Source of the DNA: Armatimonadota bacterium
GTDB taxonomy: Bacteria; Armatimonadota; Fimbriimonadia; Fimbriimonadales; GBS-DC
Length of the DNA stretch: 64,000 nucleotides
Assembly (NCBI GenBank): GCA_013359125.1
Contig: JABWCR010000003.1
Location: 1-64,000, forward strand
Direction of reading: 5' to 3'
Positions 1 through 64,000 of the stretch are shown here, in pieces; the first letter of the stretch is position 1, and the number at the start of each line of letters is the position of its first letter. The translations under genes and the position numbers were made by a program. The notes beneath the pieces were generated by a model, which was not told the origin of the DNA, searched no databases, and saw nothing but the letters and a program-made list of their open reading frames with translations.

Positions 1-2
1 TT

Positions 3-1034
3 GTGCTGGAGCTTTCGCCGAACGGGACGCCGTTGGTTCAGTACGTGCAGGGCTTGCTGGGGCCGATCGCGCGGGTCGATTTGCAGAACGGCGCGAACGC
101 GAGGTATTATGTTTTGGACGCTCGCGGCCATGCGCGGGCGATGGTTGACAGCACGGGTTCGGTTACCGATTACTACGAGCACGACGCCTGGGGCAACTTG
201 TTGCCGGGGTCTTACGGCTCGACGCCCAACCTGTTCAAATGGAACGCGGCGGCGGGCTACCAGCACGTTCCTTTCACCGGGCTGTACCACGTGGGCGCTC
301 GCGAGTACGACCCTCGGACCGCGAGATGGCTGCAAAGAGACCCGATAGGCCAATCCTCCGGCGACCCCAACCTCTATCGGTATTGCGGAAACGATGCGGT
401 CAATGCGAGCGACCCGAGCGGGTTTGAAGGCATAGTCATCTTTGTCCACGGATCAAAGAGTGGATCGGGCCGGTTCTCCGCGGAATTCTTGCGTGCGGTT
501 AAAGAGACCTTCAGGGCGGATGGCCATGTCTCTTATCACTGGGATGGGAACACGAGTTACTCGGACATTGCAAAAGATGCTGAAGTGTTTGCAAAGTTTA
601 TGAAGTATGTACAGAGCAGGCATCCTAGCAAGCCGGTGTTCATTGTAGCTCACTCAAATGGAGGCAACGTTGCGAGCGCCGCATGCGCGATAGTGCCTCC
701 TGTAGCGGGATTAGTTCGCCTGGGGTCTCCGGTGCCAGATCCTTTCAACTATCCGGAGTTTACCAATCACTCAGTGATGACTCCGATTTTGAACCTGTAT
801 GATGTAGATGACGCAGTTGCTGAGTTCTATGCGTCCGTCACGGACGGTGGCAGGCCAATTAGCGCAACTTCCATGACTCACAGGAACTGGACTACGTTGG
901 AGGTCGACGTTGGGAATCCAGGCAAGGTCTCCGGTATCGGAGTTCACGCTCAATTCTTAAATGCGGGAGTATGGCGGCGTGCTCTAGGTCCAGTAGTGAC
1001 TGAGTGGCTGAAGCGCGTTAAAGGTAATCGCTAG
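3..1034 (+). CDS. RHS-repeat core protein with C-terminal alpha/beta-hydrolase (lipase-like) domain, 5' end outside window
   Basis: The visible 343 residues are the end of an RHS/YD-repeat polymorphic toxin; the frame is open through the left edge, so the N-terminus lies outside. Residues 1-140 carry the RHS core: YD-type motifs (YYEHDAWGN), then GAREYDPRTARWLQRDPIG and NLYRYCGNDAVNASDPSG, the usual boundary before a variable toxin tip. Residues 141-343 form an alpha/beta-hydrolase: FVHG oxyanion region, nucleophile Ser218 in AHSNGG, candidate acid among Asp267/269/270 in LYDVDDAV, candidate His315 in GVHAQF. The DNA becomes visibly more AT-rich near base 430, right after the core motif, as expected for an exchanged tip. 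RHS tips are typically delivered or cell-surface toxins; lipase or esterase activity is inferred from the fold and not from known relatives. Confidence 0.85.
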   Translation: MLELSPNGTPLVQYVQGLLGPIARVDLQNGANARYYVLDARGHARAMVDSTGSVTDYYEHDAWGNLLPGSYGSTPNLFKWNAAAGYQHVPFTGLYHVGAREYDPRTARWLQRDPIGQSSGDPNLYRYCGNDAVNASDPSGFEGIVIFVHGSKSGSGRFSAEFLRAVKETFRADGHVSYHWDGNTSYSDIAKDAEVFAKFMKYVQSRHPSKPVFIVAHSNGGNVASAACAIVPPVAGLVRLGSPVPDPFNYPEFTNHSVMTPILNLYDVDDAVAEFYASVTDGGRPISATSMTHRNWTTLEVDVGNPGKVSGIGVHAQFLNAGVWRRALGPVVTEWLKRVKGNR

Positions 1035-1047
1035 AGTGGGAGCCACC

Positions 1048-1812
1048 ATGACCAACAAGACCCCGGTAACCAAATGCCTTCTGGCCTGTTGCGGAATCCT
1101 CTTCTCTTGGTTTATTGGTCCGGTCGTTGCATACGCCCTTAGCCAGAACGTGCCACCCTTCTCTGAGTTCATGACAATCAACTTTCATCTGTATGGTTCA
1201 AGCCGCATCATATTCTCGCTGGCTTTTGTACTGTGCTTAATGTCTAACTGGGGGCCCACGATTGCTCTAAAATCTGTGGCCATCTTCCGTGGTTTGTTAG
1301 TTGCGAGCACAGCCGTGATCCTTGGATTCTTGCTGGATGGACAAATCTATGGAGATTTTTCGATCGCAACAACTCTTCCTTTGAAAGAGGCTTTGTGGAG
1401 CTACGAAGGCGCCGTGTTGGCTCCGCTAACGGTTATCTTGCCAGCGTTCCCCGCACCGTATGGTGTCGATATGTTGAACTATAGAGGCATCGATTGGGGG
1501 CTGGCGCTTGCATTTCCGACGGCATATGTTTTGATCTGTGCTGGGTTGTTATCGTTGTCAGTGTCAATCCGATGGCTCGCGCTGGTCATCTCGGCGCGTA
1601 GAATGGCGATAGAACATCCAAAGTGGCGCACTGCTATGTCAACGAAGTCAATGGTCTTAGTTGGAGCTATCCTGCTAATGAATTGGCCGATGATCATTCC
1701 GTTTCCATATGAAGGGGCAGATCTTGTAACATTCTTTGTTATTGGGTTTGCGCCAATGGTACTTGCGTTAGCACTGTGGACTGGGCTGGTTGACAGATAC
1801 TTGGGATGCTAA
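1048..1812 (+). CDS. Polytopic membrane protein, candidate immunity protein for the RHS toxin
   Basis: A 254-residue protein with about six hydrophobic segments and no family I recognise. The ATG at 1048 is preferred over a GTG at 1036 because GGGAG (1038-1042) lies 5 nt before it. The gene begins 13 nt after the toxin stop, on the same strand. Its base composition is AT-richer than the surrounding genes, like the toxin tip. In polymorphic toxin loci the gene directly after the toxin normally encodes its immunity protein, and membrane-bound immunity proteins are known for membrane-acting toxins. Immunity function is therefore inferred from position, composition and membrane topology only. It could instead be an unrelated small membrane protein. 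Confidence 0.6.
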   Translation: MTNKTPVTKCLLACCGILFSWFIGPVVAYALSQNVPPFSEFMTINFHLYGSSRIIFSLAFVLCLMSNWGPTIALKSVAIFRGLLVASTAVILGFLLDGQIYGDFSIATTLPLKEALWSYEGAVLAPLTVILPAFPAPYGVDMLNYRGIDWGLALAFPTAYVLICAGLLSLSVSIRWLALVISARRMAIEHPKWRTAMSTKSMVLVGAILLMNWPMIIPFPYEGADLVTFFVIGFAPMVLALALWTGLVDRYLGC

Positions 1813-2000
1813 CTTGAAGGCCGCTCTGGTTGAAAACCACACCGATCTGGCCTGGGGCAGCGAGGATTACGGCAATCTGGTCTATGCGGGCTCGCCGTGC
1901 GTGGGCGAATACGAGGCCGCTTACGACGCCTTTGGGCGAAGGGTTTGGGAGCGGGGCAAGACCTATGCGCGAGCGGAAACCGGGGTGGGGGTAGACTGGT
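1813..2000 (+). pseudogene. Displaced RHS-like fragment
   Basis: After the membrane-protein stop codon the GC-rich style returns, and one frame reads NLVYAGSPCVGEYEAA followed by YDAFGRRVWERG, which looks like an RHS/YD repeat strand. The frame has no convincing start codon or ribosome-binding site, and it runs into sequence belonging to the aspS 3' region. A likely reading is a remnant of an older RHS segment pushed downstream when the present toxin and immunity genes were inserted, a common arrangement in RHS loci. The similarity is short, so the call is tentative. Confidence 0.4.
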
Positions 2001-2027
2001 CTTTGCATGCGTGCTCAGGGTCGTGCA

Positions 2028-2057
2028 CCCTCCACACCAAACGGCGGGCGTGGAGGG
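2028..2057 (-). terminator. Inverted repeat downstream of aspS
   Basis: CCCTCCAC (2028-2035) and GTGGAGGG (2050-2057) form an 8-bp perfect stem with a 14-nt loop, 29 nt beyond the aspS stop. There is no T-tract on either strand, so if it terminates it does so weakly or with Rho. It also marks the right border of the RHS-derived segment. Confidence 0.4.
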
Positions 2058-2086
2058 CGAATCATGGCCTCGCGCAACGCGAAGCC

Positions 2087-3871
2087 CTACTCGCGGACCG
2101 TCAGCCTCAGTTCGTTCAGTTGCTCCTCGGTTACCGCGTCGGGCGCGCCGAACATCACGTCGGCCATGGCCGCATTCTTGGGAAAGGCGATGACGTTCCG
2201 TATGCTATCGTCGTTGGCCAACAGCATGATCAGGCGGTCGATGCCGGGGGCAATCCCGCCGTGAGGCGGCGCGCCAAACTCAAACGCCTCTAACAGATGC
2301 CCGAAACGCTCTTTAATCTCCGACTGCGCATAGCCCAGGATCTTGAAGACCTTGTTCTGCACGTCCGGGCGGTGAATACGGATGCTGCCGCTCGCCAACT
2401 CGTTGCCGTTGCCCACCATGTCGTAGCATTGACCCCGGACATTAGCCGGATCGGACTCCAGCAGAGGCGCGTCTTCGTCGTTCGGCGCGGTAAAAGGATG
2501 GTGCTCCGACTGCCAGCGCTGCGCTTCTTCATCCCAATGAAACAGTGGAAAGTCGACGATCCAAGCGAACGCCATGACGTTGGGGTCGGCCAGATTCAGG
2601 CGCCGTCCCATCTCCAATCGCAGTCGGCCCATGCACTCCAGGGCGACTCGCGGCTGGTCGACGACCATGGCGACCAGGTCGCCGTCGTTTGCCGCGCATC
2701 GTTCGCGGATTCCGGCAATCTCCTCTGGCGTCAAGAATTTTGCGACAGGGGAGCGAACCTCCTCGCCTGCAAATCCGAATGTGGCCAGCCCTTTTGCGCC
2801 AAACCGCTTGACCAACTCGGTCAGTTCGTCAATCTCCTTGCGAGAGAGGCCCGCGCAGTCTGGCAGGCAGACAGCTTGGGCCGTCGCCCCCGCCTCGATC
2901 GCCTGTCTAAAGGCGTTGAAGCCGGTGTTTCGAAAGAGTTCGGTCAGGTCGGTCAGCTCCAAGCCAAAGCGCATGTCGGGCTTGTCCGTGCCAAATCGTC
3001 TCATCGCCTCTTGATAGGTCAGCCGCGGCCAGGGCTTGGTCGTCACGCGCATGGGCGACAGCGTCTCGACGATCTCCGTCCAGAGCGGCTCGATCAAGCT
3101 TAAGACGTCGTCCTGTTCGACAAACGACATCTCTAAATCGAGCTGGGTGAACTCTGGTTGGCGGTCGGCTCGCGGGTCCTCATCGCGAAAGCACTTGGCG
3201 ATCTGAAAATAGCGCTCGATGCCCGCCACCATCAGCAGTTGCTTCATCTGCTGCGGCGATTGGGGCAAAGCGTAGAAGCGGCCAGGGAACAGGCGGCTGG
3301 GCACTAAGAAGTCTCGGGCGCCTTCCGGCGTGCTCTTGATCAGGATCGGCGTCTCTATTTCCAAGAATCCGCGCTCGCTGAGGTAGTCGCGGATCATCTT
3401 GATCGCCCGATGGCGAAGTTCCATGCGCCGATACATTGTCGGGCGGCGCAGGTCAAGGTATCGGTATTTCAAGCGGAGCTGTTCGTCAACCTCTGTGTCT
3501 TCTTCGTTGATGGGAAAAGGCGGCGTGCGCGAGGCGTTCAACAATTGAACCGATCGAGCGATGATCTCGATCTCGCCGGTCGCCAGCTTCGGGTTTTCCG
3601 CGCCGGGCTGGCGTCTTTGCACCGTGCCTTCGATGGCCGCGCAATATTCGGGCCGAAGCGACGCGGCGGTCTCCATCGTTTGGGCATCTGTATCCGGGCC
3701 GAAGAAAACCTGCACCAATCCGGTTCGATCGCGAACGTCCATAAAGATCAGGCCGCCCATATCGCGATTGCGATGAACCCAACCGTTAATCCGTACGTTT
3801 TGCCCTATATGATCGGTGCGAAGCTCGCCGCACCAGTGATCGCGCTTCCATGCTTTCATATTCGTTTTCAT
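2087..3871 (-). CDS. aspS: Aspartate--tRNA ligase (bacterial type)
   Basis: A cytoplasmic class II aminoacyl-tRNA synthetase that charges tRNA-Asp. The 594-residue length is typical of the bacterial form with the GAD insertion. The OB-fold anticodon domain is at about 1-110 (VRINGWVHRNRDMGGL), class II motif 2 is FRDEDPRADRQPEFTQLD near 220, the GAD insertion falls at about 290-420, and motif 3 is GIAPGIDRLIML near 545. Two Met codons open the frame (3871 and four codons later); the first is used here, but MKAWKRDHW is an equally plausible start. No archaeal-type short form or second copy is visible. It is transcribed alone, divergently from rpoZ. Whether it also charges tRNA-Asn (non-discriminating form) cannot be told by eye. 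Confidence 0.97.
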   Translation of the reverse strand: MKTNMKAWKRDHWCGELRTDHIGQNVRINGWVHRNRDMGGLIFMDVRDRTGLVQVFFGPDTDAQTMETAASLRPEYCAAIEGTVQRRQPGAENPKLATGEIEIIARSVQLLNASRTPPFPINEEDTEVDEQLRLKYRYLDLRRPTMYRRMELRHRAIKMIRDYLSERGFLEIETPILIKSTPEGARDFLVPSRLFPGRFYALPQSPQQMKQLLMVAGIERYFQIAKCFRDEDPRADRQPEFTQLDLEMSFVEQDDVLSLIEPLWTEIVETLSPMRVTTKPWPRLTYQEAMRRFGTDKPDMRFGLELTDLTELFRNTGFNAFRQAIEAGATAQAVCLPDCAGLSRKEIDELTELVKRFGAKGLATFGFAGEEVRSPVAKFLTPEEIAGIRERCAANDGDLVAMVVDQPRVALECMGRLRLEMGRRLNLADPNVMAFAWIVDFPLFHWDEEAQRWQSEHHPFTAPNDEDAPLLESDPANVRGQCYDMVGNGNELASGSIRIHRPDVQNKVFKILGYAQSEIKERFGHLLEAFEFGAPPHGGIAPGIDRLIMLLANDDSIRNVIAFPKNAAMADVMFGAPDAVTEEQLNELRLTVRE

Positions 3872-3903
3872 TATGGCACGGCGTCCCTGCGGCGCGGATC
3901 GGG

Positions 3904-3909
3904 TATAAT
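3904..3909 (+). promoter_or_regulatory. -10 box TATAAT of the rpoZ-dnaJ operon
   Basis: GGTATAAT ends at 3909, about 90 nt before the rpoZ start. No good TTGACA is found 16-18 nt upstream. It shares the GGTAnAAT form with other -10 candidates in this window. Confidence 0.5.
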
Positions 3910-3999
3910 CGCCATTCGTGCGTTTCGCATGATCATAGGCAAACGTTGCAATGTTTGCCGTCTATGTAGCGTCCGAACGAGGGACAAGGGTGATAAGCG

Positions 4000-4488
4000 A
4001 TGATATTTCCTGAATCAGACAGTCTTCGCGAGTATCCGCGATACATTTTGGCGCTTCTGGCCGCAAAGCGGGCGCAGGAGCTGAAAGCAGAAGACAACAC
4101 GGCTAACATTGGCCTGACCACCCGCAACTATCTGACCGAAGCACTGGACGAGATCGCTGCGGGCAAAATCAAGCCTCGCATTCTCTCGCCCGACGAGGTA
4201 GAGGTCGAGTTCGCCGACCAGGTGAGCGATTCGACATTAGAGCAAGTGATGGGCAGCGAACCGAAGCCGCAGGAAGCAGAGGTTGTCGCTCCGCCCGTTC
4301 CGGGTATCGCCGCCGCAGAGGCCATTGTCGAGCCCTTTGCCATTGTCGATGAGCCGGCGGAACCAAGCGCGCCTCCCATGACGCTCGGCGACTTGGCAGG
4401 AGACGAAGCGCAAGAGCCGCTCAAAGAAGAGGAGTTTGGCGGCAATCTGGACGACCTATTGCCGTCCGAATCGGCTGACGCTTCATAA
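4000..4488 (+). CDS. rpoZ: RNA polymerase omega subunit with long acidic C-terminal extension
   Basis: The first ~65 residues match the omega (RpoZ) pattern: YPRYILALLAAKRAQEL, then LTEALDEIAAGKIKPR. Omega aids assembly of the beta' subunit of RNA polymerase. Residues 70-162 are an Ala/Pro/Glu-rich acidic tail (for example QEPLKEEEFGGNLDDLLP) with no recognisable fold, making the protein nearly twice the usual 60-90 residues. The start ATG 4000 has AAGGG at 3986-3990 upstream. It is the first gene of a run rpoZ-dnaJ-PfkB-deaminase with short gaps. The omega assignment is by pattern, not by search. Confidence 0.8.
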   Translation: MIFPESDSLREYPRYILALLAAKRAQELKAEDNTANIGLTTRNYLTEALDEIAAGKIKPRILSPDEVEVEFADQVSDSTLEQVMGSEPKPQEAEVVAPPVPGIAAAEAIVEPFAIVDEPAEPSAPPMTLGDLAGDEAQEPLKEEEFGGNLDDLLPSESADAS

Positions 4489-4509
4489 CCGACGCTCAGA
4501 CTTTCAAGC

Positions 4510-5622
4510 ATGGCCGACTACTACGAGGTGTTGGGCGTTTCTCGCAACGCATCGCAGGACGAACTGAAGGCGGCCTACCGCAAGTTGGCGAGGGATAACC
4601 ACCCTGACGTCAATCCAGACGATCCGGAAGCCGAAGAGCGATTCAAGGCCATCAACCAAGCTTATGAAGTGTTGGGGAACCCGGACAAACGGGCGCATTA
4701 CGATCGCTATGGGCCCGATGGTCCGGCCTTTGCAGGCGAGACCAACTTCGATCCCTTTGCCGACATGCAGGACCTGTTCAGCATGTTTTTTGGCGGCATG
4801 GCGCAAGGCCGCACCTATGTTCCAGGCGACGACCGCCGAGCCGATGTCGAAATCGAGCTGGTCGACGTCCTGACGGGCAAGCGACTAACTTTGCCTATTC
4901 AAAGGTTAGAGACGTGCGACGTTTGCGACGGTACGGGCGCTGAAAAGGGCTCGCCGCCGATTACTTGCCCCGATTGTCGAGGAACCGGTCGTGTGCGGCA
5001 TACGCGCTCGACTCTGCTCGGCTCAATCACTCAGGTCGGGACCTGTCCCAAGTGCGGAGGCGAGGGGACCATCGTCGAGAAGAAGTGCAAGACATGCCAT
5101 GGACAGAAGCGTCGCTCGGTAGAGCGGAAAATCGAGGTCAACATTCCTCCCGGCATCGAGCATAACTCCGTCATGACCTTTCAAGCTCAGGGGGACCATG
5201 GCCTTCGCGGCGGGCCGGCGGGCGATCTTCATGTAGTCATCGGCGTCAAGCCGCATAACCGGTTTTTGAGGCGCGGCGCCGATCTGGTAACCCTTCTCAA
5301 CGCGACTTTTCCTCAACTGGCGTTAGGAGACGAGATCGAAATCGAAACGCTGGTAGACAAGCAGAAGATAACGATCGAGCCAGGCACCCAGGTAGGCGAC
5401 GAGGTCGTAATAAAGGGCCAAGGCATGCCCAGGCTCAATGGCGGGGCGAGAGGCGACCTCCGGATTCAGATCGGTATGAAAGTGCCCAAGAAGCTCAACG
5501 CCGCTCAGAAGCAGTTCTTGGAGCGATATGCGGAGGCCAGCGGCCACAAAGTCAAGAACGAACCGGACGCCGACAAGTCGTTCTATTCCAAATTGAAGAG
5601 CGGCCTAAAGAGCGAGGAGTAA
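4510..5622 (+). CDS. dnaJ: Chaperone protein DnaJ (Hsp40)
   Basis: A full-length 370-residue type I DnaJ, the co-chaperone that delivers clients to DnaK and stimulates its ATPase. The J domain is at 1-70 with the HPD tripeptide (DNHPDVNP). The following linker is short and not strongly Gly/Phe-rich. The zinc-finger region holds four CxxC motifs: [24 protein letters not shown] and CKTCHGQK; the last lacks the final Gly of CxxCxGxG. C-terminal beta-sandwich domains follow ([19 protein letters not shown]). It starts 21 nt after rpoZ, and no dnaK or grpE is in the window, so it is an orphan or second dnaJ copy away from the usual heat-shock operon. Confidence 0.96.
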
Positions 5623-5625
5623 CTT

Positions 5626-6561
5626 TTGGCCGATATCGCCTGCGTTGGCGTCGTGGTGGCCGACGTCGTGGCCAAACCGGTCGACGACTTGCCTCAAAGA
5701 GGCTCTCTCCGACTGATCGACGCGATAGAACTTCACATAGGAGGATGCGCGGCTAACTCCGCTGTCGGTATCGCTCGCCTTGGTCTCGATGTATCGCTGT
5801 TCGGACATGTGGGAGCCGATGCCTTTGGGGATGCCGTTTCAAATAGGCTGAATCGAGAAGGCGTCGATACGGCGGGCCTGTCAAGAGACGCGAGCCTGCC
5901 AACATCCTGCACGGTCGTGCTGGGCCACTCGGACGGGGAGCGCACCTTTCTTCATGTCGTCGGCGCAAACGCTGGATTGACGCCGGAAACGCTCGATACC
6001 GATCGATTGGCGCAATCCCGAATCGTTCACTTAGCGGGCGTGTTTCTATTGCCCGGCATAGACCCCGGCGCATCGATAATGCGAACGCTGAAAACAAAAG
6101 GCGTTATAACCTGCGCCGATACGGCTTGGGACGCTCAAGGCCGTTGGCTCTCTCTCATTCGGCCGCTCTTGCCTCATCTGGACTACTTCTTGCCCAGTTG
6201 GGAAGAAGCCAAGATGATCTCGGGACGATCCAAGCCGGACGACGCGGCGCGCTTTCTATTAGATCAAGGTATCGGCACAGTCGCGATCAAACAGGCAGAA
6301 CAGGGCTGTTGGCTTGCCGACAATGAGAAGATAGAGCGGCTGCCCGCCTACAAAGTTGAATATAGGGATGCGCTGGGCGCCGGCGATGCGTTCTGCGCGG
6401 GCTTTCTGTCCGGCTTGGCCAAGGGTCTGTCGGCCAGAGAATCGACGCAGTTGGGTAATGCGGTCGGCGCTCTTTGCGTTACTCGGTTAGGCGCGACGGC
6501 CGGACTGATCGGATGGGACGAAACGATCGAATTTATGAAGCGGAGCGAAACGAACCCATGA
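5626..6561 (+). CDS. PfkB-family sugar or nucleoside kinase
   Basis: A 311-residue ribokinase-fold kinase. The N-terminal PfkB signature region GGCAANSAVGIARLGLDV is at about 40-58, and the C-terminal signature DALGAGDAFCAGFLSGL holds the catalytic Asp of the GAGD motif. The start is TTG at 5626, chosen because GAGGAG (5613-5618) precedes it by 7 nt and overlaps the end of dnaJ; no ATG lies nearby. Its last base pairs overlap the next gene as ATGA, so translation is coupled to the purine-deaminase-like gene. That makes a nucleoside (salvage) kinase plausible, but ribose, fructose or adenosine as substrate cannot be separated by eye. Confidence 0.9.
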   Translation: MADIACVGVVVADVVAKPVDDLPQRGSLRLIDAIELHIGGCAANSAVGIARLGLDVSLFGHVGADAFGDAVSNRLNREGVDTAGLSRDASLPTSCTVVLGHSDGERTFLHVVGANAGLTPETLDTDRLAQSRIVHLAGVFLLPGIDPGASIMRTLKTKGVITCADTAWDAQGRWLSLIRPLLPHLDYFLPSWEEAKMISGRSKPDDAARFLLDQGIGTVAIKQAEQGCWLADNEKIERLPAYKVEYRDALGAGDAFCAGFLSGLAKGLSARESTQLGNAVGALCVTRLGATAGLIGWDETIEFMKRSETNP

Positions 6562-7031
6562 TTCATGACGAACAGATGATGCGAGCGGCCATCGCAAAAG
6601 CCCAAGAGGGCATCGAGGCCGGTCAGACGCCGTTTGGCTGTGCGATCAGCAAGAACGGTCAACTAATCACCGTTGCACACAACACCGTTTGGCAGGACAC
6701 CAACCCCTGCGCCCATGCCGAAGTCAACGCTATTAAACAGGCTGCGATCGTCTTGGGCACGATCGACCTTTCAGAATGCGAACTCTACGCGACCTGCGAG
6801 CCGTGCCCCATGTGCACGGGCGCCATCCATTGGGCGAAGATTCGTCGCTGCGTCTATGGAGCGACCATCGCCGATGCCGACGCCGCGGGATTCAACGAAC
6901 TGCGGCTGCCGGCCGACGTGATGGCCAAGATGGGCGGCAGCCCGACCTCCTTTGAACCAGGGCCGCTCAGGGACGAATGCCGAGAACTTTTCGAACAATG
7001 GCACGAGGCCGGTCGGTCAAAGCCCTATTAG
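6558..7031 (+). CDS. Cytidine-deaminase-fold nucleobase deaminase, guanine deaminase-like
   Basis: A 157-residue zinc deaminase. The metal site is clear: CAHAEVNAIKQA (His and catalytic Glu) and CEPCPMCTGAIHWAK (two Cys ligands). Length, the GAIHWAK motif and a C-terminal Tyr (SKPY) resemble the small bacterial guanine deaminase (GuaD type), which converts guanine to xanthine, more than tRNA-adenosine deaminase TadA. ATG 6558 overlaps the kinase stop as ATGA, so the two proteins are probably made together in purine salvage. The gene ends at TTAG, shared with the convergent MFS gene. TadA cannot be fully excluded without a search. Confidence 0.85.
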   Translation: MIHDEQMMRAAIAKAQEGIEAGQTPFGCAISKNGQLITVAHNTVWQDTNPCAHAEVNAIKQAAIVLGTIDLSECELYATCEPCPMCTGAIHWAKIRRCVYGATIADADAAGFNELRLPADVMAKMGGSPTSFEPGPLRDECRELFEQWHEAGRSKPY

Positions 7032-9385
7032 CGCAGCGCTGCGACAGCCAACAGCGCAACCTCCCAATCGCCCTTGATGCTATCCAAGTAGGGCGCTAAC
7101 GGATGATCGGGAACGATCGCGACGAACGAGCGAGCGGCGTCGGAATACCGACCTTCGGCAAATGCCTCCAATCCTTGGCGAGCCTCGGCAGAGTTTCTAA
7201 CGTACGGCTCGACCGCCCGCTCGACCAAACGCCCTAACGACATTTCATCGGCCGTCAGCATCGGATAAAGCCGTTGATCGATGCCCCAGATCACCGCGAC
7301 GGCCAGCGCTATTCGCCTTCGAGCAATGTCCGAATCGGCGCGCGCCAGCGACGAGAGTATCAAGCCTGCATCATTCTCATCTCTGCGAGAGGCCAAAGCA
7401 GAGGCCATGGCCGCTAAAGCTCGATCGTGCGGCTCTATCGCCAGTTTCTCTCTGAGCGGCGCATCGGCCTCGGCAACGGCCAGCCTCCCCAGCGCTTCGG
7501 CTGCGTCGGCTCGAACTTCGCCCGAATCGGCGCTCAGCGCGGCGATCAGCGTTAACGCAAGCGTCCGGTCGGCGGGGACCGATTCCGGTCTCCTGGCCGC
7601 CAACTCGGTAACGGCGCGCAATATCGCCCGCTGTTCGTCCGGTTCGGACGCAGAACGAAGCCTCATCAGCAGCTTTGGAATTGCCTCGGGCGACGCCATC
7701 GTCTGCACAGCGCGGGCCGCCGCCACTCGGATTGCCATTGATTCGTGTTCCAACAGCCCTAGCATTAGATCGACCGCCGAAGCATCCCCTATTCCGCCCA
7801 ACGCCTCGATCGCCTCGATCGCAATGTCGCTCGCGGGGTCGTTCACCGCCTCGATTAGAGGCGCCACAGCACGCACATCTCCAATTTCGCCCAGCGCGAT
7901 CGCCGCGTGGCGGCGCACATCGGGGCTCGGGTCCTGAAGGGCGCGAACCAACTCCTCGACTGCCAAAGGCGTTCTGGCTTCGGCCAATGTTTTTGCAGCC
8001 TCCACTCGGGTCTCTTCGTCCGTGCCCCGGCTCAATCGTCTGGCGGCCCTCCAGCCGCGCGGCCGCACGCTAGAGGTCAATTGGCCTAGAACATAACCGG
8101 CCGCCGAGCTGCGCGGCTCGACCAATGGCCGCAGCCAGAACAAACCGAACAGCCGAATCGCTGTGAGCGTAACGAACAACACGTGGTAACGCTCCTCGGT
8201 TGGAAGAAGGCCCTGCAATCCCTCCATCATCGCGCCGCAAAGAGCGGGGGCGATTCCGCCGACCAACGAGCCGACCGCCGCCACAGCGCCCATGTAGACC
8301 GTGCGCTGACCGTCCGGCGCCATGCCCAAAATCATATTAAACTGAGAGAGGTTGACGCCCGCCCAAAACAGCCCGGCCATAATCTGTATCCCGATCAGAA
8401 TGCCAAGGCTCATGCCGGGCTTTTCGGGCGTTGTCAGAATCCAAAGCAGGGGCAAGAAAACGACAACACCGCCCGCGATCGCTAACAGAGGCTTGTTCCC
8501 ATACTTATCGGACAGATAGCCCCAAAACGGCATTCCAAGCGCGCTGAAGACGGCGGTGATCACGCCCAACCCCTGGATCCATATGTAAGGCAGCTTCAGT
8601 TCTTCTAATTGGTAGACGGTGAAGAACTGCCCGGCGAAGGTGTGCCCCGCCGTCCAAAAGCCGATGAAACGCAACATCCGCTTAAAGTTTCGATCCTGAA
8701 ACGGCTCGCGATAAAACCGAGCAAACTCCGACCATCCGCCACCGGCCATCGGCCCTCGCGGCGCTTCGGGCATCCTGGACAAGGCGAAGTAAGACAGAAA
8801 CATAAAGACCGCGCCGACGCCGAACAAGACGGCAAAAGCGATCTGGGGCGAGAATCGATCGTGCTTGACTGCCTGGTCCAAGAAAAGCGCCGGCGGCAGC
8901 GCCGTAAAGGCCGCTACCAGCCCCAAGATCATGTTTCGCTTGCCAAAGTAGCGACCGCGATAGTCTGCAGGGATAAGATCGCTCAACCAAGCCAGGAATG
9001 CCGGACCCGCCACAGCGCCCAAAACCGCCGAGAGCGTGATCAAGCCGATGAAAAGCTCGAGGCGAGGCAAAGAGATCGCCATTAAAGGAATGAGCGCGAT
9101 CAGCAGCCACGGCGCCCGCATTCCAAGGGTCCATTTGAGCACAAACGAGCGTCTGGAGGGCGCTCTTTCTGCCAAATAGGCCGCAAACACTTGCAACGAC
9201 CCCACCAGCGCAGGCAGCGCCGTCATGATGCCCAGCCATAAGTCGCTAGCGCCTAACTGCCGCGCGAAACCGGTCTGAAACGCGCCGCCCGTAAAGCCGA
9301 CGTAGACAGTAAAGAGCGCGGCGTCCCAATTGGCCCATCGCAAAGCGCGCAAGGTGTCTAATCGAGTGAGACCGGTCGCCTCCAT
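7028..9385 (-). CDS. MFS transporter fused to a HEAT-repeat C-terminal domain
   Basis: A 785-residue protein. Residues 1-430 are a major-facilitator transporter with about 12 membrane segments and the loop motif GYLSDKYGNKPLL. Residues ~455-700 are helical HEAT/PBS-lyase-type repeats: VEELVRALQDPSPDVRRHAA, IALGEIGDVRAVAPLIEAV, IEALGGIGDASAVDLML. A final ~70 residues look TPR-like (GLEAFAEGRYSDAARSFV). The chosen ATG (9383-9385) shares its A with the stop of the upstream lipoprotein gene (TGATG); longer in-frame extensions have poor composition and overlap that gene. HEAT repeats are protein-binding scaffolds, so the tail may couple transport to a cytoplasmic partner. The substrate is unknown. 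Confidence 0.85.
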   Translation of the reverse strand: MEATGLTRLDTLRALRWANWDAALFTVYVGFTGGAFQTGFARQLGASDLWLGIMTALPALVGSLQVFAAYLAERAPSRRSFVLKWTLGMRAPWLLIALIPLMAISLPRLELFIGLITLSAVLGAVAGPAFLAWLSDLIPADYRGRYFGKRNMILGLVAAFTALPPALFLDQAVKHDRFSPQIAFAVLFGVGAVFMFLSYFALSRMPEAPRGPMAGGGWSEFARFYREPFQDRNFKRMLRFIGFWTAGHTFAGQFFTVYQLEELKLPYIWIQGLGVITAVFSALGMPFWGYLSDKYGNKPLLAIAGGVVVFLPLLWILTTPEKPGMSLGILIGIQIMAGLFWAGVNLSQFNMILGMAPDGQRTVYMGAVAAVGSLVGGIAPALCGAMMEGLQGLLPTEERYHVLFVTLTAIRLFGLFWLRPLVEPRSSAAGYVLGQLTSSVRPRGWRAARRLSRGTDEETRVEAAKTLAEARTPLAVEELVRALQDPSPDVRRHAAIALGEIGDVRAVAPLIEAVNDPASDIAIEAIEALGGIGDASAVDLMLGLLEHESMAIRVAAARAVQTMASPEAIPKLLMRLRSASEPDEQRAILRAVTELAARRPESVPADRTLALTLIAALSADSGEVRADAAEALGRLAVAEADAPLREKLAIEPHDRALAAMASALASRRDENDAGLILSSLARADSDIARRRIALAVAVIWGIDQRLYPMLTADEMSLGRLVERAVEPYVRNSAEARQGLEAFAEGRYSDAARSFVAIVPDHPLAPYLDSIKGDWEVALLAVAALR

Positions 9386-10077
9386 CACTCTAAAGTCCTG
9401 ACTTCGATGCTCCAGTCGATCAGATCCAGATCGGGATCGGGCACGTCGCCCGACGGTTCCAGTTGCGCAAAGTCTACGTTCCGGTAAATGCGGTTCTGAT
9501 CTAGCCTGATGGTGATGAAGCGGCTCAGGTCGGCCGGAGACCGCCCATCGCCAAAAGCCTCCCAAAACCGAGAGGCCTGATCGTGCGGATCGATCGGCGC
9601 ACGGTCGGCACACATCAGGTTTACCTGGGCAAACCGCATGGCCCGCGCATCGTCCACGTCGGGGATGAACTGCGTTAGATCGACCTCAAATCGCAAGATG
9701 CGAGAGTCCGTTCCTACCGGCTCGAAGGATGAGGGCGGCCCCAGCGGGATCGAAGCGTCCAACGTTATTAGCGGGCTGCCCTGAAACAGCCCATAGCCGC
9801 CTCGAACTCCGCTATAAAGCACAAAGTGGGTGAACGCGCCCGCTGCAAATCCGTTGCCCCAAGGCGGCTGGACCACCGGCACAGGTCCTGCCGCGCCAAA
9901 GGAATCGTTCGAGAAGTTGATGACGGCGAAGTAAAGATACTCGGGCTTGACCCGGCCGTCTAGCCTCAGCTCAACGATAATTCGTGCGACTCCGCCCGGG
10001 GTCGGGTTGGCCGGAAACCGCGCGCAGCCCGAACTAAGCGCGACGATCAGTAGAAGAATGACCTTTGCGCCGCGCAT
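9385..10077 (-). CDS. Putative lipoprotein of unknown function
   Basis: A 230-residue protein with a lipoprotein signal peptide: MRGAKVILLLIVALSSGC, lipobox LSSGC with Cys18 as the lipidation site. The rest is beta-rich (ARIIVELRLDGRVKPEYLYF) with no family I recognise. It appears to lie first in a two-gene unit with the MFS-HEAT gene, overlapping its start by one base. A role as an envelope partner of that transporter is possible from context only. Transcription ends or begins near the strong hairpin at 10107-10132. Confidence 0.8.
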   Translation of the reverse strand: MRGAKVILLLIVALSSGCARFPANPTPGGVARIIVELRLDGRVKPEYLYFAVINFSNDSFGAAGPVPVVQPPWGNGFAAGAFTHFVLYSGVRGGYGLFQGSPLITLDASIPLGPPSSFEPVGTDSRILRFEVDLTQFIPDVDDARAMRFAQVNLMCADRAPIDPHDQASRFWEAFGDGRSPADLSRFITIRLDQNRIYRNVDFAQLEPSGDVPDPDLDLIDWSIEVRTLE

Positions 10078-10097
10078 GGCCTATTTTGGCACAGTAA

Positions 10098-10132
10098 GAA
10101 AAAAGAGGCGCGGGCGATTTTTCGCCCGCGCC
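10098..10132 (-). terminator. Intrinsic terminator of the beta-propeller gene
   Basis: GGCGCGGGCGA (10107-10117) and TCGCCCGCGCC (10122-10132) form a perfect 11-bp stem with a TTTT loop. On the minus strand the stem is followed by TC and six T (A-run at 10099-10104 on the plus strand). This is a textbook Rho-independent terminator, about 30 nt past the stop of the gene at 10162. Confidence 0.88.
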
Positions 10133-10161
10133 CATGTGCAGGGTAGGAGGGTGTCTAAGCC

Positions 10162-12345
10162 TTAACAGCCCAGACCGAAGTTGCTCAGCACGATGGCCAG
10201 GTCCACATCATCGACATGCCCATCGCCGTTCACATCCTCGACCATGTTTTGGCCAACGCTGCCGAACGCGCTCAGGATGGCCGCGAGATCGCTGTCGTCC
10301 ACGCAACCGTCGCAGTTCGCATCTCCCTGGAGCTTCGGGACGAAGACCCGCGTTGTCTGGAAGTCGGCGATCGGCGCAGGCACGCAGTTCGCGGCATAAG
10401 TAACGCCGTCCACGACGATCTTTGCCGACCTGATCTGACCAATATCCGAGCCGCCGCCGTCGTAGACGGACACCCACCACATATTCTGGTAGTTCGGAGG
10501 CAAGTGGCCGCTTTGAAGGGTCAGATCGACTTGCGCCCACATACCGTCCAGACCATGCCCGGTATACATCGACACCACCTTGGACCATGCCGGATTGGTC
10601 GGATTGCCGCGACCGATCGTCAGGTAAATGTCGCCTCGGAACGTGTGCTCGATGTCGATCAGAGCATAGCGGCTTGTTCGAGTAGGAACGAACGCATGAA
10701 CCGTGCCGACCGTAGGAATGGCCTGAGGAATGTTGCCGCTGGTGTAGAGTCCGCCCGAAGTTACGATCCGGAACCTGTCCAGGGTGCCGCCGTCGCCATT
10801 GATCTGGTCGGACACTTTGCAGTACCAAACGACCGACTCGCTCGGCGTCTGATAAAACTCGGGGGCGTCGAAGATCGACTCGATCATGGTCGTCTGGCCA
10901 TTGGTGGCGCCGCCCTCGCGATTGCGAATCACCTTGCTGTACAGCGGGTTGGAAGGATCGCCCACGCCCACTTCGACCACGACGTCGCCCTGGTAGGAAT
11001 GGGTGAGCTGCACTTCTACGTAGGGAGTCTGGACGTACTTGATGGTCGCCGCGTCCGTCTCGGTCGCGCCGCCCCAAGATGCGCCTGTAACGTAGATATT
11101 GCGGGTGGCGTCCAGCTCGATGTCGGTCGGCGCATCGTTTCCGCTGCCTGGCCCGTTGTAAAGGATGGTCGAGGTAACGCTGCCGGTCGCTCCGTTCAGC
11201 TTCAACGTCCGATAGTCGTTGTTCGACGTGCCGCAGAGATAGGCGCTGCCCGCGCTGTCCACTTTGATGGCGACCGCATTGTAGGCGACGTGGAACTCTT
11301 GAGTTCCATTGGCGGTGTACTTGGCAGTTCCGCCGTTGCCAGTGATGTAGACCTGACCTAGGTCGTTAACGGCCAGCGCGAACGCCTCGTTTTCGCCGCT
11401 GACAGCGTTCAACTGTCGAGTCCAGATTTCCCCTCCGCTGGTGTTCAGCTTCAGGGTCATGTAGTTCTTGATCGGATAGTAACTGCCGTTGCTAAAGAAC
11501 AAGGCGGTCATCACCGTGCCTGTAACATAGAGCGCGTTCTGGCCAACGTCAAAGTGACAGGCGTAAGCCGCATCCTCTACATAGCCTGGGTATGGCTGGC
11601 TCGTATTTTGGCCGTAAGGGCCGTTCTTCAGGTAGCTGAACAGCAGCGTGCCGCTGGGGGAGTACTTGAGAACCAGCATATCGTCGCCCGTGGCTCCGTT
11701 CTCGGTACTGCCAACGACATAAGCGTTGTTGCTGCCGTCTAGCGTCAGGTTATGGGCAATGTTCGACGGCACAAAAGCGTTCGGGTTGGTGAAGGTGCGT
11801 ATCCAGCTTTGCGTTCCAGCTGGAGTTACCTTGACCGTAACGATCGCTGTGCCCGTGCCGCCCGTTCCCGTCGCTAGTACGTTGCCCTGATTGTCCACTT
11901 TGAGCGCGGAGCAGTTGTCGCCGCCGCCCGGGTGGTTGTACTTGTACGTCCATTCGTGCGATCCGGTGTCCGAAATCTTGGCCACGGCAAAGAGCGAGCC
12001 CGTGCCCGAATCGGTGATGTGACCGCCGACGTAGACGCCGCCGCCGGGCGCCAGCGCCATAGTCCTCACCTGGTCGCTGCTGTTTCCCGTGCCGTTGATC
12101 GTGCGCGTCCACAATCGAACGCCGTTGCTGCTGTACTTGACCACCATCATGTTCGCGCCTTGGCCAGCGCCGATCGTGTACCCGCCGACATAGACGCTTC
12201 GGCTGGAATCGACCAATACCTTGACGCCATAGTCGGCCGTGTTCGACTCGTTGTGTCGCGCCGTCCAAGCGGCGGTCTGCGCCGATGCGATCGAGACGCC
12301 CGAAACGAGCGCCAAGAGAACGGCTGCCTTCGTTGTTAGTTTCAT
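10162..12345 (-). CDS. Secreted beta-propeller protein with P-domain-like modules and dockerin-like C-terminus
   Basis: A 727-residue exported protein. The start is ATG 12345, with GGAGG 8 nt upstream, and a signal peptide MKLTTKAAVLLALVSGVSIASA. Residues ~25-440 contain repeated SBBP-like propeller blades (VVKYSSNGVRLWTRTINGTG, LVLKYSPSGTLLFSYLKNG, TAKYTANGTQEFHVAYN). Two later modules (VEVQLTHSYQGDVVVEVGV, RYALIDIEHTFRGDIYLTIG) resemble proprotein-convertase P domains. The last ~55 residues hold two calcium-loop dockerin-like repeats (GDANCDGCVDDSDLAAIL, DVNGDGHVDDVDLAIVL) and end in FGLGC. The same ending closes the gene at 32182-33090, suggesting a common sorting or anchoring tail. Enzymatic function is not evident. 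Confidence 0.88.
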   Translation of the reverse strand: MKLTTKAAVLLALVSGVSIASAQTAAWTARHNESNTADYGVKVLVDSSRSVYVGGYTIGAGQGANMMVVKYSSNGVRLWTRTINGTGNSSDQVRTMALAPGGGVYVGGHITDSGTGSLFAVAKISDTGSHEWTYKYNHPGGGDNCSALKVDNQGNVLATGTGGTGTAIVTVKVTPAGTQSWIRTFTNPNAFVPSNIAHNLTLDGSNNAYVVGSTENGATGDDMLVLKYSPSGTLLFSYLKNGPYGQNTSQPYPGYVEDAAYACHFDVGQNALYVTGTVMTALFFSNGSYYPIKNYMTLKLNTSGGEIWTRQLNAVSGENEAFALAVNDLGQVYITGNGGTAKYTANGTQEFHVAYNAVAIKVDSAGSAYLCGTSNNDYRTLKLNGATGSVTSTILYNGPGSGNDAPTDIELDATRNIYVTGASWGGATETDAATIKYVQTPYVEVQLTHSYQGDVVVEVGVGDPSNPLYSKVIRNREGGATNGQTTMIESIFDAPEFYQTPSESVVWYCKVSDQINGDGGTLDRFRIVTSGGLYTSGNIPQAIPTVGTVHAFVPTRTSRYALIDIEHTFRGDIYLTIGRGNPTNPAWSKVVSMYTGHGLDGMWAQVDLTLQSGHLPPNYQNMWWVSVYDGGGSDIGQIRSAKIVVDGVTYAANCVPAPIADFQTTRVFVPKLQGDANCDGCVDDSDLAAILSAFGSVGQNMVEDVNGDGHVDDVDLAIVLSNFGLGC

Positions 12346-12384
12346 TTGAGTTGCCTCCATGGTTTTCGTGCTACTGATGGGCAA

Positions 12385-12430
12385 AGCATATCCACGGGGT
12401 CTGACACAACTCTGACAAGAACTCTGACGG
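12385..12430 (-). promoter_or_regulatory. Three TGTCAG direct repeats upstream of a -10-like box
   Basis: On the minus strand, in front of the propeller gene, the sequence reads CCGTCAG, 5 nt, TTGTCAG, 4 nt, GTGTCAG (plus-strand copies at 12424-12430, 12412-12418 and 12401-12407), then 10 nt, then TATGCT (12385-12390). The 11-12 nt period and distance to the -10 box are those of PhoB-type direct-repeat operators of OmpR-family regulators. No regulator gene is in the window, so the binding protein is unknown. Confidence 0.45.
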
Positions 12431-12453
12431 GACAGGGCGTAGCTCGGCGCAGG

Positions 12454-12459
12454 TACAAT
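12454..12459 (+). promoter_or_regulatory. -10 box TACAAT close to the SIS-domain gene start
   Basis: GGTACAAT ends 12 nt before ATG 12472, and no Shine-Dalgarno sequence lies between them. Transcription would start about 6 nt before or at the start codon, giving a very short or absent leader. Confidence 0.5.
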
Positions 12460-12471
12460 CCAAGCAATCGC

Positions 12472-13503
12472 ATGAGCCACTTGATGATCCAGGAAATCCG
12501 CGAGCAGCCCGCCGCGCTTCAGGCCACCCTGCAAAACGAAGCCTCCAACGTTCAAGCCCTGGCAGATAGAGTGAGACAGCGCAACGTCGATTTTGCCGTC
12601 ATCGTCGCGCGCGGCAGTAGCGACAACGCCGCAAAGATTCTCAAGTACCTCTTGGAGATCATGGCCGGTCTCCCGGTCGCTCTCGCTGCTCCAAGCGTAG
12701 TTACTTTATATAAGGGTCGTTTAGATCTATCCAATGCCCTGGTGATCGGCATCTCTCAGTCGGGCCAGGCCCCAGACGTAACCGAGTACCTTTCTGTCGC
12801 GCGTGCCGGCGGCGCGCTAACCGCCAGCATAACCAACGACCCGAGTTCGCCCCTTGCTAAGGCTGCTGAAAGCCATCTGGCCCTACATTGCGGGCCGGAA
12901 TTGAGCGTAGCCGCGACAAAGACCTACACTTGTACGCTTGCCCTCGCCTTTCTATTGGCCAAGGCACTGTCCAACGATGGCGCCGAAGCGGCTCTGATCC
13001 CAGATCTGGCTGCTAAGACGCTGTTGCTCGAACCCGTCATCCAGCCGCTGGTCGAGCGCTATCGATACATGCGAGAGTGCGCGGTGCTGGCACGGGGGAT
13101 CAATCTGGGCACGGCAGACGAAGTCGCGCTCAAACTGATGGAGACGACCTATTCTCCTGCCAAACCCTTCTCCATCGCCGATTTCATGCACGGTCCGTTT
13201 GCATTGATCGAAGATGCCTACCCTTGCCTTTTGCTCGCCCCTAACGGAGCTGCTCTTCAATCTATGGTTGACGGAGCGGCCAAGCTCAAATCCGGCGGCG
13301 CCGAGCTGATCGTCGCAGCGGCGAACAAGGACATCCTTAGCCTTGCCCGATCGCCCATCCCGATCGATTTTCAGGTCGATGAGTCCCTCTCTCCGATCGT
13401 CTACGCGATCATCGGACAGCTTTTTGCCTACTACCTAGCCGTTTCGCGCGATCTCAACCCGGATCAGCCGCGCGGCCTGACCAAAGTAACCAAGACCAAC
13501 TGA
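12472..13503 (+). CDS. SIS-domain sugar isomerase/deaminase, GlmS C-half-like
   Basis: A 343-residue protein made of two SIS (sugar isomerase) domains, like the isomerase half of glucosamine-6-phosphate synthase but without the glutaminase domain. The N-terminal motif is QEIREQPAALQATL. The first SIS domain holds VIVARGSSDNAAKILKYL and VIGISQSGQAPDVTEYL, the Ser/Gln-rich phosphosugar-binding loops. The sequence LSVAATKTYTCTLALAFLLA follows the GlmS ExxVASTKxYT pattern. The end, NPDQPRGLTKVTKTN, is the conserved C-terminal (PRxLxKVT) tail. It probably isomerises or deaminates an amino-sugar phosphate. ATG 12472 is used; an ATG four codons later is an alternative. panC follows 3 nt after its stop. 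Confidence 0.88.
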   Translation: MSHLMIQEIREQPAALQATLQNEASNVQALADRVRQRNVDFAVIVARGSSDNAAKILKYLLEIMAGLPVALAAPSVVTLYKGRLDLSNALVIGISQSGQAPDVTEYLSVARAGGALTASITNDPSSPLAKAAESHLALHCGPELSVAATKTYTCTLALAFLLAKALSNDGAEAALIPDLAAKTLLLEPVIQPLVERYRYMRECAVLARGINLGTADEVALKLMETTYSPAKPFSIADFMHGPFALIEDAYPCLLLAPNGAALQSMVDGAAKLKSGGAELIVAAANKDILSLARSPIPIDFQVDESLSPIVYAIIGQLFAYYLAVSRDLNPDQPRGLTKVTKTN

Positions 13504-13506
13504 ACG

Positions 13507-14340
13507 ATGGTCGTTATCGATAGCCTCCAAGAACTGCGAAGGTGGCGAGCCGGCGCAACGGACGTCGGCCTTGTGCCCACTATGGGGTGTCTGCACGAAG
13601 GGCATCTCTCGCTCGTTCGTCGTGCAAGAGAGGAGTGCGGCCAGGTCGTTGTAACGCTCTTCGTCAACCCTACGCAGTTTGGCCCGAACGAGGATTTTGC
13701 CCAATATCCGAGAAATTTGGAGCGCGACCGGACGCTGTGCGAACAAGAAGGCGCGGATGTCTTGTTCGCTCCCGACGCAAGCGAAATCTATCCTCCCGGC
13801 GATCAGACTCGCGTCATTCCAGGCGATCTAGCGAGCGGCCTGTGCGGAGCGCATCGGCCTGGCCACTTTCAAGGCGTGCTGACGGTCGTGCTGAAGCTCT
13901 TCAACCTGGCGCAGCCCGACAAGGCCTTTTTTGGCCTAAAGGATTACCAACAATATCGCGCTATCCAGCAGATGGCGTCGGACTTCTTTTTGAGCGTGGA
14001 GGTCGTGGGCTGTCCGATCGTGCGGGAGCCGGACGGACTGGCCATGAGCAGTCGGAACATCTATCTGTCGGCTGAAGAGCGGATGGCCGCGCTTTCCCTA
14101 AGCGGCGCGATCTTTCGGGCTCAGGCTGCCTGTGCCGATGGCGAGCGAGGCGCTGAGAAACTGCGTCAAATCGCTCTTAGCCGAATCCAAGAGGAGCCGC
14201 TTGTCAAGCTTCAATATCTTGAAATTGTGGACCCGGACACCCTGCAACCAATTGGCGGCATCGAAGAGAAAGGCCTTATAGCGCTCGCTGCGCATGTCGG
14301 CAAAACCCGATTGATCGACAACGGCTTCATAATCCCTTAA
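13507..14340 (+). CDS. panC: Pantoate--beta-alanine ligase (pantothenate synthetase)
   Basis: Joins pantoate and beta-alanine with ATP to make pantothenate, the coenzyme A precursor; cytoplasmic. The 277-residue length is standard. The nucleotidyltransferase signatures are clear: VPTMGCLHEGHLSLV (HxGH motif), VVTLFVNPTQFGPNEDF, FFGLKDYQQYRAIQQM and REPDGLAMSSRNIYLS with the KMSKS-like loop. It lies 3 nt after the SIS-domain gene and before a secreted phosphatase. panB and panD are not in the window. Confidence 0.97.
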   Translation: MVVIDSLQELRRWRAGATDVGLVPTMGCLHEGHLSLVRRAREECGQVVVTLFVNPTQFGPNEDFAQYPRNLERDRTLCEQEGADVLFAPDASEIYPPGDQTRVIPGDLASGLCGAHRPGHFQGVLTVVLKLFNLAQPDKAFFGLKDYQQYRAIQQMASDFFLSVEVVGCPIVREPDGLAMSSRNIYLSAEERMAALSLSGAIFRAQAACADGERGAEKLRQIALSRIQEEPLVKLQYLEIVDPDTLQPIGGIEEKGLIALAAHVGKTRLIDNGFIIP

Positions 14341-14352
14341 CCTCTATACCGG

Positions 14353-14358
14353 TAGAAT
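14353..14358 (+). promoter_or_regulatory. -10 box TAGAAT directly before the phosphatase gene
   Basis: GGTAGAAT ends 7 nt before ATG 14366. The only purine run (AGGGG) is 1 nt from the ATG, too close to act as a ribosome-binding site, so a leaderless transcript is predicted. Confidence 0.5.
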
Positions 14359-14365
14359 TAGGGGC

Positions 14366-15970
14366 ATGAGAAGCCTGTCGCTGCTGTTCCTTGTCGCCTC
14401 GTTCGTCGTCTCGTTCGCCCAAACGCCACGACTGGTCGTCGTCATCAGCATCGATCAGTGCCGCGCGGATTATCTAACCCGATTCAACGATCATTACCTG
14501 CCCGCCAGCCAAAAGGGTTTTAATTATCTGATCGCCAACGGCGCCCACTATCGGGACGCGCATTTTGGCCATGTGCCCACGGCTACCGGGCCGGGCCATG
14601 CGGTGCTGCTGAGCGGCGCGCCGCCGCACTTGAGCGGTATCGTGGGCAACGAATGGTACGACCGGCAGAACAAGCGCGAGCATTACTGCGTGGACGACCT
14701 GACCACCGAGACCGTCGGCGGCCGATCCAAGCCGATGAGCCCCAAGGCGCTACAGGTTACCACCGTGGGCGACGAGTTGAAAATGGCCACGGGAAAGCGA
14801 TCCAAGGTCGTCGGCATCGCCTACAAAGATCGCGCCTCGATTCTAATGGCTGGGCACGCCGCCGATACCGTCGTCTGGTTCGACGACAGCACGGGCAACT
14901 GGGTGAGCAGCAAGCACTACTGTCCCGATGGCAAGCTGCCGCAATGGGTGCAGGCGCTGAACGACGAGAAGCATATCGACATGTTCGCCGGTCGAACGTG
15001 GAAGCCGTTGTTGCCTGCGGAAGCCTACAAAGATTGTCGGCCTTTGGGCAATCCCGAGCCTTTCACGGCCACGCTGCCTGCATCTCCCGGCCAACCGTTG
15101 TACAAAGCCTTTGCATCGAGCGGATATGGCAACGATTACGTCTTCTTGACCGCGATGCGAGCCGTAGAAGCCGAAGGGCTGGGCGCCGACGATACGCCGG
15201 ACATTTTGGCTATCAACCTATCCACCAACGACTACATAGGCCACGCCTTTGGCCCCAATAGCCCTCAGGTGCTGGACATCTCGGTGCGCACAGACCGCGG
15301 ACTATCCGATTTTCTTAAGTTCTTGGACAAGAAGGTCAAAGGCGGCCTCAAATCGACCCTGATCGCGATCACTGCCGATCATGGCGTCGCGCCCGTACCC
15401 GAAGAACTGGCCCAATCGTACCGCGGCCCGGGCAAGCGCATAGCCTCTCGCTTGGTCGAGGAAAAAGTGGAGACTGCCCTCGACAAACTGATCGGTCCGG
15501 CCGACTGGGTCCTGGCCTACTCCGAACCGCATCTCTATCTCAACTTCGGTGCGATTCAAAGCCCTTTGTTCACGCGAGAATCGATTGAGCAAGCGGCTGC
15601 AGACGCCGCGCTCGAAGTAGACGGGGTTTACTTTGCTTTCACTCGCACCCAGCTGTTGAACGGACGCGCGCCAGGCTGGGATTGGTCGCCGCTGGTCTAC
15701 AACGCCATGCATCCGCACCGTTCGGGCGATCTGATCGTCATCACCGCGCCGAACGTTTATATGTCGTCCTACCCGACCGGCACCGGCCACTTTACGCCCT
15801 GGGCTTACGACACGCATGTGCCCTTGCTGTTGACCGGCCCCGGCATCAAGCCGGGACGATACATGAGGCGCGTTACGACGCTCGACCTGGCGCCAACCCT
15901 CTCGCAATTGCTGAACATCGAGTATCCCAGCGGCAACATGGGCAAGGTGCTGACCGAAGCGGTCAAGTAA
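14366..15970 (+). CDS. Secreted alkaline-phosphatase-superfamily protein (PafA-like)
   Basis: A 534-residue exported metal-dependent phosphatase or phosphodiesterase. A signal peptide is at 1-19 (MRSLSLLFLVASFVVSFAQ). The first metal-binding Asp is in VVISIDQCRADYLTRF. The nucleophile region reads HVPTATGPGHAVLLSGAPP, with Thr as the predicted nucleophile as in PafA-type phosphatases and NPPs. STNDYIGHAFGPNS and ITADHGVAPVPEEL supply further Asp/His zinc ligands, and GTGHFTPW a late His. It is likely periplasmic and would release phosphate from organic phosphomonoesters. It ends 7 nt from the convergent porin gene. Confidence 0.92.
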   Translation: MRSLSLLFLVASFVVSFAQTPRLVVVISIDQCRADYLTRFNDHYLPASQKGFNYLIANGAHYRDAHFGHVPTATGPGHAVLLSGAPPHLSGIVGNEWYDRQNKREHYCVDDLTTETVGGRSKPMSPKALQVTTVGDELKMATGKRSKVVGIAYKDRASILMAGHAADTVVWFDDSTGNWVSSKHYCPDGKLPQWVQALNDEKHIDMFAGRTWKPLLPAEAYKDCRPLGNPEPFTATLPASPGQPLYKAFASSGYGNDYVFLTAMRAVEAEGLGADDTPDILAINLSTNDYIGHAFGPNSPQVLDISVRTDRGLSDFLKFLDKKVKGGLKSTLIAITADHGVAPVPEELAQSYRGPGKRIASRLVEEKVETALDKLIGPADWVLAYSEPHLYLNFGAIQSPLFTRESIEQAAADAALEVDGVYFAFTRTQLLNGRAPGWDWSPLVYNAMHPHRSGDLIVITAPNVYMSSYPTGTGHFTPWAYDTHVPLLLTGPGIKPGRYMRRVTTLDLAPTLSQLLNIEYPSGNMGKVLTEAVK

Positions 15971-15976
15971 GCGCTA

Positions 15977-17005
15977 TCAGAACTTGCCTAGGACGGTCAG
16001 TTGATAAAAGACGTCTCGACCAGGAGCGGGATTCGCCCCCTTTTGCCGATAGGTTGCCACCTTTACGTTCGGCACAATCTCAAAGTAATCGTTGATTTTG
16101 AACCGAATGCCGGCCACATAAAATGTCGGCTTTCCCGTAGTCGCCAGCTTCAGAAACTCGATCCGGTCGGCCCCCGGCACCGCATCGCTCACTACATCGG
16201 CGCGGACAAAGGGCCGTATCTTCTTCGATGCCGTCAGCTCTAAATAGATCGAGCCGACTGTGAGATTAATCGTCGCAGCGGATGGGCTTTCGCGCCTCTG
16301 CGAACCGGCCAGCAAACCGATCTTCGCCTCGGGCACGGTAATAAACGCTTCGCCCTTGATGGTGTACCATTCGACGCCCGCTGGCCGCTCCCAATAGTCG
16401 CCGTACAGATCGAGCGTCAAGGTATTGTTCGCTTTGTGAGAGACCCTGACTGAGAAGACGCGGGGATCGCCATTGGCCGTCTTTGTACCGCTTCCGTCGC
16501 CTAACATTAGCGCTAATCTGGTGAGGCGCTTGGCGTCCAAGTTCTTTTCAACCGAAATGCCCTTATCTCGAGCCGATCCCATTCTAAACAGGTCGAAGGG
16601 CGTCTTCTCGATGCCGCGATAGCCCAATGTGCTTTCGTTCGGCTCCCAGGTCAGCGTCGGTATGAGCCCGAACATGATGGTGTATCCGCCCGTCGAGTAT
16701 CGAACCCAGGCGTCTTTGGCAAAGCTGTCTTTGTTCGCTGTCGAGCTGAAGTTGCCTTTGTCCTTGCCTTCCCATCGTATTCGAAAGGTTGCCCGGTCTC
16801 CCAACTTATGATCATAGGTCAGGTAGACCCGTCGAATCCATATGCCGTCTTTGCCGTCAATGGTCGCGTCGTGATGCTCGCCAACGGTGTAGAAGTCAAG
16901 ATAGAACAGTCCGCTCAGTTTGCCATCGCCCAGCTTGACTTGCCCAAAGGCTTCCATCGAAACAAATGACGCAACGACTATCATCATCAGCGCAATGCGC
17001 TTCAT
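15977..17005 (-). CDS. Outer-membrane beta-barrel porin
   Basis: A 342-residue protein with signal peptide MKRIALMMIVVASFVSMEAFG and alternating hydrophobic/polar strands throughout (VYLTYDHKLGDRATFRIRWEG, GYTIMFGLIPTLTWEPNEST). It ends VLGKF, with the C-terminal Phe typical of Bam-inserted barrels, direct evidence for a diderm envelope. A good AAGGAG lies 6 nt before the ATG. It follows the molybdopterin subunit by 76 nt on the same strand, so it may bring the respiratory substrate into the periplasm. It is OprP/phosphate-porin-like in style, but the specificity is unknown. Confidence 0.82.
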   Translation of the reverse strand: MKRIALMMIVVASFVSMEAFGQVKLGDGKLSGLFYLDFYTVGEHHDATIDGKDGIWIRRVYLTYDHKLGDRATFRIRWEGKDKGNFSSTANKDSFAKDAWVRYSTGGYTIMFGLIPTLTWEPNESTLGYRGIEKTPFDLFRMGSARDKGISVEKNLDAKRLTRLALMLGDGSGTKTANGDPRVFSVRVSHKANNTLTLDLYGDYWERPAGVEWYTIKGEAFITVPEAKIGLLAGSQRRESPSAATINLTVGSIYLELTASKKIRPFVRADVVSDAVPGADRIEFLKLATTGKPTFYVAGIRFKINDYFEIVPNVKVATYRQKGANPAPGRDVFYQLTVLGKF

Positions 17006-17081
17006 GGTCTTCTCCTTCTTGCATTAACAAATTCTTAACATTGCTGGCCGAGCACAAGCCCGGACAGTATGCCTGTTTGGA

Positions 17082-20000
17082 TCAACCCTTGACGATTCGA
17101 ACCATTGAATCGTAGAAGGCGACGCTACCCCCGACCGGGTCGCCCAGAGAAGTGTTCTTGAGAATCGGGTCCGCCTGCATCGCTGCGTTCAAGTGCGCTC
17201 CCTTCGCTCGCCTTGGGTCGGCCCGAAGCCTTTCTCCGTCCACCTCGACATCGGAAGCGCCGTACGCCCAGTGGCCATAACCCAGCCCAAATGAGACAGC
17301 GCCCGGCCTAATTCCCTGCACCACTTTAACCGGCAGCCTCATGATCTTCTTGTTTCCATGCCCCAGGCTCCATTCGCCATTGGGATTGGAGGACGACTGA
17401 ACCGTAACCAGATCGCCGTGCGCCAAGCCTATCCGGTCTGCGTCTCGCTTGTTCATCAGCAGGGCGTTCTCGGGCAGCACGCTGGTCAACCAATAGTTGC
17501 CTGCGGTTCGAGACTTGGTCATGGTGATCTCGCGGTGCGTGATCAGCTTCATATCGAACTCGCCTCCCTCGGTCGAATTGCCTGCCAGGTCTATAGCAGG
17601 AGGCAAGTAGCGCGCAATACCGTCGAAGCTCTTTCCGGTGATGGCGCTCTTGGCCGATGCGGTTTTCTCACTGTACAGATTGATCAGCTTGCCGTACTTG
17701 TGCTTTACCTTATCGCCGTCGATCGCTTTGCTGAAGTCTTCATATCGACCGCCTCGGTTGAGAACGTACACGACCTTTCGCCAATTTGCTTCTCCAGCGG
17801 CTGCCCGCCACTTTTCGACGTCGAACACCGACTTGGGCAGGTGCCTCCGAGCCGTCTCGAACAGCGTCAACTCCTCGTCCGACGCATCGGGCACGGCCTC
17901 CCCGTTTTTGTCTCCGGCAGCCACATTGGCCGCCATCTTGAGATACAGATCCTCGGGACGTTTGAAGTCCATGCCTGGGCCAAATCCGTCGGTCCCATAG
18001 CCGGGCAATTGCAACTGCTCGGCCAATGCCAACAACATCGCTTCCAGAGAAATCGGCATCGTCTCTCCAAAGACCGTTGCCTCTTCCGTCATCGGCGCTA
18101 TCGCGGGCTGCCGGACCGGCATTATCTTGTTCGTGAAGGACGGGTGGCTGCCCTGAAACTCCCATCGCTCCAAGTAGCTCAGGTCCGGAAAGATGTAGTC
18201 TGCGTACATCGAGGTTTCCCCGACTGTGATATCGACCGAGATGAACAGCGGCAACTTCTCCGTGTCCATCAGCGCATCGATCAGCTTGTCTCCCGCCGGC
18301 AACGAATAGACAGGGCTGGCCATGTACTGGATCAAGCACTTGATAGGATAAGGATACTGATCCGCGATGCTCGGGATGACCTCCTGATAGACATCCGAAG
18401 AGAGCGGATAAAAGGGTCTCTTTGCCGGATAACTGTCAAAGATCGTCGTCTCCTCGTATTTCACATCGTGCCGAATGCTGCTGATCCCAAACGGCTTGGC
18501 CGCGCGCGGGTGCATATCCTTTAGTACGAACGGCTTGCACTCCATCGGCTCGCCCTTCTTGTCTCCGGTTACGTTCCAAACCGTCGCTTTAACGACGCCG
18601 CCCTTCCAATCATAGCTTCCCATCAAGAGGTTGAGCGAATTGAACGCTAGACAGTTGTAAAATCCGTTGGTATGCTGGCTGACGCCGCGATGAATGTCCG
18701 CGACCGACTTCTTGCCATGTCGCGAGAACTCTGCCGCGAGTTCCAAGACCTCCTTGGGATCAAGGCCTGCGATCTCGGACCACTGCTCGATTGAATGTTC
18801 GAAGGCCGCCTCCTTTAGCAACTGGAGGCTGCTCTTGGCCACAAATCGCTTGCCCTCTTTGTCGGTCAATTCGGCCGTTACAAACAGGTCGCCGACGACA
18901 GGGTGGTCCGCATCGTTGGGATCGACCGGCACGAGGCGACCGCCGCTCTTTGCCACAAACATCTCGCGCTCATAGGCCTCGCCATCGTCGCCCAACAACT
19001 TCTTGGCCGGCGCGACGCCGATCTCGTGCGAACGAACAAACTTATCCGGCTTGCCCTTGTCATTGATCTTGACGAGCCAAGTTCCATTCGACCAGGTCGG
19101 TTCGCCAGCTGCGTCTGCAGCGCCCTTGTTCGCACAGCCCAGATAGTTGGCGTCGAATCTGTCGTTCTCGATCAACCATCTGATCATTGCCATCGCCAGC
19201 GCCGCCTCGTGCCCCGGTTTGATGGGAAGCCACTTCCAAGCTTTGGACGCCGTCTTAGAGAAGCGAGGGTCTGCGACCGCGATCTTTAGACGCCCTTCGG
19301 CGATAGAGTTGACGATGCGCGGCGTACGGCCGGGCGGTCCATAATTGCCCTCAAAAGGCGAAGCCCCCACGAACAGGATAAACTCCGCATTGGCGGTGTC
19401 GGCCTGCCAATAGAACTTGTCCCCGCCCGTCCATTTCACTTCCTTGGACTTGGGATCGTACTCCCATTGCTCGCTCATCGCCTTTCCGGCAAAGTAAAGG
19501 CTGCCTTGGCACACCGTCGTGTGCCCGTGCGCGTTAGTCGATCCAAAGGCATTCTGGATAAACCGTCGGCAAAACTGATCGCGACCCGCCTTCATTCGAC
19601 CCCAATTGAACACCAGTTGGTTGTTCTTGGGGCCTAGGTCGGGATGATCTGGGTCGATCATGGCGTCCAGTTCGGCAGCAAATTTCGCCTTGAACCCCTT
19701 TACTGCATCGACAATAGCCGACTCAGGGAGTTTCTTCTTCCGCACATCCTTGATGACCTTCTTGATCGACTGTATCTCCTTGTCCATCGCCGAAGCTATC
19801 TTCGGGTCCCGAAGAGCATACGCCTCTCGAAGGCCGGGCACAACCCGGTTTTCCTCTCCCGGCACATTGGCAAACAGCGCGCCGCCCTCAACGATTTCCC
19901 TGATGGCCTGGTCGAAGTCGACGCTGACCCATTTGCCTTCGCCTCGCTTGCCTGCCCGCTTCAGAACCTTGCGAATGCGATAGGGATCGTATACAGTCTG

Positions 20001-20351
20001 TATGCCCGCTTGACCCTTTGGACAGATCGCGCCATCGATCCCTGCCATGACGAACGGGGATGTGTCGGCGTCCAAGTGAGGGTAGAGGGTGTGCGGCGCA
20101 ATCGGGTTTCCATCTAACTTGACAGCGGTACCGTTCCAGAGCTTAACCTTCAACCCGCATCCGGTATTGCATTGCAGACAGGATGTATAGATGATGTTCT
20201 CCGGGTCGTTCTGGCCATCGACTGCCGCTGTTCTTGATTGCCGATGCAGCGCCTCTCGAGAACAGCCCGCCAGAGCGACTGCGCCGCCCAATAGCGCCGA
20301 CGTCTTCAGCATGTCGCGTCGCGAAATTCGATTGTCTTTATTGTGCTCCAT
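17082..20351 (-). CDS. Molybdopterin oxidoreductase catalytic subunit, tetrathionate-reductase-like (TtrA family)
   Basis: A 1089-residue DMSO-reductase-superfamily enzyme with Mo-bis-MGD cofactor. ATG 20351 is preferred to a GTG two codons earlier because AAGGAG lies 8 nt before it; the NrfD stop sits between. A Tat signal (SRRDMLK) is followed by a lipobox (ALAGC, Cys30), so it may be a Tat-exported lipoprotein. The N-terminal [4Fe-4S] is bound by Cys58, Cys61, Cys65 (CLQCNTGC) and Cys110 (ICPKGQ). Cys281 in HTTVCQGS is the candidate Mo ligand. GASPFEGNYGPPGRTP and the ~1000-residue size fit the TtrA/ArrA branch. With its Fe-S and NrfD partners it should reduce an oxidised sulfur, selenium or similar compound in the periplasm; the substrate is not determined. 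Confidence 0.85.
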   Translation of the reverse strand: MEHNKDNRISRRDMLKTSALLGGAVALAGCSREALHRQSRTAAVDGQNDPENIIYTSCLQCNTGCGLKVKLWNGTAVKLDGNPIAPHTLYPHLDADTSPFVMAGIDGAICPKGQAGIQTVYDPYRIRKVLKRAGKRGEGKWVSVDFDQAIREIVEGGALFANVPGEENRVVPGLREAYALRDPKIASAMDKEIQSIKKVIKDVRKKKLPESAIVDAVKGFKAKFAAELDAMIDPDHPDLGPKNNQLVFNWGRMKAGRDQFCRRFIQNAFGSTNAHGHTTVCQGSLYFAGKAMSEQWEYDPKSKEVKWTGGDKFYWQADTANAEFILFVGASPFEGNYGPPGRTPRIVNSIAEGRLKIAVADPRFSKTASKAWKWLPIKPGHEAALAMAMIRWLIENDRFDANYLGCANKGAADAAGEPTWSNGTWLVKINDKGKPDKFVRSHEIGVAPAKKLLGDDGEAYEREMFVAKSGGRLVPVDPNDADHPVVGDLFVTAELTDKEGKRFVAKSSLQLLKEAAFEHSIEQWSEIAGLDPKEVLELAAEFSRHGKKSVADIHRGVSQHTNGFYNCLAFNSLNLLMGSYDWKGGVVKATVWNVTGDKKGEPMECKPFVLKDMHPRAAKPFGISSIRHDVKYEETTIFDSYPAKRPFYPLSSDVYQEVIPSIADQYPYPIKCLIQYMASPVYSLPAGDKLIDALMDTEKLPLFISVDITVGETSMYADYIFPDLSYLERWEFQGSHPSFTNKIMPVRQPAIAPMTEEATVFGETMPISLEAMLLALAEQLQLPGYGTDGFGPGMDFKRPEDLYLKMAANVAAGDKNGEAVPDASDEELTLFETARRHLPKSVFDVEKWRAAAGEANWRKVVYVLNRGGRYEDFSKAIDGDKVKHKYGKLINLYSEKTASAKSAITGKSFDGIARYLPPAIDLAGNSTEGGEFDMKLITHREITMTKSRTAGNYWLTSVLPENALLMNKRDADRIGLAHGDLVTVQSSSNPNGEWSLGHGNKKIMRLPVKVVQGIRPGAVSFGLGYGHWAYGASDVEVDGERLRADPRRAKGAHLNAAMQADPILKNTSLGDPVGGSVAFYDSMVRIVKG

Positions 20352-20353
20352 GT

Positions 20354-21532
20354 TCACATCTCCTTATGGCTGGGAGAGCCCGCCTTACCGGTGGCTCCTG
20401 CCAAAAACTTGTAGGCCGCGGCAAACAGTCCAAGGCCCAAACAGACAATGAACAGCAAGACCAGCCATTCGTGCAAAGTCGGAATGTATGTAAAGGTCAG
20501 CCGGTGGTCCCTAAACGAGTTTTGCAGCCCCTCGATCTCGGGCGTAACCAGAGCAGGAATGACGATGTTGAGCCGAACGGCCATGAACATCACCGCTACC
20601 AAAAGCCCTGCAAGGCCGTGCAATGCCATGCTCTTCGACCGCGCGAGCGCCCACAACGGAACGAGTGTTCCTAAGGCCAGATGAACGATCCAAAAGACCC
20701 ACCAAAACGGTCCGAACAGAATCAGCTTCAACGTGCCCACGTCGTGCCCGATGCCGTACCAAAGCGGTATAGAAAACTCCGCCCACTCCAAGACCACGTC
20801 CAGCAACAGCAAACCTATCAATAACCTGACCAGGAACCCTGCGGTCTCTTCGAGCGCTCTTGCGGGCAGAGGCTTTAAGAGCGCCGTTATCGCCAAGAGC
20901 AGCGCCGTGCCCGAGACCAATGCCCCGGTCAGGAACAGAATTGGAAACAGCCCGCTGTGCCAAAGCGGGCGAGCCGAAACTGTGCCGAACAGCGCGCCTA
21001 CGCCACCGCTGAAGGCAATGGCGAGGGGAATGCCGACGATTGCCAGTTTTCTCACCGCATGATCGCTGTTAGAACGAAACGTCATCAAATAGAGCTGTAC
21101 AACGATCAAGATCGCGTAAGCTGCGTATAGCCAGATCATCCAGGTCATCATAGAGCCAAAATTGGGGCGAGTAAACACCGCATAGGCTCGAAATAGATGC
21201 CCTAAGTCTAGGCCGATCGCGAAGAGGCCGCAGACGAGAGCGATCAATGCTGTGACTAGCCCTATTCGAGCAATTCGCTTAATTGGCTCGACGCGAAAGG
21301 CTATTCCAAACGAGCAGACCAAGAACGCTCCGGCCGAAATGCCGACCAGCCAAATGTAGGCGCTGACCCACAACCCCCAGGGAACGTAACTGCCGTAGCC
21401 GGCCAATCGATGGCCGAACGCAAACCTCTGAAACATTCCAATGCTGCCCAGAGCGAATAAAGCAAGCCAAATCGCCCAAGCCCAGCCCGGAAGCCTTGGC
21501 GCTCTGGGTCCCAATGTAGTCGTCGCATTCAT
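20354..21532 (-). CDS. NrfD/PsrC-family membrane quinol oxidase subunit
   Basis: A 392-residue integral membrane protein with about 9-10 helices (GYGSYVPWGLWVSAYIWLVG is the typical NrfD opening). It links the quinone pool to the periplasmic Fe-S and molybdopterin subunits, the C subunit in Psr, Ttr and similar respiratory complexes. It starts 13 nt after the Fe-S gene and its stop is 2 nt before the molybdopterin ATG, so all are co-translated. Direction of electron flow (menaquinol oxidation) is family knowledge rather than visible in the sequence. Confidence 0.92.
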   Translation of the reverse strand: MNATTTLGPRAPRLPGWAWAIWLALFALGSIGMFQRFAFGHRLAGYGSYVPWGLWVSAYIWLVGISAGAFLVCSFGIAFRVEPIKRIARIGLVTALIALVCGLFAIGLDLGHLFRAYAVFTRPNFGSMMTWMIWLYAAYAILIVVQLYLMTFRSNSDHAVRKLAIVGIPLAIAFSGGVGALFGTVSARPLWHSGLFPILFLTGALVSGTALLLAITALLKPLPARALEETAGFLVRLLIGLLLLDVVLEWAEFSIPLWYGIGHDVGTLKLILFGPFWWVFWIVHLALGTLVPLWALARSKSMALHGLAGLLVAVMFMAVRLNIVIPALVTPEIEGLQNSFRDHRLTFTYIPTLHEWLVLLFIVCLGLGLFAAAYKFLAGATGKAGSPSHKEM

Positions 21533-21545
21533 GGCGCTTCTCCTT

Positions 21546-22418
21546 CTAACTCAAGTAGTAAACTCTCGGTTCGGTGCCTAGCTCTTCCTTCAATCTCGAA
21601 GCGTTTGGAAGCGCGATCAGTTTGGACACTAAGCTTTGAGGATCGTTTGCATCGCCAAAGAACGTCGCTCGCCCGATGCAGCTGCTGACGCACATCGGCA
21701 GCATGCCGCGGCTTACACGGTGCGTGCAGAAGTGGCACTTTCGAGCATTGCCCACAGGGGACCGGTCATGCTCGCGCTTCCATTCCACGCCGTACTCGTA
21801 GCTCGGCGCCTCCTCATAGTCCGCCTTTGCGGGCGTCCCATCGGAGTAGTTCTCTCCGTAATCAAAGGTGCGCGCGCCGTAAGGGCAGGCCGTCAAGCAG
21901 TAGCGACATCCAATGCACTTATCGTAATCGATGTGGACGATCCCGTCCTTTCCCTTCCAGGTTGCGTGAACCGGGCAGACTGGCACGCAAGGAGGCTTGT
22001 CGCACTGCATACAGGGGCGAGGCACAAACCGTCGACCGACGTTGGGATACTCGCCAAACTCCTCCTCGATAACCGGTCGATAAACAACGCCGGGCGGAAG
22101 CTTGTTTTCTGCAATGCAGGCTATCGTGCATGCATGGCAACCGACGCACTTTCGAAGGTCGATCGCCATCGCCCAACGTCGCTCGGCCTCCGGCTTGGCC
22201 AACGCCCTCTTTAGATCGCGAAGCATTCGGATGAGAACATCCTCGCCGGCTGTTTCATCGGGCAACTCCGGCAACTTGACGTAGTTCTGTCTCTCGCCCT
22301 TTAGTGCCTGCGCGATGGCTTGTGGCAGAATCAGCGACGCAAAAACCGCACTGCCAAACTTGATCGCTGTGCGCCGGTCGATGGTGGGCGCTATTTGCAA
22401 CAACTCTTGATCGCTCAT
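21546..22418 (-). CDS. Four-cluster [4Fe-4S] electron-transfer subunit (PsrB/TtrB-like)
   Basis: A 290-residue iron-sulfur protein. Sixteen Cys form four groups: 91/94/97/101, 136/139/144/148, 168/171/174/178 and 228/231/243/247, enough for four [4Fe-4S] clusters as in DmsB, PsrB and TtrB. The N-terminus ([20 protein letters not shown]) resembles a Tat signal with an RR pair, placing it at the periplasmic face. It passes electrons between the NrfD subunit and the molybdopterin enzyme. Its ATG overlaps the stop of the Rrf2 regulator as ATGA. Confidence 0.94.
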
Positions 22419-22849
22419 CGTTTTCTCCCTCTCATCTCCGCAGCCAAATCTGCAACGGACTTGTTAGCCAGCGCCTGGCGCACGCTCTCTTTCATCGCCT
22501 GCCATGTCTCATGCAGAGCGCACGGATCTTCGGCGTTGCACAGTCGGTGGCTGTCCAAGAAACAGTAGGGTTTGTCGAATTCGCCGCCGTAGGCCTCGAT
22601 CACATCTAACACGGAGATCAGGCTGGCTGGACGGGCCAGCGAATAGCCCTGATCCTTTCCTCGCTTGACCAACAGCAGATTGTGATTGGCCAGAAGACTG
22701 AGAATGTTGGCCGTGAACTTTTTGGGAATGTCGGCTTCTGCGGCAATCTGGGCGGAGGTACAGACCTCGCCCTCCTTTAACGTCGCTAACCGTGCAATTG
22801 CGGCGAGCGCGTATTGGCTTCCTCTTGATATCTTCAGCAGGCCTGACAT
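22415..22849 (-). CDS. Rrf2-family Fe-S transcription regulator (NsrR/IscR-like)
   Basis: A 144-residue winged-helix regulator starting [22 protein letters not shown], the standard Rrf2 opening. ATG 22849 is chosen over upstream in-frame starts because GGAG lies 9 nt before it, and because the upstream DNA contains a palindrome that looks like an operator. Cys96, Cys104 and Cys110 (Cx7Cx5C) would bind an Fe-S cluster; this spacing is the one I recall for Bacillus NsrR. It heads and is translationally coupled to the respiratory operon, so it probably autoregulates and senses NO, oxygen or redox state. The signal is an inference. Confidence 0.92.
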
Positions 22850-22854
22850 TTCCA

Positions 22855-22890
22855 TATTCTCCAGTTTTTCAGTGGAGATAGTGGAGAATA
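22855..22890. promoter_or_regulatory. Palindromic operator candidate of the Rrf2 regulator
   Basis: TATTCTCCA (22855-22863) and TGGAGAATA (22882-22890) are perfect 9-bp inverted arms separated by 18 nt, with a third partial copy TGGAGATA at 22873-22880. The site lies immediately upstream of the regulator start and would cover its promoter, the expected place for autoregulation of the whole operon. Confidence 0.6.
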
Positions 22891-22950
22891 CCACATTTTG
22901 TCGGATTTTGTCAAGAGCGTCGGAATCTGATTTGCCCCCGGACGGAGCGT

Positions 22951-24354
22951 CTACCCCGTCTTGCCCGGAATGCCGGGCTCGGTCATCTTGATCGCGTCGA
23001 ACACCTCGGCCAGCTGATCATCGGTCAACAGACCCGATTCTCGGGTTACTTGCACCACGCTTTTCTTTTCGCGCAGCGCCGTCTTGACAATCTCGGCAGC
23101 CTTTTGATACCCGACAAAGGCGTTCAGCGCGGTCGCCAGACTGGGGCTTGTCTCGGCATACCAGCGGCATCGTTCTTCGTCGGCCTCGATCCCGCTCACG
23201 CACCGATCGACCAGCGCCTGGGACGCATTGCCCAATATTTGGAGAGCGAAAAGGGTGTTGTAAGCCATGACGGGCATCATGACGTTCAGTTCCAACTGTC
23301 CCGCCTGCACGGCCAAGTCCACCACCGTCGCACATCCGATGGCTTGAAAGCAGACCATGTTGACCATTTCGGGAATGCTGGGGTTTACCTTTCCGGGCAT
23401 GATGCTGCTGCCAGGCTGAACCGCAGGCAGCACGATCTCGGCCAGCCCTGTGAGCGGTCCGGACGAAAGCAGACGCAGGTCGTTCATGATCCGACCCAGT
23501 TCCATAGCATAGATGCGAAAAGCCGCCGCGACTTGCGCCTGCGCGATGTGGCTCTGCATGGCTTCTCGCATGTCTGTGGCGGGACGAAATGGAATGCCGG
23601 TGTACTCGGCCAACAACTGGACTGCGCGAGAGCGATAGTTCGGATGCGTATTCAGACCTGTGCCGACCGCGCTTCCGCCCAGGCCGAGTTCCTCAATCTG
23701 TTCGGCTGCTTCCTGCAATCGTGCATGGCACTTTCTGATCGTCGCGGCGTAGGCGGCGAACTCCTGGCCCAAACGTATGGGCACGGCGTCCTGCAAATGG
23801 GTGCGGCCTGATTTCAAGACACGGTCAAACGCGCGTCCCTTCTCGTCAAACGCCTCAGCCAGCGCCTTCGCCTTCGGCATCATCTCCCGCAAAGCGAGGC
23901 GCGTCGCGATTCGCATGGCGGAGGGAAAGGTGTCGTTGGTCGATTGGCCATAGTTCACATGATCGTTGGGATTGAGGATGGAGTAATCGCCTATCTGCCC
24001 GCCCATAATTTCGATCGCTCGGTTGGTCAAGACTTCGTTCACATTCATATGAAACGATGTGCCGGCGCCTTGGTGAAAGATGTCGGTGGGGAACTGATCG
24101 CGGAGCTTGCCCGACAGCACATCGTCCGCCGCCTGTGCGATGGCGTCCGCTTGTCGCTTTTCAATTAGACCGAGTTCGCCGTTCGCCACTGCGCAGGCCT
24201 TTTTGAGCAACACATACGCCTCGACCATCAATGCGGGTTCGGCAATGCCGCTAATGGGGAAATTCTCTTGGGCTCGGAGGGTTTGCAAGCCCCAATAAGC
24301 ATCGACGGGAATCGATTTTTCGCCTAGCGAGTCGCGTTCGGTTCTATAACTCAT
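22951..24354 (-). CDS. aspA: Aspartate ammonia-lyase
   Basis: A 467-residue member of the fumarase/aspartase superfamily that interconverts aspartate with fumarate plus ammonia; cytoplasmic homotetramer. The start RTERDSLGEKSIPVDAYWG, the ENFPISG motif and the active-site loop GSSIMPGKVNPSIPEM are typical of aspartase. Fumarase C is the alternative, but ENFPISG and the early LGEKSIP motif favour aspartase. It is the last gene of the six-gene minus-strand unit starting at fba, 10 nt after galT. Producing fumarate next to an anaerobic respiratory operon may be meaningful or coincidental. Confidence 0.92.
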   Translation of the reverse strand: MSYRTERDSLGEKSIPVDAYWGLQTLRAQENFPISGIAEPALMVEAYVLLKKACAVANGELGLIEKRQADAIAQAADDVLSGKLRDQFPTDIFHQGAGTSFHMNVNEVLTNRAIEIMGGQIGDYSILNPNDHVNYGQSTNDTFPSAMRIATRLALREMMPKAKALAEAFDEKGRAFDRVLKSGRTHLQDAVPIRLGQEFAAYAATIRKCHARLQEAAEQIEELGLGGSAVGTGLNTHPNYRSRAVQLLAEYTGIPFRPATDMREAMQSHIAQAQVAAAFRIYAMELGRIMNDLRLLSSGPLTGLAEIVLPAVQPGSSIMPGKVNPSIPEMVNMVCFQAIGCATVVDLAVQAGQLELNVMMPVMAYNTLFALQILGNASQALVDRCVSGIEADEERCRWYAETSPSLATALNAFVGYQKAAEIVKTALREKKSVVQVTRESGLLTDDQLAEVFDAIKMTEPGIPGKTG

Positions 24355-24364
24355 GGATGGCTCC

Positions 24365-25243
24365 TTAGCGTGCGTTTTTCAATCGCTCGGCAGCGTTTTC
24401 GGGCAGCACGTCGGTTATAAACGTGCCCGCGCCCGTTTCGCAACCGGCAAGATATTTTAGCTTATGGGCGTCTCGGCGCAACGGATAGTGGATTATGTGA
24501 AAGCGCCAATAGCCATGTTCTTGCCCGTCGGTCGGTCGAGGATATTGCGCCATCATCAGCGGCATCGGATCGGCCCAGAGGGCGTCGTATCGCTGGGCTA
24601 TGTCGAGCAGAGCGCGACCTAACAAGCGCCGCTCGTCGAGGCTCAAATCCGACAAATCCCTTGCATGGCGCTTGGGCGCCAGCCATGTTTCGTAGGGGAA
24701 ACGCGCAAACGAAGGCGCCCAGCACCGCCAATGATCGTCCTCGAAGACCGTCGCTCCGTCTTGCATTAGCTCGCGCCACAGGCGGGCGTTCCCCTTTTGC
24801 GCCTGCATGGCTTTCTCGATAACTGGCGGAAGATAGGAAAAGGCATAAATCTGTCCGTGCGGATGGGTCAGCGTAACGCCGACCTCTTTGCCCCTGTTCT
24901 CGAATATGTAGAGGTACTCCGCGCCGTCCAATGCCCCTAACTCCAAATAGCGATCCAGCCAGACTTCGACCAGCCTTTCGGCGCGATCGGGTTCGAGATC
25001 GGCAAACGTCCCGTTATGGCGATCCGTGTAGACCACGACCTCGCAGGCCGATTTGCCCTGAATGGGCGGCAATGATGGGTGCCGGTTGTCGAAGACAACG
25101 ATGTCGAACTCGGATTGCGCGATTTCCTTACCGCCAGGGCATAATGGGCACTCCGCGTCGTCGGGCAAAAAGGCGCGATCCTGTCGAGCGGGCGCGACCG
25201 CAACCCATTCTTGTCGCAACGGGTGCCAGCGTAGCTCGGCCAA
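24365..25243 (-). CDS. galT: Galactose-1-phosphate uridylyltransferase
   Basis: A 292-residue HIT-superfamily nucleotidyltransferase that swaps UMP between UDP-glucose and galactose-1-phosphate in the Leloir pathway. It shows the zinc-site pair CPLCPG, the active-site HPHGQ (THPHGQIYAF) with its nucleophilic His, and a later HIIHYPLRR motif. It is somewhat shorter than the ~340-residue E. coli enzyme, and ADP-sugar or other specificities exist among short homologues. It lies 3 nt after the rhodanese gene and 10 nt before aspA; galK and galE are not in the window. Confidence 0.92.
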   Translation of the reverse strand: MAELRWHPLRQEWVAVAPARQDRAFLPDDAECPLCPGGKEIAQSEFDIVVFDNRHPSLPPIQGKSACEVVVYTDRHNGTFADLEPDRAERLVEVWLDRYLELGALDGAEYLYIFENRGKEVGVTLTHPHGQIYAFSYLPPVIEKAMQAQKGNARLWRELMQDGATVFEDDHWRCWAPSFARFPYETWLAPKRHARDLSDLSLDERRLLGRALLDIAQRYDALWADPMPLMMAQYPRPTDGQEHGYWRFHIIHYPLRRDAHKLKYLAGCETGAGTFITDVLPENAAERLKNAR

Positions 25244-25246
25244 TCT

Positions 25247-25792
25247 TTAGTTCAGGCGCGGCTCGGGGGCGCTCGCCTTGGGCTTGTTCCAGGGCATCAG
25301 CGACAAGATCATCCCCATAGGACAGATATTGGTCGCTCCGGCAAAGGTCAATCCAGCGCCGACGAATGCGCTCAAACCGATCCATCCGGGATGGACCGAG
25401 AGCGAGAGGCCGACTCCGGTCAGAATAAGCAGACCAGCGATCAGTCGGACCTGACGCTCCAGCGCCCATCGAGACTGGGTCGAGCGAACGACGGGCAGTC
25501 CTTCGTTCGCCCATGCGGTCGTACCGCCCTCTAGCAGATAGAAGTCGCCCCGATGCGACTTCAGAATCTCGCCGCACATGGCCGCGCGCGTTCCGCTTTG
25601 GCACACCAGAACAAGCGGCTCTTCGGGGTGCATGTCGTCCAGACGGCCCTCTACCTGTTCCAATGGCATGTTGACAGCCATAGGCACATGCCCGGATGCA
25701 TACTCTCCCGGAGATCGGACGTCTATCACTTGAAATTTCTGTCCGCTTTCCAATAATTCTTGCAGTTCCTTCGGCTTCATCAACCCTTGCAT
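25247..25792 (-). CDS. Membrane-anchored rhodanese-domain sulfurtransferase (YgaP-like)
   Basis: A 181-residue protein. Residues 1-105 are a rhodanese domain (VIDVRSPGEYASGHVPMAVN) with the catalytic loop CQSGTRAAM, so sulfur can be carried on that Cys. Residues 115-165 contain two hydrophobic segments and GATNICPMGMIL, the membrane domain seen in YgaP. It sits between nfeD and galT with gaps of 16 and 3 nt. It probably handles sulfane sulfur at the inner membrane; the acceptor is unknown. Confidence 0.92.
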   Translation of the reverse strand: MQGLMKPKELQELLESGQKFQVIDVRSPGEYASGHVPMAVNMPLEQVEGRLDDMHPEEPLVLVCQSGTRAAMCGEILKSHRGDFYLLEGGTTAWANEGLPVVRSTQSRWALERQVRLIAGLLILTGVGLSLSVHPGWIGLSAFVGAGLTFAGATNICPMGMILSLMPWNKPKASAPEPRLN

Positions 25793-25808
25793 TATGTATC
25801 TCCTGATG

Positions 25809-27110
25809 TTATGCGGTATCGGCGGCCATGTCCTCTGCGATCGGTCGGCGCACGATCAGTTTTAGGCCGACAACCGCCTCGACGACCACGCTTTCTCCTA
25901 CGTCTATGGGTGGGTCTTTGGTTTCCGCCGTCCAAAGAGCGCTTTCGACAAAAACCTGTCCCACCGGATCCAACTTTGCCTTGACGACGGCCGTCTTGCC
26001 GATGATCCCCTCTTTGCCGCTCTCTTTCTTGCGTTTTTGCGATCTCCATGCTGCCATGAGCGCGATGGTCATCAGGCCAAAGGTCAGCACGGTCATCACC
26101 GCGATCAGCCACATGCTCAATCGAAAAGCGGGCGAATCGGTTCGGAACAGCAGCACCGATCCCATTACAAAGGACGCGATCGCCCCGGCCGTCAACACTC
26201 CATGTGTCGCCGCAAACAGATCGATGATCACAAGAGCAAAGGCCAAGAGTATCAAGAGGATGCCCAACACGTTAACCGGCAGCACCGACCACGCATAGAG
26301 CGCCAACAGCAACGAGATGACGCCCACGACGCCCGGCAGCGTCGCGCCCGGATTCTGAAGTTCGCCGATCAAGCCATAGAACATCAGCAAAATGAGCACG
26401 TAAAAGACGGCCGGGGTTGCAATGAAGATCAGGAACGCCTCTGCCGTCGTCTTGGGGATGTCGATCGGCTGCTTGCCCTTGGTCGAGAGCGCGATCTCTG
26501 TGCCCGATGCCAGTTTTACGGTCTTTCCATCGATCTGCCCTAACAGATCTTGCATATCGACGGCGATCAGATCGACGACTTTCTTGCTGGTCGCGTCCTT
26601 CTCGTTGAGCACTTTGCTCTCCGAGACCGCCAGCTCGGCCCACTCTTTGTTTCTTCCGCGCTGTTCGGCTATGGATCGCGCAAAGGCAACGGCGTCGTTT
26701 GTAACCTTCTTGGCCATCTCGCCTTCAATGTCTTTCCCGTCGCCAGAGACGGGGTGCGCAGCACCGATCCGGGTGCCGGGGGCCATGGCTGCCACGTGCC
26801 CTGCCATGGTGATGAAGACTCCTGCCGACCCTGCGCGCGAGCCCGACGGCGACACATAGACGACGACCGGAATGGGGCTGTTGAGGAAGAGTTGGACGAC
26901 GCGCTTCATGGCCTCCATCTCGCCGCCCGGAGTGTCCAGCAGCATGATGAAGCACTCAGCGCCCTTCTCGACCGCCTCCGTATGGGCGCGAACGACATAG
27001 TCGGCCGTCGCCCGCGTTACGATCTCCTCAAACTTGATCGAATAGACGGGACGCTGAGACCATGCGCTGACGGCGACCAGCCACAACAGCATCCAAACGG
27101 CACGTTTCAT
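25809..27110 (-). CDS. NfeD-type membrane serine protease (ClpP/SppA-like domain plus NfeD domain)
   Basis: A 433-residue protein. A signal peptide is followed by a ClpP-fold protease domain (MLLDTPGGEMEAMKRVVQLF) with the presumed nucleophile Ser in GSRAGSAGVFI. About four membrane segments occupy ~230-370, and the C-terminal NfeD OB-fold reads IIGKTAVVKAKLDPVGQVFVES. Proteins of this build (NfeD1b) often accompany stomatin-like proteins and act in membrane protein quality control; no stomatin gene is next to it here. It is the third gene of the fba operon, 7 nt after its upstream neighbour. Confidence 0.9.
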   Translation of the reverse strand: MKRAVWMLLWLVAVSAWSQRPVYSIKFEEIVTRATADYVVRAHTEAVEKGAECFIMLLDTPGGEMEAMKRVVQLFLNSPIPVVVYVSPSGSRAGSAGVFITMAGHVAAMAPGTRIGAAHPVSGDGKDIEGEMAKKVTNDAVAFARSIAEQRGRNKEWAELAVSESKVLNEKDATSKKVVDLIAVDMQDLLGQIDGKTVKLASGTEIALSTKGKQPIDIPKTTAEAFLIFIATPAVFYVLILLMFYGLIGELQNPGATLPGVVGVISLLLALYAWSVLPVNVLGILLILLAFALVIIDLFAATHGVLTAGAIASFVMGSVLLFRTDSPAFRLSMWLIAVMTVLTFGLMTIALMAAWRSQKRKKESGKEGIIGKTAVVKAKLDPVGQVFVESALWTAETKDPPIDVGESVVVEAVVGLKLIVRRPIAEDMAADTA

Positions 27111-27117
27111 GGCAAGA

Positions 27118-28239
27118 CTATTGTACCGGTTTCTTAGCCGGCGCCTTCGCAGGCTCGCGTCCTTCTGGGTAAAGGATCATCCGCGTCATCAGATCCTTGC
27201 CCGATTTGCCTTTCTTTCGATAGAGCGTCGCTTCGACCGGCGGTATGATTTCGGTAACGGGTGTTTCTTTGCCCTTGATCAAGAACTTGCTCCCGTCGTC
27301 ATACTCGACCTCGATCTCCGATCCATTCTTAGTAACGAACACCAAGGTGCGCCAACGCTCGTCGATGCTCTTTAGTAGTCCGGCCACGGTCGGAGTGAAG
27401 GGCTCTTTTGGTGCTACAGTTGGGATTGCGGGAGCCATTGCAGCCTCGGCGCCGCTTGGGGGATAGAGGATGACCTTGGCCGCGATCTCGCCTTTTTTCT
27501 CAATGCTCGCTTCGACGGGAACGGCGACGTCTTTGGGCTGGATCGTCTTGCCGGAAAGCAGAAACAGCGTCGATTGGTCGAAGGCGATCAAAGCGTCGGC
27601 CTTTCCTGCCAGCGCGAAGCGCAGCCTTTTGCCCGTTTGATCGACGCCTTTCAACAGCCCTCGCTCGGCGGTCGGCTTTGCGACGGCTGCTGCTTGCGCC
27701 GCATCGCTAACCTTGAGCAGCGTGGTTTCCAAATTGCTCAGCAATCGGGGCGAAACGTGCACCAAATCGCCCTTCTCAAACTCCTCCATGGTCGCAGGCT
27801 TGCCCTGCTTGGTGATCGCGGTCTTGTCGCTAATTCGATAGGTGAACTTGGCGCCGTCGGGGAACTTCACTTCGACCGTCTCGTCTTCGATCGATTCTAA
27901 AGTCGCTTTGTGCTCGCCTCGTCGAATCGCGTCCAGCCACTTTGCGGTCTCCAGATCGGCCATCTCGCGGATGTGATCCCCTGCGTTCGTGCGCACGCTC
28001 ATGCGCACTCGCACCGTCTTGCCGACCTGCTTTTTGAAATCCTCTTGAGTAACGGGCTTCTTGTCCGCCCAAAGCTTCGCGCTCTTTCCCAAGGGCACGG
28101 TCTGCTCTGCGCCGCCTCGCTTCTGAACAACTGCCTCGCTCTCTTTCGGGTCCAGCTTGATCAGCTTCGCGTCAAAAATCTCGGTATCGGCCAGTGCGAC
28201 GCCTGATAGAAGCAGCAGACCAATCGCCGCTCGGATCAT
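27118..28239 (-). CDS. Secreted repeat protein of unknown function
   Basis: A 373-residue protein with a signal peptide (MIRAAIGLLLLSGVALA). The body has about four related ~75-residue beta-rich units, each with a hydrophobic strand, a Lys/Asp-rich turn and a KVILYP or RMILYP ending (AAKVILYPPSG, MTRMILYPEG). The units resemble small OB- or DUF5666-like barrels. The C-terminus is Lys/Pro/Ala-rich. No catalytic residues stand out. It lies between fba and nfeD with gaps of 6 and 7 nt, so it should be expressed with them. Confidence 0.8.
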   Translation of the reverse strand: MIRAAIGLLLLSGVALADTEIFDAKLIKLDPKESEAVVQKRGGAEQTVPLGKSAKLWADKKPVTQEDFKKQVGKTVRVRMSVRTNAGDHIREMADLETAKWLDAIRRGEHKATLESIEDETVEVKFPDGAKFTYRISDKTAITKQGKPATMEEFEKGDLVHVSPRLLSNLETTLLKVSDAAQAAAVAKPTAERGLLKGVDQTGKRLRFALAGKADALIAFDQSTLFLLSGKTIQPKDVAVPVEASIEKKGEIAAKVILYPPSGAEAAMAPAIPTVAPKEPFTPTVAGLLKSIDERWRTLVFVTKNGSEIEVEYDDGSKFLIKGKETPVTEIIPPVEATLYRKKGKSGKDLMTRMILYPEGREPAKAPAKKPVQ

Positions 28240-28245
28240 CCGTGA

Positions 28246-29154
28246 TCACCGCCTTACGTTGACAAGGATTTCGCGAATCTTCTCGCAGATCGAGATGGCT
28301 TGGTCGTAGGGCCGCTGCCAGATGTTGCGGCCAAAGATCAACCCGGTGGCGCCCGCCTCCATCGTCAGCTGGATCTTGCGCAATACGGCCTCGTCCTCGC
28401 CCTTCTCGCCGCCCGAAAGGATGACAAGGGTCTTAAACGCCGACGCGACGACGCGACGGATCATCGCGTCGTCGCTCTCTTCCAATTCGTTGTAGGGTTT
28501 GGGGTGATTGGCCCGCTTCTCTGGCGGAGGCAGCTTAGGAAAGTTCACTTTTACTACGTCTGCACCCAATTCCGCAGCCGTCCGAGCCGCATAATCGATC
28601 GCCCACAGCGAATCGCGACCGCCCCTTGCCTCCACAGCGTCGCCTCGCGGATAGGCCCAAACCACCACCGGCATCCCATACCGCTCGGCCTCGGATCGAA
28701 CCTCCATGAACTGATGAAAGTCTTCATCCTGGCGCGAAGAACCCACATACAGCGTGTAGCCCACCGCGTCGGCGCCCAGTCGAACCGCCTCCTCAACCCT
28801 TGAATTGAGCGGCGACAGCGGATGCGCGTCGGAGGGGACTTCCGTCTTGCCGTTCAGTTTCAGAATCAAAGGCACCTCGCCCGCAAACCGTCCGATGAAC
28901 TTTTCCGATGTGCCGTATTGGAAAGCGACCGCGGAGAAACCGGCATCCTTGGCCAGGCTCAATATATAAGCCGGATCGGCCGACACCGGATTGGGGAAGA
29001 AGTCTCTTGGCCCGTGCTCTAGTCCCTGATCGTACGGCAGCACCATCAGCGTTCCATGGCCCGGGCCGTACTTATAGAGCAATCGATGCAATCGTGCGCG
29101 CTTGCCCGCGCTCAAGTGATCCATATCCGCCAAAGTCAGCGCCTTAACAGCCAT
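28246..29154 (-). CDS. fbaB: Class I fructose-bisphosphate aldolase (DhnA/FbaB type)
   Basis: A 302-residue TIM-barrel aldolase for cleavage or synthesis of fructose-1,6-bisphosphate in glycolysis and gluconeogenesis. Motifs of the DhnA-type branch are GTLMVLPYDQGLEHGP near the N-terminus, the Schiff-base strand DVVKVNFPK with its Lys, and the phosphate-binding SGGEKGEDE and GLIFGRNIWQRP loops. It heads a six-gene minus-strand unit ending with aspA and is divergent from acs. An AroFGH-like or transaldolase-like function is less likely given these loops. Confidence 0.92.
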   Translation of the reverse strand: MAVKALTLADMDHLSAGKRARLHRLLYKYGPGHGTLMVLPYDQGLEHGPRDFFPNPVSADPAYILSLAKDAGFSAVAFQYGTSEKFIGRFAGEVPLILKLNGKTEVPSDAHPLSPLNSRVEEAVRLGADAVGYTLYVGSSRQDEDFHQFMEVRSEAERYGMPVVVWAYPRGDAVEARGGRDSLWAIDYAARTAAELGADVVKVNFPKLPPPEKRANHPKPYNELEESDDAMIRRVVASAFKTLVILSGGEKGEDEAVLRKIQLTMEAGATGLIFGRNIWQRPYDQAISICEKIREILVNVRR

Positions 29155-29188
29155 ATCCGTGCCCTCCGCCTGCCAAAAAGTTTAGCGA

Positions 29189-29207
29189 ATTATACCTGCG
29201 ACAGGTA
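29189..29207. promoter_or_regulatory. fba -10 box overlapping a 15-bp palindrome between fba and acs
   Basis: The minus strand carries TATAAT (plus 29189-29194), 34 nt upstream of the fba start. It overlaps TACCTGCGACAGGTA (29193-29207), a perfect 6+3+6 palindrome. A repressor bound there would block the fba promoter and could influence acs, whose start is 35 nt away on the other strand. Confidence 0.5.
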
Positions 29208-29241
29208 GGAAGCGCTCGTCGCCGCGTCGAAACATCGCCCC

Positions 29242-31194
29242 ATGAGTCAAGACGCGATCGATGCCCTTTTGCAAGAAGAGCGGGCCTTTTCGCCCTCGGC
29301 AGAATTTGTTGCCCAAGCCAATGCGAACGACCCCGCGATCTATGACCGCACGGCAGGCGACTATGAAGCATTTTGGGCGGAGCAGGCCAAGCGGTTGGAA
29401 TGGATCGAGCCCTGGCGCGCCGTGCTGGAATGGTCGCCTCCCAACGCCAAGTGGTTTCTTGGAGGCAAGCTGAACGCCTCGGCCAACTGCTTAGATCGTC
29501 ATGTAAAAACTTGGCGCAGAAACAAGGCCGCCCTGATTTGGGAGGGCGAGCCGGGCGACGAGCGCGTATTGACCTATGCCGACCTGTATCGGGAGACCTG
29601 CAAGTTCGCCAACGTGCTCAAATCGCTTGGCGTCAAAAAGGGCGATCGCGTCTGCATCTATATGGGGCTGGTGCCCGAAGTGGTGGTCGCCATGCTCGCC
29701 TGCGCCCGCATCGGCGCGCCCCACTCGGTCGTCTTTGGCGGCTTCAGCGCCGAAAGCCTGGTCGATCGCATCAATGACGCGGAGTCCAACGTGCTGATTA
29801 CCGCGGACGGCGGATGGCGCAGAGGCTCGATCGTTCCGCTAAAGAAGAACGCCGACGAGGCTCTGGCCAGGTGCCCCACGATAAAACATTGCGTCGTACT
29901 GAAGCGCATCGGCGATGAGATTCCGGTCCACATGGAGCCGAACCGGGACGTTTGGTGGCACGAAGCGATGCAGGATGCCAGCCGCGATTGCGAGCCGGAA
30001 CCGATGGACTCGGAGGACCTGCTCTACCTGCTCTACACCTCCGGCTCCACAGGCAAGCCCAAGGGCATCATGCACACTACGGGCGGCTACATGACCGGCG
30101 TAACGGCCACCTCGCACTATGTGTTCGACCTGAAGGAAGAAGACGTGTTTTGGTGCACGGCGGACGTCGGCTGGGTAACCGGGCATAGCTATATCGTCTA
30201 CGGCCCGCTCTCCAACGGCGCTTCTTGCATCATCTACGAGGGCGCGCCCGACTATCCCGACCGCGACCGATTTTGGCAAATGGTCGCCAAGTATCGGCCG
30301 ACCGTGTTTTACACCGCCCCCACCGCCATCCGAGCCTTTATGAAATGGGGCGACCACTACCCGGCCAAGCACGACCTTTCATCGCTGCGACTGCTGGGCA
30401 CGGTCGGCGAGCCGATAAACCCGGAAGCCTGGATGTGGTACCACAAGCACATCGGGCGCGAGCGGTGTCCCATCGTCGATACTTGGTGGCAGACCGAAAC
30501 CGGCTCGATCTTGATAACGCCGCTGCCAGGACTGGTCGCCACCAAGCCAGGATCGGCCACCAAGGCCTTCCCCGGCATCTTTCCTCAAGTCTTGGACGCC
30601 GAAGGCAATCCCGTTCCGCCCGGCAAGGGCGGCTACCTGGCGCTCACCAAGCCTTGGCCCTCAATGCTACGGGGCATCTATGGCGATCCAGAGCGGTTTA
30701 GGGAAGTCTACTGGTCCAAGTATCCGGGCATCTACTTTACCGGGGACGGCGCTCGCCAAGACGAGGACGGCTATTTTTGGCTGATGGGTCGCGTGGACGA
30801 CGTGATCAACGTCTCCGGCCATCGCCTTTCCACCATGGAGGTCGAGAGCGCATTGGTCGATCATCCCGCCGTAGCCGAAGCGGCCGCGATCGGGAAGAAC
30901 CACGAGATGAAGGGACAGGCCGTCGCCGTATTCGTAACCATACGCGAAGGGTTCGAGATGACCGACGCGCTGAAGGACGACCTAAAGGCGCACGTCGTTA
31001 TGAAAATCGGCGCGCTGGCCCGGCCGGACGACGTGATCTTTAGCGCCGATCTGCCCAAAACGCGCAGCGGCAAGATCATGCGGCGTCTGCTTCGAGACGT
31101 AGCCGAGGGACGCGCCTTAGGCGATACGACGACTCTGGCCGACCCGACCGTCGTCGCCGCCCTTAAAGAAAAGTACGAAGGGCAAGAGGATTAG
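29242..31194 (+). CDS. acs: Acetyl-coenzyme A synthetase (AMP-forming)
   Basis: Activates acetate to acetyl-CoA through acetyl-AMP. It is 650 residues, the family norm. Motifs include the P-loop-like [15 protein letters not shown], the acetate-pocket segment [46 protein letters not shown] and the C-terminal [13 protein letters not shown], whose Lys is the regulatory acetylation site in relatives. It is transcribed alone, divergent from the fba operon, and its stop shares TTAG with the opposing damaged gene. No Shine-Dalgarno sequence is obvious before ATG 29242. Confidence 0.97.
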
Positions 31195-32183
31195 GCGGGG
31201 ATTCTGGACAGTCGCCGGCGAGCAAGCACGGCCAAGGACGCGGGCTCCGGCACGACATAGGTCCACATGACCGCTTCCGCGCGGCCGCCGAAGCGCGAGT
31301 TGTAGGCCGTGCCGTTCCATAAAACCGCCTTGCGCGTCGGCCAAAAGGCCCAGCCGACCTGATAGTCGCCGAACAGGTCGTTGATCTGCGATTCGCGGGC
31401 TCCCGCCGGGTGCAGATCGACGAAGCTTTCGGCCGTGCCGTACCAGAGCGCGGCATGGCTGCGCGCGCCTGCGCCGGTTATCATACTCGCCCAGCCGCCC
31501 TGCCGGCCGCTGTGGGCGCTCAGCGCGACGGACGAACTGGCGCCGGCCGGATGGATGAGTTGAAAACTGCTCGCGCTGCCGCGCCAAATGCAGGCCTTGT
31601 TGTCGGCATGTCCCGCTTGAATCTCGCCGTCCGTACCATAAGCGTCGGAATGGAACCAATCGCCGAAAGGATGCTATCGCACGAAGCTCGACGCAGAACC
31701 GCGCCAGAGCGCCGCACGATTGTTCAAGAGATCGTTCGGGTCGCCGTATCGGACGGTTCCCGCCTGCTGCCCTCCGCCGACGCCGTAAGCGGCCGAAAAC
31801 GTCGCGTTAGGCTGATGGAGATCTGTAAACGCAACTGAGTTGCCGTTGTCGTTCAATGTCCACAACGCGGCATGGCTAACATCCGAGATTCGCACATTGC
31901 CGACGACGTTCCTCCCACGCATATGGAGTACGCGCCCAGAGGACGCATTCGGCGGCGCTAGGATAATCGTCGAACCGGACGGAGCGAGCAAACCCGGCAT
32001 AGTGGCACCGCCATCGTTGATCGACGCCCCCGCAAACCCTGAACCTGTGCCATGGCCCCAGGTCTGAACCGCCGAGTCGGGATGCAGGCTGATCGCCCGC
32101 CACTGGGCAACAGCTGAAGGGCCTGCAAGAAAGGCGCAGCCAAACACGAACACAATCGCCCAGATTCGGTTCCAGCTAGACAT
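31191..32183 (-). pseudogene. PEP-CTERM-type secreted repeat protein interrupted by an in-frame amber codon
   Basis: One continuous frame runs from ATG 32183 to TAA 31191 (330 residues) except for a single TAG at 31674-31676 after codon 169. It has a signal peptide (MSSWNRIWAIVFVFGCAFLAG). Repeats of the form ALWRGSASSFv.LHPaGA occur on both sides of the stop, proving one ancestral gene: AALWRGSASSFVR then stop, later CIWRGSASSFQLIHPAGA and ALWYGTAESFVDLHPAGA. The end YVVPEPASLAVLARRRL resembles a PEP-CTERM sorting signal, but its hydrophobic helix is unusually short. Stop plus eroded tail suggest a pseudogene; readthrough or a sequencing error remain possible. Confidence 0.75.
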
Positions 32184-33090
32184 GCACACATTGTGCCGCA
32201 GCACCAACCGAACCACCATCGACGCCAACGGCGAAACGTACACGGTTACCTTCGCTACCAACGCCGGCATGACGACGCGCATCGAGAACTTCGTTATCAC
32301 AGGGGCGACTGCAAGCGGCATCCAGATCATCGGAAACTCGACCCATCAGCCGACGCCGATCGTCGCAGGCTGCATCATTGAACAAAATCAAGCGACCTTA
32401 GGCGGCGGTATCTACGTTGAATATGCCAGTCCAACGATTACTGGGAACCGCATCCTGAACAACACGGCCAGCGGCGCGGGCGGAGGCATCTACGCGATCG
32501 GGGCGAGCAATGGCAGCGAGCCGGTGATCGCCGACAATCTCATCGAAGGCAATGTCGCCGGCGGCACCGGAGGAGGCGGCGGAATCTACTCCTTCCAGAC
32601 CAACCCGTCCATTCTCAACAACACTTTTATTCGCAACTCTGGGGCTACTAAAGGCGGCGCTATCAAGTTGAAGTTGGCAGACCCCGCAACGCTGATCAAC
32701 AACATTGTGGCTTGGAGCGAGACTCACAACGGCATCTTCGTCGAGGACGACTGCGACAATGTCGAGATTGGCTACACATGCTTCCACGACAACGGCGTCA
32801 ACATCGAGGAACAGCAGGCTGGCGATGTGACCGAACACCATACTCTTCAGGGCGATCCCGATCCCCTGATCGTCTGTGGATTTCATCTCGCCGACGGTTC
32901 GCCGTGCCGCGATGCAGGCGACAACGGCGCGTTCGTCAGCGGCGACAAAGACATCGACGGCCACGATCGGATCATCAACGACGTCATCGATATCGGCGCG
33001 GATGAGTATGTCGCCGACGTGGACGGCGATGGTTGCGTCGACGACACCGATCTGGCGATGGTGTTGACCGCGTTCGGCTTTGGCTGTTGA
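32182..33090 (+). CDS. Right-handed beta-helix protein with dockerin-like tail, probably 5'-truncated
   Basis: A 302-residue frame with parallel beta-helix repeats (GGGIYVEYASPTITGNRIL, GGGIYSFQTNPSILNN), then the closing motif SPCRDAGDNGAF and DIGADEY typical of choice-of-anchor/pectin-lyase-like surface proteins. It ends in a dockerin-like loop DVDGDGCVDDTDLAMVL and FGFGC. No signal peptide or ribosome-binding site precedes the first ATG, which lies within CATG shared with the start of the divergent damaged gene. The protein begins in mid-strand (TTIDANGETYTVTF), so the export signal and first coils have probably been lost. It could be a pseudogene. Confidence 0.65.
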   Translation: MHTLCRSTNRTTIDANGETYTVTFATNAGMTTRIENFVITGATASGIQIIGNSTHQPTPIVAGCIIEQNQATLGGGIYVEYASPTITGNRILNNTASGAGGGIYAIGASNGSEPVIADNLIEGNVAGGTGGGGGIYSFQTNPSILNNTFIRNSGATKGGAIKLKLADPATLINNIVAWSETHNGIFVEDDCDNVEIGYTCFHDNGVNIEEQQAGDVTEHHTLQGDPDPLIVCGFHLADGSPCRDAGDNGAFVSGDKDIDGHDRIINDVIDIGADEYVADVDGDGCVDDTDLAMVLTAFGFGC

Positions 33091-33100
33091 TCAACTGCTG

Positions 33101-33127
33101 AGTCCGGGCCGTAGTCTGGCCCGGACT
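33101..33127 (+). terminator. Hairpin after the beta-helix gene
   Basis: AGTCCGGGCC (33101-33110) pairs with GGCCCGGACT (33118-33127), a perfect 10-bp stem with a 7-nt loop, 11 nt after the stop codon. No T-tract follows. Confidence 0.5.
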
Positions 33128-33165
33128 GCCTTCAGGAGACTGACAAAAACGGCCAGGCCCGGCGC

Positions 33166-33171
33166 TATAAT
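33166..33171 (+). promoter_or_regulatory. -10 box TATAAT of the YdjC/PHP pair
   Basis: GCGCTATAATCT ends 27 nt before ATG 33199, and AGGAGGG (33184-33190) serves as ribosome-binding site. The same arrangement, GCGCTATAATCT then AGGAGG, recurs at 48988-49015. Confidence 0.6.
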
Positions 33172-33198
33172 CTCATCAAGCCCAGGAGGGACATCGCC

Positions 33199-34098
33199 AT
33201 GCCGCGTAGAGCGACCGACTCTGAACTGCTGACCAAGTTAGGCTACAAGCCGGACGATAAGCTCCTGGTTCTTCATGCGGATGACCTGGGTATGTGCCGC
33301 TCGGTCAATGCCGCCTCCATCGCCGCGCTCACCAAAGGCATCGTTTCCAGCGCGAGCGTGATGGTTCCGTGCCCCTGGTTTCCCGCCATGGCCGCCTGGG
33401 CAAAGACCAATCCTGATGCCGATTTGGGGCTGCACCTGACTCTGACCAGCGAATGGCAGCATTATCGATGGCGGCCCGTCGCCTCGATCGACAAGGTGAA
33501 AGGCCTGCTGGATCAGGACGGTTTCATGCATCGCAAAGTGGAGGACGTCGTCAAGCGCGCCTCGCCGCAAGAGGTCGAGATCGAGGTGAGAGCGCAGATC
33601 GAGCGCGCGCTTCACTTTGGCATGAAGCCGACGCACCTCGACTCACACATGGGTACGCTCTTTGCCGATCCGCGCTTCTTCGAGGTCTATGTCAAATTGG
33701 GGCGCGAATATCGGATCATGCCGATGCTGATGGAGGACACGCCCGAAACCTTGCTGATGGCCGCCGCGCTGGGTATCGATTACAAACCGATCCACAAGAG
33801 GCTGAAGGAGCAGAAGTTCGTGATGATAGACCGATTGCACACGGGCGAGAACGGAGCGGACGAAGCCGACCGCAAGCGCAAGTTCGACGCCTATTTGGCC
33901 GCGCTCAAGCCGGGCGTGAGCGAGATCATCGTGCACCTGAGCGGGGACGAAGCGGAGATTCGAGAAATCACGGGCAATTGGCGCAATCGTTTTATTGAAG
34001 GCCGGGTCTGCGTCGACCCCGAAATGCGCCAGATGATCGACCGGCACGGGGTGAAGCTGATCGGATATCGCGAGCTGGCGCGAGCGTGGGCGGTATGA
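33199..34098 (+). CDS. YdjC/ChbG-family carbohydrate deacetylase
   Basis: A 299-residue TIM-barrel-like deacetylase that removes acetyl groups from N-acetylated sugars (chitin oligosaccharides or hopanoid-linked sugars in known members). Metal-site motifs: HADDLGMCRSVN with the Asp pair, DLGLHLTLTSEW with its His, and THLDSHMGTLF with two His. The start has AGGAGGG about 8 nt upstream. Its stop overlaps the PHP gene start as ATGA, so the two are translationally coupled. The substrate is not indicated by neighbours. Confidence 0.92.
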   Translation: MPRRATDSELLTKLGYKPDDKLLVLHADDLGMCRSVNAASIAALTKGIVSSASVMVPCPWFPAMAAWAKTNPDADLGLHLTLTSEWQHYRWRPVASIDKVKGLLDQDGFMHRKVEDVVKRASPQEVEIEVRAQIERALHFGMKPTHLDSHMGTLFADPRFFEVYVKLGREYRIMPMLMEDTPETLLMAAALGIDYKPIHKRLKEQKFVMIDRLHTGENGADEADRKRKFDAYLAALKPGVSEIIVHLSGDEAEIREITGNWRNRFIEGRVCVDPEMRQMIDRHGVKLIGYRELARAWAV

Positions 34099-34991
34099 GC
34101 CGCTGGCTGAAGGGCAATACCCACACGCATACGACCGAGAGCGACGGCGACAGCCCGTTGGAGGCCGTCGCCGGATGGTACGAAGATCACGGATACGACT
34201 TTCTGGTCATCACCGATCACAATCGCGTAACGGACGTGAGCGGCTATTCGGGGCGGCTGACGCTGCTGGCAGGCAATGAGATCAGCCTGAGCGCAGAGGG
34301 CAAGCCGGTGCACGTCTGCGGCATCGACACGCCCAATCTGCCGACGCCCCAACCGGGCGAGACGATCGTCGAGACGCTCCAGATCGCCACGGATGCGATC
34401 TTAGCCGCGGGCGGCGTGGCGCAGGCCAATCACCCCAACTGGCATTGGGCTTTCGGCGCCAAGGAGCTGACTCAGGTGAAAGGCTGCGCTCTGTTAGAGA
34501 TTTTCAACGCGAATTGGGACACCAACAACTTTGGCGGGGGCGGCAGCCCATCGACCGACGAGATGTGGGACGAGGCGCTGACGGCGGGGCTGAGAATCTG
34601 GGGCGTTGCGAGCGACGACATGCACCACTTGACGGGCGATCCGGCGGATCGGCGGCGCTACTGGCCCGGCTTTGGCTGGGTTTGCGTCGAGGCGGCGGCG
34701 AACGAGCCTGCCGAAATTGCCCGGGCGCTGGCGGAAGGCCGATTTTACGCTTCGACCGAGGTCGAACTTCTGGACTATGCGGTCGACGCGGACGAGATTC
34801 GGCTGGAGATCGCGCCGATAGCCGACTTCAAGTACGACACTTGTTTTATCGGCAGTAGCGGCAGAACGTTGGCGGTAGTTCCCGGCTTGTCGCCGGCCTA
34901 TCGGATGCGCGGAGACGAGGGCTATGTCCGCGCTAGGGTCGTATCTTCCAACCACGGCTTCGCCTGGACCCAGCCGGTTTTCTTAGAGTAG
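34095..34991 (+). CDS. PHP-domain metal-dependent phosphoesterase
   Basis: A 298-residue protein beginning with the PHP signature GNTHTHTTESDGDSPLEAV, the strand FLVITDHNRVTDVSGY, and a later QANHPNWHW with metal-binding His. PHP domains hydrolyse phosphoester bonds. This stand-alone type resembles YciV/TrpH-like phosphatases; a C-terminal ~60-residue beta-rich portion follows. It is coupled by ATGA to the YdjC gene. Its TAG stop marks the exact left edge of an inverted-repeat element. Confidence 0.88.
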   Translation: MSRWLKGNTHTHTTESDGDSPLEAVAGWYEDHGYDFLVITDHNRVTDVSGYSGRLTLLAGNEISLSAEGKPVHVCGIDTPNLPTPQPGETIVETLQIATDAILAAGGVAQANHPNWHWAFGAKELTQVKGCALLEIFNANWDTNNFGGGGSPSTDEMWDEALTAGLRIWGVASDDMHHLTGDPADRRRYWPGFGWVCVEAAANEPAEIARALAEGRFYASTEVELLDYAVDADEIRLEIAPIADFKYDTCFIGSSGRTLAVVPGLSPAYRMRGDEGYVRARVVSSNHGFAWTQPVFLE

Positions 34992-35298
34992 ATTCGTACT
35001 CGGTTTTGTGCTACATTTTGAAAAAATCCCGTTCGTGAGGGACGATTTAGGCTCGCGGGGACGCTCGCCCTCCCGTTTGGTGGCTTTGGCTCGCGGGGAC
35101 GCTCGCCCTCCCGTTTGGTGGCTTTGGCTCGCGGGGACGCTCGCCCTCCCGTTTGGCGGCTTCGGCTCGCGGGGACGCTCGCCCTCCCGTTTGGCGGCTT
35201 CGGCTCGCGGGGACGCTCGCCCTCCTCGCCCTCCCTTTGGTCTCAGTGGAAGTTGAACGGGAATCTCTCGATTTGTAGCACAACTTTGAGTACGAATC
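34991..35298. repeat. 308-bp inverted-repeat element (MITE-like) filling a convergent intergenic gap
   Basis: The 44-bp left arm (34991-35034) and right arm (35255-35298) are imperfect inverted repeats sharing GATTCGTACTC, TTGTGCTACA and a CCCGTTC end. Between them lies a 38-bp tandem array. The element begins at the last base of the PHP stop and ends inside the zwf stop codon, so both genes keep their natural ends. A third, single arm (GAACGGGATTTTTTC...TGTAGCA) is found at 57925-57965. No transposase is inside, so a non-autonomous element or a large bidirectional terminator structure is likely. Confidence 0.75.
35050..35226. repeat. 38-bp tandem repeat array, about 4.7 copies
   Basis: Copies start at 35050, 35088, 35126, 35164 and 35202, exactly 38 bp apart, each beginning GGCTCGCGGGGACGCTCGCC. 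Only the third quarter varies (TTTGGTGGCTTT versus TTTGGCGGCTTC). The last copy is cut short and followed by a CTCGCCCTCC repeat. There are no unique spacers, so it is not CRISPR. It lies wholly inside the inverted-repeat element. Confidence 0.92.
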
Positions 35299-36670
35299 AG
35301 CCCAAGGCGCGCCATTCGGAGGCGCCTGGCCACAACAAATCCGCCTCTTCGGGACCATCCGAGCCTGGCGCGTACAAGGGAACAGGGCGTGCGTCCGACG
35401 CCCAAGCCCGCAAGATCGGATCCAATGCCTGCCAGGCCTGCTCCACCTCGTCAAAGCGCAAAAAGTGAGTTCGATCCCCTTCTATCGCGTCCATGATCAG
35501 ATTTTCGTACGCTCCCGCGCTCGTCTCGGTGCCGTTCCGATAGGGCGCAGTCAGCGCAACGGTTCGTGGCCGCATCTCTAGCCCGACCGCTTTCGCCTGA
35601 GCCTCCAGGATCATCTGCTCCTTAGGCTTTAGCTCAAAGAGCAGTCGGTTCGGCTCCAGCCGTTGCAGCGGCGTCTCCCGAAACAGTCGCATCGGCGGCG
35701 CCTTAAACTTGATCGCGATCTCTGTGCGGTCGGCCGACAGTCGCTTGCCCGTGCGCAGATAGAAAGGCACTCCGCTCCACCGCCAATTGTCGACATACAG
35801 CCTCACCGCCGCATAGGTCTCCGTTCGGCTGTCCGGCGCCACGCCCTCCTCCTGCAGATAGCCCTCGTACTGACCCCTGGTCGCGCACGCCGAGGACTCC
35901 TCTGGCGACACCAGGCGCAACGATTTGAGCGCCTTGACCTTTTCTGTCCTCAAATCGTCCTGAAAGAGCGATGCCGGCGGCTCCATGGCGGTCAGCGCCA
36001 GCAGTTGCATCATGTGGTTCTGCATCATGTCGCGCAGCGCGCCGCTCTCGTCGTAATAGCCTGCCCGACCCTCCATGCCGCTCGCCTCAGCCGCGGTGAT
36101 CTGCACGTGGTCGATATAGTTGCGGTTCCAAATAGGCTCAAAGAGCGCGTTGGCGAACCGGAAGACCAGGATGTTCTGCACCGTCTCCTTGCCCAGATAG
36201 TGATCGATGCGGTAAATCTGCGACTCGCGCCAATGCTCGCTGACTTGGCGATTGAGCGTCTGCGCCGAGGCCAGGTCGTTGCCAAACGGCTTCTCGACCA
36301 CCAACCGCCTATAGCCGAGCGTCTCGTCGTGCAGTTCGCAATCGGCCAACAGCTGAGCCGCTTGTCCAAACAGACCCGGAGGCAGCGCCAGATAGAAGAG
36401 CGCGCTGCCCTGTATGCGCTCGGCCAGCGAGCAGACGCCCTCCATCTCTAATCCGCCCTGCACATATTCGGGAAAGCGCCGAGCAAACTCGCCATCTTCC
36501 GACTCGATTTCGGCCAAATACTCCCCAATCGTAAAGGGCTTGCGACCATAGGGCAAGATGCTCAGATCTTCAGGCAGCCGACCGTGCTCGTGCAAACGGT
36601 GCAAAGCGGGAATCAGCAATCGCCGAGCCAGATCGCCCGTCGCGCCAAAAATTACCAGCGTCTGGCTCAA
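35297..36670 (-). CDS. zwf: Glucose-6-phosphate 1-dehydrogenase
   Basis: Oxidises glucose-6-phosphate to 6-phosphogluconolactone with NADP in the oxidative pentose phosphate pathway. It shows the nucleotide-binding start [19 protein letters not shown], the active-site [14 protein letters not shown] with its catalytic His, and [15 protein letters not shown]-like sequence ([13 protein letters not shown]). TTG 36670 is chosen as start because it overlaps the gnd stop (TTGA) and puts the Rossmann strand at residue 4; this gives 457 residues. Translation would be coupled to gnd. The stop lies within the right arm of the inverted-repeat element. Confidence 0.94.
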
Positions 36671-37578
36671 TCGTCCGACCGCCTGACCGCATGGCCGCCG
36701 AACGCATTGCGCAGCTGCGCCAAAAGCCGATATTGGTAACCGTCCGAATCTTGACTCCGAAACCGCTCGTGCAGCGCGATGGTCAGCACCGGCGCCGGCA
36801 CGCCCAGCTCCACTGCCTCGTTCACAGTCCATCGTCCTTCGCCCGAATCGGCCACAAACGGGATGACCCCTTCCAACTCCTGGTCATCGGCCAAAAATCC
36901 AGCGATCAAATCCAGCAGCCAACTTCGGACGACCGTGCCGTGCCTCCAGGCTTCTGCGACGGCTGCCAGATCGATGCCGAACTCCTCCTTCTGCCGCATC
37001 AGGTCGAAGCCTTCGGCAAACGCCTGCATCATCCCATATTCGATGCCGTTGTGGATCATCTTGACGTAGTGCCCTGCGCCGACCGGCCCGGCATGAACCC
37101 AGCCCTTTTCGGGATGGGGCGCAAGGTCTCGAATTATGGGCGTCAAGATGCGCACGGTCGCCTCGTCCCCGCCGATCATCAGCCCGTAACCGTTTTCCAA
37201 GCCCCAAACGCCGCCGCTGACGCCCACATCCACATAGCGAATGCCGTGCTGCGACAAACGACGGCCATACTCCACAGAATCCTTGTAATTGCTGTTGGCG
37301 CCGTTGACCACGATATCGCTCGATCGAAGCAGAGGAATCAGCGCGTCGATCGTGTCGCTGGTCGGCGCCCCAGCCGGCAGCATCAGCCACATAATGCGTT
37401 GGGGAGCGGCCAACTCGGCGGCCTCGCTCAGCGAATAGGCTGCCGCGCAACCCGCGGCGGCCATTTCGTCCACTGCCTCTCGAGTGCGCGCGTGCGCTAT
37501 CACCTCGTGCCCCGCCGCTGCCAAGCGTCTCGCCATGTTTCCGCCCATTCGCCCCAGTCCGATCATCGCTAGCTTCAT
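36667..37578 (-). CDS. gnd: 6-phosphogluconate dehydrogenase, decarboxylating (short, YqeC/GndA-like type)
   Basis: A 303-residue member of the short-chain Gnd branch, which converts 6-phosphogluconate to ribulose-5-phosphate. It shows Rossmann [19 protein letters not shown], substrate strand [20 protein letters not shown], and catalytic [20 protein letters not shown] with Lys and His. Typical long Gnd is ~470 residues; the missing part is the second helical repeat, as known for this branch. It is the first gene of a gnd-zwf pair, divergent from argH with a 65-nt gap. The lactonase gene (pgl) is not in the window. Confidence 0.93.
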
Positions 37579-37643
37579 CTTTCGCCTCCCTCAGAAGTAT
37601 AGCCGCACAGGAAGGCCGCCCAATCTGTCGAACCCTTAGCGCG

Positions 37644-39059
37644 ATGAGACGAGCGACCGACAAGCCCTCTCGAATGTGGGGAGGGCGATTTCAAAAGCCG
37701 CCTTCTCCAGAGGCCGAAGCCTTCTCTCGATCGATCGAGATCGATGCGAGAATGTGGCGACAGGACGTTTGGGGAAGCATCGCCCATGCCCGGATGCTGG
37801 CCTCTTGCAACATTCTGACGCCTCAAGAGGCCGAACAGATCGTGCAAGGATTGCTGGAGCTGGGACAGGAGATCGAATCTGGCGCCTTGCAGTTGGATCC
37901 TGGCGCAGAGGACATCCACACCTTCATCGAGGCGTCGCTGCACAACAAGATCGGCCCGGTGGCGGGGAAGCTCCATACCGCGCGAAGCCGCAACGATCAG
38001 GTCGCCACCGATTCCCGCCTTTGGGTCAAGGACGCGATCCGCCTTATCCTGCTCCACCTTCACTACCTGCAAGAGATTATCGTCTCGACTGCCTCCAAGC
38101 ACACCAAGACGCTCATGCCGGGATTGACCCATCAGCAGCACGCGCAGCCGGTCAGCCTGGCGCATCATCTGATGGCCTATTTCTGGATGTTCGAGCGCGA
38201 CTTCGAACGGTTGTGGGACTGCCAAAAGCGCATGGATTATTCGCCGCTGGGTTCGGGCGCCTTGGCCGGCACTTCGTTCGCTATCAATCGCCGCTTTACC
38301 GCCGAAGAATTGGGCTTTTCGGGCGTAGTAGAGAACAGCATGGACGCCGTTTCGGATCGCGACTTTGCGGCGGAGTTTATCTTCGCCTGCTCCCTGATGA
38401 TGGTGCATCTCTCCCGCCTTTCGCAGGAGCTGATCAGCTGGAGCTCGCCCGAATTTGGCTACGTAACGTTGGACGACGCCTTTACCACCGGTAGCAGCAT
38501 CATGCCCCAAAAGAAGAACCCCGACATCGCCGAGTTGATTCGCGGTCGCAGCGCGCTGGCGATCGGCAACACGGCCGGCATCCTGAGCCTGCTGAAAGGC
38601 CTGATGCTGACCTACAACCGCGATCTGCAGGACGACAAGCCGTTGCTGTTTGGCACCTTCGACATCGCTCTGCCTTCTCTTGATTTGATGGCAGCGATGA
38701 TCAGCACGGCCGAATGGAACGTCAAAGCGATGCGGGCGGCCTCCAGGGGCGACTTTTCGACCGCGACCGAACTGGCCGACTACCTTGTACAAAAGGGCGA
38801 GACGTTTCGAGAGGCGCATCGGATCGTCGGAGAGATCGTGCTGCATTGCATCAGCGAGCGGCAGCCGTTAGAGAAAATGACGCTTCCGCAGTTGCGGAAG
38901 CGTTCTAAGCTGTTTGGCGAGGATGCGCTCGAACTGATTCGGCCCGAAAGAGCGCTGATGGCTCACAATACCGAGGGAGGCCCGTCTCCCAAGCGAGTGC
39001 AAGAACAGATTCGCCGCGCGCGCAGAATCTTGCGCCGCCACGAACCGTTTGCCGATTAA
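37644..39059 (+). CDS. argH: Argininosuccinate lyase
   Basis: Last enzyme of arginine synthesis, splitting argininosuccinate into arginine and fumarate; cytoplasmic tetramer. The 471-residue length is normal. Motifs: MWGGRFQKPPSPEAEAFSRS at the start, EDIHTFIEASL, KLHTARSRNDQVATD, the THQQHAQPVSLAHH loop and the superfamily signature GSSIMPQKKNPDIAEL. Other arginine genes are not nearby. It is followed after 22 nt by an acyl-CoA dehydrogenase that has its own -10 box. Confidence 0.97.
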   Translation: MRRATDKPSRMWGGRFQKPPSPEAEAFSRSIEIDARMWRQDVWGSIAHARMLASCNILTPQEAEQIVQGLLELGQEIESGALQLDPGAEDIHTFIEASLHNKIGPVAGKLHTARSRNDQVATDSRLWVKDAIRLILLHLHYLQEIIVSTASKHTKTLMPGLTHQQHAQPVSLAHHLMAYFWMFERDFERLWDCQKRMDYSPLGSGALAGTSFAINRRFTAEELGFSGVVENSMDAVSDRDFAAEFIFACSLMMVHLSRLSQELISWSSPEFGYVTLDDAFTTGSSIMPQKKNPDIAELIRGRSALAIGNTAGILSLLKGLMLTYNRDLQDDKPLLFGTFDIALPSLDLMAAMISTAEWNVKAMRAASRGDFSTATELADYLVQKGETFREAHRIVGEIVLHCISERQPLEKMTLPQLRKRSKLFGEDALELIRPERALMAHNTEGGPSPKRVQEQIRRARRILRRHEPFAD

Positions 39060-39069
39060 GAATCGGGTA

Positions 39070-39075
39070 TACAAT
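39070..39075 (+). promoter_or_regulatory. -10 box TACAAT 6 nt before the acyl-CoA dehydrogenase start
   Basis: GGTATACAAT ends at 39075; CTCGCC separates it from ATG 39082. No ribosome-binding site exists in the gap. The spacing fits transcription starting on the A of the ATG. Confidence 0.55.
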
Positions 39076-39081
39076 CTCGCC

Positions 39082-40590
39082 ATGAGTTTCGGGGGATCGT
39101 TCCTGACAGAGCCGCCCAAAAACCCGTTCATCCCAGAGCGCTTTGCGCCCGAAGAACGCCTGATGGGCGAGGCCGCCATGCGCTTTGCCCGACAAGAGGC
39201 GCTGCCGGCGCTGGAATCGGGCGGCCATTCGAAGATGCGGGGGTTGCTCGAAAAGGCCGCCCATCTGGGCCTGTTGGGCGTGGACGTGCCCGCAGAATAT
39301 GGGGGGCTGGCGCTCTCGAAACCCGCATCGGCCCTGATCGCGGAAAGCTTGGCGATCGAGCCTTCCTTTTCGGTCTCTCAAGGCGTGCACACCAGCGTCG
39401 CCTCCTTTCCATTGATGATCTTTGGCACGGCCGACCAGCAGGCGCGCTATCTGCCTCGACTGGCTGCGGGAGAGTTGATCGGCGCCTATGCGCTGACCGA
39501 AGCCGAGGCCGGATCGGACGCGCTGGCCGGGCGAACTCGAGCCGAATCGGACGGCAAAGGCGGCTATCGACTGACCGGCGGAAAGATGTGGATCACCAAC
39601 GCCCACATTGCCGATCTGTTCATCGTCTTCGCCAAGGCCGAGGGCGACCGGTTCACGGCTTTCTTAGTCCACGGAGATTCGCCCGGCCTGTCGATCGGGC
39701 AACAAGAGAGCAAGCTGGGCCTTCGGGGCTCGTCCACTGCCCGTATCGTGTTGGAAAGCGTGCCCGTTGCGCCCGACGATGTGTTAGGCAGGGTCGGCCA
39801 AGGCGCACAGGTCGCTCTCTTCACTTTGAACTTAGGGCGGTTCAAGATTGCCGCCGCCGCAACGGGCCTGGCCAAGGAGGCGATCCGACTGGCGACCGAA
39901 TACGCCGCCGAGCGCAAACAGTTTGGCCAGACGATAGACAGCTTTCCCATGATCCGTCAGAAGCTGGCCGCTATGCGGGCCCTGATCTTCGCGGCCGAAT
40001 CGTCGGTCTATCGGCTGGCGGGCGATTTGGAGGCCGTCTTCCAGGCCAACAAGGACGACCTCGCAAAGGCCGCGGCGGAGTTTGCTGCAGAGTGCGCCTT
40101 GGTCAAAGTGTTCGCCACCGAGATGCTCCAGTTCGTGGTCGATGAAGCCTTGCAGATCCATGGGGGCTACGGATTCTCCGAAGAGTTCCCCATCGCCCGC
40201 ATCTATCGCGACATCCGCGTGTCTCGCATCTACGAGGGCACGAACGAGATCAATCGCTTGAACCTGATCGAGATGCTGAAAAAGCGAAGCGGCGCCAGCC
40301 TGACAGCGAGACCGACCGACGATCCGTTGCGCACGCTGGTCAAGAAAGGTCTAACCGATTACCAGGATCAGCGCACGGCACAACCGTTGGCCGACGCGCT
40401 CATTGGCCTGTACGCCATGGAGTCGGCGCAGGCGCGATGCGCGATGACCGGCAAACCCGACCATGCAGCGATGGCGAATTGGTATTCTTTGCGCGTTTTC
40501 CGCGGTTTGCCCGGTTGGCGCGCCGACATAGAAAATTTGGAGGGCTCGACGACTGCTGACGCAATATTAGATTCAACCGGAGGAGCATAA
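39082..40590 (+). CDS. Acyl-CoA dehydrogenase
   Basis: A 502-residue flavoprotein for alpha-beta dehydrogenation of acyl-CoA. FAD and substrate motifs: GAYALTEAEAGSDALAGRT, KMWITNAHIADLFIVFA, ERKQFGQTIDSFPMIRQKLA, and the catalytic-Glu region IYEGTNEINRLNLIEML. About 120 extra C-terminal residues beyond the ~380-residue core resemble the helical tail of very-long-chain dehydrogenases and Firmicutes-type ACADs. The start is set by the -10 box 6 nt upstream. It precedes a DUF4259 gene by one nucleotide. The electron acceptor is presumably ETF, not present here. Confidence 0.93.
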   Translation: MSFGGSFLTEPPKNPFIPERFAPEERLMGEAAMRFARQEALPALESGGHSKMRGLLEKAAHLGLLGVDVPAEYGGLALSKPASALIAESLAIEPSFSVSQGVHTSVASFPLMIFGTADQQARYLPRLAAGELIGAYALTEAEAGSDALAGRTRAESDGKGGYRLTGGKMWITNAHIADLFIVFAKAEGDRFTAFLVHGDSPGLSIGQQESKLGLRGSSTARIVLESVPVAPDDVLGRVGQGAQVALFTLNLGRFKIAAAATGLAKEAIRLATEYAAERKQFGQTIDSFPMIRQKLAAMRALIFAAESSVYRLAGDLEAVFQANKDDLAKAAAEFAAECALVKVFATEMLQFVVDEALQIHGGYGFSEEFPIARIYRDIRVSRIYEGTNEINRLNLIEMLKKRSGASLTARPTDDPLRTLVKKGLTDYQDQRTAQPLADALIGLYAMESAQARCAMTGKPDHAAMANWYSLRVFRGLPGWRADIENLEGSTTADAILDSTGGA

Positions 40591-40591
40591 G

Positions 40592-40984
40592 ATGGGCGCT
40601 TGGGGGGTTACGGTTTTCGAGAACGACGATGCGTTGGACTGGCTTGCGAACTTAGAAAAGTCCGAAGGCCACGGTCTTATCTATGACGCGCTGCGCGCGG
40701 TGGTAAACGCCGAATATGCCGAGGCGCCCGACTGCGAAACGGCATTGGCCGCGGCGGAGATCGTCGCTGCGTTAAGAGGCCTGCCGCACAAATCGCTGCC
40801 CGAAGAGGCGAGCGCCTGGGTGGAAGAGGACCACACCTTGCCTCCTCCCGATCTGCTGACCTTGGCCAGGCAAGCGGTCGTGAGGGTGCGCTCCGAATCG
40901 GAGCTGAAGGATCTGTGGGACGAGTCGGAAGAGTTGGAAGATTGGTTGAAAGGCTTGGCCGATTTAGAGCGCAGGCTGGTCTGA
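40592..40984 (+). CDS. DUF4259-family protein
   Basis: A small 130-residue acidic protein starting MGAWGVTVFENDDALDWLANL, the hallmark of DUF4259, whose function is unknown. GGAGGAG lies 6 nt before the ATG and overlaps the end of the dehydrogenase gene, so it is translated from the same message. Helices dominate; no catalytic motif is seen. Its stop codon lies in the loop of a 13-bp hairpin. Confidence 0.9.
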   Translation: MGAWGVTVFENDDALDWLANLEKSEGHGLIYDALRAVVNAEYAEAPDCETALAAAEIVAALRGLPHKSLPEEASAWVEEDHTLPPPDLLTLARQAVVRVRSESELKDLWDESEELEDWLKGLADLERRLV

Positions 40985-40998
40985 CGCCTGCGCTCTAA
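40964..40998. terminator. 13-bp hairpin with the DUF4259 stop codon in its loop
   Basis: TTAGAGCGCAGGC (40964-40976) pairs perfectly with GCCTGCGCTCTAA (40986-40998). The 9-nt loop holds the TGA stop. It lies between convergent DUF4259 and clpC genes and could end transcription from both sides, although neither strand has a T-tract. Confidence 0.6.
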
Positions 40999-41008
40999 CT
41001 CGGAACGG

Positions 41009-43492
41009 CTAATTGCTGATCGCTGGTTCTTTGAACGGCAAATCGGGCGGCGAGCTCTCGCCCTTGCGAAAGATCACGCGCTCGTCTGCGTCCAACTGAG
41101 CGATGATCGAATCGCCCTCGGCAAAGCGGCCCATCAAGATCTCCTCCGAGAGCGGGTCTTCGATCATGCGCTGAACGGCTCGTCGCAACGGCCGGGCGCC
41201 AAAGTTCGCATCGAAACCGTCTCTCGCGATCAGTTCCTTGACGTCCAGCTCCACCGTCAGCGTCATCTTCTGCGTTGACAGTTGTTGCTCCAGTCTCTGC
41301 ACCAGCAGATCGACGATGGCCAGAATGTCCTCGCGCACCAGCGGATGGAACACGATCACCTCGTCCACTCGGTTGATGAACTCGGGACGGAACATCTTCT
41401 TCATTTCGGCCGTCATCTTGTTCTTCATCGCCTCGTAGGCTTTGGAATCGTCGATCGGCGTTTTAGCCGAGCGGAAGCCCATTGCCTCGGTATCGGTCAC
41501 CTCGCGGGCGCCCACGTTGCTGGTCATGATAATGACCGTGTTGCGGAAGTCCACCGTCCGACCTTGGCTGTCGGTCAAACGGCCGTCCTCCATCACCTGC
41601 AACAGCACGTTAAACACGTCTGGATGCGCCTTCTCGATTTCGTCTAACAGCACGACCGAGTAGGGTTGGCGTCGAACGGCTTCGGTCAATTGTCCGCCCT
41701 CGTCGTATCCGACATATCCGGGCGGCGCGCCGACCAATCGAGAAACCGTAAACCGATCCATATACTCCGACATGTCGATCCGGATCAGGTTGTTCTCGTT
41801 GTCGAACAGCAGTGCGGCCAAAGCGCGGGCCAGCTCCGTCTTACCAACGCCGGTCGGCCCCATGAAGATGAAGGTGCCCATCGGCCGCTTCGGATCCTTC
41901 AGCCCGCTGCGAGCGCGCCGCAAGGCTCTTGCGACGGCGTTGACCGCCTCGTCCTGGCCGATCAAACGTCGATGCAGTTCGTCCTCGATTCGCAGAAGCT
42001 TCTGCGTCTCGGCCTCTACTAAGCGCGTTACGGGGATGCCCGTCCAGCTCTGCACAATGTGCGCAATCTCTTCTTCGCCCACGATGTTGCTGGTTTCTTT
42101 TTTGGTCGCTTCCCACTGCTGCTCCAGTTCTTCGATCTTGGTCACCAGCTCGGCCATCTCGTTTTCGAGGGCTTTGGCTTCGTCGAAAAGCCCCTGCTGC
42201 CTGTTGCTGCTTATCTGCTTCTCGAGCAGGTCTTTCTGTCCTTTGGCGCGTCGAAGCTCCAACGGCGGCAAGGTCTGCTGCAAACGAACTCTTGAGGCCG
42301 CCTCGTCCAACAGGTCGATTGCCTTATCGGGCAAGAATCGGTCGTTGATATAGCGCGAGCTGAGCTTGGCGGCCTGCTCGATGGCGCCATCCGTGATGAA
42401 CACCTTATGGTGCGTCTCGTACCGGTCTCGCAGACCCTTCAAAATCTCGATCGCGTCTTCGATCACCGGCTCGCGAACCTGCACCGGCTGGAATCGTCGC
42501 TCCAGCGCGGCATCGCGCTCGATATACTTGCGGTACTCGTCCATGGTCGTCGCGCCGATGCACTGGAGCTCTCCCCGCGCCAATGCAGGCTTCATGATGT
42601 TCGACGCGTCGATCGCGCCTTCGGCCGCGCCCGCGCCGACCAAGGTGTGAAGCTCATCGATGAAGAGCACCACCTCGCCCTGAGACTTGCGAACCTCTTC
42701 CAGAACGCGCTTCATCCGCTCTTCGAACTCGCCGCGATACTTGGTGCCGGCCACAAGCCCGGCCAAGTCCAGCGCGACGATTCGGCGGTCTTTCAAAGCT
42801 TCGGGCACATCGCCCTGAACGATCCTTTGCGCCAATCCCTCAGCTATAGCCGTCTTGCCAACGCCGGGAGCGCCGATCAACACCGGGTTGTTCTTGGTGC
42901 GCCGAGACAGAATCTGCATGACGCGCTCGATCTCGTTATGCCGTCCGATGACCGGGTCCAGCTTGCTGTTGCGCGCATGGTCGGTCAAGTCGCGCCCAAA
43001 CTCGTCCAGCGTGGGCGTTCGGGATCGCTGGCTGCGATGCGGGCTGGACTGCTGCTCGGTCTCTTGCAGATGCATGACCTCTTTGCGCGCTCGCTCCAGA
43101 TCGACGCCCAACTTGGAGAGGATTCGGGCCGCCAAGCCCTCGCCTTCGCGAATCAGGCCCAGCAACAGGTGCTCTGTGCCGATGTAGTTGTTATTGAGCT
43201 GTCGCGCCTCGTCGTAGGCCAGGTCGATGACCCGCCTTGCGCGAGGAGTCAGCTGCATCTCAGAGCCTTGGCGCGGCTCGCCTTTGTGGGCAAATCGCTC
43301 GACCTCTTGCTTGACGCGGTGCAACGTAACGCCCAATCGATCCAGGATGCGCGAGGCGACGCTGTCCGTCTCCCGCACCAGCCCCAGCAAAAGGTGCTCG
43401 GTGGATACTTGGTTCTCTCCAAGACGAGAGGCCTCGTCTTGGGCATAGAAGACCACCTTCCGAGCCCTTTCAGTAAATCTTTGCCACATCAT
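41009..43492 (-). CDS. clpC: ATP-dependent Clp protease ATPase subunit ClpC
   Basis: A 827-residue AAA+ unfoldase that feeds proteins to ClpP. Two N-terminal Clp_N repeats ([41 protein letters not shown]) are at 1-145. The first AAA+ module ([31 protein letters not shown]) is at about 175-420, the middle coiled region with a UVR-like segment at ~430-470, and the second AAA+ module ([31 protein letters not shown]) beyond 500. The domain build is that of ClpC rather than ClpB. GGAGG lies 8 nt before the first of two tandem ATGs. No ctsR, mcsA or mcsB genes adjoin. Confidence 0.96.
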
Positions 43493-43660
43493 ATAATCTG
43501 CCTCCGGCGCGGGCCTCGTTGCCCTTGCCTACTCTTCTTTCCATGTCTGCCCGCACATTTCACGGATGGGCGGGTACGGCCTATGCTTCAATAATACCAT
43601 TCTGGCCGACCTGGTAGGTTCGCCTATATTGAGAACGACGCCTCGGCTCCCAGGGTTCCC

Positions 43661-43678
43661 GGCGCATTCAAGTGCGCC
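43661..43678 (-). terminator. Short hairpin over the restriction-gene stop
   Basis: GGCGCA (43661-43666) pairs with TGCGCC (43673-43678); the 6-nt loop contains the stop codon of the restriction endonuclease gene. The remainder of 43493-43660 shows no gene. Confidence 0.35.
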
Positions 43679-44411
43679 ATGCGGATTGAGAGTTGAACAT
43701 AACCAGTCGCTCCCAATCAATTTCGCCGCTCGGCTTACAGAACTCTTTGGCGAACTCCATTGTCAACCGATTGATCGTCGCGGCGTACGACTCGACGAAC
43801 AGATCGTTCTTCTCCTTCGCTTTGTAGCCCAAAGGCTTGATCAGCGTTACATAAAGTTCCGGATCGCCGGAGATAAACTCCCAAAACTTCTGGCCGCAGT
43901 ACTTAAACCATTCGCCCTTGTCGGGGTTCCGCTCTTTGCCGTAACAGCATCCATTGACCGCAATCGCGTTTAGCTGCGAGTTGCTTGTCCTGAGCGTCTT
44001 CTTTGCCTGCCTGAAGTCTGACGCCATCTTGTTGATCTGCGAGCTGTTGCCCCAGTTTGGGCCAGACTTGATCGTTACGATGTAGCGCGCGTCGTCTTTG
44101 TCGAACTCCAAGTCGGTTCCCGTAATCCCTGATTTCCAACCGCCATAGACTTGAGCGTTCACGAAGATGGCAAGGCCTTCCAGCCAGTCGCCAAAGACGG
44201 TCTCTTCGTTCGACGAAAGATGGGCGTCCACAATGCCGCGCACGATCTGTTCGGCAGTCAGCGCGTTCTTCGCTCGAAAGAGATAGGGGTTCTTCCGTTT
44301 TATGACATTGGTAAGCCTGAGCCCGTCCAAGCCGTGTAAACGCTTGGCGTGAAAGTCGCCTATGGTCTCCTCAACGTACTGCTTTACGCTGCTTAGGTTT
44401 AGTCTCTTCAT
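43668..44411 (-). CDS. Type II restriction endonuclease, PmeII-like
   Basis: A 247-residue protein that closely follows the PmeII-type endonuclease pattern as I remember it: KRKNPYLFRAKNALTAEQIV, AHLSSNEETVFGDWLEGLAI, DLEFDKDDARYIVTIKSGPN (a PD-(D/E)xK core ending in the IKSG Lys), RTSNSQLNAIAVNGCCYG and YCGQKFWEFISG. It cleaves unmethylated DNA and is paired with the overlapping upstream methyltransferase gene (41-nt overlap). DNA composition is somewhat lower in GC than the neighbours, fitting a mobile defence module. The recognition site cannot be read from sequence. Confidence 0.87.
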   Translation of the reverse strand: MKRLNLSSVKQYVEETIGDFHAKRLHGLDGLRLTNVIKRKNPYLFRAKNALTAEQIVRGIVDAHLSSNEETVFGDWLEGLAIFVNAQVYGGWKSGITGTDLEFDKDDARYIVTIKSGPNWGNSSQINKMASDFRQAKKTLRTSNSQLNAIAVNGCCYGKERNPDKGEWFKYCGQKFWEFISGDPELYVTLIKPLGYKAKEKNDLFVESYAATINRLTMEFAKEFCKPSGEIDWERLVMFNSQSAWRT

Positions 44412-45249
44412 ATTGAGCCTTCGGCTCGAAGAGGAGCAGAACCTTTGACTCCAACTCCCCCCTCACCATATCGTAATAGGCCGGCACAATGTCGATCCCG
44501 ATCGAGTGCCTTCTCATTCGCTGAGCGGCTCGAAGAGTCGTGCCGGAACCCATAAACGGATCCAGCACTGTGTCGCCCTCCCGTGTAAAAAGCTTAATGA
44601 ACCATTCGGGAAGCTCCTCCGGAAAGGCGGCGCTATGGTTCTTGTTGCCGCACTCCGTGGCCAAATGAAGCACGTTGGTCGGATAAGCCTGCGCGCGCTC
44701 AAGCCAGTTCGAAATGTTCTTGCCAAAACCGCTGCCCACTCTCGATTCGTCCCGCACCTTGTCCGTTTCCGATAGATTTCTGAGCCGAGACCGCGCCCAG
44801 TCGCCCATAGGCACCATGACTTCTTCCTGGTACATGCTGAACGTTCTACTCTTGTTGAACTGCAGCAACCGTTCCCAGGCATCGCGAAATCGGTTAGGCC
44901 ATTTGCCCGGGTAGCAGTTCTTTTTGTGCCAGATAAACTCCTCCGTCCACAGCCAGCCCTGCTTTCTCATCTCAAGTATCAGCTCCATCACATAGGTGCT
45001 GCGCTCTCCGTTGACCACTTTTTCCTTGATGTTCAGCACGAAGGTCCCTCTGGGATTCAATACTCGGAGAAGTTGCTCGGAAATAGGCAAGAACCATTCG
45101 ACATACTGATCAGGGTGTACACCGCCGTAGGTCTTAGCTCTCTGGTCGGCATAGGGCGGCGAGGTGAAGATCAAATCGACCGAGTTGTCGGGAAGTGCTT
45201 TCAGTTCTTCCTTGGCGTCGCCTAAATAGAGTTCGGTTCGGAGCTCCAT
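44371..45249 (-). CDS. Type II DNA methyltransferase (N4-cytosine/N6-adenine class)
   Basis: A 292-residue beta-class methyltransferase: motif IV TSPPYADQRAKTYGG near residue 30, then the target region, then motif I DPFMGSGTTLRAAQRM near residue 235. The TSPPY form is common in N4-cytosine enzymes. It protects host DNA from the partner endonuclease, whose start lies inside its 3' end. The order methyltransferase then endonuclease allows protection to be built first. It may also act on its own as an epigenetic mark. Confidence 0.92.
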   Translation of the reverse strand: MELRTELYLGDAKEELKALPDNSVDLIFTSPPYADQRAKTYGGVHPDQYVEWFLPISEQLLRVLNPRGTFVLNIKEKVVNGERSTYVMELILEMRKQGWLWTEEFIWHKKNCYPGKWPNRFRDAWERLLQFNKSRTFSMYQEEVMVPMGDWARSRLRNLSETDKVRDESRVGSGFGKNISNWLERAQAYPTNVLHLATECGNKNHSAAFPEELPEWFIKLFTREGDTVLDPFMGSGTTLRAAQRMRRHSIGIDIVPAYYDMVRGELESKVLLLFEPKAQYEETKPKQRKAVR

Positions 45250-45263
45250 ATCGCTTCGCTATG

Positions 45264-46205
45264 CTACCTCCTTGGTCGGCCCCGATCGTCGTATTGGTCA
45301 AACTCGTAGACGTAGCGCCACCAGTTGTGCAGCAAGCCCTCCGCGCTCTGGCCGGGGGCTCTGGGCAAGCGAGCGAACCACCACTTCATGTAGTTGCGAT
45401 GATAGTCCGGCCCGCCCCAAGTCTCTCGATTCACCGGCTTCTTCTGCCCGGTCAGCTTGGGGTAGTTCAGATAGTCGTCAGCGGAGCTCATCACGGTGCG
45501 TTCGTTGGCATAGTCGTAATCCTTCTCGGCGTTCGGCGGCCAATGGCACGTGCCCACCGCCGCAACGCCGTTCGACTGCCGATCGTTCGCCCCAAACCGA
45601 GCCCAGGGCGTCGTCAGCTCGTCCGCTCGCCATCCGCCCGATATCCGCGTCATGGTCGCCTCTGTGCGATGGCACAGGTTGTGCAGCATCTCTGCAACGC
45701 CCCGCTCATAGTTAAAGCCCATAATCGCGAAGGGCTTCTTGGTCTTAGCCTTCTCGTATACGCCGCCGTTGATGTAGAACGACCGCGGTCCGGCCATCGC
45801 CGACTCCCAAAATCCAAAGTAAGGCGCCCCAAAGATCCAAAGTTCGTCCGCCTTGCCCGAATCGATGGCCTGCTCGACCTTATTGTCCGAGATCGCGCGA
45901 TAATAGTCCAGCCCGTCCGGTTCGTGCCAGCCCTTCCAAGCCTTCATGCAGGCCATGTACATGTCTTCGTCGTACTGATAGCCGTCCGTCTTGACCGGAT
46001 AAACGTCCAGATCGCGCCACTCGACGATCCGGTGGCGCAGTAAGCCTTTCGACGCCTCTCGCAAGTCGCCCATGTAGCCGTCCGCCAACTTCCGCGGATC
46101 GTTCCACTTGCCTACAGCGTGCAGACGCTTGCCGCCCTCGCTTCGAACGATCGGATCGAAATTGAGAACCAAAACCTTGACATCGATCGGCCTTTCTTGA
46201 GCCAT
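45264..46205 (-). CDS. Conserved-looking protein of unknown function
   Basis: A 313-residue soluble protein that I do not recognise. It starts KVLVLNFDPIVRSEGGKRLH and is rich in Trp, Tyr and His (YMACMKAWKGWHEPDGLDYY, PDYHRNYMKWWFARLPRAP), with a hydrophobic strand DELWIFGAPYFGFWESAMAG. No signal peptide or membrane helix is seen. GAGGTG lies 5 nt before ATG 46205 and the gene begins 4 nt after the histidine kinase, so the two are made together. The aromatic clusters suggest a carbohydrate- or peptidoglycan-related hydrolase fold, but nothing decisive is visible. Confidence 0.75.
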   Translation of the reverse strand: MAQERPIDVKVLVLNFDPIVRSEGGKRLHAVGKWNDPRKLADGYMGDLREASKGLLRHRIVEWRDLDVYPVKTDGYQYDEDMYMACMKAWKGWHEPDGLDYYRAISDNKVEQAIDSGKADELWIFGAPYFGFWESAMAGPRSFYINGGVYEKAKTKKPFAIMGFNYERGVAEMLHNLCHRTEATMTRISGGWRADELTTPWARFGANDRQSNGVAAVGTCHWPPNAEKDYDYANERTVMSSADDYLNYPKLTGQKKPVNRETWGGPDYHRNYMKWWFARLPRAPGQSAEGLLHNWWRYVYEFDQYDDRGRPRR

Positions 46206-46209
46206 CCAA

Positions 46210-47430
46210 TCACCTCATTGGCAGACGAATTCGAAACGTCGTGCCTTTGCCCATTGTGCTCTCGCCTTCGAACTCGCCCCGGTGCGCGTCAACGACTTTC
46301 TTTACGATCGCCACGCCCAAGCCGACGCGCCCCATGCGAGTGCTCATCGGCTCGCCGCGCAAGAGGCTTTTCAGCACATGCTCCGTGATTCCACGGCCGG
46401 TGTCCGCTACTTCGAACACCGCCCGGTCGCCTTGGCCGTACGTGTGCACCTTGACCGTACCGCCTTCCGGAGTCTCATGAAAGGCATTCTCCACCAAGTT
46501 TCTCAGCGCCCGACCGATCATGAAACGGTCGAACGTCGCCTTAACGCCCGGCTCGTGCTCCCGAACTAGCTTCACCTCGTACTGATCGACCATCCTTGCT
46601 TGAATGCGATCTAACTGGTAGTCGGCCACTGCCGAAAGCAAGTGCTCGCCCAACTGAGGCGTGGGCATCTGATCGTTCAACATATCGGACAAGAACGAGA
46701 CGTATCGAATGAGATCGTGCGATCCGGTCTTGATCGGCTCCATCACCTCGGCGATCGATTGAATCGCCCCCAAATACTCGTCCGAGTTGGGCTGGGATCG
46801 GAGTTTTTCAAAATGCTCTTGCAGCACAACGTCCAGAAGCTCGATGCCGGAAGAGATCGGCGTAACCTTGTCCCGAATGTCGTGCGCCATGTCTCCCAGA
46901 TAGTCCACGACCGCCGTGCGGCGCCCCTGCTCGGCCAAATCGGCCCGCTCGATGCTCATGGCCGCAATGCTGGCAATAACGTCGAGCGTCGTCAAGTCTT
47001 CATCCGTAAAGTCGCTCGGCTTGTTCACCAGCTGCATCACGCCGACCACAACACCGCCCGGATAGGCGATGGGCACCGTTACCAGATTGCGGGTTTCCTG
47101 TTTCAGCAGCTCATCGATCTCGTCGTCATGGGCGGGGTTTGCGTCTGGATTGTTATCGATCTGCCCCCGATTGGTCTGAAAAACCGTGCCAACAATACCT
47201 TGATCGTCGCGCAGCGAAAACCCCATGAGCAGCATCGCCTTTGGACCGATAACATACCGAAAACGAAGCTCCTTAGAGCGAGGCTCATGGCGCAGAATCG
47301 AACCGCCCGTCGCCCCGACGGCCTGCATGGCGGCCTCCAAAATGCCCCGCATCGCCTCCTGAATGTCTGTCGTGGTCGAGAGCAGCCGAGCAACCAAGTG
47401 AACAGCGTCCAAGAAGCGATTCTGGCTCAT
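46210..47430 (-). CDS. GAF-domain sensor histidine kinase, soluble
   Basis: A 406-residue cytoplasmic histidine kinase. The GAF sensor domain is at ~10-165, followed by a dimerisation helix with phospho-acceptor His183 (GDMAHDIRDKVTPI). The HATPase domain shows N-box RNLVENAFHETPEGG, DTGRGITEHVLKSL and GLGVAIVKKVVDAHRG. There is no membrane segment. No response regulator gene adjoins; instead the unknown protein 4 nt downstream shares the transcript. The GAF ligand is unknown. It is divergent from the D-aminoacylase gene. Confidence 0.92.
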   Translation of the reverse strand: MSQNRFLDAVHLVARLLSTTTDIQEAMRGILEAAMQAVGATGGSILRHEPRSKELRFRYVIGPKAMLLMGFSLRDDQGIVGTVFQTNRGQIDNNPDANPAHDDEIDELLKQETRNLVTVPIAYPGGVVVGVMQLVNKPSDFTDEDLTTLDVIASIAAMSIERADLAEQGRRTAVVDYLGDMAHDIRDKVTPISSGIELLDVVLQEHFEKLRSQPNSDEYLGAIQSIAEVMEPIKTGSHDLIRYVSFLSDMLNDQMPTPQLGEHLLSAVADYQLDRIQARMVDQYEVKLVREHEPGVKATFDRFMIGRALRNLVENAFHETPEGGTVKVHTYGQGDRAVFEVADTGRGITEHVLKSLLRGEPMSTRMGRVGLGVAIVKKVVDAHRGEFEGESTMGKGTTFRIRLPMR

Positions 47431-47474
47431 GATTAGCAGGAGTCTACCCCTTTGACCGGGAAGAGTGAACTCAA

Positions 47475-48995
47475 ATGCGCCAGAGAAAGTACGACCTGAT
47501 TATCAAGAACGCCCGTATCATAGACGGCACGGGCAAGCCCGAACTCCACGGCGATATCGCTATCAGCAACGGACGCATCGACGCCATCGGCAACCTCTCT
47601 AACGGCGCCGCCAAGGAAATCGACGCTCAGGGCGCGATCGCCTGCCCCGGTTTTATCGACGTGCACACGCACGCGGAAAACATCCTTACCCTGCCGCAGG
47701 CGGAGAACTTTCTGCGCATGGGAGTAACCACGCTGGTAACGGGAAATTGCGGGAGTTCGGCGCAGAACATCGACCAGTTCCTCAAGGACGCGGTCTCCAA
47801 AGGCGCGGGGGTCAACATCGCAACCTTGATCGGGCATAACACCGTGCGCAGCCGAGCAATGGGCGGCAGCCACAACCGTCCTCCAACCGCCGCCGAGATG
47901 GAACAGATGAAGCGGCTCGTCCGCGAAGGCCTGTCCCAAGGCGCTTTCGGTCTCTCCACCGGGCTGATCTACGTGCCGGGAACGTACTCGAATACAGAAG
48001 AGATCGTCCAGCTCGCCTCCGCCTGCACCGAATTCAAAGCGCTCTATGTCAGCCACATGCGCAACGAAGGCGCCGGCATCCACGGCGCATTGGACGAGCT
48101 CTTCGAGGTTGCCCGCCACAACAAGATCGGCGCTCAGATCTCCCACATCAAGCTCAGCGGTCCCTCCATGTGGGGCAAAGCAAATGAAATTCTGGACAAA
48201 ATCGACAAAGCGCGCGAAGAGGGGCTGAGAATCTATCAAGACCAATATCTCTACACCGCCAGCAGCACCGGCATTTCAACGCTCATCCCGTCCGAGTTCC
48301 GCGAAGGCGGGCGCGAGCAGTTTCGCCAGCGCATCAACGATCCGGAAATTAGGCGACAGATCGGCGAGCAGATGAAAAAGAACCTTGAGCGGCGCGGAGC
48401 CGCCGACTACTCGTACGCAGTGATCGCCTCCTACGCCCGCGATCGTCGCCTGGTGGGTAAGAATCTGCCCGAAGCTGCCAAGATCGCCAAAGGCGGCGAC
48501 ACTCTGGATCATCAAATCGAACTGGTCATCGAAATCGAGGCCTCCGGCGGCGCGTCGGGAGTCTTTCACGGCATGAGCGAACCCGACGTCCGTACTTTTA
48601 TGTCCCATCCCCGCACCATGATCGCCAGCGACAGCGGCGTGCGCCGAATGGGCGAAGGAGTCCCGCATCCCCGCGGATATGGCAACAACGCCCGTGCTTT
48701 GCACAAGTACGTTCGAGAGGAAAAGCGCCTCGAACTGAGCGAGGCCGTCCGCAAAATGACCTCGCTGCCCGCCGAAGCGTTCGGCATTCCTCAGCGCGGC
48801 CGCATCCTAGAAGGCTATTGGGCCGATATTGCGATTTTTCACCCGGACCGGGTCGTCGAACGAACGACCTACGATCGCCCGCATCAATTCTCAGAAGGCT
48901 TCTTGGCCGTCTTGGTGAACGGAAAAGAGGCCGTCGTAAAGGATCGTTGCCTCAACGCTCGCGCAGGCATGGCAGTCCGGCGGCAAGCGCTATAA
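47475..48995 (+). CDS. N-acyl-D-amino-acid deacylase / D-aminoacylase family amidohydrolase
   Basis: A 506-residue amidohydrolase that hydrolyses N-acyl-D-amino acids or similar amides. It shows the zinc site IDVHTHAENIL, a Cys in VTGNCGSSA as in D-aminoacylases, His in ALYVSHMRNEG and GAQISHIKLSG, and the catalytic Asp in MIASDSGVRRMGEG. There is no signal peptide, so it is cytoplasmic. The final residues overlap the -10 box of the next gene. Substrate specificity (D-Glu, D-Asp, dihydropyrimidine-like) is not determined. Confidence 0.9.
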   Translation: MRQRKYDLIIKNARIIDGTGKPELHGDIAISNGRIDAIGNLSNGAAKEIDAQGAIACPGFIDVHTHAENILTLPQAENFLRMGVTTLVTGNCGSSAQNIDQFLKDAVSKGAGVNIATLIGHNTVRSRAMGGSHNRPPTAAEMEQMKRLVREGLSQGAFGLSTGLIYVPGTYSNTEEIVQLASACTEFKALYVSHMRNEGAGIHGALDELFEVARHNKIGAQISHIKLSGPSMWGKANEILDKIDKAREEGLRIYQDQYLYTASSTGISTLIPSEFREGGREQFRQRINDPEIRRQIGEQMKKNLERRGAADYSYAVIASYARDRRLVGKNLPEAAKIAKGGDTLDHQIELVIEIEASGGASGVFHGMSEPDVRTFMSHPRTMIASDSGVRRMGEGVPHPRGYGNNARALHKYVREEKRLELSEAVRKMTSLPAEAFGIPQRGRILEGYWADIAIFHPDRVVERTTYDRPHQFSEGFLAVLVNGKEAVVKDRCLNARAGMAVRRQAL

Positions 48996-48996
48996 T
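48991..48996 (+). promoter_or_regulatory. -10 box TATAAT before the homogentisate dioxygenase-like gene
   Basis: GCGCTATAATCT overlaps the stop codon of the deacylase gene; GGAGGAG (49011-49017) then precedes ATG 49025. Same layout as at 33166, so a leadered mRNA is expected here. Confidence 0.55.
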
Positions 48997-49024
48997 CTGA
49001 CAAAGCATCAGGAGGAGTTTAGCC

Positions 49025-50221
49025 ATGCCGTTTTACGTTAAAATGGGCCAGGTGCCGGCCAAGAGGCACGTTCAATATCGCCGTCCCGACGGGGGCCTCT
49101 ATGCCGAAGAGGTGATGGGACAAGAAGGCTTTTCGGGCAATCAGTCGATTCTATACCACCACTATCCGCCCACCCGCGTCGCTCGTTTCACCAAGGCTTA
49201 CGAACGCTCGATCGACCCCATTGGCGACGAGATGCTCCAGATGCGCCACCTTCGCACTACCGAAATTCCTCCGCACGGCGACCCCATCGACGGCCGCGTC
49301 GAACTCCTCTTCAATAACGACGTTACGATCTCGCTCTCGCGCCCGACCGACCCGATGAACTACTTTTACAAGAACGCGGACGGCGACGACCTCGTCTTCA
49401 TTCACGAAGGCACAGGGCGCTTGGAGACCCAGTTCGGCCATCTGAACTATCGCGAAGGCGACTATCTGATCATTCCTCACGGCACAATTTGGCGAATCAT
49501 TGCCGATTCCAATCCTCAGCGCCATCTTTGGGCAGAATCCAGAGGTAAATACGAACCGCCTCGACGCTATCGAAACGAATTCGGCCAGTTTCTCGAACAT
49601 TCTCCTTACTGCGAGCGCGACATCCGAACGCCCGAGGCCTTGGAGACCCGTACCGACACGGGCGACTTCGAAGTCCGAATCCATCGCCGCGGCAAAGTCT
49701 TTTCATACACTTACGAGCACCATCCCTTCGATGTGGTCGGTTGGGACGGCTTTGTCTACCCTTGGGCGTTCAACATCAACGACTTTGAGCCCATCACAGG
49801 CCGCGTGCACATGCCGCCGCCCATCCACCAGACCTTCCAAGGCCCCAACTTCGTCGTCTGCTCTTTCTGCCCAAGGATGCTCGATTACCACCCCAACGCC
49901 GTTCCGGTGCCTTACAACCACAGCAACGTCGATAGCGACGAGGTGCTGTACTACGTCAATCGCAAGTTTGGCAGTCGCAAGGGCATAGAGGAAGGCTCGA
50001 TCACTCTCCACCCGAGCGGCTTGCCTCACGGCCCCCAGCCCGGCGCCGTCGAAGCCAGCCTGGGCAAGACCCACACCGAAGAACTGGCCGTCATGATCGA
50101 CACCTTCTACCCTCTTCATGCGACCAAGTCTGCGCTGGAGATCGAAGACCCCGGCTACCCGACCAGCTGGCTGGGCGATCCGATCAAACCGCCCGACGGA
50201 GACACGGCCGACACCTGGTAA
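49025..50221 (+). CDS. hmgA: Homogentisate 1,2-dioxygenase-like protein
   Basis: A 398-residue double cupin resembling homogentisate dioxygenase, which opens the homogentisate ring in tyrosine and phenylalanine breakdown. The C-terminal part carries PVPYNHSNVDSDEVLYYVN and EGSITLHPSGLPHGPQPG, the His/Glu iron-site motifs of the family. The N-terminal part (DDLVFIHEGTGRLETQFG, EGDYLIIPHGTIW) is the companion cupin. It is ~40 residues shorter than the usual enzyme. Fumarylacetoacetase and maleylacetoacetate isomerase genes are not adjacent, so the pathway role is inferred. Confidence 0.85.
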   Translation: MPFYVKMGQVPAKRHVQYRRPDGGLYAEEVMGQEGFSGNQSILYHHYPPTRVARFTKAYERSIDPIGDEMLQMRHLRTTEIPPHGDPIDGRVELLFNNDVTISLSRPTDPMNYFYKNADGDDLVFIHEGTGRLETQFGHLNYREGDYLIIPHGTIWRIIADSNPQRHLWAESRGKYEPPRRYRNEFGQFLEHSPYCERDIRTPEALETRTDTGDFEVRIHRRGKVFSYTYEHHPFDVVGWDGFVYPWAFNINDFEPITGRVHMPPPIHQTFQGPNFVVCSFCPRMLDYHPNAVPVPYNHSNVDSDEVLYYVNRKFGSRKGIEEGSITLHPSGLPHGPQPGAVEASLGKTHTEELAVMIDTFYPLHATKSALEIEDPGYPTSWLGDPIKPPDGDTADTW

Positions 50222-50290
50222 GGCAGGAACCGCCGCAGGCCGCGTCGTAACTTAGGTTCAGCAATCTAAGCGCTTCTCAGGAGAAGAAAC

Positions 50291-51589
50291 ATGAGCGAAC
50301 ACACTCGGCGCGAGTTCATTCAGCGCGCAGCGGTCGGGGGCGTCGCCCTTTTTGCCGTCGCCAAAGGCTGGACGCTGGCCAAATCGCCCAATCAGACCGT
50401 CAACTTTGCCTGTATCGGCGTTGGCGGAAAAGGGCGCAGCGACATGGAAGACGCCGCCAGGATCGGCAACATCGTCGCCATCTGTGATATCGACGACAAC
50501 ACGCTTAACGAGGCCGGCGGCATCTTTCCCAACGCCAAAAAGTACAACGACTTTCGCAAGATGCTGAACGAAATGGGCAAGGACATCGATGCCGTTACTG
50601 TCAGCACGCCCGACCATACCCACGCCGTCGCCGCGGGCATGGCCATGAACATGGGCATGCACTGTTTTTGCCAAAAACCCCTCACCCACAGCATCTGGGA
50701 GGCGCGACGATTGGGCGAAATCGCCAAGAAGAACAAACTGGCCACGCAAATGGGCAACCAAGGCACCGCTAATTCCGGACTGCGCATGAACGCCGCCCTC
50801 CTTAGAGCCGGCGCGTTAGGTCGCGTGTCCGAGGTGCACGTATGGACCAATCGGCCCGTTTGGCCTCAAGGCAACCCGCGTCCCGCCCCAAAGAACCCGC
50901 CGCCCCACGTCCATTGGGACCTGTTCCTAGGCCCCGCCAAACATCGACCTTACGGCGACGGCTACCATCCCTTCAGTTGGCGCGGTTGGTGGGACTTTGG
51001 CACCGGCGCGCTGGGCGATATGGGCTGCCATACGATGAACATGCCTTTTATGGGGCTTGATCTCAAGAATCCCACCAGCGTCGTAGCGGAAACCTCCGGC
51101 CATAACGGCGATAGCTACCCGCGATGGTCGATCGTTCATTACGAGTTTCCCGCCACGCGGCAACGACCGGCCATCAAGTTCACATGGTACGATGGCGGCA
51201 AGAAAGTCCCTGCAGAATGGCTGGACGGCGAAAGACTGGCCGACTCGGGCTGCCTGATCATCGGCGATAAAGGCAAGCTCTATTCGCCCGGCGACAACGG
51301 CGGCGAGGGTCGTCTTCTGGGCAACGCCGAGTTCAAAACGATCAACTTCGAGGAATCGCCCGGCCACATGGAAGAGCTGGGGCGCATGATCAAGGACGGC
51401 AAACCGGCTGTCTCTAACTTCCCCGACTACGCCAGCCCGCTGACCGAGGTCGTTCTCCTGGGCAACCTCGCGGTCTTCGCCGATGGCAAAAAGATCGAGT
51501 GGGATGCTCGCCGGCTGGTCGCCAAGAACGCTCCAGAGCTTCAGGAGATCGTGCGGCACACCTATCGAGAGGGTTGGGTCTTACTGTAA
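50291..51589 (+). CDS. Tat-exported Gfo/Idh/MocA-family oxidoreductase
   Basis: A 432-residue NAD(P)-dependent sugar oxidoreductase or glycosidase-type enzyme. The Tat signal is HTRREFIQRAAVGGVALFAV. The Rossmann motif is VNFACIGVGGKGRSDM, the EKP-like motif is CFCQKPLTHSIWEARRL, and later WRGWWDFGTGALGDMGCHT is typical of the secreted family seen in Planctomycetes and related groups. Export with pre-bound cofactor explains Tat use. The start has AGGAGAAG 5 nt upstream. It is followed by a stable hairpin, then a gene with its own -10 box. The substrate sugar is unknown. Confidence 0.93.
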   Translation: MSEHTRREFIQRAAVGGVALFAVAKGWTLAKSPNQTVNFACIGVGGKGRSDMEDAARIGNIVAICDIDDNTLNEAGGIFPNAKKYNDFRKMLNEMGKDIDAVTVSTPDHTHAVAAGMAMNMGMHCFCQKPLTHSIWEARRLGEIAKKNKLATQMGNQGTANSGLRMNAALLRAGALGRVSEVHVWTNRPVWPQGNPRPAPKNPPPHVHWDLFLGPAKHRPYGDGYHPFSWRGWWDFGTGALGDMGCHTMNMPFMGLDLKNPTSVVAETSGHNGDSYPRWSIVHYEFPATRQRPAIKFTWYDGGKKVPAEWLDGERLADSGCLIIGDKGKLYSPGDNGGEGRLLGNAEFKTINFEESPGHMEELGRMIKDGKPAVSNFPDYASPLTEVVLLGNLAVFADGKKIEWDARRLVAKNAPELQEIVRHTYREGWVLL

Positions 51590-51602
51590 ACTGTCTCGCT
51601 GT

Positions 51603-51630
51603 CAGGGGTGTTCTGCAAGGAACACCCCTG
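51603..51630 (+). terminator. Hairpin after the Gfo/Idh gene
   Basis: CAGGGGTGTT (51603-51612) and AACACCCCTG (51621-51630) form a perfect 10-bp stem with an 8-nt loop, 14 nt after the stop. No T-tract follows, but it separates two transcription units. Confidence 0.55.
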
Positions 51631-51637
51631 TAGCGGG

Positions 51638-51643
51638 TACTAT
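51638..51643 (+). promoter_or_regulatory. -10 box TACTAT 7 nt before the acyl-ACP-reductase-like gene
   Basis: GGGTACTATAAC sits between the hairpin and ATG 51651; either TACTAT (7 nt gap) or TATAAC (4 nt gap) could serve. No ribosome-binding site fits in the gap. Confidence 0.5.
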
Positions 51644-51650
51644 AACCCCG

Positions 51651-52775
51651 ATGCACCGGTTCGCCTTCGTCATTCATCCGATCGACGCCAAGCGCGATGT
51701 GGCCCGCAAATACCCCATCGCCAAATACCTGCCCGAATCGTGGGTCGAAAGCCTCCTCAAGCGCAAAGCGCCCATGCAGGTCTCCCAGATTACCGGCGTG
51801 CGATCCGTTACCGGTGCAGAAACCGAAGGCTGGTTCATCGGGTGCCCCCTCTCTCCCAAGATGATGATGGAACTGCCCCTCGACTTCGTGTACGAAAAGA
51901 TCATAGAGTGCGGACGAATGGCGGAGAGCCTTGGCGCAGAAATCATAGGGCTGGGAGCCTTCACCTCTGTGGTCGGAGACGGCGGAATCACCGTCGCCTC
52001 TAACCTCGACATCGCCGTAACAACCGGCAATAGCTACACCGTCGCCACAGCCATCGAAGGCGCGATAGAAGGCGCAAGGCTGATGGGCACGCCCCTTAAC
52101 CATGCTACAGTCGCGATCGTTGGTGCAACCGGTTCCATCGGCCGAGCCTGCGCCGAAATCCTATGTCCGAAGGCCGCTCGAACGATCTTGGTCGGACGCG
52201 ACCACGGCCGGCTCGAAACCATCGCCTTGGGCCTCCGGCCCTTGGCCTCTGGCTCGATCGACGTCAGCACCGATCCCGCCGAATCTCTGCCCCAAGCCGA
52301 CATCCTCATCACCGTAACCAGCGCAGTCGATGCCGTCATCTTCCCTGAGCATCTTAAACCGGGCGCGGTCGTCTGCGACGTGGCCCGGCCCCGAGATGTC
52401 TCGGTGCGCGTCGCCCAGGAGCGCAACGACGTGCTCGTTATCGAAGGCGGCGTCATCGCCGTTCCAGGAGACGTCGAGTTCAACTTTAACTTCGGATTCC
52501 CGCCCAAAACCGCCTATGCCTGTATGTCCGAAACCATGATTCTTGCCTTAGAAGGCCGAATCGAAAGCTTCACCCTGGGCAAAGAGGTTACGGCAGACCA
52601 GGCAAACGCCATATCCGCCCTGGCCGCCAAACACGGCTTCAAACTCGCAGGCTTCAGAAGTTTTGAAAAGGCCGTAACCCCCGAACAGATCGACCAAATT
52701 CGCCGCAACGCAGGACGAGCAGAAATCGTGCAAGAGGCCGCGAACGCGCCCGCCGCCACCGCCCATGGTCTGTAG
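51651..52775 (+). CDS. Long-chain acyl-ACP reductase-like NAD(P)H dehydrogenase
   Basis: A 374-residue protein following the pattern of cyanobacterial acyl-ACP reductase (AAR), which makes fatty aldehydes: EIIGLGAFTSVVGDGG, VTTGNSYTVATAIEGAIEG, the Rossmann fold HATVAIVGATGSIGRACAEIL, then VIEGGVIAVPGDVEFNFNFG. Cys291 in TAYACMSETMILALEG lies where I recall the catalytic Cys of AAR. Start ATG 51651 lies just after a hairpin and a -10 box. No aldehyde deformylating oxygenase is adjacent. Shikimate-dehydrogenase-like annotation is an alternative for this family but lacks that enzyme's motifs. Confidence 0.75.
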   Translation: MHRFAFVIHPIDAKRDVARKYPIAKYLPESWVESLLKRKAPMQVSQITGVRSVTGAETEGWFIGCPLSPKMMMELPLDFVYEKIIECGRMAESLGAEIIGLGAFTSVVGDGGITVASNLDIAVTTGNSYTVATAIEGAIEGARLMGTPLNHATVAIVGATGSIGRACAEILCPKAARTILVGRDHGRLETIALGLRPLASGSIDVSTDPAESLPQADILITVTSAVDAVIFPEHLKPGAVVCDVARPRDVSVRVAQERNDVLVIEGGVIAVPGDVEFNFNFGFPPKTAYACMSETMILALEGRIESFTLGKEVTADQANAISALAAKHGFKLAGFRSFEKAVTPEQIDQIRRNAGRAEIVQEAANAPAATAHGL

Positions 52776-53835
52776 CAAATGCCTCGCCAACATCCCAGAC
52801 GCCTCCGCCTTCTGCCCTGAATGCGGAGCGGCCGTCAAGAACGATTCGACCGACGCCCTCTATGCGCAAGGCTCTGACGCGGCCGTCTATCCCGAAATCG
52901 CCGAAGCCAACCGGCTGCGCAACAACAAGCAGTTCGAATCGGCCGAACAAGTCTGCATCGGCATCCTTCGCAAATTCCCCAACAACGAAACGACGCACGT
53001 CCTATTAGGCGACATCTGCCTCGACCAAAAGCGATACGACCAAGCCATCCAATGGTACGAGATGGTCGTCGAACTCAACCCCGACAAGGAAGAGTACAGA
53101 AAACTCTTGGACGAAGCGCGAAAGTCTAAACTGGTCGAAGAAGCGGTCAAGGCCGAACAAGCCTTGGAAAAGTCCGCCGATCAAGCCCGGGCAGGCGCGC
53201 CGGGACGCAAAGCGTGGGCCGCAGCCCTCTTCTCTATCCTCGCGGTCGGACTCGTTGCAGCATCCTACTTGGCCGGTCGCAGTTCCGTTCAGGCTCAAAA
53301 TGAACCGGTCCCGCTTCAATCCATGCCGCAGCCGAAAAACAGCCCGCCGAACGAAACCCAGATCGAGCCGCCCCCCGTTCTGAACGTGGTGGCATCGCCC
53401 ATGATGACTCCCGTCGAGGCCGATGCCGCCGCCAAAATCGCGGCCGCTATGGCCGATGCGCCGCCCACCATCTGGGTGGCGCAAGAAGGAATCGCCGGCG
53501 TCTGGAGCGCCCGATACTCCGTCTCCTCCGGCATACTCAGCCAGCAGCGCGTGGCCCAGACCGCCATTGCCATCGCGCGCGGCCTGTTCCAAAACGTGCC
53601 CGGAGCCAATGCCGTTCGCCTCATGGCGCTCGCCCCATCCACCGAGCGCGGAGGAGAAGTCGCCTTTAGCGCCGTCGTTCACCGCCCGCCCCAACCCTTG
53701 CCCGACCCCCGCGAGCTCAATCTGGAAGAATGTCTGGCGCTTCTCGACCCGGCAACCCTATTCTGGGGATCCGGACTCAACTGGAGCGCCCAAGACCCGC
53801 CGATCGATCCTGCCGGGCTGCCGCTAAACAGGTAA
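52765..53835 (+). CDS. Zinc-ribbon, TPR and single-membrane-helix protein
   Basis: A 356-residue protein with an N-terminal zinc ribbon (CSKCLANIPDASAFCPECG, four Cys), TPR units at ~45-130 (EQVCIGILRKFPNNETTHVLL, YDQAIQWYEMVVELNP), one membrane helix at ~150-170 (AALFSILAVGLVAASYLAG) and a Pro-rich outer linker. The ~170-residue outer domain is unknown. It overlaps the previous gene by 11 nt, so it is co-translated. The layout suggests a membrane-bound assembly or signalling scaffold; no catalytic function is seen. Confidence 0.85.
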   Translation: MVCSKCLANIPDASAFCPECGAAVKNDSTDALYAQGSDAAVYPEIAEANRLRNNKQFESAEQVCIGILRKFPNNETTHVLLGDICLDQKRYDQAIQWYEMVVELNPDKEEYRKLLDEARKSKLVEEAVKAEQALEKSADQARAGAPGRKAWAAALFSILAVGLVAASYLAGRSSVQAQNEPVPLQSMPQPKNSPPNETQIEPPPVLNVVASPMMTPVEADAAAKIAAAMADAPPTIWVAQEGIAGVWSARYSVSSGILSQQRVAQTAIAIARGLFQNVPGANAVRLMALAPSTERGGEVAFSAVVHRPPQPLPDPRELNLEECLALLDPATLFWGSGLNWSAQDPPIDPAGLPLNR

Positions 53836-53838
53836 AAT
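53833..53838 (+). promoter_or_regulatory. -10 box TAAAAT upstream of lepA
   Basis: GGTAAAAT overlaps the stop codon of the preceding gene and ends 12 nt before ATG 53851. The intervening CTCGCCCGCTCC has no ribosome-binding site. Confidence 0.45.
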
Positions 53839-53850
53839 CTCGCCCGCTCC

Positions 53851-55644
53851 ATGAACCAGCGGAACGTCCGAAACTTTTGCATCATCGCCCACATCGACCA
53901 CGGCAAGTCCACCCTTGCCGACCGGATCATCGAGGCCACCGGCGCCCAAACCGCAGGCGTCGACCAGATGCTGGATACCATGGACCTGGAGCGAGAGCGC
54001 GGAATCACCATCAAAATGACCGCCGTCCGTCTGAACTACGTTGCACAGAACGGCAAAACCTACCAGCTCAACCTCATCGACACGCCCGGCCATGTCGATT
54101 TTGCCTACGAAGTCTCCCGCAGCCTCGCCGCCTGCGAAGGCGCCCTCCTCGTCGTCGATGCCTCTCAAGGCGTCGAAGCGCAAACCATCGCTAACACCAA
54201 CCTCGCCATGGTGCAAGGCCTAACGCTCATCCCCGTCATCAACAAAATCGACATGCCTGCAGCCCAGCCCGAGCGCGTCAAAGAGGAAATCGAGAGCGCC
54301 CTCGCCCTCAGCGCAGAAGACGCCGTATTAGCCAGCGCCAAGCAAGGAATCGGCATCCGTGAAATCTTAGAAGCCGTCGTTGAGCGAATACCGCCCCCCA
54401 AAGGCGACGCCCATGCCCCCTTGCGCGCGCTCGTCTACGACTCCCACTACGACTCCTACACCGGCGTCGTCGCCTACGTCCGAATCATGGACGGCGAGAT
54501 CAAACCCAAGCAAAAGATACGCTTTATGCAGACCGGCGCCGAATTCGAAGTCGCCCAAGTCGGCTACTTCACCCCTCGCATGGTGCCCGCCAAAGCGCTC
54601 CACACTGGCGAAGTCGGCTATGTCATCGCCAGCGTCAAATCGGTCAAAGACGCACAGGTCGGCGACACCATCACCTCGGCCGACAAATCGGCCTCGATAC
54701 CGCTCGACGGCTTTAGAAGAGCCAAACCGATGGTCTTTTGCGGCCTCTTCCCCGTAGAAGGCGATCGATACCCCGACCTGCGAGAGGCGCTCGAAAAACT
54801 GCGGCTGAACGACGCCGCAATCGCCTTTGAGCCCGACACCAGCGCCGCGCTCGGTTTCGGATTCCGATGCGGCTTCCTCGGACTGCTTCATATGGAGATC
54901 GTACAAGAGCGGTTGGAGCGCGAATACAACCTCGATTTGATCGCCACTGCCCCCAGCGTTCTCTTTCGAGTGCACGGCACGGACGGCAAAGTTCAAGAGA
55001 TCGACAATCCGAACGAGTTTCCCGACCCCACAGCCATTGCCCGAATCGAGGAGCCTTTCGTCAATGCCACCATCACCGCGCCCGCCGAATACATCGGTGC
55101 CGTCATGTCGCTCTGTATGGGCCGCCGCGGAGAGTACGTTCGCATGGAGTACCCCGTGCCCTCCCGAGCCATTCTATACTTCAAGCTTCCCCTCAGCGAA
55201 ATTCTGCTCGACTTTTACGACCAACTAAAAAGCCAAACCCGAGGCTACGCCGCATTCGATTACGAGATCGGCGGTTACCAGGAGGCACAGATGGTCAAGC
55301 TCGACATCCTAGTCAACGGCGAGCCGGTCGATGCGCTCAGCTTCATCACGCCCAAGGATCGCGCCTACCCTCGCGCCCGCGCCCTTACAGAGAGGCTCAA
55401 AGAAGTCATCCCTCGCCAACAGTTCGAGGTCAAAATACAAGCCTCCATCGGCGCGCGCATCATCGCCTCAGAGACCATTCGCCCCTTCCGCAAAAACGTG
55501 CTGGCCAAATGCTACGGCGGCGACATCACTCGTAAGCGAAAATTGCTGGAAAAACAAAAAGAGGGCAAAAAGCGGCTGAAGCAGATCGGATCGGTCGAAG
55601 TACCCCAAGAAGCCTTCCTCAGCGTGCTCAAAGTGGGCGAATAG
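53851..55644 (+). CDS. lepA: Elongation factor 4 (LepA) GTPase
   Basis: A 597-residue ribosome-associated GTPase that back-translocates or remodels stalled ribosomes and aids subunit assembly. The G1 motif is [15 protein letters not shown]2 region [10 protein letters not shown]3 DTPGHVDF, G4 NKIDMPAA. The domains after that include the LepA-specific C-terminus ([20 protein letters not shown]). Length and order match the family. It is monocistronic or first in a unit, with a -10 box 12 nt upstream and no Shine-Dalgarno. Confidence 0.97.
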
Positions 55645-55732
55645 GCACGACGGCAGGAAACTTTGCCAGGCTCTCGAACTTTTCGTCAAGACAGCCCTAA
55701 AGAATTATCGCCCAGCGGCCAACAATCAAGAT

Positions 55733-55738
55733 TAGATT
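55733..55738 (+). promoter_or_regulatory. Possible -10 box TAGATT for the riboswitch-flgM transcript
   Basis: TTAGATT lies about 30 nt before the aptamer, in the gap after lepA (55645-55769), which shows no other gene. No -35 element is clear, so this is a weak call. Confidence 0.3.
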
Positions 55739-55769
55739 GAGGGCGCCACGATGCGTCCAGGCAGAAAAA

Positions 55770-55850
55770 GGCAAAGTCGCGGCGACGCGGCGACGCAAAG
55801 CCCAAGGGTCTGCAAGCCTCAAGACAGGGGAAGCAGACAGCCGGGTTGCC
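55770..55850 (+). ncRNA. Cyclic-di-GMP-I riboswitch (GEMM-I) aptamer
   Basis: The sequence follows the GEMM-I consensus closely: GGCAAA (55770-55775), P2 stem GTCGC/GCGAC (55776-55780 with 55790-55794), the conserved GCAAAGCC (55795-55802), GGG, the P3 stem GTCTGC/GCAGAC (55808-55813 with 55833-55838), and AGCCGGGTTGCC (55839-55850). P1 forms by GGCAA with TTGCC. It binds the second messenger c-di-GMP in known members, and these often control motility genes. Here the gene downstream encodes FlgM. A covariance-model search (Rfam RF01051) would be decisive. Confidence 0.87.
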
Positions 55851-55888
55851 TGCCCAAACTGCGCGACAGCCGCGCAAGGGGGCAGCAA
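55846..55888 (+). promoter_or_regulatory. Alternative helix masking the flgM ribosome-binding site
   Basis: TTGC (55846-55849) and TGCCC (55851-55855) can pair with GGGCAGCAA (55880-55888), enclosing an inner hairpin TGCGCG/CGCGCA (55860-55865 with 55871-55876). The 3' arm covers AAGGGGG (the ribosome-binding site at 55876-55882) and its spacer. TTGCC is the same strand that closes P1 of the aptamer, so the two structures exclude each other: c-di-GMP would favour P1 and open the site. Confidence 0.6.
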
Positions 55889-55889
55889 G

Positions 55890-56180
55890 ATGAGAATATC
55901 GATAGACGAGGCGAGAAACGTAGCCCGCCTCTACCAAGCCGAAGGCGAAGTTTCAATCGACCTGGCATCCGTAACGCCACCGACCACCGACGCCGTTACC
56001 CTGACCGACGATGCCGAACTGGTCAAGGAAGTCTTGGCCGAAGTCAAAGCCCAGCCCGACATCCGAGACGAACGCGTAACCGAGCTGAAAGCCGCTTACG
56101 AATCGGGCCAATACACCGTCGACGCCAAAGCCGTGGCCGATGCCATCGTGCGACGCGCCCTGGCCGACCGAATCAAGTAA
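55890..56180 (+). CDS. flgM: Anti-sigma-28 factor FlgM
   Basis: A 96-residue protein with the FlgM C-terminal sigma-binding pattern: AELVKEVLAEVKAQ, IRDERVTELKAAYESGQYTVD, AKAVADAIVRRALADRIK. FlgM holds sigma-28 (FliA) inactive until the flagellar hook is finished. The start ATG 55890 is set by AAGGGGG 7 nt upstream and by the aptamer, which excludes longer in-frame starts. No other flagellar gene is in the window; parAB follow. Control by the upstream riboswitch is inferred. The DNA gives no sign of recent transfer. Confidence 0.88.
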   Translation: MRISIDEARNVARLYQAEGEVSIDLASVTPPTTDAVTLTDDAELVKEVLAEVKAQPDIRDERVTELKAAYESGQYTVDAKAVADAIVRRALADRIK

Positions 56181-56191
56181 GCCCGCTCCGG

Positions 56192-56197
56192 TACAAT
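56192..56197 (+). promoter_or_regulatory. -10 box TACAAT upstream of parA
   Basis: CGGTACAAT ends 10 nt before ATG 56208; the gap ATCGGACGGC has no convincing ribosome-binding site. Confidence 0.5.
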
Positions 56198-56207
56198 ATC
56201 GGACGGC

Positions 56208-56978
56208 ATGGCTCATATAGTCGCCGTCGTCAACCAAAAGGGCGGGGTGGGCAAAACCACCACGGCTGTCAATCTAGCCGCGGGACTGGCGGCCCTCGGC
56301 TACAAAACGCTGCTTATCGACGCCGATGCCCAGGCCAACGCCACCAGCGGGGTCGGAGCCAAAAAGGAAGGCGCCACCCTGTTCGAGGCGCTGACCGGCG
56401 AAGCCGAACCCAAAGAGGCCATAGTCGCCACCGCCATCGAAAACCTCTTCCTATCCCCCGCCAGCATCGACCTGGCCGGATTTGACGTGATCATGGCAAA
56501 CCAACCCGAAAGAGAACTTCGCCTAAGATCCTTCGTCAACGCCGTAAAACCCGAATACGACTGGATCGTCATCGACGCGCCGCCCTCCCTAAGCCTGATG
56601 ACCATCAATGCGATGGCGGCCTGCAATGGCCTGATCGTACCTATTCAGTGCGAATATTATGCACTGGAAGGCCTGGCCAGCCTGATTCGAACCGTAGACC
56701 TCGTTGCCCGGTCGATCAACCCCAACCTATCGATCTGGAAGGCGCTCCTAACCATGCGAGACCCGCGCACCAAGCTTGCCCAACACGTCGAATCGGAGAT
56801 TCGAGCCTATTTGGGACAGAAAGTGTCCGAAATAGCAATCCCGCGCAACATAAAAGCAAGCGAATCGCCTAGTTTTGGCCAACCATTGGTCGTATTTGCC
56901 CCAAAATCGCCCGCAGCACGAGCCTATGTCCAATTTTCAAAGGAGGTCGCAGAACTTGGAACGTCGAGGATTGGGTAA
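56208..56978 (+). CDS. parA: Chromosome-partitioning ATPase ParA (Soj)
   Basis: A 256-residue deviant Walker ATPase that positions origin regions with ParB. The motif NQKGGVGKTTTAVNLAAGLA is at 9-28, LLIDADAQANAT is motif A', and the Walker B region WIVIDAPPSLSLMTINAM follows. Length fits the chromosomal (type Ib/Soj) form without an N-terminal HTH domain. It overlaps parB by 23 nt. The pair often lies near the chromosomal origin, but gidA, gidB and dnaA are not present here. Confidence 0.97.
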   Translation: MAHIVAVVNQKGGVGKTTTAVNLAAGLAALGYKTLLIDADAQANATSGVGAKKEGATLFEALTGEAEPKEAIVATAIENLFLSPASIDLAGFDVIMANQPERELRLRSFVNAVKPEYDWIVIDAPPSLSLMTINAMAACNGLIVPIQCEYYALEGLASLIRTVDLVARSINPNLSIWKALLTMRDPRTKLAQHVESEIRAYLGQKVSEIAIPRNIKASESPSFGQPLVVFAPKSPAARAYVQFSKEVAELGTSRIG

Positions 56979-57828
56979 GGGACTTTCAGAACTCTTAGGA
57001 ACCAGCGCCGCAGACCAGGGCGTCCGACAGATCCCGCTCGACCAAATCGCCGCAAACCCCTTGCAACCGCGACAATCCTTCGATGGCGAATCGCTTCAAG
57101 AAATGGCCGAAAGCATTCGATCTGTCGGCATACTGCAACCAATCATTGTTCGACAAATCGCCGACGACCGTTTCGAGCTCATCGCGGGCGAACGCCGCAT
57201 GCGCGCGGCCAAAATTGCAGGACAAACCACCGTGCCGGCCATTGTGCGCCAATCCGACGGCGACGATTCTCTCGCGCTCGCCCTCATCGAAAACGTCCAG
57301 CGAGAAGACATCAACCCGATGGAAGAGTCTCGAGCTTACTATCAGCTCATCCGTCGCCACGGCATGACCCAAGAGCAAATCGCGGTCAAAGTCGGCAAAA
57401 AACGATCGACCGTTGCCAACAAACTTCGCCTGATGAACTTGACGGAAAACGCTCAAGCAGCGCTGATAGAGGGCAAAATCACCGAGAGCCACGCTAAGTT
57501 TCTGCTCTCGCTGGAACCGGAGCGGCAAGACCCCGCGCTCCAAATGATCATCGAGAAAGACCTGAGCGTGAGCGCCGCGACCGAGCAGTTTGGCCAAAAG
57601 CCGAAGCCGCGCATGGCCGTTTCGATGAGCTCTCGCTATACCGAGGCATTACCGCCCGCCCCTGTCGAGACGCCTCTGGAGCGCGAGCTTTCGCTGGCGT
57701 TGGGCTACAAAACGCGCATCCATTCCAGCCCCGGCGGCATCAATAGGCTGACGATCGAATTCTATTCGGACGAAGACCTTGACCGCCTCGTCTCCCTCCT
57801 CGCGCCGGACGGCCTGGCCAACCTCTAA
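56956..57828 (+). CDS. parB: Chromosome-partitioning protein ParB (Spo0J)
   Basis: A 290-residue CTPase/DNA-binding protein loaded at parS. TTG 56956 is chosen as start: AAAGGAGGT precedes it by 9 nt, and it gives the classic opening ERRGLGKGLSELL. ATG starts upstream in frame (56875, 56926) lack this. The ParB/Srx domain has RQIPLDQIAANPLQPRQSF and the CTP-binding GERRMRAAKIAG; the HTH region reads MTQEQIAVKVGKKRSTVANKLRLM, and the C-terminal dimerisation domain ends the protein. No parS-like palindrome (TGTTTCACGTGAAACA type) was noticed within or near the gene. Confidence 0.96.
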   Translation: MERRGLGKGLSELLGTSAADQGVRQIPLDQIAANPLQPRQSFDGESLQEMAESIRSVGILQPIIVRQIADDRFELIAGERRMRAAKIAGQTTVPAIVRQSDGDDSLALALIENVQREDINPMEESRAYYQLIRRHGMTQEQIAVKVGKKRSTVANKLRLMNLTENAQAALIEGKITESHAKFLLSLEPERQDPALQMIIEKDLSVSAATEQFGQKPKPRMAVSMSSRYTEALPPAPVETPLERELSLALGYKTRIHSSPGGINRLTIEFYSDEDLDRLVSLLAPDGLANL

Positions 57829-58180
57829 GCAGAGAGGCGCCTTTGCGCAAAACCGAGCCTGTTGGCGCCGGACCGCTTTCCCGGAACGCCAGGCTCCCGC
57901 CTGGCAGAAGAAACGGAGCTGCGCGAACGGGATTTTTTCGATCTGTAGCATAAAATCCGGAACGAGGCGCGTTATGGTATATTTTTTTGGTTGTCGGACC
58001 ATCTTATGGAGCCCTCGCGGATCCGTTCTAACCGGAGCCAGAAGCGATGCCCATGCTTGCACGAAGGTTTTGGCCGTTTTGTAACGCGGCGGCAGAGCGA
58101 CCCATATAGTGCGCTCCGCAGGGATACTGTCTGCTTGATCCGACGCCTCAAACCACAAAACTGCTTGACAGGAGATCGCG
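57829..58180. other. 352-bp gene-free region with a hairpin and a dispersed-repeat arm
   Basis: No coding frame is convincing. It holds GCCAGGC-TCCC-GCCTGGC (57888-57905, perfect 7-bp stem, possible parB terminator), then a single copy of the inverted-repeat arm at 57925-57965, an AT-rich stretch TATGGTATATTTTTTTGG (57973-57990) that could hold a promoter for the large secreted-protein gene, and GGAG before its start at 58171-58174. Confidence 0.6.
57925..57965 (+). repeat. Third copy of the inverted-repeat arm
   Basis: GAACGGGATTTTTTC, 4 nt, TGTAGCA, 1 nt, AAAA matches the reverse complement of the left arm of the 34991-35298 element at about 27 of 31 positions. Only one arm is present here, so it may be a decayed or partial copy of the same dispersed element. 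Confidence 0.65.
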
Positions 58181-61100
58181 ATGAAGATTCTGACTTTAGC
58201 GCTGGCCGCGCTTTCAACGTTGCTCTCGCTTTCGGCTCAGCCGTTTACCTATCAAGGCCAACTTCGTGAAAACGGCAGCCCTGCCAACGGTAGCTTTCAC
58301 ATGGTTTTCAAGCTTTTTGGCTCGCCCGCCGGAAACGACCAGATCGGATCGACAGCCGACTTCGACGGCCTAGCCGTCGCCAACGGCCTTTTCTCGGTCG
58401 CGCTCGACTTTGGGGCGTCGGCATTTGTCGGAGCCGACCGATGGCTGGAAGTCGAGGTGAACGGAACGGTGCTTTCGCCGCGAGTCAAGATCGCCTTAGC
58501 GCCCTATGCCCTTTATGCTTTCAACGCTCCATGGAGCGGCATTGTTGGCGCACCCGCCAGCATGCCGCCAAGCGGCTCGGCCGGCGGAGACTTGACCGGC
58601 TCCTATCCCAATCCGCTCATTGCGAACAACGCTGTGGACGCCAACAAACTGCTTTCCGATGCTTCGTCGCTGGTTAAAGTCTCCGGCGGCGCGGCCGCCG
58701 CATCCGGCGGCAACATCGGTATCGGCACCGTTGCGCCTAGCGCCAAGCTCGACGTTGTCGGTACCGTCAAGATGACGGGCTTCCATCTCGGCACTTCAGC
58801 GACCGCAGGGCATGTTCTAACCGCGAACGCCAACGGCGTCGGCAGTTGGCAAGCCATTCCTACGGTTCCAACGTATTGGCAAGCCAACGGTTCAAACATT
58901 TGGTACAACGATGGGTACGTGGGCATTCGCACCAACCAGCCCCAAGGCGCTTTGCACGTCGAGACGGGCAACAACGGGACCACGACGTTGGACCAATCGC
59001 AGACTCAGCAGACTAGCAGCGTAGGAGCCGTCGAAGTCTGGCAATCGTTTACCGCCGGAATATCCGGGCTCCTTTCACAAGTGGAGTTTCTGCATGGCGT
59101 CCCAGGAAACAATGCGATCGTCCACATGAGAATCTATCAAGGCGAAGGCACAAGCGGACAAGAGCTTTACTTTGGCGTCTACAACTTTGCCGGCACGCAA
59201 CTCACATGGGAACCGCTCGACATCCCCCTCGCCAGTCGGGTGAGCGTCACCTCCGGCAACGTCTACACATGCCGTATGACCGTTACCGTCGGCTCCCAGA
59301 TCAACCTCGTGACAGGGTCGGGCTACGGCGGCGGTCGATCGAGCTTCAATCCCAGTGTCGATCTTACGTTCAGGACCTACGTGACGAATGGATATGTCGC
59401 GCCAGGCCACCTGATCGTCAGCGAGGGCGTTACGCGGGTCACCGCCTTCCAACTCGGCTCCTCCGCTACAGCCGGCCGCGTATTGACGACAGATGCGAAC
59501 GGGAACGGCACATGGCAAGCCCTTCCCGATTTCATCATGAATGGCGCGTCGGCGGGAGGCGATCTCACAGGAACCTATCCTAACCCAACCATCGCTGCCA
59601 ACTCGGTCGGCGCGGCCAAACTTCTCTCAGACGCCGGCTCGCTGAACAAGGTCTCAGGAGGCGCCATGGTCAACTCCGGCGGCAACATCGGCATTGGAAC
59701 GGGTTCTCCGGGACACAAGCTCGCCGTGATCGGCAATGCTCTCGTTCAGGGAACGCAAGGCTATGACGCTAGCGGCGAGACGGCGCGTTTGTACCTCGGC
59801 GACACCAACGCTTCGATCCGCGCCGTCTACGCCAGCGGTCTAAGGCTCTCCGTTTTTGGAGCGGCCGACAGCCTCGTCCTGCTTGAAAACAGCGGAAACG
59901 TCGGCATCGGAACGACGAGCCCGACCGCTAAGCTAGAAGTCAACGGAACGGCAAAAGTGAGCGGCTTTCAAATGGGCGCATCGGCCACGGCCGGCTACGT
60001 GCTGACGGCCAATGCCAACGGCGTTGGAACCTGGCAGGCCCCTTCGGGCATCTATTGGCTCGCCAACGGATCCAACATCTATTACAACGACGGTCGAGTC
60101 GGCATCGGAACTAATTCGCCTCAAGGACCGCTCCATGTTGCCACCCAAGCCAGTTCGGGCACAGAAACGCTCGACCAGTCCCTGGCCAACTTCAACAACG
60201 GACGCGTCCTGGTCGATCACTGGCAATCCTTTACAGCCGGATTAACCGGACCGCTTGTAAAGGTGGAGTTCAACCCCAACGGCGCCAGCGGCATCATTAA
60301 CGCCACGCTCAGGATTTATCTTGGAGAAGGCACCGGAGGCGCCCTTTTGTTCACAGGCAACTACGTCATCGACACCAACAGTTCGGTGAACGATTGGAAA
60401 GCCTTTCCCATATCTATCGGCTCCGCTCCAAACCTCGCCGCCGGAACGGTTTATACCTTCCGCTATACCGGCGACTCGTTTAACGTCTTGACGCACACCG
60501 GGAACCCCTACGCGGGCGGGCGATCCAGCTTCTCGGCAACCGAAGACTTGTCCTTCAGAACCTTTGTCCAAACCGGCATTTACCCGGCGGGCTTCTTTAA
60601 AGTCATGGACAACGGCACGGCGGAAATGACCGGTTTGCGATTGGGAACCTCCGCCATTGCGGGGCAAGCGCTAATGGCGGACGCCAACGGCGTCGGAACC
60701 TGGCAAGGTCCCTTTACCGCCGGCGCCGGACTGGCCCTCGCGGGGACCCAGTACTCCATCGCTTCCAACGGCGTTGTCAACGGCATGCTCGCTTCGGACG
60801 GCGCATCGCTGGGCAAAGTGTCAGCGGGGATCATGACGGTCAACAGCGGCCGCATCGCCATCAATACAGGATCCCCGTCGGGCCAGCTCCATGTAACCAG
60901 CAGCGTTTCGGACCGCACCGTTGTTCTGGGCGAATCGACCGCCACAACCGGGTTCGTCGGCTTTGGGGGACGCTTCACGACCGCTTCGCCGGACAGCCCC
61001 GCGCTTGTCGGGGCCAACGTCGCGTCGGGCGCGTCGTCCACGTTCGCCTGGGGCGTATACGGCACTAGCGCTAGCACGGGAGGCGTCGGAGTGTACGGAT

Positions 61101-61648
61101 ACGCCACATCGGGCTCCGGCACGAATTACGGCGTCTACGGACGGTCGACAAGCTCTACCGGCTATGGAGTATGGGCGCAGGGCCGATTCGGAGCGTCTGG
61201 CACCAAGTCGTTCGTGATCGACCACCCGCTCGACCCAGAAAACAGCTACCTGATGCACTACTGCTCGGAAGGCCCGGACCCCATGAACGTCTACAGCGGC
61301 AACGTAACCACCGATGCCAACGGCGAAGCTTGGGTCGCCCTTCCAGACTACTTCGAAGCCGTCAACCGCGACTTTCGCTACACGCTGACCATCGTGGACG
61401 ACGCAGACTTCGCCATGGCAAGAGTTGCGCGACAAATCCAAGACAACCGCTTCTTAATCAAGACCAACCGTCCGCACGTCGGAGTTTCTTGGGAAGTGAA
61501 AGGTGTGCGCAACGATCGCTTCGTGCTGCGCTATGGCGCGCCTGCCGAGGTCGCCAAGCCTGCCGAGTTCCGCGGCACGTATCTGCAACCAGAGCTGTGG
61601 AACCAGCCTGACGAGAAGAGCCAGCGCCACAAGCCGCAACCGCATTAG
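58181..61648 (+). CDS. Very large modular secreted surface protein
   Basis: A 1155-residue exported protein with signal peptide MKILTLALAALSTLLSLSAQ and a GGAG ribosome-binding site. An N-terminal domain (FTYQGQLRENGSPANGSFHM) is followed by repeated modules: GGDLTGSYPNPLIANNAV at ~135 and again at ~465, NIGIGT...KLDVVG at ~180, ~505 and ~575, and HLGTSATAGHVLTANANGVG-type strands. These resemble tail-fibre-like repeats of surface and phage-tail proteins. The C-terminal domain (FVIDHPLDPENSYLMHYCSE, DANGEAWVALPDYFEAVN) is a conserved end in such proteins. A role in surface adhesion or an outer layer is inferred; no enzyme motif is seen. Confidence 0.88.
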   Translation: MKILTLALAALSTLLSLSAQPFTYQGQLRENGSPANGSFHMVFKLFGSPAGNDQIGSTADFDGLAVANGLFSVALDFGASAFVGADRWLEVEVNGTVLSPRVKIALAPYALYAFNAPWSGIVGAPASMPPSGSAGGDLTGSYPNPLIANNAVDANKLLSDASSLVKVSGGAAAASGGNIGIGTVAPSAKLDVVGTVKMTGFHLGTSATAGHVLTANANGVGSWQAIPTVPTYWQANGSNIWYNDGYVGIRTNQPQGALHVETGNNGTTTLDQSQTQQTSSVGAVEVWQSFTAGISGLLSQVEFLHGVPGNNAIVHMRIYQGEGTSGQELYFGVYNFAGTQLTWEPLDIPLASRVSVTSGNVYTCRMTVTVGSQINLVTGSGYGGGRSSFNPSVDLTFRTYVTNGYVAPGHLIVSEGVTRVTAFQLGSSATAGRVLTTDANGNGTWQALPDFIMNGASAGGDLTGTYPNPTIAANSVGAAKLLSDAGSLNKVSGGAMVNSGGNIGIGTGSPGHKLAVIGNALVQGTQGYDASGETARLYLGDTNASIRAVYASGLRLSVFGAADSLVLLENSGNVGIGTTSPTAKLEVNGTAKVSGFQMGASATAGYVLTANANGVGTWQAPSGIYWLANGSNIYYNDGRVGIGTNSPQGPLHVATQASSGTETLDQSLANFNNGRVLVDHWQSFTAGLTGPLVKVEFNPNGASGIINATLRIYLGEGTGGALLFTGNYVIDTNSSVNDWKAFPISIGSAPNLAAGTVYTFRYTGDSFNVLTHTGNPYAGGRSSFSATEDLSFRTFVQTGIYPAGFFKVMDNGTAEMTGLRLGTSAIAGQALMADANGVGTWQGPFTAGAGLALAGTQYSIASNGVVNGMLASDGASLGKVSAGIMTVNSGRIAINTGSPSGQLHVTSSVSDRTVVLGESTATTGFVGFGGRFTTASPDSPALVGANVASGASSTFAWGVYGTSASTGGVGVYGYATSGSGTNYGVYGRSTSSTGYGVWAQGRFGASGTKSFVIDHPLDPENSYLMHYCSEGPDPMNVYSGNVTTDANGEAWVALPDYFEAVNRDFRYTLTIVDDADFAMARVARQIQDNRFLIKTNRPHVGVSWEVKGVRNDRFVLRYGAPAEVAKPAEFRGTYLQPELWNQPDEKSQRHKPQPH

Positions 61649-61666
61649 CGACGGCGCTACGCGAGC

Positions 61667-61718
61667 CAAACTCCTCTCTCCCGATCCGCCTTGCTGCGGC
61701 GAGGGAAAGAGGAGTTTG
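61667..61718 (+). terminator. Terminator of the large secreted-protein gene
   Basis: CAAACTCCTCT (61667-61677) pairs with AGAGGAGTTTG (61708-61718), an 11-bp stem enclosing a smaller CCGC/GCGG hairpin. ATTTTTCT follows 8 nt later. It lies 18 nt after the stop codon. Confidence 0.7.
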
Positions 61719-61762
61719 TGCCTTCCATTTTTCTATAGGGCTCAAACTAGCTTAGGGAACCC

Positions 61763-61779
61763 GGCCATCTGCAATGGCC
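61763..61779 (-). terminator. Small hairpin between gspF and the convergent gene
   Basis: GGCCAT (61763-61768) pairs with ATGGCC (61774-61779); flanking GGG and CCC may extend it. It could end gspF transcription, though no T-tract is present. The rest of 61780-61862 is gene-free. Confidence 0.35.
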
Positions 61780-61862
61780 GAGCCCTTTCGTTCGCTCGCA
61801 ACCCGGAGGCCTGCCGCATGGCGCGCGGCGTCGCGGGGGCTGCCCGTTGCCCTCGCCTCGCC

Positions 61863-63104
61863 TCACCTCGTCCCCATGAACTCCTCGACCGCATCGAAAA
61901 TCCGACCGAAGTAGTTGTTCGCAAGGCCGATCATGCCGATACCCGACGAGATCAAGAGTATCAACAGCCCTAACCGCAATACGCCGGGTTTTGTCATTGC
62001 ATATTGATTCCCGGCCTCCTCTTCGTAATATCGCGCCATACGCCCGATCATCCCCGGCACGTCGCCCGTTGACACGCCCGTGTTCAAAACCCCGATCAGA
62101 TCTTCCGAAAACAGCCCCGTCTGCCGCGCCGCCTCTGCTACGTTCAGGTTGCGATCGCCGGTCTGTATCGCTCTTAGTCGAGAGGCGACATACTGGTTCG
62201 GCACGGCGCCTGCGGCCAAATCCCACGCGGTCGAAGGCGCAAGCCCCGCCTCGTACAGCCGTTCCAGATGATTCAGGAAAGCCCGCAGCGAGTTTGCCAG
62301 GGTATACCGCCCATACCCGAAAATGATCGGCAGTCCCAACGCCGCCCTTGCCCGCAACGGCTCCAATGCCGAACGCAGCGCAAAAGACCACACCACCCAA
62401 GCAAAGAGCACGGCCGCCCAAAGAGGCATGATGAACTTCCAAAACAGCGGCTTAAATGCTTTGCCCAACGCCCCAGACACGCCCAAATTTTCATCCTCGC
62501 CGTATGCCGCAAGTCCGTCCAAGAACACCTTGGTCGATATTGCGATAAACGGGGCGATCAGTACCGCGTTCCACAATGCCAGCTTTGGAATCCAGTACCA
62601 TATTCGCAGCCTGTGCCATCGTTCGTTGTAGTCCGCCAGCTCCGTCATCGCATCGGGCAAATAGCCGGCTGCCTCGCCCGCTCGGACCGTGCCTATAACG
62701 TACTCGGGGAAGAGCTTCGGAAACCGCCCCATCGCCTCGCTGATCCGCTGGCCTGTGGAGACCTCGTGAACCATCGAACGGCACGCCTGCGCTAGCGCCC
62801 GGTTTCTCACCGATTGCGACAAGTGCGTCAGCGCTTGGGCCGCGCCCATCCCGGCCTTGATCGTCGCGCTGAACTGTGCAAAGAAGAGCGATAAGTCCTT
62901 GTGCGATAAAACCGAATCGGCCCAAGGGCGCCTCTCTGTCGCTTGCACCGAGGGCGCAACCGGAGCGACCGTATCGGACAATATCTGAACCATTACGCCG
63001 CCGTCCGACAACCGACGCATCGCCTCATCCCTCGATTCGGCCTGGATCGAACCCTGCGCTTTCTTCCCCTGCGGCGTTACGCCCTCAAATCGAAACGTCG
63101 GCAT
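61863..63104 (-). CDS. Type II secretion / type IV pilus inner-membrane protein GspF/PilC
   Basis: A 413-residue platform protein of the GspF family. The N-terminal part MPTFRFEGVTPQGKKAQGSI is typical. Two related four-helix domains follow (LSLFFAQFSATIKAGMGAAQ at ~70-200 and LRAFLNHLERLYEAGLAPST at ~270-390), with membrane segments at ~175, ~225 and a C-terminal helix LRLGLLILLISSGIGMIGLA. Partner ATPase, pilin or secretin genes are not present here. It overlaps the end of folK by 20 nt, so it is translated from the same message. Confidence 0.9.
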   Translation of the reverse strand: MPTFRFEGVTPQGKKAQGSIQAESRDEAMRRLSDGGVMVQILSDTVAPVAPSVQATERRPWADSVLSHKDLSLFFAQFSATIKAGMGAAQALTHLSQSVRNRALAQACRSMVHEVSTGQRISEAMGRFPKLFPEYVIGTVRAGEAAGYLPDAMTELADYNERWHRLRIWYWIPKLALWNAVLIAPFIAISTKVFLDGLAAYGEDENLGVSGALGKAFKPLFWKFIMPLWAAVLFAWVVWSFALRSALEPLRARAALGLPIIFGYGRYTLANSLRAFLNHLERLYEAGLAPSTAWDLAAGAVPNQYVASRLRAIQTGDRNLNVAEAARQTGLFSEDLIGVLNTGVSTGDVPGMIGRMARYYEEEAGNQYAMTKPGVLRLGLLILLISSGIGMIGLANNYFGRIFDAVEEFMGTR

Positions 63105-63576
63105 CGATCTTGGCCGCCTCCTGATCTAGTACTAGGCTCAAAAGATCTATCGCCTTCGCGCCGTCGGGCAAAACCAGGTCCGGCTCGATCTCGACCAACG
63201 GCTCCAACACGAATCGCCGCTCCTTCATCCGAGGGTGCGGTATCTCCAGCCGCTCCGACTTCAGCGCCAAACGGTCGTAAAGCACAAGGTCGATGTCGAG
63301 CTCCCGCGGCATGTTTTTGGTCGAGTCCTTCCGCCCGACCCTGCTCTCGACGCTCTTTAGAGCCAGTAGCAACCCCTCGGGGCTTAATTCCGTCTCTAGG
63401 CGAACTGCCATGTTCAGATATGGCCTTGGGTCAGATGTGCCGCCCACAGGCGCCGTCTCATAGACCGAAGACGACGCTAGAACGGTCCCCAGCAGACGAA
63501 CCTCCCTAAGCCCTCGGCGCAGATAGCCCAGCCGGTCGCCCAAATTGCTGCCCAGGCTCAAGTATGCCGTCGCCAC
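63085..63576 (-). CDS. folK: 2-amino-4-hydroxy-6-hydroxymethyldihydropteridine pyrophosphokinase
   Basis: A 163-residue HPPK that transfers pyrophosphate from ATP to the pterin in folate synthesis; cytoplasmic. It shows the start TAYLSLGSNLGDRLGYLRRG, SSVYETAPVG, the PRELDIDLVLYD metal-binding motif and PHPRMKERRFVLEPL. Length fits the single-domain enzyme. It lies 3 nt after an epimerase gene and overlaps gspF, an unusual operon partner. folP and folB are not in the window. Confidence 0.96.
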   Translation of the reverse strand: MATAYLSLGSNLGDRLGYLRRGLREVRLLGTVLASSSVYETAPVGGTSDPRPYLNMAVRLETELSPEGLLLALKSVESRVGRKDSTKNMPRELDIDLVLYDRLALKSERLEIPHPRMKERRFVLEPLVEIEPDLVLPDGAKAIDLLSLVLDQEAAKIDADVSI

Positions 63577-63579
63577 GGT

Positions 63580-64000
63580 TTAGGTCGCGATCACGCCAAT
63601 GTCCTGCCCGTTCCAATGGCGATAGGCGTCCGTCACGATCGTCCGACCGTCGTAGCGCGGCGAATAGCCCAGCAAGCGCCCGGCCTTCTCCAGGCCGAAT
63701 CGATACCGATACTGATCCGGATGCTTCAATCGCGCCACCGTCAGCCCCGTCAGATCCGAAAGCGTTTCGGCGGCCTCGCCAAAGTCCATCGGACGGCTCA
63801 TGATGTTGAACGCTTCGCCAGTCGCCTCATCCTTGGTCAAAGCCAGCCAAACGCCCTCCACCGCGTCCCGCACGTCGCACCAATGTCGCAAATGCGCCGT
63901 GCCATCCTCGTTCAACGGTGCAACCAGCCCGGCGCCTGTTTCAATGGCAGACTTCGCCTCGTTGACAAACGACTGAGCGTCAGAGCGACCCTCCATCCGA
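63580..64000 (-). CDS. NAD-dependent epimerase/dehydratase, C-terminal part, 5' end outside window
   Basis: Only the last ~140 residues are in the window; the frame is open through the right edge. The visible part has TAHLRHWCDVRDAVEGVWLAL, a strand and helix typical of the substrate domain of extended SDR sugar-nucleotide epimerases, then AFNIMSRPMDFGEAAETLS and GLEKAGRLLGYSPRYDGR, the common KAxxxLGYxP closing motif. It probably acts on a nucleotide sugar; which one cannot be said without the Rossmann half. It is followed 3 nt later by folK. Confidence 0.85.
   Translation of the reverse strand, partial: RMEGRSDAQSFVNEAKSAIETGAGLVAPLNEDGTAHLRHWCDVRDAVEGVWLALTKDEATGEAFNIMSRPMDFGEAAETLSDLTGLTVARLKHPDQYRYRFGLEKAGRLLGYSPRYDGRTIVTDAYRHWNGQDIGVIAT

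Follow-up and report, generated by a model that had tools for sequence, protein, structure and literature searches.

A widespread c-di-GMP-I riboswitch in the flgM leader of Armatimonadota, predicted to act as a translational ON switch within the sigma-28 feedback loop

The window, the whole stretch of 64,000 nucleotides that was analysed, carries on its forward strand an aptamer of the c-di-GMP-I type between lepA, which ends at 55644, and the start codon of flgM (ATG, 55890). The flgM gene (55890-56180, + strand, with the stop codon ending at 56180) encodes an anti-sigma-28 factor of 96 aa. This protein scores 58 bits with PF04316 and 53.5 bits with TIGR03824, above the curated cut-offs of both models (25 and, for the TIGR03824 equivalog, 40.75), and the initial annotation had rightly named flgM as the gene that the RNA would control. 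parA lies directly 3' of flgM in 12 of the 15 loci of the window's family, and in the window the series flgM, parA, parB spans 55890-57828; because parA follows flgM at once, with parB in the window as well, these chromosome partition genes may be carried on the flgM transcript. The same genome encodes FliA, with 238.5 bits in the FliA/WhiG model against a cut-off of 189.6, and contains six GGDEF domains. Another contig of this genome (C20, L190:1351-2649) encodes a 432-residue protein in which a FliA/WhiG-like sigma region is joined to a C-terminal GGDEF-like domain, in a gene that adjoins a pilC-like gene. A sigma factor fused with a GGDEF-like domain is, to our knowledge, unusual.

The aptamer was located by cmscan at 55760-55853 (+), where RF01051 (c-di-GMP-I) is matched over the full model (1-87) with 51.1 bits and an E-value of 4.7e-7 for the 64-kb window. 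This score exceeds the gathering score of 35, bearing out the GEMM-I aptamer that had been proposed from the letters alone, and the match is the sole one to RF01051 across the 2.82-Mb genome. The motifs GGCAAA, GCAAAGCC and AGCCGGGTTGCC, on which that proposal was based, were found at the place given for them. The location of the aptamer was likewise correct; its start, however, had been set at 55770 and is corrected here to 55760, because the 5' strand of P1 (GGCAG) occupies 55760-55764. P1 comprises 5 bp, and its 3' strand is CTGCC at 55850-55854. The strand named in the initial annotation, TTGCC at 55846-55850, consists mostly of the end of P3 and the position of C92, although its TTG does have a part in the alternative helix described below. 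P2 is a hairpin (GTCGCG-GCGA-CGCGGC, 55776-55791, +) with a GNRA tetraloop, and the RF01051 alignment and the folds together recover the P1 closing helix, P2 with its GCGA loop and P3, all intact as had been claimed.

The positions that we take, from Vc2, to contact the ligand are the equivalents of G20, A47 and C92, which the Rfam alignment places at 55770, 55797 and 55849 (+). They hold G, A and C, the canonical set and not that of the GGC variant. Across 86 aptamers of relatives the GCAAAG stretch is invariant, including its GC and AAA. A covariance model built from these 86 aptamers was discarded; its consensus was poor (8 pairs), and MAFFT had misaligned P2 between families. By score, core bases and helices, the RNA of the window is of the c-di-GMP-I class and would be expected to bind c-di-GMP. 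The closing helix itself shows covariation: among the 15 leaders of the window's family, 95.6% of P1 cells are paired with nine double changes, a score that none of 500 shuffles reached, and order-wide the P1 strands pair better with their own partners than with swapped ones (mean 7.64, where 500 permutations gave at most 7.40).

The 3' strand of P1 has a second possible partner. The six nucleotides CTGCCC at 55850-55855 (+), of which the first five form the P1 3' strand, are all complementary to GGGCAG at 55880-55885 (+), the anti-P1 strand, which overlaps the Shine-Dalgarno sequence read directly as AAGGGGG at 55876-55882 (+), 7 nt before the ATG. Since the strand 55850-55854 is common to both, P1 and the helix that sequesters the ribosome-binding site are mutually exclusive, as the initial annotation had anticipated. 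In the ligand-free ensemble, the anti-P1 helix forms with a probability of about 1.0, P1 with a probability of about 0, and the final three G of the Shine-Dalgarno sequence are paired. The ensemble folds further place a spacer hairpin (TGCGCG-ACAGC-CGCGCA, 55860-55876, +) within the anti-P1 helix, and TTG at 55846-55848 can lengthen this helix through CAA at 55886-55888, with C55849 bulged, an extension that the initial annotation had noticed. Taken by itself, the window shows an anti-P1 complementarity that is unexceptional against shuffles (p = 0.15). Over the family the alternative helix is 90.8% paired; its covariation is weak, the score being reached by 54 of 500 shuffles, perhaps because one strand is the Shine-Dalgarno sequence and cannot vary.

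The energetics were modelled for the window with five assumed 5' ends and two 3' ends. Opening of the Shine-Dalgarno sequence costs 8.6-10.8 kcal/mol in the free RNA and 2.3-6.6 kcal/mol when P1 and P2 are enforced; because opening is cheaper once P1 has formed, c-di-GMP should turn flgM translation ON, a predicted direction that was the same under every 5' end tested. Enforced-P1 folds were used here; a leader cut right after P1 understates the effect in the window's family, which has a longer P1. In these models, forming the P1 state costs 5.3-8.4 kcal/mol relative to the free state, which tight binding of the ligand could cover. Of 91 leaders of the order, 69 respond to enforced P1 with an opening of the start-codon region that exceeds 1 kcal/mol, in agreement with the ON direction put forward in the initial annotation, 5 with a closing of more than 1 kcal/mol, and 17 with no clear change. 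An intrinsic terminator was sought on the + strand of the window and none was found, so a terminator platform was rejected. Since the scan gave no such terminator and the aptamer lies only 13-87 nt from the start codon in the order's leaders (36 nt in the window), translational control is the likeliest platform and a translational ON switch the likeliest mode predicted by these models.

A putative sigma-28-type promoter precedes the aptamer, with a -35 element TAAAGAAT at 55698-55705 and a -10 element GCCAACAA at 55718-55725 (both +), from which transcription is predicted to start near 55732. At 12 of 16 matches to TAAAGTTT-N12-GCCGATAA (55698-55725), the window promoter is imperfect and its pattern is common genome-wide. 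When three mismatches were allowed, the pattern matched about as many places in the same genome as a reversed control did, so the case for a sigma-28 promoter is drawn from conservation and not from the window by itself. A sigma-28 promoter would be expected to read TAAA-N15/16-GCCGATAA upstream of the leader, and the form that recurs is TAAAG, a spacer of about 12 nt after the octamer, and GCCGATAA. The same element is found at the same position in most of the 91 homologous leaders, ending about 18-36 nt 5' of the aptamer in most of them and about 35 nt in the window. A score of at least 11/16 is attained by 66% of leaders and by 4.6% of shuffled upstream regions, and two loci outside the order (L027 and L029) match at 16/16. 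With such a promoter ahead of the aptamer in the majority of leaders, the mRNA for FlgM appears to be transcribed by the very sigma factor, sigma-28, that FlgM inhibits.

The pairing of aptamer and gene extends across the order Fimbriimonadales (Armatimonadota), whose 113 genomes contain 94 RF01051 matches. In 82 of these an FlgM domain lies 120-205 nt downstream on the same strand, which speaks against a chance association. A further nine, all from one genus, precede short genes that start with MQIS and have an FlgM-like end region; three of the nine were tested with Pfam, two falling below the cut-off and one giving no match, so their reading as FlgM relies on neighbour similarity and position. 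With these divergent genes included, 91 of the 94 aptamers lie directly upstream of flgM. The other three RF01051 riboswitches of the order (L026, L079 and L080) precede genes for subtilase-like proteases, so named from motifs in their translations. A lax rescan of eleven flgM loci that had no RF01051 match recovered a sub-threshold c-di-GMP-I aptamer at the expected place in five of them. AdoCbl-II riboswitches were seen near the flgM loci L160 and L161, which lack a c-di-GMP aptamer. Linkage through neighbouring genes was considered and rejected: LepA lies upstream in the window only and ParA downstream in one family only, that of the window, and because the neighbours differ, it is the riboswitch-flgM pair itself that is conserved. 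For many members of the Fimbriimonadaceae, the partner of the P1 3' strand TGTCTGAAA is not the Shine-Dalgarno sequence; the complementary stretch is ATTTCAGAC, the first codons of flgM, so the platform differs between lineages. The pair is also kept at L138 in Fimbriimonas ginsengisoli (G080), even though this strain has been described as non-motile (PMC4072686).

Beyond the order, places matched by RF01051 were cross-matched with those of FlgM, and among the matches listed the arrangement was found in at least 48 further genomes, which belong to ten more families of the phylum; in these, FlgM lies 166-263 nt downstream of the aptamer. Some Armatimonadota families have, among the matches listed, FlgM without a linked aptamer. 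The arrangement is thus widespread in the phylum, not universal, and this distribution marks it as probably ancient. A search for FlgM in a contig collection gave just three loci, all from distant Actinomycetota, and none of them had an RF01051 match close by. At three loci outside the order (L017, L007 and L008), the leader has GTTTGCCTTTTT-like stretches complementary to the conserved 5' core of the aptamer; at L017 the stretch is GTTTGCCTTTTTG, giving an alternative pairing unlike that of the window. These pairings represent a different expression platform. A functional switch would be expected to show just this, a conserved purpose carried out by platforms that vary with the lineage. The observation made in the initial annotation is confirmed and its interpretation supported, with its coordinates corrected and its scope widened from one locus to the phylum.

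These results are best accounted for by a c-di-GMP-I riboswitch in the flgM leader that acts as a translational ON switch inside the sigma-28 feedback loop, a reading to which we assign a probability of roughly 0.8. The aptamer class, the gene, the phylum-wide linkage, the exclusive pairings and the conserved sigma-28-like promoter element were all obtained by computation; binding of c-di-GMP, the ON direction and the effect on sigma-28 are inferred from them. In the proposed circuit, RNA polymerase with sigma-28 (FliA) would transcribe flgM from the promoter about 35 nt 5' of the aptamer. When c-di-GMP is low, the Shine-Dalgarno region would be paired with the P1 3' strand, little FlgM would be made and sigma-28 would stay active. 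At high c-di-GMP, the ligand would stabilise P1, the Shine-Dalgarno region would open and FlgM would be produced, which would sequester sigma-28 and shut down the late flagellar genes. That this circuit is ancestral and phylum-wide in Armatimonadota, with sigma-28 transcribing flgM and c-di-GMP licensing its translation through a riboswitch without a protein receptor, is probable.

Translational leaders often alter the access of Rho and RNases as a side effect, and the riboswitch could act mainly through transcription or mRNA stability by such factors instead of translation initiation. Longer leaders with U-rich hairpins do occur in some other families of the phylum (L007, L008 and L017) and would suit such a mode; in the window, by contrast, the + strand offers no intrinsic terminator, only 36 nt separate aptamer and ATG, and the competing helix covers the Shine-Dalgarno sequence itself, which makes this explanation unlikely. 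A related doubt concerns the sensor, which might have degenerated and lost c-di-GMP sensing, or might be a variant for another ligand, as in the c-di-GMP-I-GGC or cAMP-GMP types. In the local scan, RF03167 (c-di-GMP-I-GGC) came out ahead of RF01051 by E-value, RF01051 scores are low in Fimbriimonadaceae, and in three relatives the G20 position is occupied by A. Against this, the window reaches 50.6 bits with RF03167, short of the 59 that this family sets as its gathering score, and at position 47 it carries the A of canonical c-di-GMP-I in place of the G of the RF03167 consensus; for these two reasons the variant was rejected and the window aptamer, although related to that family, was filed under c-di-GMP-I. 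With G20, A47 and C92 kept in the window and GCAAAG invariant among the aligned aptamers, a degenerate or altered sensor is very unlikely at this locus. The flgM aptamers with A at G20 are those of L119, L082 and L083 (genomes G093, G115 and G114). This base is a feature of cAMP-GMP-selective relatives, and ligand preference at those three loci might differ.

The sign of the response could also be the reverse, with the bound riboswitch repressing flgM. An OFF switch has precedents: Vc2, on tfoY of Vibrio cholerae, is described as restricting translation when bound (PMC7371385), and Cd1 of Clostridioides difficile is reported, when bound, to cause termination within the early flagellar operon (PMC5386303). 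Among the leaders analysed, this direction was predicted in 5 of 91. However, for the window, as for 69 of the 91 leaders, the P1 of the bound state competes directly with the RBS-sequestering helix, giving ON, and an OFF switch would mean that high c-di-GMP lowers FlgM and raises sigma-28 activity, contrary to the usual role of this second messenger. Repression by the bound aptamer is accordingly quite unlikely, and induction of FlgM by c-di-GMP is the reading retained below.

The locus resembles Vc2 in its aptamer class, its canonical ligand-core bases and its translational control, and differs in that Vc2 is reported to restrict translation when bound while the window is predicted to be ON with an anti-sigma factor as target. 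With Cd1, on the flgB operon, it shares a c-di-GMP-I riboswitch and a lowering of flagellar expression at high c-di-GMP, an instance of the known GEMM riboswitches on motility genes to which the initial annotation had alluded. Cd1 terminates the early operon that encodes sigma-D (PMC5386303), whereas the window would raise the late regulator FlgM through translation. The C. difficile flgM promoter is sigma-D dependent, and the passages of that paper which were consulted describe no riboswitch on it. The sigma-28/FlgM feedback of Salmonella, Bacillus and C. difficile likewise involves a sigma-28-type flgM promoter through which the sigma factor drives production of its inhibitor; the difference here is the predicted c-di-GMP gate on the translation of that inhibitor. 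In agreement with the earlier remark that a switch on flgM is not a standard example, no published description of flgM under a c-di-GMP riboswitch came out of the literature search, and an earlier tabulated mention in the GEMM discovery papers is possible. The RNA class itself is known; novelty appears to lie in flgM as the target, in the predicted sign and in a circuit that spans the phylum.

It is mostly through protein receptors that c-di-GMP is known to restrain motility, or, in C. difficile, through riboswitch-dependent termination in the early flagellar operon. If true, the circuit proposed here would constitute a direct, receptor-free link from c-di-GMP, the sessile-state signal, to the late flagellar checkpoint, kept in at least 15 families. 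Its logic is predicted to be that of an AND gate inside a feedback loop, in which flgM transcription reports sigma-28 activity while c-di-GMP gates the translation of FlgM. For Armatimonadota, a phylum with few isolates, it would furthermore provide a defined regulatory target.
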